DNA from: Methanothermobacter sp.
Lineage (GTDB): Archaea > Methanobacteriota > Methanobacteria > Methanobacteriales > DSM-23052
Length of the DNA: 45,431 bases
Assembly (NCBI GenBank): GCA_030055615.1
Contig: JASFYN010000004.1
Location: 77,782 to 123,212, forward strand
Direction of reading: 5' to 3'
The notes under the pieces: generated by a model
What the model was told of the DNA's origin: nothing
The model's input: the letters and a program-made list of their open reading frames with translations, nothing else
Database searches by the model: none
Position numbers and translations under genes: made by a program
Shown: positions 1 to 45,431 of the stretch, piece after piece
How positions within the stretch are numbered: the stretch's first letter is position 1
Layout of the letters: every line of letters begins with the position of its first letter

Positions 1-495
1 TGTTCTCCCAACAGGACTCACATACCTAAGTTCCAACCCAACAGGAACATGGGACGCCATTGCAAGGACCATCACATGGAACCTCGGAACAATGGCAGCC
101 GGCAGCTCACAAACACTCGAAATCACAGCCCGTGTGGACATGACTGATGTGAATTTCGTAAATACGGCTACTGTTGCTGGCAGCGTATATGACCCATACA
201 CTGGAAACAACACCGCAGATGCTACCGTGGGCGTGGCTCCTGAAGCAGACCTTGGAATAACGAAGAAAGTGGACAACCCAACACCAAGATACGGTGACAC
301 CATCAAATTCACACTGAATGTCACAAACATCGGACCAAACACAGCGGAAAACGTCGTAGTCGTGGATGTTCTCCCAACAGGACTCACATACCTAAGTTCC
401 AACCCAACAGGAACATGGGACGCCATTGCAAGGACCATCACATGGAACCTCGGAACAATGGCAGCCGGCAGCTCACAAACACTCGAAATCACAGC
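1..495 (+). repeat. perfect 129-bp direct repeat, 366-bp period (DUF11 units)
   Basis: Bases 1-129 and 367-495 are identical. The offset of 366 bp equals 122 codons, one DUF11 unit. The identity may extend left beyond the window. The third unit downstream is not part of the repeat at DNA level. This points to recent unit duplication or gene conversion. Confidence 0.95.
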
Positions 496-1093
496 ACAGG
501 TTGCAACAACAAACGCAATACTAATCAACACAGCAACCATCACAGGAACAGTCTATGACCCATACCTTGCAAACAACACCGCAGATGCTACAATATGGGT
601 TCCACCGGCAGCAAATTTAGAAATTAAGAAGTCTGTTGATAATGCGACACCTAATTATGGTGAGAGTATTACATTCACTATATGGGTGTTTAATACGGGA
701 CCAGATGTTGCATTGAATACAGTCGTTGTTGATAGGCTTCCTGCTGCGATGAAGTATGTTTCATCATCTGCATCTGTTGGTTCATATGATCCAATGACTG
801 GTTTGTGGGTTATCGGAGATCTTCCAGCTGGTTCTTCAGCGGTGCTTCGAATAGTAGTGAAGGTCATGATGGTAGGTGTGTTTGAAAATGTGGCTACGGT
901 AAGCTCTGAATTTTCTGGTGAGGAGAAGATGAGTAGAGTTGAGGTAAGGGTTACAAAGCCTGCACCTAAACCTTCTCCAGTGCCTTATCCACATGGAAAA
1001 GTGCCTATGCAACCTACAGGAGCTCCATTGGCTTTAATGTTATTAGCTGTGCTCCTTGTAATCATTGGACAGGTTATACCATGGAAAAAATAA
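1..1093 (+). CDS. DUF11-repeat surface protein, 3' part (5' end outside window)
   Basis: The reading frame is open from base 2 without a start, so the gene begins upstream. The visible part holds the end of one DUF11 (CARDB/isopeptide-like) domain, a second full domain of about 122 residues, and a third, divergent domain from about base 601. A proline-rich spacer, one hydrophobic segment and a Lys-Lys end follow. DUF11 modules are extracellular beta-sandwich repeats common in archaeal surface proteins, so this is likely a cell-surface stalk or adhesin. The last 28 residues match those of the VWA protein at 6321-7469 in pattern (MQxTGxPL, hydrophobic stretch, P-x-K-basic), which suggests a shared wall or membrane sorting signal. 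Codon choice changes sharply near base 610, from C-ending to A/T-ending codons. The family is clear; the exact role is unknown. Confidence 0.9.
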   Translation, partial: VLPTGLTYLSSNPTGTWDAIARTITWNLGTMAAGSSQTLEITARVDMTDVNFVNTATVAGSVYDPYTGNNTADATVGVAPEADLGITKKVDNPTPRYGDTIKFTLNVTNIGPNTAENVVVVDVLPTGLTYLSSNPTGTWDAIARTITWNLGTMAAGSSQTLEITAQVATTNAILINTATITGTVYDPYLANNTADATIWVPPAANLEIKKSVDNATPNYGESITFTIWVFNTGPDVALNTVVVDRLPAAMKYVSSSASVGSYDPMTGLWVIGDLPAGSSAVLRIVVKVMMVGVFENVATVSSEFSGEEKMSRVEVRVTKPAPKPSPVPYPHGKVPMQPTGAPLALMLLAVLLVIIGQVIPWKK

Positions 1094-1128
1094 TTTATTC
1101 CCTTCCTTTTTTTATTTTATTTGTAGGG
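1094..1128 (+). terminator. T-rich terminator after DUF11 gene
   Basis: Directly after the stop codon lies a run rich in T, including a stretch of seven Ts. This fits archaeal intrinsic termination, which needs T-tracts but no strong hairpin. No stable stem is seen. Confidence 0.5.
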
Positions 1129-1965
1129 GTAGCTAATTTATTTGGATTTTTAACAAATTATAGTATGGTATTTAGAAAGAATTATTGAAAGTCTTTTGGT
1201 GGTTATGAGTAGAATTTTCTATGAAGTCGTTAAGAGGAATATGAGATTTTAACGGTTAAGATTACTGCATTTTTACGAGTTTTACGAGCATAAAATAATG
1301 CAGCATGGTATACGCGTTTTTACCAAGGTTAAAGTGGTAATTTGTTGTGTATTAAGGAAAGCCCGCAGGGTTGGGTGTTATTATCACCCTTTTGTGACAT
1401 TTTTTAAAGTGCTTGGTTTAATGGGTCCCTTGTAAATGCAAAGGCGGATGAAGCGGATGTTAGGATAATTTATGGGTTTGAATGCCGTGGATTTTATGAG
1501 AGGTTGTTTTCATGCTACTGATTTTGAGAAAACGGCATCCACAGCCGCTTTTGGAATATTTGCGAAGCCGCTTGGAGATTTTCCTGTTTTTTCATGTCAT
1601 CATTTTCATCACAGGCATTGAAGTTCATAGTCTGGGATATGATGGCCATAGGGATAATGAAAATGATACTGATCTTTTTTGAAGATTGCAGTTGCAAATG
1701 CAAGGTCCAAAACTTAAATGATATAGTAGATCATGACTGTAGAAGAGGGATGAGATTGGCAGCTGTCCTTGAAAAAGTCCATATTTTGAAAGTGCATTAA
1801 AAAGTGCTTTTATACGGGATGTATATATTGAGAAAAAATGCACCGGAAAAACACGCAAAAAGATACAATAGACATTGCAAAAAAAGTAGTAGAGACTAGG
1901 ATGATCAAGGATAAAAAGATGATTTTTGCTTACATTTCACAAGGGGAGTATAGAAGATGGTATTT
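1129..1965. other. gene-poor stretch, no recognisable gene
   Basis: No ORF here looks like a known protein. A small stem (GGGTG/CACCC at 1373-1389, seven-base loop) is followed by a T-rich stretch and may be a terminator or a chance hairpin. Short open frames on the plus strand around 1440-1800 are interrupted by stops and frame changes and may be relic coding DNA that I cannot name. A 72-codon plus-strand frame at 1838-2056 has a TATA-like motif about 28 bases upstream, but it runs into the antisense ZIP relic and has no recognised similarity. Confidence 0.4.
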
Positions 1966-2523
1966 TCAATATGAAAGTAACACGGATAAAAACTTTGAAC
2001 TTTCCAATCTTTCAACTGATGCAATTACCATGCAAAAGGCTATAGAAAAATTATAATCCAGAAATAAAATGGCTTTCCAAGATGCCTTTTCCATATAAAC
2101 TGAAGTTGAAAGCCCTTTAGATATACTAGATAGGAATATGGCTATTATTGTGGCCATGCTAATATCACCCCCCTTTCATGGTAAGGCCAATTGCAACAGA
2201 TTGTGGTATACCATCTAAAATCGAATCTACTGTAATTGTTAAAGTAACATTCCAGCATATGCTTAACAGAACGCTTACGATGTTCTCCTTTACGTTAAAT
2301 AAACATTTAATCCAAGTAAAGATAATAGCTTCACTGATAAAGTTGGTAGTAACATGTAGTAGACTTCCGAATAGGCTTCATCTATCGGTTCAAAAGCTAT
2401 TGCTGAGATGAACACGCGCTCAACAAGTGCCATTATAAAAGCAACAAAATGTTTAAGCATCCCAATAAGTATTCGCAGATGACCTCTCAGATCAAGGGAG
2501 CTGAACCAGCAAAGAGTCTCCAT
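1966..2523 (-). pseudogene. ZIP-family metal transporter relic
   Basis: Three minus-strand fragments in different frames follow the order of a ZIP (ZupT-like) permease. The first (2523-2290) carries a segment like the ZIP helix with 'FISAIAFEPIDEAY'. The second, around 2180-2290, reads 'VDSILDGIPQSVAIGL', close to the ZIP signature 'LDGIPES..IGLS'. The third (2157-1966) reads 'IIAIFLSSISKGLS', matching the following 'AVFLSNLPEGLS' helix. ZIP proteins import Zn, Fe or Mn across the membrane. Stops and frameshifts separate the pieces, so no functional protein is expected. The identification rests on motif order recalled from the family and the ends are approximate. Confidence 0.6.
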
Positions 2524-2609
2524 AATGTTGCTAACAACTACAAAAAAAGGATTATCCCTCTCAAGATTCTTTTAGCATTAAACAGATTAACAAAAGGCGT
2601 ATTGGAAGG

Positions 2610-3383
2610 CTATATTTTGATTTTGAGCCCTATTGGGCAATGGTCTGAGCCCATTACATCTGATAGTATCCATGATTTTTTAACTTTGTCTAAAAATTCT
2701 TTGTTCACGAAAAAGTAATCCAGCCTCCATCCCACGTTTCTTTCACGCGCCTTTGTCCTGTAACTCCACCAAGTGTATTGTCCTGGTTCTTTGTTGAAAA
2801 CTCTGAAAGTGTCAATGTACCCGTTTTCGATGAAACGGTCGATCCAAGCCCTTTCAACTGGTAGAAAACCTGAAACGTTACTGTTTTCCTTTGGCCTTGC
2901 AAGGTCTATTTCCTTGTGGGCGGTGTTGAAATCTCCGCAGGCTATTATGTTATGTCCTTGATCCTTTTCATGGTTCACATCTTTTAGGAATGCATCATAG
3001 AATTCCAGTTTATATTTGAGTCTTTCTTCTGACATTTTACCATTGGGAAAATAAATATTGTAAAGTAGGAAATCATCAAAGTTTGCTATTTGGATTCGGC
3101 CTTCAATATCAAATTTTTTTATCCCGAAGCCTTCCCTTAAACTTTTGGGTTTGATTTTGGTGTAGAGGGCAACTCCACTGTAACCTTTTTTCTGGGCTGG
3201 TGTGAAGAATGCTCTATAACCTTCAACATGCCTCAATTTCCTTGGAAGCTGTTCTGGGTTTGCTTTTATCTCCTGTAAACATAATATATCTGGTTTTTCG
3301 CTGAGGAACCAGTCTAGGAAGCCTTTACGGTATGCTGCTCTCAAGCCATTAACATTCCATGATATGATCTTGAGAGTGGACAT
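2610..3383 (-). CDS. xthA: exonuclease III / AP endonuclease, Mth212-type
   Basis: This is a 257-residue protein of the ExoIII (EEP) fold that cuts DNA 5' to abasic sites and has 3'-5' exonuclease activity. The core motifs are present: N10-N12, 'LQEIK' with E38, Y111, the 'GDFN' pair D151/N153, and 'GSDHCPI' near the C terminus with the catalytic histidine. The sequence closely resembles Mth212 of Methanothermobacter thermautotrophicus, a DNA uridine endonuclease that starts uracil repair without a UDG, and has the same length. G115 and K125 occupy the positions discussed for uridine recognition in Mth212. The gene stands alone between a ZIP relic and a VIT-like gene on the other strand. ATG at 3383 gives the family N terminus. 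Uridine endonuclease activity is inferred from homology. Confidence 0.95.
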
Positions 3384-3615
3384 AAAACCTCACACAAACC
3401 TTTTATCGTTTTATTATAGTTTTCGATAAAATATAATGATATCTACTGATTGACAGTGATTTTTCAAATCTTTTCTAGAGGAGTATTGATCAAGTTTCCG
3501 ATTTTTTGCCTAAAAAGGGTAGAATGTGGAAGTCCCTTTAAGATTTAGAGATTATCCCTGCCCATAAAATTTTGGGGGATGATTTTAATAACCTTGATAG
3601 TAATAGTTTTATTGT

Positions 3616-4095
3616 ATGATGAGGCATTCATTAAGGATTGGGTTTAGTTTCGGTTTGACTTCCGCGGTAATCACAACATTAGGTTTGATGGTTGGTTTAA
3701 ATTCTGGGACGCATTCAAGGTTTGTTGTTATTGGTGGTATATTAACGATAGCGGTTGCTGACGCTCTTTCGGATGCGCTTGGTATTCATATTTCTGAGGA
3801 AGCAGAGGATAGGCACAGTACAAGGGAGATATGGGAGTCGACCATTTCCACTTTCTTGTCCAAGTTTGCTTTCGCATTAACATTTATCATTCCACTTTTA
3901 TTGTTTACATTGTCAACTGCTGTTTTAGTTAATATTATCTGGGGTTTGTTTCTTTTGGGGATTTTTAGTTTTCAAATCGCTAAGGAACAGAAAAAAGATC
4001 CTTGGAGGATAATAGCAGAACATGTATTTATAGCATTGGCAGTTATAATCATAGCACATTATGTGGGTGTTTGGATAGAATTAACATTCTGCTAG
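3616..4095 (+). CDS. VIT1/CCC1-like membrane protein
   Basis: This 159-residue integral membrane protein has about four to five hydrophobic segments. The N-terminal part, with 'GLMVGLNSGT' and 'IAVADALSDALGIHISEEAE', resembles the VIT1/CCC1 family, which moves Fe2+ or Mn2+ into compartments or out of the cytosol. It is shorter than typical VIT proteins and lacks their long cytosolic metal-binding insert, so transport is not assured. No ribosome binding site precedes ATG 3616; a TATA-like 'ttttaataa' lies about 29 bases upstream, so the transcript may be leaderless. It is transcribed divergently from the nuclease gene. Confidence 0.7.
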   Translation: MMRHSLRIGFSFGLTSAVITTLGLMVGLNSGTHSRFVVIGGILTIAVADALSDALGIHISEEAEDRHSTREIWESTISTFLSKFAFALTFIIPLLLFTLSTAVLVNIIWGLFLLGIFSFQIAKEQKKDPWRIIAEHVFIALAVIIIAHYVGVWIELTFC

Positions 4096-4805
4096 AGGCC
4101 ATCTGAAGCTTCTAATAGGCATATTATGCTTTTTTCATATTATTTCAACTTGCAGTTATGGGAGACTTCGCGGCGTATAATCGATAGTTCGATGAGAACA
4201 CGGAAAAGTATTTAGCCACAGGTGTCCCGTTGAGACTTGTTTCGTTTCTCCTAAGGTTGTTTTCTCAAGCTATAACTTCCATTGTTGCGAAGTAACTTCT
4301 CAGTTTTTTTGAGTTCTTCGCATAGATAAAAAAGGGGGGTTTTGGTGAAGGAATGAATCATTTTTGATACTTCAATAGGTTTTCTTTATCTGTTATCTAG
4401 TAGATGGGCTGTACTTCCTCTGAGGATACCGTGAACTTTTATAAAGACTATAAGAAATATTTTGAAAGTTCTTAAATGGATGGATGGAAATGATGGATCG
4501 CCTCATTAGAGAAGAAAATTCATTTATCGCAATTAATTTTTCATCGGCTTTTTGATTTATAATATTCAAAATGCATACAATTTTGGAATGGATTTTTTTT
4601 TAAGAAACTCCTCCTTGAAATATTTGGTTAATCTATCAGAGAAACGTTTTGAGTTTTTCAGAATTTGCTTTGTTCCCAGATTAATATTCCACCATGTTCC
4701 TCATAAATTCGAATAAAGAACTGTTTTTCCCTCATTCATAAAAGAATTAACATTGGATGATCTATACCAAAAAGTTTCTGATATCACAGAAGTTTAAAAT
4801 TTTTG
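4096..4805. other. about 700 bp without a recognisable gene
   Basis: No ORF longer than about 60 codons with a ribosome binding site or a familiar motif is seen on either strand. The minus strand at about 4600-4780 reads as short open patches in changing frames just downstream of the AbrB-like relic. They could be what is left of a partner toxin gene, but I cannot name a family. Confidence 0.4.
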
Positions 4806-5031
4806 TCATGCCTTTTCTGAAGCCTTCCCTAGATTTTCTGATGGTGTATCGTTTGATAATTCTATTATCTTCTCTGCTAGCTTTTTAACCGACATGAGCG
4901 CCCAATTTCCGTTTTTGTTCTTTATGAAGATTACTCTGTCCCCTACTTTGGTTTTGAAATCTTCAAGCATTTCTCTAGGTATCTTTACATGACATTTACT
5001 TGTACTTACTGTGATATCGTTATACTTTCAT
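4806..5031 (-). pseudogene. AbrB/SpoVT-type protein, start frame-shifted
   Basis: A short minus-strand frame ending at 4806 reads 'ITVSTSKCHVKIPREML', then '..VGDRVIFIKNKNG..' and a Lys/Glu-rich tail. This is the swapped-hairpin AbrB fold used by many archaeal antitoxins and transcription regulators. The frame has no usable start: the only nearby ATG (5031) is one base out of frame, and removing one A from the AAA run after it gives a normal start ('MKYNDITVS..'). It therefore looks like a single-base insertion. About 72 residues would be encoded. No toxin gene is recognised next to it. It overlaps the degraded start of the M48 relic on the other strand. Confidence 0.6.
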
Positions 5032-5875
5032 ATGCAATCTTGAAGGGACACCAGAATTTGAAATACTCACGAGAAAGTTTAATGAGCACATAGTGGAAAG
5101 GTATGTTCGTTTAAAATACACAGGAAGTTACATAAAAGTAAACGAAGGCAACTTTCCAGATATTTATAACATGCTTGTTGAAGTCTGTGATATACTACAT
5201 TTAAAGCCTGAATTTTATATGCAGTGGGATTACACTGTTAATGGATTCACCACGGAAATCAGACTTATAATAGTCTTTACATCAGGTGCTGTTGATTTAC
5301 TGACAAATGACGAATTATTATATGTAATTGGCCATGAAGTGGGCTATATAAAAAGTGGCCATATGCTCTATCATGAAATGGCAGAAGTTATACCTATTAT
5401 TGGTGAGATTGTAGGCTATACAATGGGTATTACTAACATTGTAGGTTGGAGTTTACAATTCGCTTTATTATACTGGCAGCGTATGTCAGAATTTACAGCT
5501 GACAGAGCTGGACTTTTAGCATGTTAAGATGAAGATGTTGCTATCATGGCATTGATCAAAATGGCTGGTGCTCCAAAAAAGTTTTATGATAATATAAGAA
5601 AGGAAGACTTCATCAAACAGGCAAAAAGAGTTTAAGGGATATGATTTTGAAGCTCTTGATAAGATCGGTAAGTTTATTATAATAATAGATGAAACACACC
5701 CATGGACTGTTATGAAATACTTAAATGGGTCGAATCGGGAGAATATGAGGATATTGTCAAAAAACATGCTGGTGAATCATCTGAAGTTGAATTGAAATGT
5801 CCAAAGTGTGGTGTTAAATTAATTGGTAGTGAAAATTTTTGTGGAATGTGCGGAACGAAAATATGGACACGCTAG
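5015..5875 (+). pseudogene. M48-family metallopeptidase relic with C-terminal zinc ribbon
   Basis: The frame from about 5015 to 5524 encodes the body of an M48 (HtpX-like) peptidase. The zinc site HExxH reads HEVGY, so the second histidine ligand is Tyr; the rest of the motif (IKSGH) and the downstream glutamate region 'EFTADRAGLLAC' are intact. An in-frame TAA at 5525-5527 (probably from CAA) follows. The frame then continues ('DEDVAIMALIKMAG'), shifts near 5626 and again near 5721, and ends at 5873-5875 after a zinc ribbon with two CxxC pairs. The start and first residues are missing. Motif loss together with a stop and two frameshifts shows true decay. Confidence 0.85.
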
Positions 5876-6140
5876 GATATAAAATCTATTTTCAAGGTCC
5901 CAGGATTGATTTCATCCCCTATGATAATTTGTCTCAAATGTAGCATATAATCAGAAAGTCTTTCCTCCAAGTCATAAAGTTTACATTGTAAAAGTATTTT
6001 CCTGGCAGGATCCAGTGTTCTGTCCCAAAAAATACTGGGAGTGTATCCTAAAAAATCCCATTAGTCCATCCCCTATTTAATTTTGTTTTCTATCCCAGAT
6101 CCATCAACTTAAATCCGAAACTTTGGGGAAGGGCACCCAT
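5872..6140 (-). pseudogene. relic of an unknown small protein
   Basis: The minus strand from about 6058 to 5872 is open and coding-like ('IFWDRTLDPARKILLQC', 'LEERLSDYMLHLRQI') and ends in TAG at 5872-5874, sharing a CTAG with the stop of the M48 relic. A plausible N terminus (MGALPQSFGFKL) begins at 6140 but is separated by a stop and frame change near 6090-6060. I do not recognise the family. Confidence 0.4.
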
Positions 6141-6171
6141 CTGAGTACCGTGTCCTTTAAGCTTATAGCAA

Positions 6172-6183
6172 ACATTTATATAG
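6172..6183 (+). promoter_or_regulatory. TATA box of VWA gene
   Basis: 'atttatata' precedes a G-rich start region. Transcription would begin near 6205, leaving an untranslated leader of about 115 bases, long for an archaeal mRNA. The leader ends in a strong ribosome binding site, GAGGGAGGT at 6307-6315. Confidence 0.5.
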
Positions 6184-6320
6184 AGGGATAGTATTATTAA
6201 ATTATTGTGGGGGGTTAGATCAATATTTCCAAAGTCTTCACAATAGGACTATTTAGTTAAAAAACAGTGAAAAAGTGTTTTTTCTGATTTTTCTCCCCAT
6301 AAAAAAGAGGGAGGTTAATA

Positions 6321-7469
6321 ATGTTGAATAGGATAGTAGCTATTTTGCTAGTATTCTTTGTAGGGACATTGGCATGTGGTGTCGTATCGGCTCAAGATAT
6401 AACCGTTAATAAGACCGCTACAAAAACGGGTGAAAACAGTGCTACCGTAACCATCGAAGTTACAGGGGCTAGTGAAACCACAACATCAGCAGTAGATCTT
6501 GTATTTTCTATAGACAGTTCTGGTAGCATGTATAGTAGTGATCCAAACAATCTAAGGATCGAAGCTGCAAAGAATTTTATAGATAAAATGGATCCTCAAA
6601 GAGACCAAGTTGGAGCAGTTAACTGGGATGATGAGGTTTTAGGCTCTGAACCCTTAACCAATGATTTCCAAAAAGTTAAGAATTTCATAGATACCGGAGG
6701 AGCCTTTGGTGGAACAGATCTCGACATTGGTTTAAATGAAGCAATAAGATTGCTAGACGAAGGCGGTAGAACAAATTCCAGTAAATTTATCATCTTCCTA
6801 ACTGATGGGGAGGGATATTATACTCCTAGTGGATCACTTGGTTCACCAGCAGACGATGCTAAAAATAAAGGTTACATTATATACACCATTGGATTAGGTG
6901 ATTATGTCGATGAAACAATATTACAAGAAATCGCTAATGTAACTGGGGGCAAATATTTACATGCAACTGATGCATCAGTATTGGATTCAATATTCTCTGA
7001 GATTTTCCAGGAAATAACAGTGGCAGCCACCAATGTTGTAGTAATCGATGTCCTACCTGATTATATACAGCTAGTCGGACAACCCACAATTTCACCAACT
7101 AGCCAAATCATTAACTCTGATGGAACAACCACACTAACTTGGGAAATCGGGAATTTAGGTAAAGACCAAACATGGACCGTCAGTTATAACATACTCTCAA
7201 CTAGGACAGGAAACCTTCTAACCAACATAGGAGGCGAATCCAAAGTTACCTACACTGATCCAAGTGGCGTGGACAAAGAGATACTATTACCAATACCACT
7301 TATAACCTTCGGATCTGAAATCAGCGAGGAAGTTGGATCTGAAGTCAGCGAGGAAGTTCAAGGCGAAACTCTTGTTGTAGCCATGCAAGAAACTGGCATA
7401 CCATTAACAGGACTAATACTAGGCCTACTTCTAGTATTAGGTGGATTAATTAACCCACGAAAAAGATAG
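6321..7469 (+). CDS. secreted VWA-domain surface protein
   Basis: This 382-residue protein has a signal peptide (about 1-24, ending VSAQ) and a von Willebrand factor A domain (about 57-233). The metal-ion-dependent adhesion site is complete: D65-x-S67-x-S69, T132 and D162. A DUF11-like beta domain (about 234-315) follows, then an acidic spacer with a 24-bp tandem repeat (GSE[IV]SEEV twice), and a 28-residue C-terminal sorting-like segment starting at M355. VWA domains with this site bind ligands through Mg2+, so the protein is probably an extracellular adhesin tied to the wall or membrane. The C terminus matches that of the DUF11 protein at 1-1093 without gaps. The start is fixed by the ribosome binding site six bases upstream. 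Confidence 0.9.
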   Translation: MLNRIVAILLVFFVGTLACGVVSAQDITVNKTATKTGENSATVTIEVTGASETTTSAVDLVFSIDSSGSMYSSDPNNLRIEAAKNFIDKMDPQRDQVGAVNWDDEVLGSEPLTNDFQKVKNFIDTGGAFGGTDLDIGLNEAIRLLDEGGRTNSSKFIIFLTDGEGYYTPSGSLGSPADDAKNKGYIIYTIGLGDYVDETILQEIANVTGGKYLHATDASVLDSIFSEIFQEITVAATNVVVIDVLPDYIQLVGQPTISPTSQIINSDGTTTLTWEIGNLGKDQTWTVSYNILSTRTGNLLTNIGGESKVTYTDPSGVDKEILLPIPLITFGSEISEEVGSEVSEEVQGETLVVAMQETGIPLTGLILGLLLVLGGLINPRKR

Positions 7470-7470
7470 T

Positions 7471-7506
7471 GGAGGCCTCCTCCTACTTTAAATTTTTTTC
7501 TTTTTC
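7471..7506 (+). terminator. terminator after VWA gene
   Basis: The GGAGGCCTCC palindrome directly after the stop is followed by long T-runs (TTTTTTTCTTTTT). This fits an archaeal T-tract terminator. Confidence 0.6.
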
Positions 7507-7663
7507 AATTATAAGCCCATTATAATAGGGTTAGAGCAACCTTATCCATGACATGTCGGCGAAAACGTAAACCATAATTGTAGGAATTTCTGAAATTTAA
7601 GATGAAACACGCCTTCAAATGAAACTTCCATTGAATGTTATTTTCTAAAATATAGTAGACTTC

Positions 7664-8623
7664 ATGGAGTGGTTGTTGTCCATGATGTTAAATGTAACAG
7701 TTTCAGATTATATAAGGGCTATGTTATTTTCTGGGCTTCTATTTTATCGGGAAGAGTTTTTAAATGTTAAAAAGGTTTTCAGGAATTGGCTTGAAGCTAT
7801 ATTGTTCAGATTAGGTTTGCTGGATGGGTTCATGGGAAAGCTTAGAAACGGAGAAAATGTAAAGATAGCGAATTTATGGGAGTACTATCGTCTATTATAT
7901 GCTCAAATGTTAGACCATGCGAAGATTTGGGGTAGAATCATAGAATTCAAATTCAATGGCACGAAACTCAAGTTTTATTTAGGCAAGGACAAAGTAGGAT
8001 TATTAGATGCTCTTAATGTGTTAAGTGAAACCTTTGCCATAAAACCCTACAAGCATTTGGATGTCAAAAGGAGGGTTGTGGTTGATATAGGCTCCTATAT
8101 TGGAGATTCACCAATATATTTCGTTTTAATGGGGGCAAGACAAGTATATGCTTTTGAACCTTATCCAAACTCTTATAATCTTCTTTTAAAAAATATCATG
8201 GCCAATAATTTGGATAAAAGGATAATAGCATTTAATGAAGGGCTCGGTGAAAAAGTAGGCAAGATAAAAGTAAATGAGGATTATAGGGCCTTGGCCACTT
8301 CACGATTGAAAGACTTTTGTAAGGGTAGGCTTGTGAAATTAACAAACTTGGAAGAAATAGTAAGAGAGTTCAATTTAAAGAATGCTTGTCTGAAAATGGA
8401 TTGTGAGGGCTGTGAGTACAGTATACTTGAAACGCCAAAAAGTATCCTAAAAGTGTTCTGGGAGATGATAATAGAGTATCATCATGGTTATATGAACCTC
8501 AAAGAAAAACTTGAAAGTGCGGGTTTCCAAGTCAAAAACACAAAACCCATCCTCTACAGGGTAGGAGATCAAAAGTTCTTGATGGGTTATCTACATGCAA
8601 AGAATGTGAAGAAAAACTTCTAA
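7664..8623 (+). CDS. FkbM-family methyltransferase
   Basis: This 319-residue protein has a C-terminal FkbM-type SAM-dependent O-methyltransferase domain. Motif I is 'VDIGSYIGDS' (about 140-149), the acidic loop is 'AFEP' (163-166) and the family signature 'KMDCEGCEY' is at 244-252. FkbM enzymes methylate hydroxyl groups of sugars or polyketides; in archaea they often sit with glycosyltransferases. About 100 N-terminal residues form a helical extension, also present in the frameshifted paralogue at 36939-37881 in the glycan cluster. This copy stands alone. A TATA-like 'ctaaaatatag' lies close upstream, so the mRNA may have little or no leader. Confidence 0.9.
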   Translation: MEWLLSMMLNVTVSDYIRAMLFSGLLFYREEFLNVKKVFRNWLEAILFRLGLLDGFMGKLRNGENVKIANLWEYYRLLYAQMLDHAKIWGRIIEFKFNGTKLKFYLGKDKVGLLDALNVLSETFAIKPYKHLDVKRRVVVDIGSYIGDSPIYFVLMGARQVYAFEPYPNSYNLLLKNIMANNLDKRIIAFNEGLGEKVGKIKVNEDYRALATSRLKDFCKGRLVKLTNLEEIVREFNLKNACLKMDCEGCEYSILETPKSILKVFWEMIIEYHHGYMNLKEKLESAGFQVKNTKPILYRVGDQKFLMGYLHAKNVKKNF

Positions 8624-8679
8624 CTGAAATTTTTAGACGAGATCTGAAATTGGATTACAATTGGAAAAATAGGGTGAAT

Positions 8680-9099
8680 CTAAATTCTTTTGAGTAATTC
8701 TTCAATTTTTTCCAGAAAATCGTAAAAGTCTGGGAGATGCTCTCTTAGGATATTAAAGGCTATCTTATCATCGATTTTCCCATAACGATGAACTAGTATG
8801 TTCCTATGCTTTCATAGCTCTAAGTTTTTCCCCGAGTTCCTCGTCGATGATATTCTCCCGCAAAAGATTGTAGAATATGTCTTCATCTTCCCTTGGAACC
8901 CCAAGTTTGAGATCTGAATTTAAAATAGAGCATATGTCAAAAATGTTGCCTATGGAAAATTCTAGTCTTTTATATATACCATCTTTCACGAGTCCAAGCC
9001 TAGAAAATTCCTTAAAAGTTTTGGGGGGGTGTTTTCCTCCACTAATCTTATACTTTCTTCTATTTCTTTAAATTTTGTCCTGATAATGCTCTTCCTCAC
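8680..9099 (-). pseudogene. hepT: HepT (HEPN RNase toxin), frameshifted
   Basis: The minus strand reads as a DUF86/HepT protein from GTG 9099: 'RTKFKEIEESIRLVEEN', then 'KTFKEFSRLGLVKDGIYKRL', a conserved middle section, and finally 'RNILVHRYGKID', the HEPN RNase motif (R-x4-H-x-Y). One frame change lies in a G7 run on the plus strand (9023-9029) and another near 8810, just before the active-site motif. HepT toxins cleave RNA and are silenced by their MNT partner through AMPylation. The partner relic lies directly upstream at 9125-9500. No active toxin is expected. Confidence 0.8.
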
Positions 9100-9124
9100 C
9101 AATCTTCGGAGCCCCCATTAAGGT

Positions 9125-9500
9125 TTATTCTATTGGTTTTTCTCCAATATAATCATAGAAACTGTGTTTAAAAGCGTCGAATTTTTTTATGGTCTGCCAA
9201 GCGATATCATGTAGGAAGGTTTCATCCGGACAATATAATTACCTTCCCCTTCAGCACTTCAACCTTGATATATAATGGGAGGAGCTGGAAAAATTTGAAC
9301 ATCGAATATCCCAAGAAGTTCCTTTAAGACTCTGAATCTGAAATCTAATGATTCTTCCACATCCCCATAATAAATAAATCTATATCATTATATTCTTTAT
9401 CATGGGCTGCTGATCCATACAATATTATGAATTTTACCCTAAAACCTCTAATTGCTTTTATCCTATCAAGAGCCTTGTTCACCATTTTCATAAGATTCAT
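9125..9500 (-). pseudogene. mntA: MntA nucleotidyltransferase antitoxin relic
   Basis: From ATG 9500 the minus strand encodes an MNT-type nucleotidyltransferase with 'ILYGSAAHDKEYNDIDLF', the GSx9DxD motif of the family. Frame changes follow near 9380, 9275 and 9230. The C-terminal part is still readable ('DIAWQTIKKFDAFKHSFYDY') up to TAA 9125. The gene precedes hepT by 25 bases, the usual MntA-HepT order. It is clearly broken. Confidence 0.75.
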
Positions 9501-9651
9501 GGTATTGGATTGTCCTCACTGATACTTATTTTGGGAACATGTAGAATCGCCGTGGACGATATCCCCACTAGTTTTATTGAAGGGTTCTTTATGGGTTTCT
9601 GAAAAGCTGGACTTGATCAAAAATATTCCAATTGGTGTTATCATGAGCACA

Positions 9652-9831
9652 TTAGGCTGAGCTGGTAAAAACCGCCAATTTTATAATTTTTGAGACATTA
9701 ATGATAGCCATTAGAAGAAATCCGAATCCTACCCCGATAATTGCACTTATATCTGGCCTGTTAAATGCTAGTCCAACACCCATACTAACCTACAAAGGCT
9801 AAACTTCCATATTTCTTTCGCTCATATCCAT
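9652..9831 (-). pseudogene. small membrane protein relic
   Basis: The minus strand from ATG 9831 starts 'MDMSERN', changes frame twice within 40 bases (through a segment reading 'KYGSLAFVG'), and continues as 'GVGLAFNRPDISAIIGVGFGF' with one strong hydrophobic stretch, ending at TAA 9652. It looks like a short one- or two-helix membrane protein with two single-base indels. I cannot name the family. It lies downstream of the CPBP gene on the same strand. Confidence 0.45.
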
Positions 9832-9857
9832 TTTTCACATCCCACATGATTTGTGGC

Positions 9858-10682
9858 CTAAAATGGAGGGTCTTGTTTTAGGTGGTGGTTTTGTTGGTAT
9901 TGTCTGCGGATCATTTTTTCAGGTCCCCAGATTATTAGGATGATTATCACCGCTATTATGTTTAGTATGAGGGAGTATAGTCCGCCTAGGCTTGTTGCCA
10001 TTGTTGGAAAGATGAAATGTGACAAGTTACCCATTGTATGGAAGAGCAAAACCGCTAGGATGCTTCTTCCTGTGTTGTTATATATCCATGTGAACAATAT
10101 TGAAAGGAGGACTGTGCCAAGTATAAAACCCAAAATTGGCACATTACGGTATATTTCCTGTCCTTTCATGAAGAATAGGGGCAGATGCCATAATCCCCAT
10201 ATGATCCCAAGGATTATGCTGGAAATGAGAGCATTATACTTAGTTTGTAATCTGTCGAGGGCATATCCTCTCCAACCAAATTCTTCTGCCATCGGACCGC
10301 CAAGGAATAATATGTAGAAAAATGCAGGGATAATAATCCATGGCTGAGACAATACCCCCATTTCAGGGGCTGGTTCGCCACTGAGGATTGCTAGTAAGAA
10401 GGATAATCCTATAATGGTTGGCATTAATAAGAATATGGGTATGAGCCAAATTTTCCCGAAGCTGAAATCTATACCCCTTTTCAATAGCTTTTTCGCCCCA
10501 TCTAATCCCCCACTTGCGTATGTGAGGATAAAGGCTGCTATTGTGGGGCCGAATGGGGCGAGATATAATTTGATGCTCCAAATAGCCTCAGGTAGCCAAA
10601 GTAGCCAAGACCAAGCAAAGGCTATTAGAAAGAATATATACAAGTGTTTTTCGGATTTATTTGTAATTTGCAAAGGTGACAC
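9858..10682 (-). CDS. CPBP-family intramembrane protease-like protein
   Basis: This protein of about 274 residues has seven to eight hydrophobic segments and carries the CPBP (Abi/CAAX-protease-like, PF02517) motifs. These are 'AEEFGWRGYALDRLQ' (EExxxR glutamates near residues 133-134), 'GLWHLPLFF' with a histidine, and a later 'LLFHTMGN' histidine. Family members are membrane metalloproteases such as Rce1. I chose GTG 10682 over the ATG 26 codons upstream because the only good TATA box (10760-10770) would start transcription near 10740, downstream of that ATG. A G-run just upstream of the GTG may serve as ribosome binding site. The substrate is unknown. Confidence 0.85.
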   Translation of the reverse strand: MSPLQITNKSEKHLYIFFLIAFAWSWLLWLPEAIWSIKLYLAPFGPTIAAFILTYASGGLDGAKKLLKRGIDFSFGKIWLIPIFLLMPTIIGLSFLLAILSGEPAPEMGVLSQPWIIIPAFFYILFLGGPMAEEFGWRGYALDRLQTKYNALISSIILGIIWGLWHLPLFFMKGQEIYRNVPILGFILGTVLLSILFTWIYNNTGRSILAVLLFHTMGNLSHFIFPTMATSLGGLYSLILNIIAVIIILIIWGPEKMIRRQYQQNHHLKQDPPF

Positions 10683-10759
10683 CCCCCCAAGGCCGTGATC
10701 TAAAATTCTTCCAAGATTCTTGGAACACGAGCACAGTTTGTGTAACAATATATAATTCA

Positions 10760-10770
10760 ATTATATAATA
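10760..10770 (-). promoter_or_regulatory. TATA box of CPBP gene
   Basis: The near-palindromic 'attatataat' lies about 80 bases upstream of GTG 10682. Its position rules out translation from the ATG at 10760. Confidence 0.5.
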
Positions 10771-10808
10771 ATGGGTTGGGCATTTTTAGGGAAGTCCTTT
10801 TTTCAAAA

Positions 10809-10819
10809 AGAATATAAAG
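10809..10819 (+). promoter_or_regulatory. TATA box of CARDB-like secreted protein gene
   Basis: 'gaatataaag' lies about 95 bases upstream of the TTG start at 10909. A GAGAGGGA ribosome binding site sits just before the start. Confidence 0.4.
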
Positions 10820-10908
10820 GGGGAAAGTCTTAATAGATTAGTGGCAAATTTTGTGTCCCATAAAAAGAAGAATATTATGCTTCCCAATACTTTTGAGAGG
10901 GAATTTCC

Positions 10909-11400
10909 TTGAAAACCAGCACATTAACAATAATATTAATAATAGCGGGCCTTATAGGGATAGTAGCAGCAGCATATTTGTTACAAGGTGAAGAGACCAA
11001 ACCTCTAGTGGTTAATGTCACCCAAAAAACACCATATAATGTAACACCTGTCCAGGGAGCTGCGGAACTTGTAGCGATACAAGAGGGTCCTAAAACAGCA
11101 ATCCCCGGTACAAATGTGACAATAACTTGCAAAATAAAAAATATAGGATCCGAACCAGCTGAGAACATCACAGTAACTTCACAGATATTTGAAAAACACA
11201 TAGACAGGATAAACCCCAGTGAAAAAGTGGAGTTCACAGTTGAAGTATACATCCCGACTCCAGAGGAAGTTAAAGAATCCTTCGGTCCAAACGCAACACT
11301 CTCAAATCCCTTCTACATTGGAGGATACACAGTAATATATTATGACATAAAAGGCAAACATGAAATTAACTCTAATCCACTTAGAATAAACTTGATATAA
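10909..11400 (+). CDS. membrane-anchored protein with CARDB/DUF11-like domain
   Basis: This 163-residue protein begins with TTG after a GAGGG ribosome binding site. An N-terminal hydrophobic helix (about 5-25) acts as a signal anchor. The rest is a single beta-sandwich domain of CARDB/NPCBM-like type: 'AIPGTNVTITCKIKNIGSEPAENITV' is the typical strand pattern of such extracellular domains (quoted here only in outline; see residues about 63-88). Several N-x-T/S sites suggest surface exposure and glycosylation. It converges on the M24 peptidase gene. No enzymatic motif is visible and the role is unknown. Confidence 0.7.
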   Translation: MKTSTLTIILIIAGLIGIVAAAYLLQGEETKPLVVNVTQKTPYNVTPVQGAAELVAIQEGPKTAIPGTNVTITCKIKNIGSEPAENITVTSQIFEKHIDRINPSEKVEFTVEVYIPTPEEVKESFGPNATLSNPFYIGGYTVIYYDIKGKHEINSNPLRINLI

Positions 11401-11427
11401 AGGCTTTTGGGATGTCAAAAAAGGGAA

Positions 11428-12612
11428 TTATGAGAGTGGGATGAGACCTGGATTGTCCCCAGTAATGCATTCTCCCCCAGTATGTGTTACTATGAATGTG
11501 TTTTCAATTCCAACCATCCCCACACCCTTGATGCCTTTTTTGGGTTCGATCGCCAATGTCATGTTCTCCTCGAGCGGTTCTTTGAATTTTTCGGCTATCA
11601 CTGGCACTTCATCAATTAAGAGGCCTATGCCATGACCCAGGAACTTAACTTGGTGGTTGTTGAAGCCCATGAAGTTTTTGCGGAAATCCTCATCAAGCCC
11701 TTCTATTATAATATTGTAAATTTCTGATGGGCTTATACCAGGTTTTAGCATTGATGCAATCTCATTCTGGATTTCAACGCACTCTTTGTGGGCTTCAATG
11801 GCCTCCCTTGGGATTCTGCCAAAGGTGTATGTCATTGTCTTATCTGTATGATAACCTTCTATTCCAAAGCCAATATCAACATAAACTAGGTCATCTTTTT
11901 TTAGTTTTCGGTGGCGGCTTCCGAGTAGTGGTGCTGCTGGTGACAATCCGCGGTTTCCACTGGCCCCGTTGAAGTATGATGGGTATATCGAGGTCTCACC
12001 GAAGCCTATGTGCCCGAGTAGCATTTCGGTGTCGAACATTCCAAATCTTGTGACACCATGGTATCCTTCGTCTATCATTATTTGGAAGAGTTTTGCGCCG
12101 AGTTCGGCTTCGCTCATACCCTCATATAGGATCTCAGGTACGATGTCTTCGAGTATGTGTTGGTGTTTTTCCCCGGATTTTCTCATTAGTTTAAGTTCAT
12201 ATTCACTTTTTACGGCTCTCACCATTCCTATGATGGGATCAACCTTTTTATATTCTTTGATGGGGAAATATTTTTTGAATCTTTCATATAATCCAAGGGG
12301 TAGGCTTTCTGTTTCAAGGTATATCTTTTCTGGGATTTTTTCGAGAGCTTGGCTGGCGTCGCGGAAACTATACATGCGCCTTATATCCTTGAAATTGGAT
12401 TCGTCCAATGCACGTTCGTAGCTGCGCCTCACCCAGAATATTGGCTCATCATCCTTGGGTATGATTAGGATGCCATCTTGCATTGTCCCAGTAAAATAAT
12501 ATTGGTTTATCTTGGTGAAGATCACTGCCATCTCCCATTGTGGATCTTTCTCATTCAGCTTGGCTTTAAATCGTTTCATACGATTTTCAAGTTCACTGTA
12601 GGGCACCTTCAA
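11428..12612 (-). CDS. M24-family metallopeptidase (Xaa-Pro aminopeptidase-like)
   Basis: This protein of about 394 residues has a creatinase N-terminal domain and a C-terminal pita-bread domain. All five metal ligands are present (numbered from TTG 12639, nine residues upstream of my start): D255 in 'VDIGFG', D266 in 'HTDKTM', H336 in 'GHGIGL', E365 in 'AIEPKKG' and E379 in 'GIENTF'. Such enzymes remove N-terminal residues before proline with Mn2+ or Co2+. I prefer TTG 12612 ('MKVPYSEL') because a TATA box at 12640-12650 would start transcription near 12620, and a G-rich ribosome binding site lies just upstream. Substrate specificity cannot be read from the sequence. Confidence 0.92.
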
Positions 12613-12639
12613 AAATTTACACCCCCCAGGGCAACTCAA

Positions 12640-12650
12640 ATTTTATAAAA
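12640..12650 (-). promoter_or_regulatory. TATA box of M24 peptidase gene
   Basis: 'ttttataaaa' is centred about 33 bases upstream of the chosen TTG start, giving a leader of roughly ten bases. Confidence 0.5.
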
Positions 12651-12661
12651 AAGGGGTTAAA

Positions 12662-12694
12662 AAAATTATTTGTGTGTGGGTTTTGACCCCACAC
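12662..12694 (-). terminator. hairpin plus T-run terminator after PsbP-like gene
   Basis: A seven-base stem (GTGTGGG at 12674-12680 with CCCACAC at 12688-12694, seven-base loop) sits ten bases after the stop of the minus-strand gene. On that strand it is followed by a T-run. It looks like a bacterial-type intrinsic terminator. Confidence 0.65.
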
Positions 12695-12703
12695 GGGAAA
12701 TTC

Positions 12704-13213
12704 TTAAGATATATTGAAGTTTTGTATTATTTTTTGGAATGTAGTCAGATCACTTTGTGGGCTGCTGTAATATAACTGGTATCCTTTGCTTTCATCTATT
12801 TTTATATGTACAGCGGTGATAAATTGGTTTCCTTCTTGCCATTGGACGAGAGCAGCGTTTTTACCGGCTACACTTAGACTTTCATCTTTTGATATGATCT
12901 GTGAAGGTTCAAGGGATGACTCCATTTGCTGTAACCATTCACTTGGTGATCTAACATAACCTTCACTTGTTGCTTTTAACTCTACCACGGCGAATTCTTC
13001 TGTATCATTCCCCAGGTATGTTATAACATTAGCTGATCCATACTTTAAAGTGGGAAGAGAAGCTTCTAATTCACCTGCAGATAAGTTCTCCCAAGTCCCG
13101 GGGTATTGGAATGTTATACCATCCCCAGAAAAGGTCTTTTCCGCTGGTGTTCCTGTGCAGCCAAATGTAAAAGCCACAACCAATAATACGAGAATTGGTA
13201 AAAACTTTTTCAC
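12704..13213 (-). CDS. PsbP-related lipoprotein
   Basis: This 169-residue protein starts with GTG behind a clear AGGAGG (13221-13226). The signal peptide ends in a lipobox-like 'FGC' with Cys19, so it is probably a lipid-anchored surface protein. The mature part ('FSGDGITFQYPGTWE' near the start, 'FQKIIQNFNIS' at the end) follows the PsbP/DUF1795 pattern of small alpha-beta proteins common in methanogens, whose function is unknown. It has its own promoter and terminator and so is transcribed alone. Confidence 0.75.
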   Translation of the reverse strand: MKKFLPILVLLVVAFTFGCTGTPAEKTFSGDGITFQYPGTWENLSAGELEASLPTLKYGSANVITYLGNDTEEFAVVELKATSEGYVRSPSEWLQQMESSLEPSQIISKDESLSVAGKNAALVQWQEGNQFITAVHIKIDESKGYQLYYSSPQSDLTTFQKIIQNFNIS

Positions 13214-13255
13214 GAAAAAACCTCCTACAAATTATACTGTTATTTTTGGATAGCC

Positions 13256-13268
13256 GATAATATAAACC
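13256..13268 (-). promoter_or_regulatory. TATA box of PsbP-like gene
   Basis: On the minus strand 'ggtttatattat' lies about 45 bases upstream of GTG 13213, leaving room for a short leader with the AGGAGG site. Confidence 0.5.
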
Positions 13269-13437
13269 TAGGGAAATTAACCAGGTTGAAATAGATTAAT
13301 AAAGCAACTTTTCTACACAAAATTATCCTTGTTATTCAAAAAAGTGCCTATAAGAATGGAAACATAGGATCTTATATAAGCAGAGGCATAATTCATGGCT
13401 GCTCATGCATTAGATTGCCAAAAAAATAATTAGGGAG

Positions 13438-13480
13438 AGCATGTTCCCCCCATCACTGAAAAGTGGAAGAATAACATGCT
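13438..13480 (-). terminator. nested hairpin after CobN-like gene
   Basis: AGCATGTT (13438-13445) pairs with AACATGCT (13473-13480). Inside sits a second stem CACT-GAAA-AGTG (13454-13465) with a GNRA-type loop. It begins 14 bases past the stop of the 4.1-kb minus-strand gene. It may be a terminator or an mRNA 3'-end stabiliser. Confidence 0.45.
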
Positions 13481-13493
13481 ATCTCCCCACATT

Positions 13494-16400
13494 TTAAAGT
13501 TTTCCGCTTCCTTTGAAAATGTAGCCGGCGCCTATAAGGAGTACGATACTTACAACGCCTAAAAGTGCGTAGAATGGCATTTGACTCCCTGCTCCTCCCC
13601 TTGAGGATGCCACGACCTCAAAAACCTTACCAGTTTTCCCTGCGGACGATCCGCCACCACCTGGACCTGCACCTGGAACTACTCCAGCAGAAGCTGCTAA
13701 ACCGCCAGAAACAGTTTCAACACCCCTGCCAACCTGACCACCAATATAACCAGGACTTGATTGACCATTTCCACCAACCTGACCACCAATATAACCAGGA
13801 CTTGACTGCCCAGGAACGCTTGGAATTCCAGAACCCGGCTGTCCCGGCACTCCTGGCCCGCCCGGGACACTGATCTTCGCTCCAGTAGCCGCTGCAAACA
13901 CACCCGCAAACCTCTGAAGGCTCGCAGAATTCAATGACGAAACACTCACAACCCACTGATTAAACACAATATTACCACAAGTATGATGGCAGCAAGCAAC
14001 ACCATACTGGTTTACCATGTTTATGTATTCATTGGCAAGGTATGTTCTAGTCTCTACTGTGGGATTCCAGTAGCCTTTCCTTGCTGTTTCAAGTAACCTT
14101 GCTATGATCGAAGTTTTTGCATAAGGATTTGCATTATTGAAGAAATCTCCTAAGCCTAGGTTATAAGTGTCCATTACATATATGTTGGCTACTTGATTCC
14201 ATGTCGATTCTTTCACGAGGCTGGGGTTTGTGACCTGCCACATCCAAAGATTTTCTATGAATGAGTCCATGTATCTGGCGCCATCATAGCCGTTTTCCAT
14301 CATACCTTTTATCCAGGTTGGGTTGAAGTAACGGCTTAGAATGTCCCTGTTGAGGAATTGTGTGAATGTTTCGATTTTTGCCTCACTTCTGAGATTATTT
14401 ATATACATTGATGGTTGTGACCCTGAGACCTTTTCTATTGCGAGACTGAGACCACCTAGGTATGCTGCTACCATTGGATGTTCTAGTGCGCCGTAAAGGT
14501 TTGAACTTCTACTGAACATTGAAACATTTACTTCGCGGAGATTTTCTTTAAAGACATTTGGGATCCTCACTCCCCAGGTGTCGGTGCTGTAGGCGGCTGA
14601 CATCCTTTCAATGTAAAAGTTAGCTATTTCTTCTCTGTCCTGCCATGTGTCACTTGCTGGTATGATTTCTTGGAGTCCAGGTGAATATGCTTCTGGTTCT
14701 TCTGAAAATATCCTGAGGAGTGAAAGTTTCATGGCCTCTGATTCATTGTAACCTTCAGCTTTTAGTTTTTCATAGATTTTCTGGGAGTTGATTTTAACAT
14801 AATTTTGGGTGTCATTGGCACTTGCGGCAAGTTTAATGGCCTTGTCAAGGAGGTTTATGATGTCCATGTGAAGATCTCTGTAGATGCCAGAGGTTATGAT
14901 TGTAACGTCGATCCGTGGCCTTCCAAGGTCTGTTATGAGTTCAACATCTTTTACTCTGCCCCTTGAATCCCACACTGGTTTCACACCTAGTAGGTATAGT
15001 ATTTCTGATTCCATGACTCCTTGGTGTCTCATTGTTTCACATGCCCATAATACATATGCGATTTTCACTGGGTATTCTCCATGTTCTTCCAAGTACTCTT
15101 CTAGAAATTTGTCCACGAGTTTTTTCGCTGTTTCCCATGCAACCTTTGTTGGTATGGTTCTTGGATCGAATGGGTAGGGGTTTCTACCGGTTAGTAGGGC
15201 CTCTGGATTCTTTATAGGATCGCCCCGGGGGCCTGGGATTATGTATGCGCCCTCTAGTGCGTTAAGTAAGCTTGTTATTTCATTTTTGGATTCTTGGATC
15301 CTCTGGTTGTAGTCTATTGCAAGTTTTAAATATTCTGTGATCTTTGGTGTTGTGTTGCCAAGTATTTTGAGTTGGGCTTCTTCTGGTGTGAGATTATTGA
15401 ATATCACCTCTTTGAGTAAGAGTTTTGATGTTTCCTTGTCGATTTCATCTGGTAGCATTGCTTGTAACATTTGTATTAGTTGGTCGCCCTGCGGGACAAC
15501 ACCGAGGGTGTGGGAACCATATGGCATATAACTGGCTTTGATATCCTCTAGGCATGCTATGACTTCGTCAATAAACTTTTCAAAGTCCTTTTCTGGGTTG
15601 TATTCTAATCCTAATTCTTTTGTTTGGTTTATGATCTCTTGTTTATATGCTTCTTTTAGTGTTGTGTCTGCTGTTTCCCTGTAGAATTTGATGTTATCGT
15701 ATATGCTTGTTAGGTTGCCGTAGAGACTAGCTGGTAGGAGTACTGGTGTCATGAAATTTATGATTAGCATGTTGGCTCTTCTCTTGTCGAATATGGCCGG
15801 TGCATCCATTGGCAGCACGTGTATGATTGGGGTGTCTTGGAGTAGTATTGCACCCCAGTCTTCTGCTGAAAGTCCTGCCTGTTTTCCTGGCATCAATTCC
15901 ACTATACTGAATATTGAGAGTATTGCATCTGCATCATAGACTTTATTAATCCACCAATAGAATGCTAGTAGTTGGTGTGTCGGTGGCAATTTACCAGTAT
16001 TATATAAGGTGTTGTTGTCTTGTAACCATCCCCATACTGGTTCTGGTGCAAGTATTATGTTACCAAACTCTAACCGGGGTATAACAATATATTTTCCTGT
16101 ACTATTGGCATAGACCATGATTTTCCCGGGTGGAGGCCCCCAAACATCTATTACCTCTTTTTTCTTGCTTTCTGGGAGTTCATTGAACCATTGGAGGTAT
16201 TCTTCCTCGCTTATTAATATAACTTGGCCTTCTTTGATTCTTTTTTCTAGTTCTCCGGGAGCCCATGTGCCGATGTTGCTGCCTATCTCTGCCATTAGTT
16301 TTGCTAGTTCGTCTTCTGATGGTATTGGCTTGTCGCCAACGTTGTAGCCTCTTTCTTTCATGGCTTCTAGTAGTCTTTTTATGCTTGCTTGGGCGTTTAG

Positions 16401-17624
16401 GTAGTAGTCGATGTCAGCGCCAATATTCGCTTTACCGCCACCTTCACTATAATAGGTTATTATTATCTTTTTGAGGTTATTTGGGGTTCTTTTGAGTTTG
16501 GCCCATGATAATGTTCTGTCTGCTAACCATTCTATCTGGTATTCTATTGGTTTGTTGTAGATGACCCCTGTTTGGGGGTCTGTTTCCTTTGCACTTATTA
16601 CTATGGGTTCTATGATTCCATCCATTTCTGCGAATGCAAGTTGGTAAAGTTCGTTTGGTGGTACGCCTTGTATGCTGTTTTCCCAGTCTTGTACTGTTAT
16701 GTTAGGTGAGAATATGCGGATGCCATTTAAGACCGTTACGTTGAGCTTCTGGAGGTCTTCGATTCCCTTGGTCCAATTTTGGGAGTTGAGGGATCCGCCC
16801 CTTGAGATTACTATTGCAACGTCTATTATGGGTTTACCATCTAATAGGAAGTATTCTATTGATTTGGGGTCTCTGTAGGTGTATGTTGCCACTATTACAT
16901 TGGCTTTTTTTGCTTCGAATGTTCTTATAAGGGCGTCTAGTAGTGGCCCGTCCCTTGCCATGTCACTGTATTCTGTGGTGAGTATACCTACCGTGGGGGA
17001 AGTCTCATTATATCTTATGGTTTTGTACCATTGTAGGTAGTTTGTGAGGTTGTTGAATATTTCTGGGGCTTCTGGGTGGTATATTCCCCATAGTGGTCTT
17101 TGTATTGGCGGTTCTATTGTGGCTGTGTAATTGCAGAGGGAAACTGCTAGAAAAATTGTGAGGCGTTTTAGGTTTTCATAACATGTGTAGTTGAGGTATT
17201 TGAGTGTTTCGGTGTAGCGTGGGTCGTTGGTGTCGATGTTTTGTAGGTGTAATATTGGGGCGTAGTTTTGGCGTGATGATGGTTCTACGCAGATCATCAC
17301 ATATGATCCATTGTTTTTCGCTGTTTCGACTTTGTCTTTTAGGGCTTCCCATACTGGTGCGCTGAGGCCGCTTCTTGTCCCGAAGATTATAACGTCTCCT
17401 TTCACTTCATAGGTGAGGTTGCTGTCTGTTCTTCCGGGTTCTCCTCTTATGTTTATTTTGCCTTTGATTGCTGGGTCTTCTGCTACTTTGTTGATTAGTG
17501 CAACTTCGTTTGGACTGGAGCTTATTATGAGGATTTCTGGATTTTTTGTTGTGTTTTCTGCTGCGGCTGTTCCTATCATGTAGAATATGCTGATGCAAAG
17601 TATGAGTAATATTGTTCGTTTCAT
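13494..17624 (-). CDS. secreted CobN/BchH-like protein with C-terminal anchor
   Basis: This 1376-residue protein has a signal peptide (about 1-22), a full-length CobN/Mg-chelatase-H-like body, a Gly/Pro/Ser-rich spacer with a 15-residue tandem repeat (GQSSPGYIGGQVG twice), one C-terminal membrane helix and a short basic tail. CobN inserts cobalt into hydrogenobyrinate in the cytoplasm with CobS/CobT; secreted CobN-like proteins of methanogens have no settled role. Family landmarks are visible ('LMPGKQAGLSAEDW' near 577-590, 'VLWACETMRHQG', 'VACCHHTCGN'). The conserved 'H-G-x-x-E' loop before the first landmark is replaced by 'IFSIVE' with two residues missing, so chelatase activity is doubtful. 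GGTGGTGTGA precedes ATG 17624. No CobS/CobT-like partner lies nearby. Confidence 0.9.
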   Translation of the reverse strand: MKRTILLILCISIFYMIGTAAAENTTKNPEILIISSSPNEVALINKVAEDPAIKGKINIRGEPGRTDSNLTYEVKGDVIIFGTRSGLSAPVWEALKDKVETAKNNGSYVMICVEPSSRQNYAPILHLQNIDTNDPRYTETLKYLNYTCYENLKRLTIFLAVSLCNYTATIEPPIQRPLWGIYHPEAPEIFNNLTNYLQWYKTIRYNETSPTVGILTTEYSDMARDGPLLDALIRTFEAKKANVIVATYTYRDPKSIEYFLLDGKPIIDVAIVISRGGSLNSQNWTKGIEDLQKLNVTVLNGIRIFSPNITVQDWENSIQGVPPNELYQLAFAEMDGIIEPIVISAKETDPQTGVIYNKPIEYQIEWLADRTLSWAKLKRTPNNLKKIIITYYSEGGGKANIGADIDYYLNAQASIKRLLEAMKERGYNVGDKPIPSEDELAKLMAEIGSNIGTWAPGELEKRIKEGQVILISEEEYLQWFNELPESKKKEVIDVWGPPPGKIMVYANSTGKYIVIPRLEFGNIILAPEPVWGWLQDNNTLYNTGKLPPTHQLLAFYWWINKVYDADAILSIFSIVELMPGKQAGLSAEDWGAILLQDTPIIHVLPMDAPAIFDKRRANMLIINFMTPVLLPASLYGNLTSIYDNIKFYRETADTTLKEAYKQEIINQTKELGLEYNPEKDFEKFIDEVIACLEDIKASYMPYGSHTLGVVPQGDQLIQMLQAMLPDEIDKETSKLLLKEVIFNNLTPEEAQLKILGNTTPKITEYLKLAIDYNQRIQESKNEITSLLNALEGAYIIPGPRGDPIKNPEALLTGRNPYPFDPRTIPTKVAWETAKKLVDKFLEEYLEEHGEYPVKIAYVLWACETMRHQGVMESEILYLLGVKPVWDSRGRVKDVELITDLGRPRIDVTIITSGIYRDLHMDIINLLDKAIKLAASANDTQNYVKINSQKIYEKLKAEGYNESEAMKLSLLRIFSEEPEAYSPGLQEIIPASDTWQDREEIANFYIERMSAAYSTDTWGVRIPNVFKENLREVNVSMFSRSSNLYGALEHPMVAAYLGGLSLAIEKVSGSQPSMYINNLRSEAKIETFTQFLNRDILSRYFNPTWIKGMMENGYDGARYMDSFIENLWMWQVTNPSLVKESTWNQVANIYVMDTYNLGLGDFFNNANPYAKTSIIARLLETARKGYWNPTVETRTYLANEYINMVNQYGVACCHHTCGNIVFNQWVVSVSSLNSASLQRFAGVFAAATGAKISVPGGPGVPGQPGSGIPSVPGQSSPGYIGGQVGGNGQSSPGYIGGQVGRGVETVSGGLAASAGVVPGAGPGGGGSSAGKTGKVFEVVASSRGGAGSQMPFYALLGVVSIVLLIGAGYIFKGSGKL
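13729..13805 (-). repeat. two 32-bp direct repeats, 45-bp period, in CobN-like spacer
   Basis: Bases 13729-13760 and 13774-13805 are identical. The 45-bp period equals 15 residues of the Gly/Pro-rich spacer between the enzyme-like body and the membrane anchor. Confidence 0.9.
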
Positions 17625-17686
17625 TCACACCACCCTTATTAAAATTTACTTTAAATTATATCAAGTAAACTTTAAATAAGCTATTG

Positions 17687-17696
17687 GTATATAAAC
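17687..17696 (-). promoter_or_regulatory. TATA box of CobN-like gene
   Basis: On the minus strand 'gtttatatac' lies about 65 bases upstream of ATG 17624. The leader is AT-rich and ends in GGTGGTGTGA. Confidence 0.5.
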
Positions 17697-17699
17697 ATT

Positions 17700-18093
17700 A
17701 TCACTCATTCGACAAAAAAGTCAGCAGGAAAATAATTCCACAAAACTTTAGCTTTCTTAAATTATGACTTAAATCATCTTAAAATCAAAAAATAATACAA
17801 AACTTCATCAAATTAAATTCAAAACTTTAACTTTACTTTGGAATATTCAAAAAGACCATTTTGTTGACCTAATTTAACAAAAAAATCATCTGAACTTTTC
17901 TTGTTCCAAGAACCAAAAATTGAAGTACTAAAAAAAAAAGATTAACTTGATTTTGGAAGTTTACTTCTTCCAGTACATTTCTTCTTCTATCGTATTATCT
18001 GCAAAATTTTAAAAATTTAATAAAATGATTTTTTTCTCGGAGCTTATTTTAACATTTAGGTACGGCATCTCCTTGTAATACATTTATTCTTTT
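17700..18093. other. AT-rich intergenic stretch
   Basis: About 390 bases lie between the VRR-NUC stop and the CobN-like promoter. The stretch is markedly AT-rich with many A and T runs. No ORF, tRNA or repeat is seen. It may hold the terminator of the VRR-NUC gene. Confidence 0.5.
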
Positions 18094-19560
18094 TCAAATT
18101 ATTTTATATTCATGGGATCTTGAAATTACATCCATTTTTTCTTTAGGAGTTAATTTTTTTACTCCAATCATGAAGTGGATTCCTGGAAAGTTGGTGTCAC
18201 CGAAATTACTTAGCCATTTCCCATTGTGCCAGAACCAGTAATCATAATTGGCGGAAATAAAAGCCCATTCCTCATCTGTTTTTGGGTCAATTTCTGGAGG
18301 GAGGTCTTCAACTAAACCCCAAATATTATCGTCCTTGAAGAGAGGACATAATTGGATATCTTCTATCAACTTTTTGATCCTTGATTTTAACTCTTCTTTG
18401 TTAAAGATCCACTTCTGGAATGATGTGTCCACGTAACCGTAGTTTAGCCATTGCCCATTTTCTAGTCCATCTTTTAGTTTTTCATCGAAAGCATAAATTC
18501 CTTTACATCCTGATTTTAAATGTTTGTTCCTGTAATCGTCTGTTTCACAATAATCTAGAGGCTTGTTTTCAGTGCATTTTTTTCTGAAACACCAAAGTGC
18601 GCTCCTCAGAGTCCCTGACTTCATTTGTTCGCCATTTACTATAACTTTTTGCGTTTTCCAACCGGTTGTGTAGTCAAGAAGTTTATATATTTTTTCAATG
18701 TCATCTTCATTGATTTCGAATGTGGCACCATAAATCTTTTCTTTCCCTTCCCCTTCAGTAAAGTATGTTTCTTGCCTTTTGATGAAATCTATTGCCTCTT
18801 CTCTATACTTAGATGTTGAATAACCAAATGTTATAGTCACTTTACCACTACTGGGCTTGTAAATCCTTTTCTTATTTTCAATCTGCCTTTTTGTATGGTT
18901 TATGAGGGCTAATTCTACTTTAAATCCAAGTTTTGATAAAAAGTCGTGCCATTTTAGTTGGTCCTCTGTTATACTGTCATTTTCAGATTTCACTTCCGCA
19001 AAAAAAAGTTCATTATCATTATATAATATTAAATCTGGCAAGCCTCTTCTATTGTTATTGAAATCAGAAAGTAGCCTATGGAATATTTTTAACAACTTTT
19101 CCCTTTCCACTAACTTAAGGGGAATTGCTAATTCATCGATACTAAATGCATTCCAGTCCTCAATAAGTCTACAATTTTTGCCATAGTTTTCCTCGTACGA
19201 TTCAATTAATTTTTGTATTATATCACCATGTAAGAGTTCCTGGCATCTGTTCCTGATAAGATCTCTACGCCTTTCATAAAATTCCTCCTCGAAAAGATCA
19301 GAAGGCATGCCATTAAGCTGCATAAAACTTTTAGAATCGGGAATAAGCCTTTCTATTTTAGCAAAAATAACATGCCAGAAAAGTAGAGAAAGTAGCATCC
19401 ACCAATATGAATTTTCTGCCCAGATTCCATCATATCCCTCTTTTTTGTAATGAAGCAATGCAACTTCCTCAGCAAAACATTCTTTACTGTCTATCAAATA
19501 TTTCGACTTTCTTCCTTGGGAAGATAATCTCTCAGCCTTTATATTCTTGAATGAAATCAT
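18094..19560 (-). CDS. FAN1-like VRR-NUC nuclease with unrecognised C-terminal half
   Basis: The first half of this 488-residue protein matches the nuclease part of FAN1. 'EEVALLHYKKEGYDGIWAEN' (residues 31-50) resembles the FAN1 segment 'E..vL.yY...G..GiHgE', and the VRR-NUC PD-(D/E)xK core is complete: 'GLPDLILY' with D176, 'FFAEVKS' with E189 and K191, then 'DQLKWHDFL' with Q201. VRR-NUC enzymes are structure-specific DNA nucleases in crosslink repair, phage or restriction systems. Residues about 250-488 match nothing I recognise; they hold a Cys/His cluster (C-x4-C-x8-C, then H-x4-C) that might bind zinc, and a Trp/Tyr-rich end. The gene stands alone between AT-rich flanks, suggesting acquisition. 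GGGAGAAGTGG precedes ATG 19560. Confidence 0.8.
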   Translation of the reverse strand: MISFKNIKAERLSSQGRKSKYLIDSKECFAEEVALLHYKKEGYDGIWAENSYWWMLLSLLFWHVIFAKIERLIPDSKSFMQLNGMPSDLFEEEFYERRRDLIRNRCQELLHGDIIQKLIESYEENYGKNCRLIEDWNAFSIDELAIPLKLVEREKLLKIFHRLLSDFNNNRRGLPDLILYNDNELFFAEVKSENDSITEDQLKWHDFLSKLGFKVELALINHTKRQIENKKRIYKPSSGKVTITFGYSTSKYREEAIDFIKRQETYFTEGEGKEKIYGATFEINEDDIEKIYKLLDYTTGWKTQKVIVNGEQMKSGTLRSALWCFRKKCTENKPLDYCETDDYRNKHLKSGCKGIYAFDEKLKDGLENGQWLNYGYVDTSFQKWIFNKEELKSRIKKLIEDIQLCPLFKDDNIWGLVEDLPPEIDPKTDEEWAFISANYDYWFWHNGKWLSNFGDTNFPGIHFMIGVKKLTPKEKMDVISRSHEYKII

Positions 19561-19910
19561 TTAAATCCACTTCTCCCAAGAATTTCATCTCATTATCTAA
19601 TATCAGCTGTGGTTAATTGTCTTTAATGGTATTAATTAAATGTAAGAAAAACTTTAAATATTTTTCTAAAAGCTTCCGATTTTGTAAGAATATTTCTGTT
19701 CATATAACATAAAATCCCAATTTTTTTACAATATCTAAACTTTTATTAACTTAAGGGTAGAAACATTTATCAAAATCCAAAATTGACCCCTTTTTATTCC
19801 CCCATAATTTTGACTTCGAAGATCCATGGACTCCATGCCCAAGGTATTACGATTTACTATCAAATAATTAATTATTTTTAGCTACTGAGGTTTCCATCAT
19901 TAAAAAATTA
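19561..19910. other. AT-rich intergenic stretch
   Basis: About 350 bases lie upstream of the VRR-NUC gene and downstream of the cupin gene. The part at 19640-19760 is rich in A/T runs and contains TATA-like candidates on the minus strand (for example 'aatatttaaag' near 19650-19670). No gene is seen. Confidence 0.45.
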
Positions 19911-20273
19911 TTATAGTACTTCTTCGTTTTTTCTTCGCCAAGGAGGAGACACAACACACAAAAAGGAAAGCATGGAATCGCCACTGTTCTCAATATACTG
20001 CACAGCCTTGGCTGGAATATAAATAGCATCTCCCATCCTGACCTTTTTCGTCTCATCATCAATATGCATTATACCCTCGCCCTCTAGGATATAGTAGACT
20101 TCCATGGATTCTTTTAGACGGTGTGGTAGCGAAGCCTCGCCAGGTTTAAGGATGGCATGAGCCAAACTAAAATTCATCTTCAAGCTTTCATGTTGAGGAT
20201 GCAAAAGTTCACAGAGCAGGGTACCATCCAAAACTCTTTCATACTTACAATCTATAACATTCTTAACAATCAC
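19911..20273 (-). CDS. small cupin-domain protein
   Basis: This 120-residue single-domain cupin starts with GTG 20273 behind AGGAGGGG. The two cupin motifs are visible: 'ILKPGEASLPHRLKESMEVYYILEGEG' spans motif 1 (residues about 41-67) with one metal-ligand histidine and a glutamate, and 'GDAIYIPAKAVQYIENSG' is motif 2 (81-98), where Gln replaces the usual last histidine. Such proteins bind small ligands or act as isomerases or dioxygenases; the role here is unknown. The gene is divergent from the small helical protein gene at 20347, with 73 bases between their starts. Confidence 0.85.
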   Translation of the reverse strand: MIVKNVIDCKYERVLDGTLLCELLHPQHESLKMNFSLAHAILKPGEASLPHRLKESMEVYYILEGEGIMHIDDETKKVRMGDAIYIPAKAVQYIENSGDSMLSFLCVVSPPWRRKNEEVL

Positions 20274-20346
20274 TAAAACCCCTCCTACAATAAGATTATG
20301 TAAAGTGGAAGATAAAAAGGGAATATGTAAGGAGGTGCAACCTTCA

Positions 20347-20688
20347 ATGGATAATGAAGTACTTGTATTCCATTATGCTGACCGGGCAAAGGCATTCATA
20401 ATAGAAACATTCAGACTATTCGAACAATACCAACAATTAAACAATAGCAAGGAATTGGACAAACTCATGCTAGAAATATTCAAAGGGTGCGAAAAAGAGA
20501 TAACACTCGGAAAAACCATATGCTCCAAGGTAAATTGGGCGAAAGATTACTTTGAAGATGCTTCAAAATTGGCCAGGGAACTTATAAGGGACTTCAACCG
20601 CCAAGACCATGAAAGAGTGGAAGAAGATCTCAGGAATATGTTGAATAAAATGACAACCTGCGCAGCCACAGCAGAAACGAAAATATAA
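20347..20688 (+). CDS. small helical protein, unknown function
   Basis: I chose ATG 20347 because AAGGAGGTG (20329-20337) lies nine bases upstream; the longer frame from GTG 20305 would include the ribosome binding site. The 113-residue product is charged, almost entirely helical and soluble, with two cysteines in the middle and a C-terminal 'TTCAATAETKI'. I do not recognise the family. It shares its promoter region with the divergent cupin gene. Confidence 0.7.
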   Translation: MDNEVLVFHYADRAKAFIIETFRLFEQYQQLNNSKELDKLMLEIFKGCEKEITLGKTICSKVNWAKDYFEDASKLARELIRDFNRQDHERVEEDLRNMLNKMTTCAATAETKI

Positions 20689-20886
20689 ACTGAAAACTAG
20701 GAGTAATCTTGTAAAGTGATTATAACATGAAATTAATTTCTTATTCAACGTTTTTTTATCAGCTGAGAGTTTAAGGTGTATTAGTTTTTGCGGAATTCAA
20801 GTTTTCTTAATTGTATTTAAGATTATCTTTATCCTTTTACATGAGAAAAGCTGTTATAAGATTCATAGTTTTTAAACGCGCCTTTT

Positions 20887-21229
20887 TCACTCGAGTTCCA
20901 AAAATAGTTTTGAAATTTTATCTCTCAACACCGGAGCTTTATTTTTGGCAACGTCCCAGACTATATCTAGATTCACCCCGAAATAAAAGTGTATCAGTTT
21001 GTCTCTCATTCTCGCGATCTTCTTCCATTCTATATCGCTGTGTCTATCTTTCAGTTCATCAGATTATATTCTTAGCGGCCTCACCCATTATCTCAATATC
21101 TCGTAATACTGCATCTTGTGTTTTTATGTCTTCTACAAATTTATCATATACCATATTTGTGAAATTAATAATCCTGTTACAAGCTTCAAGTATATCAAGC
21201 AGAAACTCTTTATCACCTCTACGAGACAT
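20887..21229 (-). pseudogene. hepT: HepT (HEPN RNase toxin), single frameshift
   Basis: From ATG 21229 the frame encodes the N-terminal half of a DUF86/HepT protein ('VLRDIEIMGEAAKNI'), then meets TGA. One base out of frame, near 21063-21070, it continues 'SDELKDRHSDIEWKKIARM' and 'RDKLIHFYFG', a perfect R-x4-H-x-Y HEPN active site, to TGA 20887. The break lies before the catalytic motif, so the RNase would be lost, while the MNT partner (21219-21536) is intact. The ATG overlaps the last 11 bases of the MNT gene, showing a two-gene operon. Confidence 0.85.
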
Positions 21230-21536
21230 ATATCACATTCTCCTCAATGTCTTTTCGAATATGTTCTATCCTTATACTTTTCACTCCCTCTTTTGTAAGG
21301 AGATCAATTTTTTTACCCAGTATCTTCTCTAGATATTCTCCAAGATTTAGAAAATTCTCAAGGGTTGCCTCGCCCTTTTCGGATTCTACCAATATATCTA
21401 TATCACTTTTACCTCTCTGCCTTCCTTTTGCATATGATCCAAACAAACCTATCCTTTTAACTCCAAATCTTTTAATCTTATCTTTATTTTCATCTATTTT
21501 TCTCAATATCTCTTCGGAAGTCAGCAATCGTTTCAC
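21219..21536 (-). CDS. mntA: MNT-type nucleotidyltransferase antitoxin
   Basis: This 105-residue minimal nucleotidyltransferase has the motif G33-S34 followed by D45-x-D47 ('FGSYAKGRQRGKSDIDILV'). MntA antitoxins neutralise HepT by adding AMP to the tyrosine of its R-x4-H-x-Y site (type VII toxin-antitoxin). An N-terminal helix (about 5-24) precedes the domain, and the length is normal. The gene overlaps the hepT start by 11 bases. It appears functional although its toxin partner is frameshifted. A second, fully decayed pair lies at 8680-9500. Confidence 0.88.
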   Translation of the reverse strand: MKRLLTSEEILRKIDENKDKIKRFGVKRIGLFGSYAKGRQRGKSDIDILVESEKGEATLENFLNLGEYLEKILGKKIDLLTKEGVKSIRIEHIRKDIEENVIYVS

Positions 21537-23240
21537 CCTAACTTTAATAAATTTTCGAACTAAAATCGTTCATAAATCCAAAGGGATGAAGATATAAAAT
21601 ATATTTCACACATCAAGTTTATATTTTTATATTTTTTTTATTTGCAAGCCGCCAAAAATATGATCATCCTCTGTAAAAAGCCAATTCTTCATGCAATACA
21701 TCATGGATCTTACTATTATGTTCAGGGCGTGGCTGGAAAGCTTTGCGGTTATAATAACCAGAATCAAAATGTGGAAGCGCTGGAAGTCCAGCGAAAATCT
21801 TATAAGCGCTTCAATCCCTACATAATGTCCAATGGCACTCTTATCTAAAGTAGCATACAAGTTAATCATAATATGTGCAACATATGGTGAAAAGTGTGCT
21901 GACGGGCACATACGACTATCAGCTACAAGCCTTTCCCATCTTCTACATCTAGATACTCCTCTAAGGAGGCCATTCAATTGCTCTTATCATTATTCAAGTA
22001 TGCGTAGTGGCTTCTAATGTCTTCTTGTCATTATGATAATCTTGAAGACAGATGTTATAGTCACTTATCTTTTTAGGAACGATAATTTTGTATTGAATAC
22101 CTTCTAATTTTCTACCAAGCAAATGATTGATATAATTCGTGCAGACTGTGGGAGAAAACATATCCCCTCATATTACATGCAAGAATTTAATGATCTAGCT
22201 ACTTCCAGCATTTTAACAATTAATATCACCTATGTAAAAGATCCAAATATTTCTAAATATTTTGAAACATGGGGGTGTAGGCACTGGATTTTAATGAAAT
22301 ACACCAATAGGAAACATTGGAATTCACAATCGAAGACTTCCAATAACCAAAAATAATAATACAATGGGGTAAACGACGCAAAAAGAAAATAAAAAGCATT
22401 TTAACAATGTTAAAAACATTTTAAAAAGATCTAGCATTCTCACCACTTAGTCTAGATCACTTTATCTAATATAACAAAATAAGACCGCCGAATTAACCCT
22501 AAACAAACCATCAGCCCGAAAACCCACCTAAGACCCGCTTTATTCGTCCGATGATTAGCCCGCACCTTCGCTTGCATTCGGTAGCGGAATTTTTATTATT
22601 TACACAAATTTTGATACGATGTTACATGGTTTGGGAGTTGTATAGTATCGCTTTTTTTGCTATGCACTTAATAAAATAGGGTTATCCAGTATTTTACAAG
22701 GCCAGGGAGCTCCATATTTGCTTTTTCCATCCCGCACGGTAAAGTATTTTTTTCAACTTCTTTATCCAAGGATCCACACACTCTGGGTGCTGATAGTCCC
22801 CCCATGATTGTTTTGTCATGGCAGCCTTTCCTTTATTTGCTCAAAAGAATTAGGGGGGGCGAAGCCTATAGCAAAATGTGGACACCAAAACCATGTTAGG
22901 GTTTTGATCATCTCCAATAATATGCTGTCTATTATGGCCCACACCACCCAGATAGATAACTAAAAAATGTACCTTATGCACCTCAATGTTTCATCCCACC
23001 CAAGCTTGGGGGGTTTTTCAGAGTAAACTTTCTAATAACATGGCAGTTAAGGACTAGGTGTTTGAACGTCGTTGCGTTGATTGTAGAATTGGTGTGCAAC
23101 ATCCTGTACCATTCCAATGCTTCATCCAGGGATCTTGAAGGGATCCTTGACATCATTCTCTTTGAGGATTGGTGTTTTGACCTTTTCTCACAGCATGCCA
23201 AGCCATATCATAATATCCCTGATAAGACGAACTAATAATA
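21537..23240. other. 1.7 kb of non-coding or decayed DNA
   Basis: No gene with a ribosome binding site or known motif is seen. Several short minus-strand frames look coding-like but I cannot name them: 21627-21977 (116 codons, no recognised similarity), about 22010-22150 ('NHLLGRKLEGIQYKIIVP'), and 22983-23201 (72 codons). The last could be the tail of a degraded transposase, but no terminal inverted repeats or target duplication were found. The stretch is probably a graveyard of older accessory genes. Confidence 0.4.
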
Positions 23241-23516
23241 TCAGGTAATAATAGTTAGAGTAACCTGAAATATCCTAGTCTCTGTCCATTTCATCCCCTT
23301 AACTTTCCCTATCCAATATAAGAGGACGAAAGAAAAACTGAGGGGTAGAGGAACTCCCCAAACATCTGATTCGATAGCATAGATAGCAGCAAGCAGCGCA
23401 CTACTTATAAACCCGCAGAAAAGAAAAGCCAACCTCTTTCCTATGAGGAGCCCTAGCGCTCCTATGAGAGAACCTATGATACCAATCATCTCTAGCATAG
23501 ATATGGTCCAGTGCAA
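23241..23516 (-). CDS. small three-helix membrane protein
   Basis: This 91-residue protein starts with TTG 23516 seven bases after GGAGG. It has three hydrophobic helices (about residues 8-25, 29-48 and 54-72) and a short charged tail. The small membrane fold and 'GVPLPLSFSFVLLYW' loosely recall PnuC-like carriers, but the resemblance is too weak for a name. It follows the surface-protein relic at 23548-24920 on the same strand and could once have been co-transcribed with it. Confidence 0.6.
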   Translation of the reverse strand: MHWTISMLEMIGIIGSLIGALGLLIGKRLAFLFCGFISSALLAAIYAIESDVWGVPLPLSFSFVLLYWIGKVKGMKWTETRIFQVTLTIIT

Positions 23517-23547
23517 GTTTAAACCTCCACACTCTCATCCATCATCT

Positions 23548-24920
23548 CTATACCACCTCCACTACCTCCACACTCTTATCTATCGTATCTAGACCGCCCC
23601 ATATTAGAGAAATATCACCCCCTAGCTCGGAGATGCATTCTGGAGTGAGTAGACCTTCACTACAAGCCTCTCCAGTACATGCGATAATCAACTTCAAAGT
23701 ACCCAGACCTACAAAGAACAATCCTTTGAGAAATTCGTTCCAGTTTTTTATTTTTATTTGTTGGGTGTGTGTTGTGGTAGCATGCTCCTCCTGTTCCTGC
23801 TGCGCCGCTTAGCCATCCTAGTAGTGGATAGTATTTGTCGATTATTGTTTGCCCGTCTGATGCAAGGTCTATAAACATGTAGACTTGGCCTGGTGTATCT
23901 ATCTCTAGGTATTCTATGTAGCATGGGTCATGGTAGATGGTTGCATTTCCGTTTTCTAATGCGCTTAGGATTTCCTTAACTGGGGATATCGTGTTGATCC
24001 CTATTTTATTTAGCATTATTGTTTCTAGTTCTTTGATGAGCAGGCCTCTTGCAATGTTAAATGCTTTCACCCTTTTGAGATAATCGCGGGGGTCGCTGTT
24101 CATTTCATCCCAGAGATTGTAGTCATTGTGGCTAATGAGGGTGCAAGCTGGGGTGTGCATGTAAGTATATCCGTCCCCTCCGATGAATCCGAGGTTGGTG
24201 ACGCCGCAGATCATGAATATGGGATGTATGTAGGTTTTGGGCTGCTATTCGCAGGGCATCATCCCAATGTTTTGAATGCTGTTAGGAATGTTCCATAGGC
24301 CGCTGTCTTCCATGGTGTTTCGAAGTGGCATGTTTCCCAGTTTGCCCTGATTGGATCTGGGAGCTCGGGTCCAGCTATGCACAGGCTTATCACTTCTTCA
24401 AAACCTGCATCACCACCCGCCCACAAATTCTTGTAATGGACGTTCACATCTTTGCTGAATAGGAGGGAAGGCCATGATTGATATGCGGGTTTGTATTTGA
24501 AAGCGATTTTAATAGGATTTCCAGGTTTCATGGTCGCTTGGCCATCCTTCTCTGAATCCTTCGTAAAGCCATGGGTCATAGAAGCTCCATTTTCCCATGG
24601 TCTGACCATTTACGATCACGCCTATTTGTTCAACTGCTCCAGTATCATCCTCGAAATGTTCAATTGGCCCGGCATCTCTGAAATAGACGCTTATCCAAGT
24701 CACGTCATCTGGATTAACTAGGATATTTATCTTGGGATGGTGGCGATCCTGCAGGTCCTGATATTGTCCAACCCTTTGTCTGGTTTATCTCTATGGTTAC
24801 ATTACCAGGGTTTTGAGAAGTGCAACCCGGCGCCACTATATCATATGTTGAATTCGATGCTGAAACACCACCTATAAGAAGGGAACATAACAATGCGAAA
24901 AACAAAACCCTTCTTAACAT
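23548..24920 (-). pseudogene. secreted surface protein relic (family of 28017-30507), several frameshifts
   Basis: From ATG 24920 (GGGGGGTGAAAAG upstream) the gene encodes a signal peptide ('LLCSLLIGGVSA') and a secreted protein, then changes frame near 24740, 24530, 24275, 24225 and 23725. Joined, the pieces give about 450 residues and end with a hydrophobic segment and 'TIDKSVEVVEVV' before TAG 23548. The middle resembles the intact paralogue: an 'AFN-AR' motif, a 'P(I/V)..I...L.NG' section and an aromatic 'ACYH/AYCYYH' section appear in the same order. The promoter is nearly identical to that of the paralogue. With five or more frameshifts it cannot work. The biochemical function of the family is unknown. 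Confidence 0.75.
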
Positions 24921-24945
24921 TCTTTTCACCCCCCAAATAAAATAG

Positions 24946-24981
24946 TAATACAAAATCGTATAAAAAGATTACTACTAGGTG
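24946..24981 (-). promoter_or_regulatory. promoter element shared with 30529-30564 (copy 1)
   Basis: This 36-bp element matches 30529-30564 at 34 of 36 positions. On the minus strand it contains 'tttttatacga' as TATA box, about 40 bases upstream of ATG 24920. The flanking DNA is not similarly conserved, so it is probably a retained promoter with possible regulatory bases. Confidence 0.7.
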
Positions 24982-25019
24982 AAAACAGAAAAGCTTATCA
25001 AGCAAAAGCCAATACTGCC

Positions 25020-25265
25020 TCATCCCCACCGTAGAGTACCATCAAGGTTCTTGGCATTTTCAGCATCATGATAATTGCACATCATATGTTAGCTGTGATA
25101 ATACATGATATCTCCCGTGTTTTGTTAAGCAGGAGCACCTGGAAGAACAATTATAAGTAGTAAAAATATTATAAATGTGAGGATTTCGATTGCCCCTTTT
25201 TCTTCGCCTTTAAACGCTTTCTTAGACTAGATAAAATAGGAGTACAAAATTTATCATTAAAAGAA
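25020..25265 (-). pseudogene. mini-relic: degenerate promoter, signal peptide and C-terminal scrap of surface family
   Basis: A diverged copy of the shared promoter lies at about 25225-25265. Downstream on the minus strand a frame without a start codon reads 'GAIEILTFIIFLLLIIVLPGAPA', like a signal peptide (about 25140-25210; only its outline is given here). It ends in TAA, and after further stops comes 'AKNLDGTLRWG' ending at 25020, matching the C terminus of the neighbouring relic ('PKNPDGSLRWEDA'). It looks like a family member that lost nearly all its middle. Confidence 0.5.
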
Positions 25266-25392
25266 ACACTAACAATAATCTGACCTGTGCCTGCATCACT
25301 GCATATGATCTAATGGCCAGCAAAGTTACTGGAACCATGAAAGATGACAAAATAACCGCAATATAATAAAGAAGCCTAAATGTATCGAGCAT
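25222..25392 (-). CDS. possible 56-residue two-helix membrane protein
   Basis: ATG 25392 overlaps the end of the preceding relic and follows GAGGTGGGAGG, so translation is plausible. The product would have two hydrophobic helices ('LLYYIAVILSSFMVPVTLLA' and 'LLLVFLLMINFVLLFYLV'). However, the second helix is encoded by the degenerate promoter copy, and the neighbouring unit shows a similar accidental frame reading into its promoter. It may therefore be a by-product of the repeat structure. Confidence 0.3.
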   Translation of the reverse strand: MLDTFRLLYYIAVILSSFMVPVTLLAIRSYAVMQAQVRLLLVFLLMINFVLLFYLV

Positions 25393-25925
25393 CCTCCCAC
25401 CTCAAACTACCATCAGGGTTCTTCGGTATTTCAATATAGTGTATACAATTATCCGCACCAATGTATGCTTCCAGTTTGTATCCATATATCGGGCCACGAT
25501 GAAGGGATATATACTTCCAGTATTCCCTAATGATCCCTTATATTAAGAATCAAATCCCCTTCTCCCTTAATACAACCAATAAGGCTAAATCCAGTTGCCG
25601 CAAAGGATCCTCCTTCTAACATAAAATAACAGCCACCAACCACACCTACTGCATCTACAATATCCCATGGGATGTATGTTTGATGTTCCACTATAAATTC
25701 TTTGATGCTGCCTGTAATGTTGTTGAGGTTGGAGTGTATTGTTGTTGCGTATGCTGCTATGTTAACTCCTAGAGGCCCTGACCCACCAAGCCATAACCGA
25801 GTATATCAAAGGTTATGGGGTTATTTAGGGCGAGTCGCATTGAAGCTATAAGACCCATGAAGGCTTTTCTCTCGCTGTTCTTTAAGCCTTCAAAGGTTTG
25901 CTGTGCTATTACCCCAAGAGTGACT
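25376..25925 (-). pseudogene. 5'-truncated surface-protein relic after TPR gene
   Basis: Coding-like sequence starts directly after the stop of the TPR gene ('KVTLGVIAQQTFEGLKN'), shifts frame near 25775 and again near 25525, and ends with 'NPDGSLRWEDARYI' before TAG 25376. It has no start codon, signal peptide or ribosome binding site of its own. The 'NxDGxLRW' end recurs in the mini-relic at 25020. It looks like the C-terminal part of another member of the secreted family. Confidence 0.55.
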
Positions 25926-26933
25926 TTAGCCTTTCATTTGGAGTTCTTTCAGGGCTTTTTTGGCTTTTTTGTATTCTGGGTCTATTTTCAGGGCTCTTTT
26001 GTAGGATTTTTTGGCTTTTTGGTGTTTTCCAAGTTTTTGTAGTGTTTTTCCTTGCATGTACCATAGTGTTTTGTTTTGGGGGTTTAGTTTGAGGGCTTTC
26101 TCGTGGCATTTCAGGGCTTCCTCTGGTTTTTTGAGGTCTTCCAAGATTATCCCTTTCCATTTCCATGCATCGACGAATTCTGGGTTTATTTCAAGGGCTT
26201 TTTCAAAGCATTCCAGCGCCTCCTCATATTTTCCAAGTTTCCTGAGGAGTACTCCCTTGTTAGCCCATGTTCTATCGTCTTCTGGATCTATTTGTAGTGC
26301 CCTTTCATAGCATTCCATTGCTTCATCATATCTCTTAAGTTCTTCAAGAATTAGTGCTTTGTTGTTCCATGCCTCTACGAATTCTGCGTTTATCTGTAAT
26401 GCTTTTTCATAGCATTCCAGCGCATCCTCATATTTTCCAAGACTGCGTAATCCGTTACCTTTATTATACCATGCTTTTGCATTTTTTTGGTTTATTTTTA
26501 GTGCTTTTTCAAAGCATTCTATTGCTTTTTCAGGTTTACCGATTGTGTCAAGGAGCGCTCCTTTGTTGCTCCATGTTCCATCGTCTTCTGGATCTATTTG
26601 TAGTGCCCTTTCATAGCATTCCATTGCTTCATCATATCTCTTAAGTTCTTTAAGGACTACTCCTTTGTTGTTCCATGCTTCTGCTAGTTTTGGATTGTTT
26701 TTGAGGATTTTTTCATAACATTCTAAGGCTTTCTCTGGTCTTTTGAGTTTTAGTAGTGTCATTGCATTATAGTGCAAGATTTCCGGGTCGTTTGGACTCG
26801 CCTTGAGGGCTTTCCTGAATTCTTTAAGAGCTTCTTTGTATTTTCCCTGTTTTAGGCTTGATCGGCCCCCGTTGAGGTGCCATCCAGCCTTTCCCCTGGC
26901 TATCCAATCCTTTATCTTCTTAAGGGGATTCAT
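25926..26933 (-). CDS. TPR-repeat protein 2
   Basis: This 335-residue cytosolic protein consists of about nine 34-residue TPR units after a short basic N terminus ('MNPLKKIKDWIARGK'). I chose ATG 26933 because it overlaps the stop of the upstream gene (ATGA), a sign of translational coupling; the upstream start of the open frame lies inside the neighbour. TPR arrays bind protein partners and carry no catalysis. Repeat units three apart are nearly identical (71 bp perfect, period 306 bp). The gene follows a C-terminal surface-domain gene, the same order as TPR gene 1. No membrane helix is seen. Confidence 0.9.
   Translation of the reverse strand: MNPLKKIKDWIARGKAGWHLNGGRSSLKQGKYKEALKEFRKALKASPNDPEILHYNAMTLLKLKRPEKALECYEKILKNNPKLAEAWNNKGVVLKELKRYDEAMECYERALQIDPEDDGTWSNKGALLDTIGKPEKAIECFEKALKINQKNAKAWYNKGNGLRSLGKYEDALECYEKALQINAEFVEAWNNKALILEELKRYDEAMECYERALQIDPEDDRTWANKGVLLRKLGKYEEALECFEKALEINPEFVDAWKWKGIILEDLKKPEEALKCHEKALKLNPQNKTLWYMQGKTLQKLGKHQKAKKSYKRALKIDPEYKKAKKALKELQMKG
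26274..26650 (-). repeat. 71-bp perfect repeat, 306-bp period, in TPR gene 2
   Basis: Bases 26274-26344 and 26580-26650 are identical. The 306-bp period equals three TPR units (102 residues), so a block of three repeats was duplicated or converted recently. Confidence 0.9.
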
Positions 26934-27370
26934 GCTCCAGCCTCTCTCAACTTCTTTTCTAGGTAGTTTTTGAATCCTAGTATGCATGCCTCTATCGCCT
27001 CGCGATTCTCATATGTTAACAGGGCCGCAACGCCCATCCCGGTGCCTATTATAGTGCTTCCATGTTCTATGGCCTCCACAACATCCCCATCCTTTAAAGC
27101 CTCCTTGAACAGCTCCCATTCATCCCTCATGAGTTTACATAAATTATTCATAGCCCTTTCTATATCGTCGGGATCGCCAACACCACCACTGCTAACCGCC
27201 CTTAGAATATCTACGGCTTCTCTATACTCATTTACCATTCTACGGGTCCGTCCGTCTGGCTGTCTTGATAGTATTTCAAGATAGTTTTGTATTGGTTGTG
27301 TGTCTCCTGTTAGTAATGTGTAGGTGATGAATGTTGGCAGACCACCTAGTGTTAGTAGTAGTGTAATCAT
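26930..27370 (-). CDS. stand-alone C-terminal domain of the surface-protein family (truncated copy)
   Basis: This 146-residue frame aligns with the last part of the gene at 28017-30507: 'MITLLLTLGG' matches 'IMTLLLTPAG', and near the end 'FKEALKDGDVVEAIEHG' matches 'FYNSLKRGDIVGVVKYG', followed by a helix and a charged tail in both. Similarity begins right after the stop of TPR gene 1, and there is no signal peptide or ribosome binding site, so it is a 5'-truncated duplicate that still has an ATG. Its stop overlaps the start of TPR gene 2 (ATGA). It could be expressed by read-through and serve to couple the TPR gene. I do not recognise the domain. Confidence 0.6.
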   Translation of the reverse strand: MITLLLTLGGLPTFITYTLLTGDTQPIQNYLEILSRQPDGRTRRMVNEYREAVDILRAVSSGGVGDPDDIERAMNNLCKLMRDEWELFKEALKDGDVVEAIEHGSTIIGTGMGVAALLTYENREAIEACILGFKNYLEKKLREAGA

Positions 27371-27394
27371 TGCGACATTTTCGAGATTGTAATA

Positions 27395-28015
27395 TCAAGC
27401 TTTTTCTTGGTTTTTAAGTTTTTTGTGAAGTGCTGCTTTGGTCTTGTGTAATAGTTTGTTTTTTGGGTCTATTTTGAGTGCTTTGTCGAAGTATTTTAGG
27501 GCTTTTTTGTATTTGCCGATTTTGGATAATGTTATTCCCTTGTAAGTTAATGTTTCAATGTTTTTTGGGTTTATTTCTAGGGCTTTGTTGTAGCATTCTA
27601 ATGCTTCATCATATTTGCCCAGCTCCTGAAGGGTTGTTCCTTTGTTGTTCCATGCTTCTATAAGTTCAGGGTTTATTTCTAGGGCTTTGTTGTAGCACTT
27701 TAGTGCCTTTTTGTATTTTTTAAGTTCTTTTAGTATTATTCCCTTGTTGTTCCATGCTTCTGCATATTCCGGATTTATTTTTAATGCTTTGTCATAATAT
27801 TTTAAAGCTTTTTGGTATTCTTTGTTTTTGGTGAAACAGAATCCTATGTTGAATAAATCTTTCTCAGTTTTTGATATGAGGAGCTTATAGACATTTATGG
27901 CTTTTTCATACTCTTCTTTTTCAATTAATCCCAACGCGATTTTTCCTAGAGAATATTCTATGAAAATGAAGACTACGCTTAATAGAAATATAAATATGAG
28001 TGCATTTAAATCCAA
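27395..28015 (-). CDS. membrane-anchored TPR protein 1
   Basis: I chose TTG 28015 because GGAGGAGGT lies just upstream and the preceding gene stops at 28017, two bases before. The 206-residue product has one N-terminal membrane helix ('LIFIFLLSVVFIFIEYSL') and then about five TPR units ('EAWNNKGIILKELKKYKKAL' type). TPR domains bind partner proteins. The near-zero spacing indicates translational coupling to the PMBR-PKD surface gene, so the two products probably work together at the membrane. TPR gene 2 has the same position behind a truncated copy of the surface gene but lacks the membrane helix. Confidence 0.88.
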   Translation of the reverse strand: MDLNALIFIFLLSVVFIFIEYSLGKIALGLIEKEEYEKAINVYKLLISKTEKDLFNIGFCFTKNKEYQKALKYYDKALKINPEYAEAWNNKGIILKELKKYKKALKCYNKALEINPELIEAWNNKGTTLQELGKYDEALECYNKALEINPKNIETLTYKGITLSKIGKYKKALKYFDKALKIDPKNKLLHKTKAALHKKLKNQEKA

Positions 28016-28016
28016 T

Positions 28017-30507
28017 TTAACCTCCTCCAGTTTCTTTTTCAAGAACAGCCTTCACAAATTCCTTAAAGCCACTCACCGCCCACGAACCAACCGTTATCCC
28101 TCCAGTAATAAGCTCAATACCATATTTCACAACACCCACGATATCCCCCCTCTTAAGAGAGTTATAGAACCTCACATATCTATCACGGAAAAACCCAAGG
28201 ATATTTCCTCTTTTTCCATCGGGTCCTATTAAACTATTTGGATCTAAATTATTCTGAAGCTCTTTTATCACATTATCCAAGACTTCATTAGGATCCGTTA
28301 TCTTCTTTAAAAGTAATTCAAAGTATGTAGCATCCTTACTCAACCATGCATACGCCATAGCAAGATGTATGCCAGCTGGTGTTAGTAGTAGTGTCATTAT
28401 TGCGGCGTCTTTGATGTATGGTAGCCATTCAGGATGCTCCATGATAATATATGCGGCCAGGGTAACAGCCAAACTCAAACCAAGGGTTTCTGGGGCTGAA
28501 AGCACACCCAGTTCAAGCACAGCAGCCTCGGCTGTTGAAACACCAGCAACACCAATAAATTTCCACCAACCACTCCCATTCAAAATTTCATTCCCAAGTT
28601 TTTTGGCTAGTTCTGTTTGTTGGTGGTAGTAGCAGTATGCTCCCATAAGATTGTAGATTATGTCTCTGACTATTCCTGTTTTATGGTCTATTATGATGTA
28701 TCTTCCTTGGTTGTCAGTGATTAGAGTATAATTTTCGGTTTCGAGGATGTCTAGTGGCTCTCCATTGAGTAGTTTCTGGCCTATTCCTGTTATTGGGGCG
28801 GTTGTGGGGTCTGATCCTGGGAATAGGGCTTCCATAACATAGTATTCTATTGGGTTTATTGTGGATGTCCTTGCGTAGTTGAATGCTTTCAGGTTTTGTG
28901 TTGTTCCGTTGGCTTTCACTCCCATGTTGTGGTTGCATTCCAGGCTTATCCATGTCGCTGGGCTGTGGTCTCCTGCTGAGACCATCGCTGGCTTGGTTCT
29001 TGTCCATGTTGTGTTGTATTTTGCGGCTGCTTGGTCTGCGATGAGATCGTGGAGGTATATTGTTTCGAGGCCTGCGAGGAATAGTCCGTAGGCTGCTTTT
29101 AATGGTCCTGGAGGGTATTCTTTGTTTAGCCAGTATTGTAGTGTCTGGTTTGTTATTTTTTTGGTGGCTATGGTGTAGGTTATAATGGCGTCATAGTTGC
29201 TGGCTTCCCAGGTTAGGGTGTCATTTATTATTATGTTGGGTGCTGTTTCTCCTGGGGGGTGTATGTAGTAGCCGTTTGTGTAGAGTAGTAGGAGCGTCCT
29301 TGTTGATCGGTTCCCTGGGAATGTTATGTTGGCTATTGTGACACTTTCTTCGCCAGGATATTCTATGTTGACTTGGAGGATGTCTATGCATCTTCCATGG
29401 TTTGTTAGGATGAAGTTCTTTTCTTGTCCTGTTAGGTTGAAGTTGTTGAGGTATTCATTTATTGTTTCGAATTCGTCGAGTCCGAGTTTTGTGCAGATTT
29501 CTATGAGTCTGTTCAGTCCTGCGGTGGCGGTCCAGACAATTTCTCTTTGACTTTGCCTGTTCACTTGATAGAATGGGTTGGTTAGCTCTGCCAGTTTATA
29601 TGCTACACCATCCTCCACAAGGAATACTGTCTCATTGAATGGGCCTGTAGCCATGGCCCCTATACTAATCCATTTGGCTGTATTGTTAAGAGGAATTTTA
29701 AAGGTTAAGTTTAAAGTTTGTCCCAAAAACGTTACTGCTGTTGAATTAACATGAATTGTCGCAAGCATAACCTCCAACATCATCGTCCTAGTGGATGTGA
29801 CACCATAACCCCGGACGGTAAGGTTTACGGTGTATGTTCCTGCTTTGTAGGTGTGTGTCGGGTTTTTTTTCAGTGCTTGTTGTGTTGTCTCCAAAGTCCC
29901 ATTGCAATGACTGGATAGAACCTGTGCTCTTATCCATGAAATAGGTGGTGTAACCTTCGATTTTGTAGGTGTAGTCGGCCCGTGGCCTTGTGATGGTTCC
30001 TCCCTTTTTTGTTATTTGCTGTATTGTGATGTGGTCTGGTAGTTTGCCTGTGCTGTTGTAGAAGTTTATTATCCTTGCATAGGCATAGATCAGGCTTTCG
30101 TAGCGCACTTGTCCAATGGCTGTGTTGGCATAATTCGGCGACCTGCCATTGGATTCCATGAAGTTTTTGATGTTCTGGGCCGCCTGCAAATATCCGCTTT
30201 TGTATAGTGTTCCTGTTGCCACCCCACTCGGATTAGTAGGCGGATTATAATCAGGTAATGAAATACCGGTCCGTTTGCCCTGATTAAGGTTCAGGACAGT
30301 GGAGGACGCCACATACAAATAATTGTCTGATGTTATATTCTTCCCATTAACCACAACCACTGATGGTATACGGTTCTGCGATGCTGTATAATTCCCTATC
30401 ATCTTAGAAGTGTCACAAACCTCATCATAAGATAAACTCACAGCAAAAGAACCACCCACAAAATAAAAACACAAGAAAACTGCTACAAGGAACAAGAAAC
30501 TCCTCAT
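28017..30507 (-). pseudogene. secreted PMBR-PKD surface protein, split by one-base slip in A8
   Basis: ATG 30507 follows GGTGGTGGTGT. The protein, about 830 residues if joined, has a signal peptide (ending 'GGSFA'), two pseudomurein-binding-like repeats ('NRIPSVVVVNGKNITSDNYLY' type near 43-63 and 'FYNSTGKLPDHITI' near 150), a PKD domain ('LQWDFGDNTT', then 'PTHTYKAGTYTVNLTV'), a long unrecognised extracellular part, and C-terminal hydrophobic helices. The frame breaks inside the PKD domain at a run of eight As (29863-29870 on the complement); seven As would restore it. No other lesion is seen, so this may be slippage, a phase switch or a sequencing error. Such proteins bind the pseudomurein wall. 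Confidence 0.8.
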
Positions 30508-30528
30508 ACACCACCACCAATAATATGA

Positions 30529-30564
30529 TAATACAAAATCGTATAAAAAGATTACTATCAGGTG
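30529..30564 (-). promoter_or_regulatory. promoter element shared with 24946-24981 (copy 2)
   Basis: It is identical to copy 1 at 34 of 36 positions, with the TATA-like 'tttttatacga' on the minus strand about 38 bases upstream of ATG 30507. It drives the longest member of the surface family. Confidence 0.7.
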
Positions 30565-30964
30565 GGGATCGAAGAACATAAATGGGGGAGAGTGCACCCT
30601 CCAGGATTTAACCAAGCAATACCCTACAGTTGCTCCATTTTGCAAATATTGCCTGAAATTTTTCCAGGAAACCTTCTCCATTCTTTCACGTCCGGAAAAC
30701 TGTCAATTGCAAATGGAAGTTTCACATTTCCCAAGCACACTACAAAGAACTAAATCTACCCCTCACCGAAACCTCCAAATTACAATTGTTCGTTATAGGG
30801 CGGAATAACGAAGAAAACCCTCCCAAAACCTTGATCTGACATCCCCCCAAGTAAACTTAATAAAAAAAATCATAAACCATAAAAACAAAAAAAACTTATA
30901 AAAAAGGGGAGAATAAAAAACAAAATTAACTAAAAAGATTTTAGAGTTCTGGAGGAATATTTCA
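30565..30964. other. intergenic region between surface array and glycan cluster
   Basis: About 400 bases. On the minus strand 30620-30760 is coding-like ('LPFAIDSFPDVKEWRRFPGKI') and ends at a TAG; it may be the tail of a lost gene I cannot name. The plus-strand promoter of the glycan cluster lies at its right end (TATA 'cttataaaaaa' at 30895-30905, about 65 bases before ATG 30965). Confidence 0.45.
30895..30905 (+). promoter_or_regulatory. TATA box of glycan cluster
   Basis: 'cttataaaaaa' lies at the head of the first gene of the plus-strand series. The mRNA would start near 30922. Confidence 0.5.
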
Positions 30965-31651
30965 ATGCTAATTTCTGTAGTGATACCAGCCCTTAACGAA
31001 GAAGGCCTTGTAGGAAAAACCATAAAATCAATCCCCACAGACAAACTCAAACAAGAAGGATTCAAAGTAGAAGTAATTGTAGTTGATAATGCATCAGAAG
31101 ACAATACAGGCAAAGAAGCAGCCGAAGCCGGTGCAAAGGTCGTAAGAGAAGAAAAAAGAGGTTATGGTAATGCTTATCAGCGAGGATTCAAGGAGGCCAA
31201 GGGTGACATCATAATCATGGGAGATGCTGACTTCACATACCCCATGGAAATGATACCAAAATTCATAGAAGAAATACTCAAAGGATATGATTTCGTAATA
31301 GGAGACCGTCTAAATGGCATGATGGAAGATGGTGCAATGCCAGCCCTCCACAAATACATAGGAAACCCCATACTATCAAAAATACTAAACATCCTCTTCA
31401 ACAATAATATAAGAGACACGCATTGTGGGATGAGGGCCATTACAAGAGAGGCCCTTGAAAAGTTAGATCTGAAGGCGCCTGGAATGGAATTCGCCATAGA
31501 AATGGTCATAGAAGCCACCGAAAAAAACCTAAAAATCAAACAAATACCCATACCATACAGAAAACGAGAAGGAGAAGCCAAACTACACTCATTCAAAGAC
31601 GGATGGAGACACATAAAATACATGCTAAAAAGGAAATTCGCCACTATATAA
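30965..31651 (+). CDS. GT2 glycosyltransferase, dolichyl-phosphate-sugar synthase-like
   Basis: This 228-residue GT-A enzyme has '[10 protein letters not shown]' at the start, '[10 protein letters not shown]' as the nucleotide loop, and 'GDADFTYP' as the D-x-D metal site. Its length and the '[14 protein letters not shown]' segment place it with dolichol-phosphate mannose/glucose synthases without C-terminal membrane helices. It probably loads a sugar on the polyprenyl phosphate carrier for surface glycan or N-glycan assembly. It is first in the plus-strand cluster and is followed after ten bases by a second GT2. Confidence 0.9.
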
Positions 31652-31661
31652 GGTGTTATAA

Positions 31662-32630
31662 ATGCTCCCACGCGTCTCAGTAGTAATACCAATGAGGAAC
31701 GAAGCTAAGATCCTTAAAAAGTGCCTCCAAGCCATGGAAAAGCTAGATTACCCAGATAACCTATTAGAGATAGTTATAGTTAATGATGGATCAACAGACA
31801 ACACCAGAGAACTTATACTCGAGACAAATTGGTCATTCAATTATCAGTACATTGAAACAGAAGGCGTTGGAGTTTCAAAGGCCAGGGATATCGGCTTTAA
31901 AAAGGCCAATGGTGATTTCATAGCCTTCACGGATGCAGATTGCATAGTAAAAGAAGATTGGATAAAAAGACTCCTCGAACCATTCGATGATGGCGTTGCT
32001 GCTGTTGGAGGGCCTAATGTTACACCAGAGGACGATAAACCATTCGCAAAATGTGTTGGATTAGCATTATCATTCTTGAGCAAACCAGGTGCAAGATACG
32101 CTTATGAAGGCAAGAAAGTACATGAGATCCACCATAACCCCACCTGTAATGTAATGTACCGTAAAAGCGTCCTCGAAGAGGTTGGAGGTTTCAATCACAA
32201 CTTAGTGACAACGGATGATGAAGAACTAGATTATAGGATAAGAAAAAAGGGCTACAAGATAATTTATACGCCATTTGCACGAGTCAAACATTATAGAAGA
32301 CCCAACTGGAAAAAATATGCAAAGATGGCATACTATTATGGACTTGGCAGGATGCAATCAACCAAAATACACCCTAGGATGGCCCGCTGGTTCCACTTCG
32401 CACCCCCACTATATATGATATTACTTATAATATTATTGATACTTTCAATTTATAGCCAATTCTTCTTTTATATATTCCTCACAATATTAGTATTCAATGT
32501 GGTGGGAGTGCTCGTTGTGGCATTATTGTATACACATAGTTCAGAGTGTCGAACTTTAACCTTTTTCTCTCTTGTTAATCTTTGGATTTTCTTGTATGGA
32601 GCTGGGATGATAAGAGGTGCTTTCAAATGA
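31662..32630 (+). CDS. GT2 glycosyltransferase with C-terminal membrane helices
   Basis: This 322-residue protein has 'VVIPMRNEAK', 'VNDGSTDNT', the metal site 'TDADC' and an acceptor region 'TTDDEELDYRIRKKGYKI'. Two to three hydrophobic helices (about 248-315) anchor the C terminus. Such enzymes extend lipid-linked glycans at the inner membrane face. The stop overlaps the start of the radical SAM gene (ATGA), so the two are translationally coupled. Confidence 0.9.
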   Translation: MLPRVSVVIPMRNEAKILKKCLQAMEKLDYPDNLLEIVIVNDGSTDNTRELILETNWSFNYQYIETEGVGVSKARDIGFKKANGDFIAFTDADCIVKEDWIKRLLEPFDDGVAAVGGPNVTPEDDKPFAKCVGLALSFLSKPGARYAYEGKKVHEIHHNPTCNVMYRKSVLEEVGGFNHNLVTTDDEELDYRIRKKGYKIIYTPFARVKHYRRPNWKKYAKMAYYYGLGRMQSTKIHPRMARWFHFAPPLYMILLIILLILSIYSQFFFYIFLTILVFNVVGVLVVALLYTHSSECRTLTFFSLVNLWIFLYGAGMIRGAFK

Positions 32631-34075
32631 AAATTTACCTCCTGAATCCTCCTTATATGCCTCATTTTGGGCGTGGAATGAGATGGCAAGACACCGGACG
32701 GGGTGGAACACTCTACTATCCAATATGGTTATCATATGCCGCAGCCCTCCTTGATAAATATCACAAAATCAAACTTGTAGACGCACCCGCATGGAACTGG
32801 GACAAAAAAGATGTCCTAAAAGATATAGAAAAATTCCAACCAGAACTGATAATAATAGATAGTAGTTTTCCTAGCCTCAACAACGACATCAAAGTTGCAG
32901 AATACATAAAACAAAACTATAATTGTAAGAACATATTGGTAGGACCTCCAGGATCCCAATTCCCGGAAAAAATACTCCAAAGTTTTGGTGTAGATATCGT
33001 TACAAGATACGAATACGATTTCACTCTTAAGGAGCTTGCAGAAAAACTAAAATCTTCAAATGATATCTCCCTCGTAAAGGGAATATCCTACAAAGAAAAT
33101 GGTAGGATCATCCATAACCCAGACAGGGAACTTTCCACATCGGAAGACCTTGACAAGATACCATTCGTCACAAAAATATACAAGAAATTCCTCAACATCA
33201 AAGACTATTTCCTCGGAAGCTCATTATACCCAGAAGTCCAAATATTCACCGGACGCGGCTGCCCATTCCAATGCACATTCTGTTCATGGCCCCAGACACT
33301 CATGGGGAGAAAATATCGTGTAAGAAGCATAGAAAATGTCCTAGACGAACTTGAATGGATTGAAAAAAACTTGCCACAAGTAAAGGAAGTTTTCTTTGAG
33401 GATGATACCTTCACCATAAACAAAAAGAGGGTCTTGAGATTCTGCCAAGAATACAAAGAAAGAGACCTCAAGATAACATGGGCATGCAATGCAAGAGTCG
33501 GACTAGATTACGAAACAATGAAAGAGATGAAAAAAGCAAACTGCCGACTCCTCATCGTAGGCTTTGAATCAGGAAATAATAACATCTTGAAAAATATCAG
33601 AAAAGGTATTACAGTAGAGGATATACGAAAATTTTCAAAGGATGCTAAAAAGGCTGATCTGCTCGTACATGGAGATTTCATTATTGGCTTGCCTGGTGAA
33701 ACCCGAGAAACAATCAAAAACACAAGAAAGCTTATATGGGAGATAAAACCCGACATACTACAGGTTTCCGTTGCTTCACCATTTCCTGGCACAGAATTTT
33801 ATGAGTGGTGTCATAAGAACGGTTATCTCGTAACTAGCGACCCCAATGAGTACCTTGACGAACAAGGACACCAAAAATCCATAATAAGATACCCAGAACT
33901 TACAGAAGACGAAATAACAGAGGAAGTCAACAAGATATTAAAAGATTATTACCTTTCACCTTCCTATTTTAGGATTGCATTGCGCCAAGTACTGCGAAAA
34001 AATGGAATCCACGAACTCCAAAGATTAATATATTCGGCTAGAATGTTTTTAAAGTATCTTGGAGGATCAGCATAA
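32627..34075 (+). CDS. B12-binding radical SAM protein (HpnJ-like)
   Basis: This 482-residue protein has an N-terminal cobalamin-binding-like domain ('NPPYMPHFGRGM', 'YYPIWLSYAAALL') and a radical SAM barrel with the cluster motif C212-x3-C216-x2-C219 ('GCPFQCTFC'). The N-terminal pattern ('YP.WL.Y.A.LL', 'LVDAPA') resembles HpnJ, which works on hopanoid ribose side chains. Class B radical SAM enzymes often methylate unreactive carbons or rearrange rings. In a glycan cluster it may modify a sugar or a lipid carrier; the substrate is unknown. ATG 32627 is chosen because it overlaps the upstream stop; an upstream in-frame start would lie inside the GT2 gene. Confidence 0.88.
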   Translation: MKIYLLNPPYMPHFGRGMRWQDTGRGGTLYYPIWLSYAAALLDKYHKIKLVDAPAWNWDKKDVLKDIEKFQPELIIIDSSFPSLNNDIKVAEYIKQNYNCKNILVGPPGSQFPEKILQSFGVDIVTRYEYDFTLKELAEKLKSSNDISLVKGISYKENGRIIHNPDRELSTSEDLDKIPFVTKIYKKFLNIKDYFLGSSLYPEVQIFTGRGCPFQCTFCSWPQTLMGRKYRVRSIENVLDELEWIEKNLPQVKEVFFEDDTFTINKKRVLRFCQEYKERDLKITWACNARVGLDYETMKEMKKANCRLLIVGFESGNNNILKNIRKGITVEDIRKFSKDAKKADLLVHGDFIIGLPGETRETIKNTRKLIWEIKPDILQVSVASPFPGTEFYEWCHKNGYLVTSDPNEYLDEQGHQKSIIRYPELTEDEITEEVNKILKDYYLSPSYFRIALRQVLRKNGIHELQRLIYSARMFLKYLGGSA

Positions 34076-34162
34076 AATATTACTACTTTAAAGAAAAGTG
34101 GTATGAGATACTTTTTACTGAAAAAATATACAAATGCTCAAGAGAGTTTGTGAGGCCTTAAA

Positions 34163-35350
34163 GTGAAAATAAATTATTTTATAACTCATTTCCCTTATAA
34201 GAATCATTTGGCTGATGAAACTTATTTTGCCCGTTACAAGCATGGAGGAGCTGAACTGGCAGCTTATTATCTAGCTTTAAAGATGGCAGAACATAATAAT
34301 ATCAATATATTCACGACTTCAATTAATTCCAAGGACTTTTTTGAAGAGTATAAAGGAATTCAAATACATCGTTATGGTACAAATTTTACAATAGAAAAAG
34401 GGAATATTTCATTTGGATTGTTCAGAAAACCCCTGAATTATGACGCAGATATAGTCCATGCACATTTCAGCACCCCTCCAGCCGAAATAGCTGCATTATT
34501 ATATGCAAAGAAGAAAAAAATACCGTTTGTATTAACATATCATGGGGATTGGCAGGAAAGTTTTGGTAGTATCACTAGAAGAATACCATTGTATTTTTAT
34601 AATAAATTTTTAATCCGAAGAGTTCTAGATTCAACAGATCTCGTTATTGTACCTTCCAAATATTACATTAATGAATCAAGATTTCTCGGAAAATACAAAG
34701 ATAAAATAACAGTAATCCCAAATGGCATAAATATAGAAGATTTTGAGATTCCCTTGGAAAAGGAAGAATGTAGACAAAAACTTGGTTTAACACGTGATAG
34801 GAATATCATTTTATTTTTAGGAAATCTGATCCAATATAAAGGGCCCGACATTCTAATAAAAGCGATGAAATTAATAGTAGAGAAAATCCCAAACACGGAA
34901 TTAATATTAGTGGGAAGTGGACCTATGGAAAGGGAGCTTAAAAGATTATCAAAAAATCTAAATATTGAAGAGCATATAATGTTCGCTGGATTTGTTGGTG
35001 ATTCTTTTAAAAAGGCATTATATTATAAAGCTGCTGACATTTTTTGCCTACCTTCAACCATGAGCACGGAATCATTTGGTATTGTAAATCTAGAAGCGAT
35101 GACTTGTGGTTTACCAATTATAGCTTCAAAAATTGGTGGAATTCCAGATGTTATCAAAAATGGGAAAACAGGTTTATTGGTACCTCCAAAAAATCCAGAT
35201 GCATTATCAGATGCCATCATAAGATTATTAGAGGATACTGAACTTGCAAGGAAAATGGGTTACAATGGGAAGAAAATGGTTGAAAAAAATTATACATGGG
35301 ATAAAGTTGCTAAAATAACTGAAAGAGTTTATGAAGAAGTTGTTTCATAA
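34163..35350 (+). CDS. GT4 glycosyltransferase
   Basis: This 395-residue GT-B enzyme starts with GTG after GAGGCC. The N-terminal half shows 'KHGGAELAAYYLA' and 'VHAHFSTPP'. The C-terminal half has the donor-binding E-x7-E motif 'ESFGIVNLE' and 'GLPIIASKIGGIPDVI', typical of family GT4 retaining transferases. It probably adds a hexose during surface glycan assembly. The gap of 87 bases from the radical SAM gene contains A/T runs and may hold a weak internal promoter. Confidence 0.92.
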   Translation: MKINYFITHFPYKNHLADETYFARYKHGGAELAAYYLALKMAEHNNINIFTTSINSKDFFEEYKGIQIHRYGTNFTIEKGNISFGLFRKPLNYDADIVHAHFSTPPAEIAALLYAKKKKIPFVLTYHGDWQESFGSITRRIPLYFYNKFLIRRVLDSTDLVIVPSKYYINESRFLGKYKDKITVIPNGINIEDFEIPLEKEECRQKLGLTRDRNIILFLGNLIQYKGPDILIKAMKLIVEKIPNTELILVGSGPMERELKRLSKNLNIEEHIMFAGFVGDSFKKALYYKAADIFCLPSTMSTESFGIVNLEAMTCGLPIIASKIGGIPDVIKNGKTGLLVPPKNPDALSDAIIRLLEDTELARKMGYNGKKMVEKNYTWDKVAKITERVYEEVVS

Positions 35351-35735
35351 ATTGCTTAATTGTCGGCTTAGTGTGAATAAATGGGGCTATAGGGAAAATG
35401 GCATTACCTCTATATGTTTATTTTTAAACTTAATCAGGATATTCTGGTTTAAAGACTTTAAACTTTTTTGTTAATTTTAATGTTATAAGCAGATTATTGA
35501 TCTAAAATTCATAATTTCCATGATCACTAATTTTTTAGATGAATAGGTGTTCAAATTCATAATAAAAAGAAGATTTATAGGACCAGATATATTATTTAAA
35601 AGAAAAAAAGAGAGTTGTTGAAAATGCATTTAATATAAAAAAAATCAGAGATTTCAGGAGCCTAAATAATTATCTACAATAAAGAGTATAGCTTTAAAAA
35701 AGAAGTAAACTTTTCATATTAGAAGGAGGCTAAAA
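35351..35735. other. AT-rich intergenic stretch with internal promoter
   Basis: About 385 very AT-rich bases split the glycan cluster. A TATA-like 'taatataaaaaa' lies near 35628-35640 and a GGAGG site just before ATG 35736, so the next gene probably has its own promoter. No gene or repeat is seen. Confidence 0.5.
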
Positions 35736-36935
35736 ATGAAAATATGTTTTATTTCAACTCTTTATCCCCCAGCCATAATCGGAGGCGCGGAAATTGTAGC
35801 ACAAAAGACTGCAGACAATTTATCGAAGAAAGGACATCAAGTTAGCATAATAACGACTAGCAAAAATAGAAAAATTCGCAAAGAAATTATTAATAATATT
35901 AAAATATACAGATTGCCTTTAAACATTTATTCAATTACCGAGTTTCGTAAACAACATATCATAAAAAGGGCATTATGGCACCTAATAGAATTATTTAATG
36001 TAAGTGCTTACATAAAAATAAAAAGAATATTAGAAAAAGAAGCACCTGATTTGGTTCATATACACGATTACAAGGGTTTATCTGTACTATCTTTTAAAGC
36101 CGTGAAAGACCTTAACCTACCTTTGATTTTCACTGCACATGACTACACACCTATATGTATAAGGAGCAACCTCTTAAATGGAAAAGGCCAAATATGCAAA
36201 AATAAAAAATTACCTTGCAAAATATATAGTAGAGTTCGCAAATTTATTATAGATCACAAACCAGATGTGATTATTGCACCATCTAAATTCGTGCTCGAAA
36301 AGCTCGAATCTGAAGGCTTATTCAAAAATTCCAGGAAAATAGTGATCCCCAACCCAACAGAACCAAAAAATGAAAACAGCGAAAAAACATATGACATAAT
36401 CGATATATTATTTGTGGGATCGCTTTCTAAACATAAAGGCCCAGATATCCTTATCCAAAGTTTCAAAAAAGTTAAAGGGGATAATTTAAGACTCCATATT
36501 GTAGGAACGGGCCCGTGCCTTGATAAATTGAAAAAGCTTGCAGGAAAAGATAAGAGGATAATATTTCATGGATTTCTGCGTGGTGAGAAACTTATGGACA
36601 TGTATAAGATGGCGAATGTTACGGTTGTACCCTCAATATGGTATGATAATTCCCCCATGGTAATCTATGAGAGTTTCATGTGTTCGACGCCAGTGATTGC
36701 AAGCAGAATCGGTGGAATACCAGAACTTGTAAAAGATGGTTATAATGGTTTCTTATTTGAACCTGGTAGTGTGGATGAACTCACTAAGATATTGAATGAA
36801 ATTTCAGAAAATCCGATGATCCTCAAAAAATTAGAAAAGAATGCACATAAATCAAGCAAGAAATATGATATAAAAAGGCATATAAATAGTTTGGAGAAAA
36901 TCTATACGGGCCTAATAGAAGAAAGGAGAGGGTGA
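35736..36935 (+). CDS. GT4 glycosyltransferase
   Basis: This 399-residue GT-B enzyme follows GGAGG. It has 'YPPAIIGGAEIVAQK' at the start, a mid-part 'VGSLSKHKGPDIL' and the donor site 'NSPMVIYESFMCSTPVIASRIGGIPELV'-type segment (residues about 305-332). A cysteine-rich patch in the acceptor half ('ICIRSNLL..ICKNKKLPC') is often seen in GT4 enzymes of this kind and may bind zinc. The next gene starts three bases after its stop. Confidence 0.92.
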   Translation: MKICFISTLYPPAIIGGAEIVAQKTADNLSKKGHQVSIITTSKNRKIRKEIINNIKIYRLPLNIYSITEFRKQHIIKRALWHLIELFNVSAYIKIKRILEKEAPDLVHIHDYKGLSVLSFKAVKDLNLPLIFTAHDYTPICIRSNLLNGKGQICKNKKLPCKIYSRVRKFIIDHKPDVIIAPSKFVLEKLESEGLFKNSRKIVIPNPTEPKNENSEKTYDIIDILFVGSLSKHKGPDILIQSFKKVKGDNLRLHIVGTGPCLDKLKKLAGKDKRIIFHGFLRGEKLMDMYKMANVTVVPSIWYDNSPMVIYESFMCSTPVIASRIGGIPELVKDGYNGFLFEPGSVDELTKILNEISENPMILKKLEKNAHKSSKKYDIKRHINSLEKIYTGLIEERRG

Positions 36936-36938
36936 AAT

Positions 36939-37881
36939 TTGCATTTTGATAAAATATTTGCAAGTAAGTTGATGCATCCTAGAAGCCCACTATGGTTGTC
37001 ATGGTATACTCTTAGGGGTGCTGAAAAGGTTTTCAGGGCAGTTAGGAATCCTTTGAAGGCTTTCATGTTCTGGCTCGGCTTTTTCAATGAATGTACTTTA
37101 AATTTAAAATATTTGGGTAAAATAAAGGTTGAAAGGGATGATCTGAAGAGTAATTTTCTTCAGGCGCTTGTGAGCGCATGTTCCAGAGATTTGAGTTTTG
37201 AACAGCGGAAAAAACTTTACAATATAATTGCACAAAAAGATAATGACATGATAGAAGTTGGTGATGTGAAGATAAAAAATGTGATACCTCTCTTTATTTT
37301 ATTGGAGATTTTTGTGTTGGAAGATTACAAGTTTACAAAGCTAAAGCAGGGCGATGTTATATTGGATATTGGGGCTTCAATCGCTGACAGTAGCCTTTAT
37401 CTTGCAAGGGAAGGATATACTGTTTATGCATTTGAACCTAACCCTGAAATATATAAGATCGGAGAAGAAAATCTTAAACTTAATCCCCATCTCGCAAGGA
37501 AAATCCATTACATAAACCAAAGCAATATCTACCAAAAAAGGAAAAATCAAACTAGATATAACAAGAGAAAGCCATATGGCCTCCCTATATACAAAAGGTG
37601 AAAACAAGACAACTGTAGATTCCACTACACTAAATGAAATAATAGAAGAATATAGTATAGTTCCTCGTGGATTAAAATTGGATTGTGAAGGCTGCGAATA
37701 CGAAGTATTAGAGGAAGCACAATTATCACCATTTAAGGAGATAATATTAGAGTATCATCCGCAACCTACAAACAAACACCCAAATGACATAATAGAAAAG
37801 CTAGAGTTGGAGGGATTCGAGGTAAATTTAAGGGGCAATTATAGTATAGGATTGATCCATGCATGGAGGAAGAAAGTGTGA
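36939..37881 (+). pseudogene. FkbM-family methyltransferase, single frameshift
   Basis: The gene starts with TTG 36939 behind GGAGAGGGTGA. The N-terminal helical extension and SAM motif ('LDIGASIADSSLYLA', 'AFEPNPE') are followed by a frame change at about 37518-37522; the other frame restores 'INKAISTKKGKIKLDI' and continues to 'KLDCEGCEYEVLEE' and the stop at 37881. An extra base in 'aaccaaag' explains it. The intact paralogue at 7664-8623 has the same layout. If real, the enzyme is inactive. The end overlaps the DUF2206 start by 19 bases. Confidence 0.85.
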
Positions 37882-40010
37882 GACGAGACATACTCTACAT
37901 CCTAATACTATTAATACTCACGGATATTAGTATTGTAGCTGATATTCCATTTTTAAGACAATCTTTGCCCTTCCTATTCTTCAGCATAATCCCTGGTTAT
38001 ATATCAGTTAGAGGTTTTGATATTAGGCCTATTGAAAAGTTTGTCTTGTCTGTTGGATTGAGCTTGGCTCTTCTCATGTTCACGGGACTTATTGTAAATA
38101 GTCTATATCCATTGGTTTCCAGGCCTTTGAGTCTAGTGCCCATTTTAGTTTCGTTGAATTTCCTTGTAGTTATTTTATTGTTTATTTGCATGAGAAAAAC
38201 TGATGAAATGAAGGTTTCATTTGATAGGGAATGGACTGAGGTGTTTTCCCATCCTATAATTTTTTATCCTCTTTTTTTACCGGTTTTAACCATCCTCGGA
38301 TCCTATATGATGAATACCTATTCCAATAATATTATTTTACTTTTTATGTTGTTCAGCATACCAGTATATATTATTGCTTTGGTCTTGGAGAAGAGGAAGG
38401 TTCATCCTATTGTTTATCCTCTAACATTGTGGTGCGTCGGATTTTCACTTCTTGCCCTGAATACTTTACCATCTAATTATCTTATTGGAAGGGACATCCA
38501 CATGGAATATTACTGCTTCAAAAGGACTCTGATAAATCAGCATTGGAATATTCATGACCCTTATAATGCCTATAATGGTTGTCTGAATGTTACGATATTA
38601 CCGGCCATTTACAAGTGTTTGTTGGATGTTTCTTCTGTGGTTGTGTTTAAGTTTTATTATTGTGTTTTGGGGGCTATTGTGCCCTTGCCCATGTATGTCC
38701 TGTCGCGTAGAATCCTTAAAAGTAAGAGCTTTGGATTCTATGCTACTCTACTTTTAATGTTCCAATTCGCATATACTTACATGGGACAATATGCACGTCA
38801 ACTCATTGCATTCATTTTCTTTGCCGCGGCCATAATGATTTTAACATCTTCAATAAGAGAATCCTATAAGAAGGCAATATTCATAATATTTATTGTTGCC
38901 ACGGTCTTATCCCATTATACTTCAAGTTATGTTTTCTTTGCTGTTGTGGCTTTACCACCATTTATTATCTGGGCAAGCAAGCACCTAAAATGGAAATTAC
39001 CCATCCCGTGGAAATATTCAGGGACATTTTCCAACAAAAACTTGGCTCTGCTCTTTTTCATTTTAATATTTTTGTGGTATGCGCAGCTTACAGGCCCAAG
39101 CTTCAGGGACACTTTAGGTGTTATTATTGAAACTTTTAAAAGTATGGCGAATTTCTTTTCTTTGGAACTTAGGAATTATTCAGAACAGGCGGTTCTGGGT
39201 ATTGGTTTGGCACACTTCCCCAATTTCTTGAGCGCTTTTGTCCATGATACTATTTTCGCGATTATTGGCGTGGGAGTTTTAGCATTATTTTTCAAGAAAG
39301 AGTATCGAGAAAAATATCGGGTAAATGATGAGTATATTGCATCTACGCTTGTTATATTGGCCATGCTCGCATCATTTGTCATCCTACCTTATGTTTCAAA
39401 GGCTTATGGTGGCACAAGACTCTTTTCTCAATTACTTGTGATCTTAGCGCCCTGTTTCATAATAGGTGTAAAATTTATAATAGATTACACAAAAAAGATA
39501 CCATTTAACCCGGAAAAGATGATGAAAATCATCGTATTAACACTCCTGATCTTAGGATTTTTATGTACGAATTATTTACAATATTATTTCTTTGGTATAC
39601 CATATTCCTATGCTTACAATAATGACGGAGAAAGGAGATATGAGACTTTCATTTATGATAGTGAGATTACCGGAGCAATTTGGTTAGACAATCATGGCAA
39701 CAAGACCTCAATAATACACACAGACAGAGTAGGTAACAACAGAATCTTACTAGGCTTCAATGAAAAGCCGAGGATAGATAATTTGTTCTTCAATAATAGC
39801 GGTCCGTTCACGAAAGGCGATTACATATATTTAAGACATTTAAACATAAACCGAGGCCTCATATTCAAGGACGTACCCTTCAGGCCTCCAAGGTTTGTTA
39901 ATGGTAAACTTGAGATGCATAATGTGGAGCCATTGACAAAATACCTTCGACTAATCGCAGATAAGAGCGTTATATATGATAACAGAGGTTCAAGGATTTT
40001 ATTTGGTTAA
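37863..40010 (+). CDS. DUF2206-like large membrane protein (possible GT-C enzyme)
   Basis: This 715-residue protein has about 14-16 hydrophobic helices and an extracytoplasmic C-terminal part of about 130 residues. An acidic loop after the first helices ('LIGRDIHMEYY') and 'GQYARQLIAF' and 'LSHYTSSY' segments fit DUF2206, a methanogen membrane family thought to resemble GT-C glycosyltransferases that use lipid-linked donors outside the membrane. It may transfer or polymerise the glycan made by the neighbouring enzymes. ATG 37863 overlaps the preceding methyltransferase by 19 bases. The family is fairly sure; the activity is inference. Confidence 0.75.
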   Translation: MEEESVRRDILYILILLILTDISIVADIPFLRQSLPFLFFSIIPGYISVRGFDIRPIEKFVLSVGLSLALLMFTGLIVNSLYPLVSRPLSLVPILVSLNFLVVILLFICMRKTDEMKVSFDREWTEVFSHPIIFYPLFLPVLTILGSYMMNTYSNNIILLFMLFSIPVYIIALVLEKRKVHPIVYPLTLWCVGFSLLALNTLPSNYLIGRDIHMEYYCFKRTLINQHWNIHDPYNAYNGCLNVTILPAIYKCLLDVSSVVVFKFYYCVLGAIVPLPMYVLSRRILKSKSFGFYATLLLMFQFAYTYMGQYARQLIAFIFFAAAIMILTSSIRESYKKAIFIIFIVATVLSHYTSSYVFFAVVALPPFIIWASKHLKWKLPIPWKYSGTFSNKNLALLFFILIFLWYAQLTGPSFRDTLGVIIETFKSMANFFSLELRNYSEQAVLGIGLAHFPNFLSAFVHDTIFAIIGVGVLALFFKKEYREKYRVNDEYIASTLVILAMLASFVILPYVSKAYGGTRLFSQLLVILAPCFIIGVKFIIDYTKKIPFNPEKMMKIIVLTLLILGFLCTNYLQYYFFGIPYSYAYNNDGERRYETFIYDSEITGAIWLDNHGNKTSIIHTDRVGNNRILLGFNEKPRIDNLFFNNSGPFTKGDYIYLRHLNINRGLIFKDVPFRPPRFVNGKLEMHNVEPLTKYLRLIADKSVIYDNRGSRILFG

Positions 40011-40148
40011 GTTATACGGAATTTACTAATCCAAACGCTACTTAGAAGAAAGGTATAAACATGATGAAACTCATAATTATCGAGAAGAAGAGCTGAAGTA
40101 TATGGAAGTTTATAGTTTGAAAATATAGAACAATAGAGGTGATAGATC

Positions 40149-41219
40149 ATTAAGAAAAAAATATTGATAATAGATCCCTTCGGTTTCTACAGAAAAAAGA
40201 AAACGGGTATTTATTCTGCGATTAAATCATATTTACATTGTCTTGAAATGATTGGTTATGAGGGGTATGTAATTGACGAACGAATACATATGGATAAAGA
40301 TAGGAAATGGTACTTGAAGATAGTACAACGTATACTTAATGAAAGCGAAATAAATATGGAGCTTTTAGAAAAGTTTGATATAGTTCATGTACATGGCCCG
40401 ATTGGTATTAGAAATACTCTTAAATTATATAAATGTAAAAAACCTATAATTTTAACACTTCACGGGTGGGTTACCGATGAAATATTAACTGAAATTTGGA
40501 CAAATCCAAGTATTATAAATTTCCTCTACTTCTTTTATGCATTGTTCAATTGGGTCCTTCATCGCTTAATTTTCATACCATTCATTTATAAAGGACGCGT
40601 GACTGCGGTTTCTAGGATAACTATGGAAAAAAATGGTGTTAAAGGTGTTGTTATACCAAATGCTTTCATACCAGAGAATGTGGATAAAAAAGTAAATGAG
40701 TGTAAAAATTTGTCCTTTGATGATTTCACTCTCATAACATATGTTAGCATAGGTGGTTCTAAGGTTGCGAGTATTCCGAAGCTCTCGAGGATAATTACCG
40801 AAGCGAATAAAAGAACAGGCAAAAAAATTCAACTTTTAGTTTTCGGCGATACACTGAAAGTAGATAATCCCTATATTAAAATGATGGGTTACCAAAAAGA
40901 CTTCTTATGCTATCTTAAATCAGCGAATATGATGCTCCTTGGATATGAAATGAGCGAACTCGGATATGCAGTAATGGAAGCCGGCTACCTATCAGTTCCA
41001 ATAGCCAAATTCAAAGGAGAATTCGAAGAACTAAAAGATGGAATCCATGGTATCATAGCAGAAAACGAAGAGGAAATGATCCAAAAGCTTGTAGAAGCCG
41101 TTGAAAACCCTTCAAGACTCCGTGAATGGGGTGAAAACCTCAGAGAATATATACTAAAGACTAGAAGCCCCTCTGTAATCGCAGAGAAATGGCAAACATT
41201 TTTAGAATCAAGCATCTAA
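40149..41219 (+). CDS. GT4-like glycosyltransferase, possible ATT start
   Basis: This is a GT-B-type protein with 'DIVHVHGPIGI' and 'LTLHGWVTDEI' in the N-terminal half and a C-terminal 'ELGYAVMEAGYLSVPIAKF' donor region. The usual E-x7-E is partly changed (E-LGYAVM-E). I extended the start to ATT 40149 because GAGGTGAT (40136-40143) lies five bases upstream and the extra residues (KKKIL) form the first strand of the fold; TTG 40164 is 20 bases from that site. The product is 356 residues from ATT. It probably acts on the surface glycan. The upstream gap is 138 bases. Confidence 0.8.
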   Translation: MKKKILIIDPFGFYRKKKTGIYSAIKSYLHCLEMIGYEGYVIDERIHMDKDRKWYLKIVQRILNESEINMELLEKFDIVHVHGPIGIRNTLKLYKCKKPIILTLHGWVTDEILTEIWTNPSIINFLYFFYALFNWVLHRLIFIPFIYKGRVTAVSRITMEKNGVKGVVIPNAFIPENVDKKVNECKNLSFDDFTLITYVSIGGSKVASIPKLSRIITEANKRTGKKIQLLVFGDTLKVDNPYIKMMGYQKDFLCYLKSANMMLLGYEMSELGYAVMEAGYLSVPIAKFKGEFEELKDGIHGIIAENEEEMIQKLVEAVENPSRLREWGENLREYILKTRSPSVIAEKWQTFLESSI

Positions 41220-41261
41220 TTGATTTTGTTAAAAACATTAAATAAATAAAAGAGGAGTCGT

Positions 41262-42422
41262 ATGATAGTCAAAGAAAAACTTTTATTATTTATCATGTTT
41301 ATAATCAAACTACTAAATTATCTAATACCCAAGAATAATAATCAAATACTCTTTGAAAGTTATCCGGATTTTTCAGATAATCCAAAGGCATTATATGATT
41401 ATATCAAGTCTCTAAATACAAATTATAGACTCATATGGACCGTAAATGAAATAAATGATAAAATTAATGTGCCCCAATATAAGAGGTTTACCTTAAAAAG
41501 ATTGTGGCAGTTTCTCAGATCAAAATATATTGTAACATCACATGGCATTCATCCTGCAAGAGCAAAAAACCAAGTTTTTGTTAATGTTTGGCATGGCATG
41601 CCTTTAAAGGCGATGGGTTATGCTGAAGAGGAAAATAGGGATGTTTTTTTGCCATTTAATTTTGATGACAAGAATTATTATTTTATTGCGACTTCTGTTG
41701 TTATGAAGAATGCTCTTGCTGCTTGTTTTAACCAAGACCCTCGTCGTATATTTGTTACAGGTCAGCCACGAAATGATAAACTTAAAAGTTGTCAGAAAAA
41801 AATTCTAAAGATTTTTGGGGTTGACCTTGAAGAGTATGATAAGTTTGTTCTATTCGCGCCTACATTCAGAAAGTCGGATTTCAGAGAAGATGGCAAATTT
41901 ATTTCCCACAAATTCAACCTTCGAGATTTCAGCGGAAAAGAATTCCAAGAATTCCTCAAAGAACATGAAATCTTATGTCTTGTGAAATTCCATCCATTAG
42001 AAGAGAAAAAAGCCATAAAATACTTTAGAAGTATGGAAAATGTTAAACTCATAAAAACAGAAACATTACAAGAAAACCTCATAGATCTGTATGATGTATT
42101 GCCTTGTGTCGACATCCTTATAACAGATTACTCATCAGTATACTTCGATTTTCTTTTACTTGACAAGCCCATTATTTTTGTTGTTCCCGATCTTGATGAA
42201 TACAAAAAAAGGAGGGGTTTTGTACTTGAACCTTTTGAGTTTTGGACGCCAGGGCCCAAGGTTCAGAATTTCAAAGAATTTTTAGAAGAACTTGAAAAGA
42301 GTATAAAGAATCCAGATTATTACCGAGAAGAAAGGATGGTTATAAACGATCTTGTGAATTATTATAAGGATGATAAATCGTCTGAGAGAATATACAAGCT
42401 TGTATTTGAAGATAAATTATAA
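41262..42422 (+). CDS. TagB/TagF-like CDP-glycerol glycerophosphotransferase
   Basis: This 386-residue protein starts behind GAGGAG and has an N-terminal membrane-associated helix. Family motifs are 'NVWHGMPLKAMG' with the catalytic-type histidine, 'TGQPRNDKL', 'KFHPLE' and 'ITDYSSVYFDFLLLDKPIIF'. Bacterial TagB/TagF transfer glycerol phosphate from CDP-glycerol in teichoic acid synthesis. In this archaeon it may add a polyol phosphate to the surface glycan. It is the last gene of the plus-strand cluster and converges with the broken GT2 gene 21 bases away. Confidence 0.9.
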   Translation: MIVKEKLLLFIMFIIKLLNYLIPKNNNQILFESYPDFSDNPKALYDYIKSLNTNYRLIWTVNEINDKINVPQYKRFTLKRLWQFLRSKYIVTSHGIHPARAKNQVFVNVWHGMPLKAMGYAEEENRDVFLPFNFDDKNYYFIATSVVMKNALAACFNQDPRRIFVTGQPRNDKLKSCQKKILKIFGVDLEEYDKFVLFAPTFRKSDFREDGKFISHKFNLRDFSGKEFQEFLKEHEILCLVKFHPLEEKKAIKYFRSMENVKLIKTETLQENLIDLYDVLPCVDILITDYSSVYFDFLLLDKPIIFVVPDLDEYKKRRGFVLEPFEFWTPGPKVQNFKEFLEELEKSIKNPDYYREERMVINDLVNYYKDDKSSERIYKLVFEDKL

Positions 42423-42443
42423 AATACTTTTTTTGAAGGACCT

Positions 42444-43454
42444 TTATGGTTGGATAGGTACAATGGTGTCTTTTATAGGGGTTGGAGAGTATTTTTTGTT
42501 GTTGAATTTTCCGAGGAGACCGTCTATGATGGCGTTGACGATGATTTTTATTCTTTTTAATTTTTTGTCATCAAAAATCAGCACATTTGTGATTATCTCA
42601 AGTGTCCAAATGAGGAGTATAATATAGAATCCGATTTTTGTTGATGTATATTTTTTTGATACCCAGATGCTATTCCTTATACCATAATATTGTTTCCAAA
42701 AATTTTTGTAGGGTGTTCTTTTTGACTTTTTCCCTAAAAATTTTTTTATTTTGTATTTTCGCCCTTCTTCTTTATGGATTATTATACTGGATGGAATTAA
42801 GAGTATTTTACCAGCCTTTTTAAGTCTTAGTGAATATTCCACATCATCGTAAAGTATGAAGAATTCTTTTTTTGGAAATCCAACTTTCATTATCTTTTTT
42901 CTGTTTATTAAAAAACCGACAAAAGTGGCAATATCAATTTCAAGAACCCTTCTTTCGTAACATTCTTTTTTTATAGGGCGCCAATGCGAAGGAAATCTAC
43001 CTTTAGATATTCCTCTATGGTTAAGGTAAACACTTCCATCTTTTAGTAAAATAGTTGAACAAAGAACAGCGACATCTTCATTTATATACTCCAATAGTTT
43101 CTCTAGACTGTCTGCTAGGGGTTCAGCATCGTCATCCATGAGCCAAATCCAGTCATAGCCATCATTGTATGCTCTTTTCACACCTTCGTGGAAGCCGCCA
43201 GATCCGCCTGTATTTTCTTTCATGCGTATATAAACTATTTTTATTTTTTGCCACCTTGAAGGCTTATTGTTGATGTTCCCGTTTCTAACCTATTTATGTA
43301 ACCTTTTTCTCTTAATAATTCAGGTATGCCATCAATGAAGTTTATCAATGATATAGATAGCATCAAGTGGCCTTGTCTGTCTACCTAAAGCCTCTAAACA
43401 TTCAACCAACAATTTTTTACGATTATAGGTTACGACTACCGCAACCACTCTCAT
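42444..43454 (-). pseudogene. GT2 rhamnosyl/galactofuranosyltransferase-like gene, two frameshifts
   Basis: From ATG 43454 (GTGAGGT upstream) the frame reads 'MRVVAVVVTYNRKKLLVECL' and 'AIYIID', shifts near 43345, shifts again near 43250, and then runs open to 42444. The long part holds 'NTGGSGGFHEGVKRAY', 'WLMDDDAEP' (metal site) and 'YDDVEYSLRLKKAGKI', typical of GlfT2/RfbF-like GT2 enzymes, and ends in a membrane helix. The short N-terminal lesions remove the nucleotide-binding start, so the enzyme is probably inactive. Confidence 0.85.
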
Positions 43455-43487
43455 TTTTACCTCACTAGTTGTGCATGCTTTTTTGTT

Positions 43488-44390
43488 TTATTGGAGGATA
43501 TCTTGGTGGGCTGAAGTTGCTGCTATTGCACCTTCGGCACATGCTGTAATCCACTGGTTTAGGCCGCCGGTTATGTCACCTGCTGCGTAGACGCCTTCTA
43601 TGTTTGTTCTTTGTTGTTTGTCAGTTATTATGTAACCTGCCTTGTCTAGTTTGATTCCTAGGTCTTGGGCGAGTTGGTTTGTTGGTTCCTCCCCTATTGC
43701 TATGAATATTCCGTCGGTTTTGATTTTTTGGGTTTGGCCTGTTTTTCTATCTTCTAGTATTGCTTTTTGGACTTTTTTGTTGCCTTTGATTTCTTTTAGT
43801 GTGGTGTTCCATTTTATGGGGATTTTTAGTTTTTTTATTTGGTCTTGTAGGTATTTTTGTGCTCTTAGTTGGTCTCTTCTGTGTATTATTGTGGGTTGGC
43901 ATCCTATTTTGTGTAGGAATATTGCTTCTTGTACTGCGCTGTTTCCTCCTCCGATTACTAGGACTTTTTTGTTTTTGTAGAGTGGTCCGTCGCATGTTGC
44001 ACAGTATGATACTCCTCGTCCTAGGAATTCTTTTTCTCCTGGGATTTTTAGTCTTCTGTGCTTTGTACCGGTGGCTAGTATTATTGTACGGGTTTGGTAT
44101 GTGTCTTTTTTTGTTTTTACTGTGAATCCTTCTTTGTGTTTTTTGATTTTTGTGACTTCTTCTAGTTCTTTGAGTGGGACGAGTTGGGTTGCTTGTTTTT
44201 TCATTTTTTGTATGAGTTTTTGGCCTTGTATTTTTTCGTATCCTGGGTAGTTTTCCATTAGTGGTACTTCTAGTCCTTTTCCTCCGGCTATTCCTTTTTC
44301 TAGGATGAGTGTTTTGCTTCCTTGTCTTCCTGCGTAGATTGCGGCTGTTAGTCCGGCTGGTCCGGCTCCTATTATTATTATATCGTACAT
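43488..44390 (-). CDS. trxB: thioredoxin reductase
   Basis: This 300-residue FAD-dependent disulfide reductase has '[15 protein letters not shown]' (FAD, residues 7-21), the redox pair C130-x-x-C133 ('YCATCDGP'), '[12 protein letters not shown]' (second nucleotide site, 145-156), 'HRRDQLRAQ' (170-178) and '[10 protein letters not shown]' near the end. It reduces thioredoxin-like proteins in the cytoplasm. HRRxxxR is the NADPH-type signature, although some methanogen enzymes of this family use F420. The TATA box at 44411-44418 lies so close to ATG 44390 that the mRNA is probably leaderless. Confidence 0.95.
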
Positions 44391-44410
44391 GTTTTTGGGC
44401 TCCCGAAAAT

Positions 44411-44418
44411 TTTATAAA
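44411..44418. promoter_or_regulatory. palindromic TATA box shared by trxB and tRNA genes
   Basis: TTTATAAA reads the same on both strands. It lies about 24 bases before the trxB ATG on the minus strand and about 32 bases before the tRNA-Glu gene on the plus strand, so it may serve both divergent units. Confidence 0.5.
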
Positions 44419-44446
44419 CTTTTAATACCTAGTAATGATTGTGTGT

Positions 44447-44521
44447 GCTCCGATAGTGTAGTCCGGCCAATCATCTCGGCCTCTCGAGCCGAGGACCCGG
44501 GTTCAAATCCCGGTCGGAGCA
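44447..44521 (+). tRNA. tRNA-Glu (anticodon CTC)
   Basis: The acceptor stem GCTCCGA/TCGGAGC, anticodon stem CTCGGC/GCCGAG with loop CTCTCGA, and the T arm CCGGGTTCAAATCCCGG are complete. The discriminator base A at 44521 is present and CCA is not encoded. It reads GAG. The gene is five bases from tRNA-Gly and probably in one transcript with it. Confidence 0.95.
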
Positions 44522-44526
44522 TAATT

Positions 44527-44600
44527 GCGGCGTTGGTCCAGCCTGGTTAAGACACTGGCCCCCCAAGCCAGTGACCCGGGTTCAAATCCCGGACGCCGCA
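44527..44600 (+). tRNA. tRNA-Gly (anticodon CCC) with C33
   Basis: The acceptor stem GCGGCGT/ACGCCGC and the T arm CCGGGTTCAAATCCCGG are normal. The anticodon stem CTGGC/GCCAG encloses the loop CCCCCAA, which places CCC at 34-36 and C instead of the near-universal U at position 33. CCA is not encoded. It reads GGG. Confidence 0.9.
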
Positions 44601-44601
44601 T

Positions 44602-45195
44602 TTAGAGTATTGCGAGTTCTCCTGCTGATGTTATTTCGAGTTTTTCTGGGTCTATGAATCCCATGTTTCTTAGTTCTCTTATGTGGTTGTATGTCATGCC
44701 TCTGCTTATTCCGAGTTTTATGGCGAGGTTTTTTACTGAGGTTTCTCCTTTTTTGAGTTCTTCTAGTACTTTCTTTTTTGTTTTTGATATTCCGAAGCTT
44801 AGTATGGGTAGGTCTATTATTTCTCCTTCTTCTTCTGTTACGTAGGCTATTCTTTGGACGTCGTTGTTTCTGGCGTAGCATCCGAATAGTACTCCAAGGG
44901 CTTGTGTTTTTCTTCCTCCGCTTATGTTTACTACTACTTTTCTTCCTTGGGCTCTTTCTTCGTCTATGGTGTCTACTGTGTCTTTTGCTATTTGTACGAC
45001 GTCATATAGGCTTGTTTCTTTTATTTGGACTTTTATGAAGTTTCCTAGTGTGTCTTGTATGATTTTTTGTACTTGTTGTTTTTCTTTTGGTGGTTCTTCT
45101 TCCATGATGAGGACGACTTTTTTGGGTGAGAATTGAGTTATGCATATCATTACGGGTTCTATGGAGTATACTGTTGATATTAGTGTTGTTTCCAT
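44602..45195 (-). CDS. CARF-HTH regulator (Csa3-like / HFX_2341 family)
   Basis: This 197-residue protein has an N-terminal Rossmann-like CARF domain with the ligand loop '[11 protein letters not shown]' (residues 89-99) and a C-terminal winged helix-turn-helix (about 143-197: '[22 protein letters not shown]'). Csa3-type regulators sense cyclic oligonucleotides and control CRISPR genes in some archaea; relatives occur without CRISPR. No cas gene or array lies in this window. AGGAGTTGAT precedes ATG 45195. The stop lies one base past tRNA-Gly on the opposite strand, so the two units converge. Confidence 0.85.
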
Positions 45196-45389
45196 CAGTA
45201 ATCAACTCCTACATATTATACTCTCGTTGGGGGAGTTTTTTTTGATTCCCCCAGGATTTCCTTTTTTGTGATTTTTCTTCCATATTAATATGGGTGGGTG
45301 GTTATTATATTACTTGCTTTTGTTCATTATTTAAATTATTTGATCTAGTGGGATTATAGAATGTAATGATCATTTGGTGGGGGTGTTCC

Positions 45390-45431
45390 TTGGTGGCTGA
45401 GTTTGAGGTTTGGAAGTCTCTTCATAATACT
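45390..45431 (+). CDS. start of an unidentified gene (cut by window end)
   Basis: A G-rich site (GGTGGGGGTG) is followed by TTG-GTG-GCT and an open frame to the window end ('MVAEFEVWKSLHNT'). TATA-like 'tttaaatta' lies about 60 bases upstream. Too little is visible for a name; the start could also be GTG 45393. Confidence 0.4.
   Translation, partial: MVAEFEVWKSLHNT

Follow-up and report, generated by a model that had tools for sequence, protein, structure and literature searches.

A surface-anchored class I chelatase homolog of Methanothermobacter with a lost histidine loop and a remodelled metal site

The window, i.e. the whole stretch of 45,431 nucleotides that was analysed, contains an uninterrupted open reading frame of 1376 amino acids at positions 13494–17624 on the minus strand, with no internal stop. 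Its features are as follows.

13494..17624, minus strand: surface-anchored class I chelatase homolog, 1376 aa (ORF, PF02514, AlphaFold model, PDB matches)
17559..17624, minus strand: predicted signal peptide, residues 1–22 (hydropathy only; similar in orthologs)
14049..17201, minus strand: CobN/Mg-chelatase body, residues 142–1192 (PF02514, E 1.2e-294)
15900..15917, minus strand: remodelled loop S570–V575 in place of H-x-G-x-H-G (HmuS 534–539), two residues deleted (alignments)
15786..15827, minus strand: residues 600–613, IIHVLPMDAPAIFD, with a new invariant His602, loss of the Glu-577 equivalent and two residues deleted (alignments)
14457..14489, minus strand: domain V motif ALEHPMVAAYL, residues 1046–1056, with a new invariant His1049 after Glu/Asp, replacing LDNDDxxxYL (alignments)
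13971..13994, minus strand: juxtamembrane Cys motif CCHHTCGN, residues 1211–1218, common to most surface homologs
13590..13877, minus strand: Gly/Pro/Ser-rich spacer, residues 1250–1345, with a two-copy 39-nt repeat (composition, repeat comparison)
13515..13577, minus strand: C-terminal membrane anchor, residues 1350–1370 (hydropathy)

The first-pass annotation had described a signal peptide, a full CobN body and a C-terminal anchor, and all three are borne out: both the N-terminus (MKRTILLILCISIFYMIGTAAAENTT) and residues 1350–1370 are strongly hydrophobic, and PF02514 matches the body almost completely, from position 2 to 1089 of the 1090 in the profile. The protein carries 19 N-x-S/T sequons versus 4 in cytosolic CobN of similar length from sister species, which supports an extracellular location. 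Hydropathy and sequons together thus predict a membrane-anchored protein outside the cytoplasm. The spacer, said to be repeat-rich, is indeed rich in Gly, Pro and Ser, with Gly making up about one third of residues ~1250–1345, but its repeats are modest: a single 39-nt direct repeat is present in two copies of 95% identity (GQSSPGYIGGQVG twice), and a tandem repeat finder detected no strong array in it.

An AlphaFold2 model of residues 36–1230, built from a 28-sequence alignment (pLDDT 85.5, pTM 0.84), suggests that the class I chelatase fold and its central cleft are kept. Foldseek placed HmuS first (9d26, TM 0.82/0.78) and CobN second (7c6o, TM 0.82/0.83), while VIA-align gave Z scores of 50.4 against CobN 7c6o (1080 residues, 3.4 Å), 48.9 against ChlH/BchH 4zhj and 42.1 against HmuS 9d26 (1122 residues). 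The full-length profile match and the six-domain fold are those of a class I chelatase (PF02514), and fold and domain order agree with CobN (7c6o, 9uk9) and ChlH/BchH (4zhj). Unlike these enzymes, however, the protein is predicted to be secreted and anchored, has lost the catalytic loop and has no CobS/T or ChlI/D gene adjoining; its bit scores lie below every curated NCBIfam CobN or BchH equivalog cut-off (1079 versus 1619, 702 versus 1248, 471 versus 822). By sequence, the best PDB match of the single protein is HmuS (5e-125), followed by ChlH (1.6e-109) and CobN (7.8e-102), but this nearness to HmuS is a tendency rather than proof of membership, since a profile built from many surface homologs has ChlH as its nearest match.

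The comparison with HmuS of Bacteroides (PDB 9d26, 9p4s; BtuS family) is nevertheless the most instructive one. Both proteins have the class I fold over the whole chain, both are membrane-anchored outside the cytoplasm (ours by hydropathy and sequons) with no cytosolic ATPase, and both carry a Cys pair at the C-terminal end of the body (SCSGFVCDN in HmuS, CCHHTCGN here). In HmuS, a cation in the cleft is held by His538 and His1209, and His538 pairs with Glu577; the H538A variant no longer forms PPIX while its heme binding is unchanged (PMC12583661). The same paper calls His538 a conserved residue of the whole superfamily and regards what methanogen and archaeal 'CobN' proteins do as unclear (PMC12583661).

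Precisely this histidine (CobN His522) of the HFG[TA]HG loop is absent from our protein, which has SIFS instead. HmuS HFGTHGSLEFTPRKQ pairs with S-I-F-S-I-V-E-L-M-P-G-K-Q from residue 570, so that the stretch before PGKQ reads SIFS-IVELM instead of the usual H-x-G-x-H-G-T-x-E-W-L, is two residues shorter and contains neither His. The first-pass annotation had reported this replacement, and the alignment with HmuS and the recurrence of the deletion in orthologs substantiate it. Two further changes of the metal site had escaped that annotation. The loop equivalent to that of Glu577 reads 'D--APAIFDK' rather than 'GEGxxAK', so that both members of the His538/Glu577 pair are missing, and the domain V motif is '[DE]HPMVAAY' rather than 'LDNDDxxxY'. 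At the LSLDHxxEFMGG/His1209 site of HmuS we find ALEHPMVAAYLGG, in which a Glu-His pair is offset by two residues. The neck region of the clade aligns with HmuS 127–374, the head domain (Met79 region of HmuS) shows no alignment by sequence, and His does not occur between residues 183 and 550; hence the head/neck ligand His254 is missing, and heme binding at a HmuS-like head/neck site is not expected from the sequence. Where HmuS has its Met-rich insertion of ~120 residues, only 48 residues separate the aligned blocks (226 in HmuS), and these are not Met-rich. We therefore do not file the protein as HmuS: the His538/Glu577 pair, His254 and the Met-rich insertion are missing, and the Glu/Asp-His pair is out of register with the His1209 position. 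A HmuY or HmuR context was likewise not seen.

A sequencing error or local frameshift as the origin of the missing loop is ruled out, because the same sequence occurs in five other genomes. Within the same genus, the orthologs of G001 and G003 have 87–88% identity but are cut at contig ends, and G002 has a pseudogene; those of another family are broken by different lesions (G006, G016), and an intact copy with 64% identity is present in G151, which belongs to yet another family of the class. The loop deletion recurs in G001, G003, G006, G016 and G151. All six readable copies, from three families, share AILS[IV]FS[IL]V[EP]LMPGKQ, PIIHVLPxDAPAIFD and [ED]HPMVAAY, that is, the deletion, His602, [DE]-His1049 and the loss of the Glu-577 equivalent. 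The loss of the His loop in this clade is thus real and old. Pairwise dN/dS of the intact same-genus copies is 0.115–0.122, as compared with 0.096–0.124 for His-keeping paralogs and cytosolic CobN; at ~0.12, pure decay of the intact copies is not favoured. As three of the seven orthologs (G002, G006 and G016) are disrupted, the function is dispensable. Of 151 genomes of the order, only 6 yielded a member of the clade, and one more came from outside the order.

Such a loss is rare. PF02514 matches seven genes in the 1.49-Mb genome. Six are large and of the surface type, one of them truncated by the end of a contig; the seventh, which follows a ChlI-like ATPase gene on contig C3, encodes a cytosolic C-terminal fragment of 450 aa. 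Five of the six surface-type genes keep the His at the His538 position, ours being the only one without it, and a scan of the contigs with our protein found one locus only. Among other surface homologs, in most but not all of which hydropathy was used to check signal peptide and anchor, 64 of 67 keep the His (37 of 39 in a first alignment, 27 of 28 in a wider set), the exceptions being His→Met in L081 and L101 and His→Asp in L164, which is in G151. Every cytosolic homolog that has the loop region keeps it as well. The surface paralogs of the Methanobacteriales (C3_1586, C4_2030, C1_1714, C4end and C1_1412 types) have the same signal peptide, body, spacer and anchor, and most of them the Cys motif, but unlike our clade they keep the H-x-G-x-H loop His. 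In the tree, the clade groups with L089, L091 and L106 from a third family, which keep GRHGTVAW. Conservation in 80% or more of 39 surface homologs was seen at 157 positions; the protein matches 130 of them, and at 17 all members of its clade carry another state. Ten of these 17 departures fall within residues 565–630, which hold 24 conserved columns (Fisher 1.1e-5, a p-value that is indicative only as the region was chosen with the loop already known); no comparable clustering is seen in eight other clades. The departures include the equivalents of HmuS Gly536, His538, Tyr568 (now His602), Tyr570 and Glu577.

From the location outside the cell, the first-pass annotation had argued that no ATP-driven CobS/CobT partner can act on the protein and, with the altered loop, for a binding rather than a chelatase role. 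The argument from secretion does not hold. According to the HmuS literature, HmuS is a heme de-chelatase that is anchored outside the cytoplasm and ATP-independent, yet catalytic, and the 64 of 67 surface homologs with the His speak against binding as a consequence of location. As to a partner, the C4_2030 surface CobN adjoins genes for DUF2162, MotA/TolQ/ExbB and DUF2149, with one opposite-strand gene between, DUF2162 and DUF2149 being present in one copy each in the genome. The same module directly follows a surface CobN in many relatives (L122, L123, L089/L091, L107, L099, L093, L111, L112). The order CobN-DUF2162-ExbB-DUF2149 resembles hmuSTUV, although it lies elsewhere in the genome than our gene, and DUF2162-ExbB-DUF2149 is likened to HmuTUV by this order, HmuT being called a putative permease in the papers. 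P. aeruginosa PA1922–PA1925 encode a Zur-regulated receptor, a CobN-like protein, ExbD and DUF2149 (PMC9431628); this gene set is alike in joining CobN-like, ExbB/D-type and DUF2149 proteins under metal starvation, but belongs to a zinc regulon in a bacterium with an outer membrane. Surface CobN adjoins FeoB in one genus, and sits with CbiM and a CbiN-like gene in other relatives. Taken together, these neighbourhoods point to energised metal salvage, and gene order makes an energised partner outside the ATP system plausible for surface CobN. Judged by the condition that the first-pass annotation itself had set for its refutation, a His loop kept by secreted homologues in general together with a partner, its general inference of binding from secretion therefore falls. 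The special case of our protein survives: its lost His is HmuS His538, which is needed for demetallation (H538A), and the loop loss therefore argues against the ordinary chelatase reaction.

The gene itself has other company, namely a small lipoprotein, a CARDB protein, an M24 peptidase, a CPBP protease, a VRR-NUC protein and a cupin. No metal transporter, chelatase partner or ChlI/CobS-like gene is among these neighbours; the motor, FeoB and CbiM do not adjoin it. A direct link to a transporter was rejected for this reason and because the neighbours differ in orthologs.

Binding rather than chelation is the best, if unproven, reading for this copy. In its full form, to which we give about an even chance from sequence and model, the protein would be a surface pseudo-(de)chelatase. 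It would keep the fold and cleft without the domain III His/Glu pair, the His of which HmuS needs to strip metal, and at the cell surface would capture a metallotetrapyrrole, or the metal it carries, and pass it on. The ligand could be held in the cleft, possibly by His1049 or His602, with a hand-off via the juxtamembrane Cys motif. The salvage system would also include the intact-loop CobN-like paralogs and the single HmuTUV-like DUF2162-ExbB-DUF2149 motor, which our protein may share. In favour we count, besides the fold, the clade-wide remodelling, the purifying selection and the H538A result, that surface CobN genes of relatives adjoin the motor, FeoB or CbiM; against it count the position of our gene away from all three, the absent His254 and the disruption of three of seven orthologs. 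A precedent for a non-catalytic role comes from B. fragilis, where loss of both BtuS impairs heme-iron use while free PPIX is still formed (PMC6460266). Salvage as a role of archaeal CobN-like proteins is not a new idea, since BtuS-like proteins of M. barkeri are up in some iron/sulfur conditions and metalloporphyrin salvage was suggested (PMC10846266); on surface chelatases in Methanothermobacter, the literature yielded nothing direct.

The invariance of His602 and [DE]-His1049 in six orthologs of three families, where they accompany the loop loss, could alternatively mean that the site was rebuilt as that of a diverged active enzyme, on His602, His1049 with Glu/Asp1048, and the conserved His550, perhaps for another metal or ring (F430, cobamide). 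The Asp/Glu-His pair recalls Asp1208-His1209 of HmuS, and purifying selection is strong. Yet the only residue proven essential in HmuS is missing together with its partner Glu-577, and there is no known substrate or reductant, so that we consider this rather unlikely. The specific version in which His602 and Glu/Asp1048-His1049 would carry out another demetallation outside the cell, e.g. of Ni from F430 or Co from cobamides driven by the ExbB-type motor, has a slim chance.

The different lesions in three of seven species and the sparse occurrence of the clade (6 of 151 genomes and one outside the order) would suit a redundant paralog on its way out, whose loss of activity is tolerated as other surface CobN-like proteins do the work. 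This is improbable given dN/dS ~0.12 in all pairs of intact copies and remodelled residues that stay invariant over ~35% divergence, a fourth intact copy from another family being among those compared. Least probable of all, we think, is that the chelatase fold serves as the scaffold of a surface protein with a structural or adhesive role, which would have neither a tetrapyrrole nor a metal as ligand. Abundant sequons and the Gly/Pro/Ser spacer would fit, and the G151 ortholog and a sister-clade gene in G040 both adjoin epimerase-like and O-antigen-polymerase-like genes; however, the protein retains 130 of 157 conserved positions, the SG[IL]YRDL region and the Cys motif, and relatives are tied to metal transporters.

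The clade lacks a His that the HmuS work describes as conserved throughout the superfamily (PMC12583661). It amounts to a natural experiment in H538 loss that is fixed across three families, stands under selection and has His-keeping paralogs in the same cell. As such, it would allow binding to be told apart from catalysis in class I chelatases and offers a concrete route to test surface salvage of tetrapyrrole metals by methanogens.

In the Methanobacteriales, surface CobN genes are adjoined by a DUF2162-ExbB-DUF2149 module, the order being that of hmuSTUV, the heme de-chelatase gene set of Bacteroides. The window's genome holds a single DUF2162-ExbB-DUF2149 set.

DUF2162-ExbB-DUF2149 genes beside surface CobN genes
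L012:5967-7691 (G000:C4:174478-176154), window's genome
L089:15426-17208, a relative
L122, L123, L099, L111 and L112, other relatives

FeoB adjoins a surface CobN-like gene in members of one related genus, which is probably Methanothermobacter. CbiM is grouped with surface CobN genes together with a CbiN-like gene and a gene for a small exported protein, a cluster in which the sister clade of the target (a group with an intact His loop) is present. An epimerase-like gene and an O-antigen-polymerase-like gene adjoin the ortholog in G151 as well as one gene of the sister clade. In the window itself, a short protein of the VIT family of iron/manganese transporters is encoded at 3616-4095, ~9 kb from the target gene.

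Neighbourhoods of surface CobN genes
L078:4920-11228, L113:5729-12058 and L097:4963-11306, surface CobN-like gene with FeoB
L089:3840-15257, L091:3543-19367 and L123:5930-12340, cluster with CbiM, CbiN-like and small exported protein genes
L159:7991-10098, epimerase-like and O-antigen-polymerase-like genes beside the G151 ortholog
L106:5038-7321, the same two beside the sister-clade gene

Three families with small genomes have expanded sets of PF02514 genes, reaching ~12 per genome among the matches listed, some of them split; most of the order's other genomes have 1-2. The catalytic His was replaced independently in the surface homologs L081:4743-9428, L101:4145-8818 and L164:3651-8528, by Met (GTMGSYEW) or Asp (GVDTTYQ). 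A second divergent surface clade (L014:7611-11849, L082, L087, L102, L100, L091:8873-13129) retains the His loop and has lost both the domain V motif and the juxtamembrane Cys motif.

The window's genome yielded just one cytosolic CobN, a C-terminal fragment of 450 aa that follows a ChlI-like gene (L011:14889-17047), whereas the sister species' gene encodes 1189 aa; a deletion or an assembly fault may account for the fragment. Finally, the target gene (window 13494-17624, minus strand) matches, in its 3' part, the final 131 bases of contig C4 (L010:12207-12337) at 99% identity, which may reflect gene conversion or a contig end that a repeat produced during assembly.

Follow-up and report, generated by a model that had tools for sequence, protein, structure and literature searches.

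A FAN1-type nuclease joined to a four-cysteine domain in Methanothermobacter sp., a candidate accessory defense nuclease

The analyzed DNA (the window) is a stretch of 45,431 nucleotides from a Methanothermobacter sp. genome (GenBank assembly GCA_030055615.1, contig JASFYN010000004.1). It carries a gene whose predicted product combines a FAN1-type VRR-NUC nuclease with a C-terminal domain containing four invariant cysteines (Table 1). The open reading frame was confirmed, and the frame is intact over all of its codons. As described in an earlier note made from the sequence alone, this lone gene has AT-rich flanks; the label “AT-rich island” is weaker, since the GC content is 34.4% in the gene itself and 37.6% in the whole window, where several further genes are equally AT-rich. 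The toxin-antitoxin remnant that the note placed nearby was also found: a degraded HepT/MNT pair with a truncated HepT, situated 1.5 kb from the nuclease gene, is the sole defense-type neighbor in the window.

A 127-aa ORF on the plus strand (positions 20305–20688), for which a Pfam search gave no match over a cut-off, has homologs in all three of the congeners searched (77–83% identity), and these adjoin a cupin gene in genomes G001 and G003. The matching neighborhood is rearranged in the congeners and contains other genes; in G003 a RAMP-family gene lies beside the cupin gene.

Table 1. Features of the nuclease gene, its product and its surroundings (positions in the window).
Feature	Position	Strand	Basis or remarks
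FAN1-type nuclease + four-cysteine domain gene	18094..19560	-	ORF, 488 aa
Downstream intergenic flank	17625..18093	.	469 bp, 24.1% GC
Upstream intergenic flank	19561..19910	.	350 bp, 26.6% GC
HepT-like/MNT toxin-antitoxin pair	21059-21536	-	HepT cut to 56 aa, 44/120 Pfam positions
FAN1-type VRR-NUC domain, residues 28-218	18907..19479	-	Pfam VRR_NUC; phmmer to human and Pseudomonas FAN1 structures; Foldseek 4ri8
E49, equivalent of FAN1 metal ligand E834	19414..19416	-	alignment to FAN1; invariant in 4/4 full-length members
D176 of PD motif (human D960)	19033..19035	-	alignment; invariant in full-length members
E189-V-K191 (human E975, K977)	18988..18996	-	alignment; invariant in full-length members
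C-terminal domain core, residues 240-435	18256..18843	-	eight-sequence alignment; phrog_16260; common to proteins without active nuclease
First subdomain, residues 238-333	18562..18849	-	AF2 model; strand/helix order like ferredoxin-like fold
C324, invariant	18589..18591	-	eight-sequence alignment
C338, invariant (YC)	18547..18549	-	eight-sequence alignment
C352, invariant	18505..18507	-	eight-sequence alignment
C405, invariant (CP)	18346..18348	-	eight-sequence alignment

The Pfam family VRR_NUC (PF08774) matches residues 113–218 of the protein (E=5.2e-17; 62.4 bits, cut-off 23.8). In phmmer searches, structures of human FAN1 matched residues 28–218 (E about 2e-17), followed by Pseudomonas FAN1 (about 5e-11). 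Both the complete VRR-NUC core with D176, E189 and K191 and the FAN1-type upstream segment, already proposed in the note, are therefore present, the former confirmed by Pfam and the FAN1 alignment and the latter by matches starting at residue 28; E49 is an extra ligand that had not been named. The metal-site residues of FAN1 are E834, D960, E975 and K977 (PMC4348246), and counting along the phmmer alignment gave E49, D176, E189 and K191 as their equivalents. These E-PD-EXK residues are invariant in all four full-length members of the family described below. Four sequences went into an AlphaFold2 (AF2) model of the whole protein. The overall confidence of this model is low (mean pLDDT 64.7), despite which its nuclease half retrieved FAN1 structure 4ri8 (Foldseek, E=2.8e-8). 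Residues 28–218 apparently include the FAN1 helical insertion region: the alignment spans the whole domain with few gaps, and helices are predicted in this region, where model confidence is low.

The SAP and TPR parts, which FAN1 uses to grip DNA, were found neither with Pfam nor, in the case of SAP, by alignment to FAN1. Since only 27 residues precede the FAN1 match, leaving no space for TPR N-terminal of the nuclease, both are absent, as previously noted. Judged by its sequence, the protein is a VRR_NUC member of the FAN1-type branch when filed by its nuclease domain alone, and it is not a FAN1 ortholog, because SAP and TPR were looked for and not found. The nuclease is probably active and accessory.

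No significant sequence match was obtained for the residues past about position 230 in Pfam, NCBIfam, PADLOC or PDB. Similarly, a model of the C-terminal part had no match at E≤0.001 among PDB or viral (BFVD) structures, and the PDB similarities were weak. The possibility that the C-terminus is a known domain was rejected on these grounds. The only profile match was to phrog_16260, a phage family of unknown function (residues 229–338; 6.8e-14), which also matches the full-length homologs and the Leptospira protein presented below; the C-terminal part is thus unrecognized, as stated earlier, in the sense that no domain with an assigned function was matched.

Eight C-terminal domains were aligned, from the window, archaeal genome G034, two clostridia, a phage-like contig, a Leptospira plasmid, and the archaeal genomes G009 and G022. 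The alignment contains 11 invariant columns, four of which are the cysteines listed in Table 1. The “Cys/His cluster” of the note was hence borne out for its cysteines and not for its histidines, which are not conserved in the eight sequences. As indicated by their comparison, the C-terminal segment of about 230 residues is a separate, mobile domain, which probably binds zinc via the four cysteines. Residues 225–488 were also modeled alone with AF2 (mean pLDDT 76.5). Most of residues 238–333 are well predicted (about 87–96), with a strand/helix order that resembles a ferredoxin fold. Regarding the putative zinc site, the confidence of the model drops below 50 in the segment that separates C338 from C352, the second and third of the cysteines.

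Full-length homologs were identified in G034, a genome of the same order (locus L002; 48% identity), in Ruminiclostridium cellobioparum (L019; 47%) and in Clostridium sp. (L020; 46%). The clostridial proteins are therefore 46–47% identical to the window protein, compared to 48% for the nearest archaeal member, and a tree of the nuclease domains did not resolve how the members from the window, G034 and the clostridia branch. Such similar distances would fit transfer between archaea and bacteria, and the gene was apparently acquired horizontally. The bacterial members come from one scan of genome contigs with one narrow pattern, so the family is surely under-counted and the four full-length members (including the window) are a lower bound.

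The three homologs all end in a CFI_box_CTERM tail that the window protein lacks. No remnant of this tail was detected in the downstream flank, and no CFI-box protein was found in the host genus; decay of the tail downstream of the window gene was consequently rejected. A literature search on the CFI box found nothing.

The C-terminal domain also occurs in other architectures. In G009 and G022 it follows a nuclease-like region with other residues at the catalytic positions; homology over part of the nuclease was supported by a sequence search in the case of G022, and the nuclease domains of both genomes are apparently dead, to judge from these substitutions. These copies (L070, positions 7767–9404 and 9491–11107; L069, 7965–9521) combine a degenerate FAN1-like nuclease with an intact four-cysteine domain. 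There are two in tandem in G022, and the surroundings in both genomes consist of core genes. Leptospira plasmids encode the domain behind TerB and a zinc ribbon (L006, 5578–11086); genes for a DEAD/DEAH helicase and a caspase-family protein are located some 1.5 to 4 kb away. Scans of viral contigs revealed the domain on one phage-like IMG/VR contig, in a protein without a nuclease, where it follows a zinc ribbon and the N-terminal part reads like a J domain, as well as a short weak match spanning the zinc ribbon. Conversely, a relative in the archaeal genome G141 has a nuclease with 43% identity but another C-terminus.

FAN1-like genes were also observed in other settings. In two genomes, such a nuclease directly follows a dprA gene and another gene whose product has a C-terminal part that reads like a phosphoribosyltransferase (L074, 5869–9464, and L077). 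At L073 (7506–10487) and L072, the FAN1-like gene lies beside (G087) or near (G084) a gene whose product reads like a phage portal.

The nuclease gene is absent from all three congeners searched. VRR_NUC was detected in 10 of the 151 genomes surveyed from the order; among archaea, 4 of 396 genomes have the C-terminal domain. The gene is not a housekeeping gene, because it is missing from the congeners and its C-terminal domain is so rare among archaea; homologs universal in the order, which would have contradicted the note, were not seen. A phage-encoded nuclease was rejected as well, since a search of the phage collection gave no relative and the viral contigs yielded a C-terminal domain free of nuclease.

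Antiviral restriction genes are frequent neighbors of the relatives. In R. cellobioparum, the gene is inserted between hsdS and hsdR within a type I restriction operon, all on one strand; 83 bp separate it from the small ORF before it and 30 bp from hsdR. The G141 relative lies about 0.9 kb from hsdR; next come hsdM and the beginning of a gene read as hsdS. The genes that come next in G034, at 1.5 to 5 kb, include a fragment with HSDR_N and a SIR2 gene. Next to the Clostridium member is a gene with an Abi_C domain, and the gene beyond that matches Shedu weakly; no hsd gene was recognized in the 9 kb covered on each side of this member. Linkage to hsd was thus found in R. cellobioparum, in G141 and, as a fragment, in G034, and not in the window host, where HSDR_N had no match either in the genome or in its congeners. 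The window protein must therefore act without HsdR in its host, which fits the “stand-alone” character proposed earlier, although the operon of R. cellobioparum does not. A rough estimate from the number of HSDR_N matches (six in about 2.0 Mb for G141 and four in about 2.6 Mb for G034) puts the chance of such proximity at 1–2% for each genome, and coincidence is unlikely. General clustering of defense genes would explain the proximity more simply than a specific link with restriction. Defense islands also attract unrelated genes. A defense context is supported for these relatives and not for the window itself, where only the degraded HepT/MNT pair was found.

The note had left the choice between a defense and a repair nuclease. 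Its FAN1-type nuclease with an unrecognized partner domain is supported, and the context that points to defense is found in relatives and not in the window. Defense is the best-supported role and repair the next. We give even chances to the reading that the gene product is an accessory, structure-selective defense nuclease that has spread horizontally. Given the intact catalytic residues, its FAN1-type half is expected to use a divalent metal in cleaving flap or branched DNA as well as DNA ends. The C-terminal module, with its four probably zinc-binding cysteines, may plausibly recognize the target or restrain the nuclease; this role is suggested by the occurrence of the module beside TerB or zinc-ribbon parts in proteins that lack an active nuclease. 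The protein would thereby degrade foreign or damaged replicating DNA, on its own in this host and together with type I restriction enzymes in relatives. The intact E-PD-EXK site, the patchy rarity, the closeness to clostridial proteins and the hsd, SIR2 and Abi_C neighbors of relatives speak for defense. Against it count the lack of any adjoining defense gene in the window save the degraded toxin-antitoxin pair, the absence of a PADLOC antiphage-system model matching the protein, the absence of HSDR_N from the host, the repair function of FAN1 itself, and the degenerate copies of G009 and G022 among core genes. With four full-length members only, the context statistics are thin.

An accessory DNA-repair nuclease, i.e. 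a minimal FAN1 for flaps or crosslinks in which the C-terminal domain replaces SAP and TPR in DNA binding, is possible but doubtful. The whole of the catalytic domain is of the FAN1 type, and known FAN1 enzymes cut 5′ flaps (PMC4103454; PMC9635880), but the DNA-binding parts are missing, the gene is rare and patchy, and relatives are embedded in or located beside restriction genes. It is less probable that the protein is a latent nuclease that an Hsd complex keeps silent until a phage block of restriction sets it free. PrrC, encoded within a type IC operon and freed upon T4 infection (PMC3874165), offers the precedent. The hsd genes around the Ruminiclostridium gene and next to the G141 relative agree with such a mechanism, but not the lack of HSDR_N in the window host and congeners or of hsd genes near the Clostridium member. 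Equally improbable is a nuclease that served replication or recombination in a mobile element or provirus and was left behind in the chromosome: although the C-terminal domain occurs on a phage-like contig and on Leptospira plasmids, and the distant relatives in G084 and G087 lie near or adjoin a protein read from its sequence as a phage portal (Pfam gave no match), no virus or plasmid hallmark genes were recognized around the window, G034 or Ruminiclostridium genes, and the phage-like protein has no nuclease. Least credible is a decaying, functionless import that has lost its CFI-box tail and former partners, for which the tail missing from this copy and from the host genus and the degenerate copies elsewhere might argue, but in which the uninterrupted frame and the retention of all catalytic and Cys residues would be unexpected.

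Should the defense reading be correct, a rare cross-domain FAN1-type nuclease beside restriction genes would extend the FAN1 family, known for crosslink repair, into antiviral defense. A broader proposal, put forward very tentatively and on balance unlikely, is that the hitherto undescribed four-cysteine domain serves microbial conflict systems as a new sensor or adaptor, coupled to FAN1-type nucleases, dead nucleases, TerB and zinc ribbons, and that together with the nuclease it forms a new class of DNA-cutting effector, acting alone or under type I restriction control. The versions with a dead nuclease or none make the role of the domain testable.

What is new here is a partner domain on a known catalytic domain. 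FAN1 (KIAA1018 subfamily of VRR-NUC; human, Pseudomonas aeruginosa) has the same catalytic domain of about 190 residues with the equivalent active-site residues, whereas the window protein lacks SAP, TPR and UBZ and has an extra four-cysteine domain after the nuclease, where a Vibrio FAN1 relative ends. The likeness to phrog_16260 is confined to the first half of the C-terminal domain, and the matched profile region has no nuclease. PrrC and RloC are anticodon nucleases that cut tRNA and have links to type I restriction loci. They resemble the present family in that one relative, that of R. cellobioparum, is an extra nuclease gene inside an hsd operon, but they belong to another protein family with tRNA as target, and the window host has no HsdR. 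In the part of the literature on restriction and VRR-NUC that was covered, no fusion like that of the window protein was found. A protein encoded by a Bradyrhizobium plasmid (L080, 1973–3577) likewise joins a FAN1-type nuclease to an added C-terminal part, but in this case what is added looks like a DEDD exonuclease, and the nuclease appears to be preceded by TPR-like repeats.
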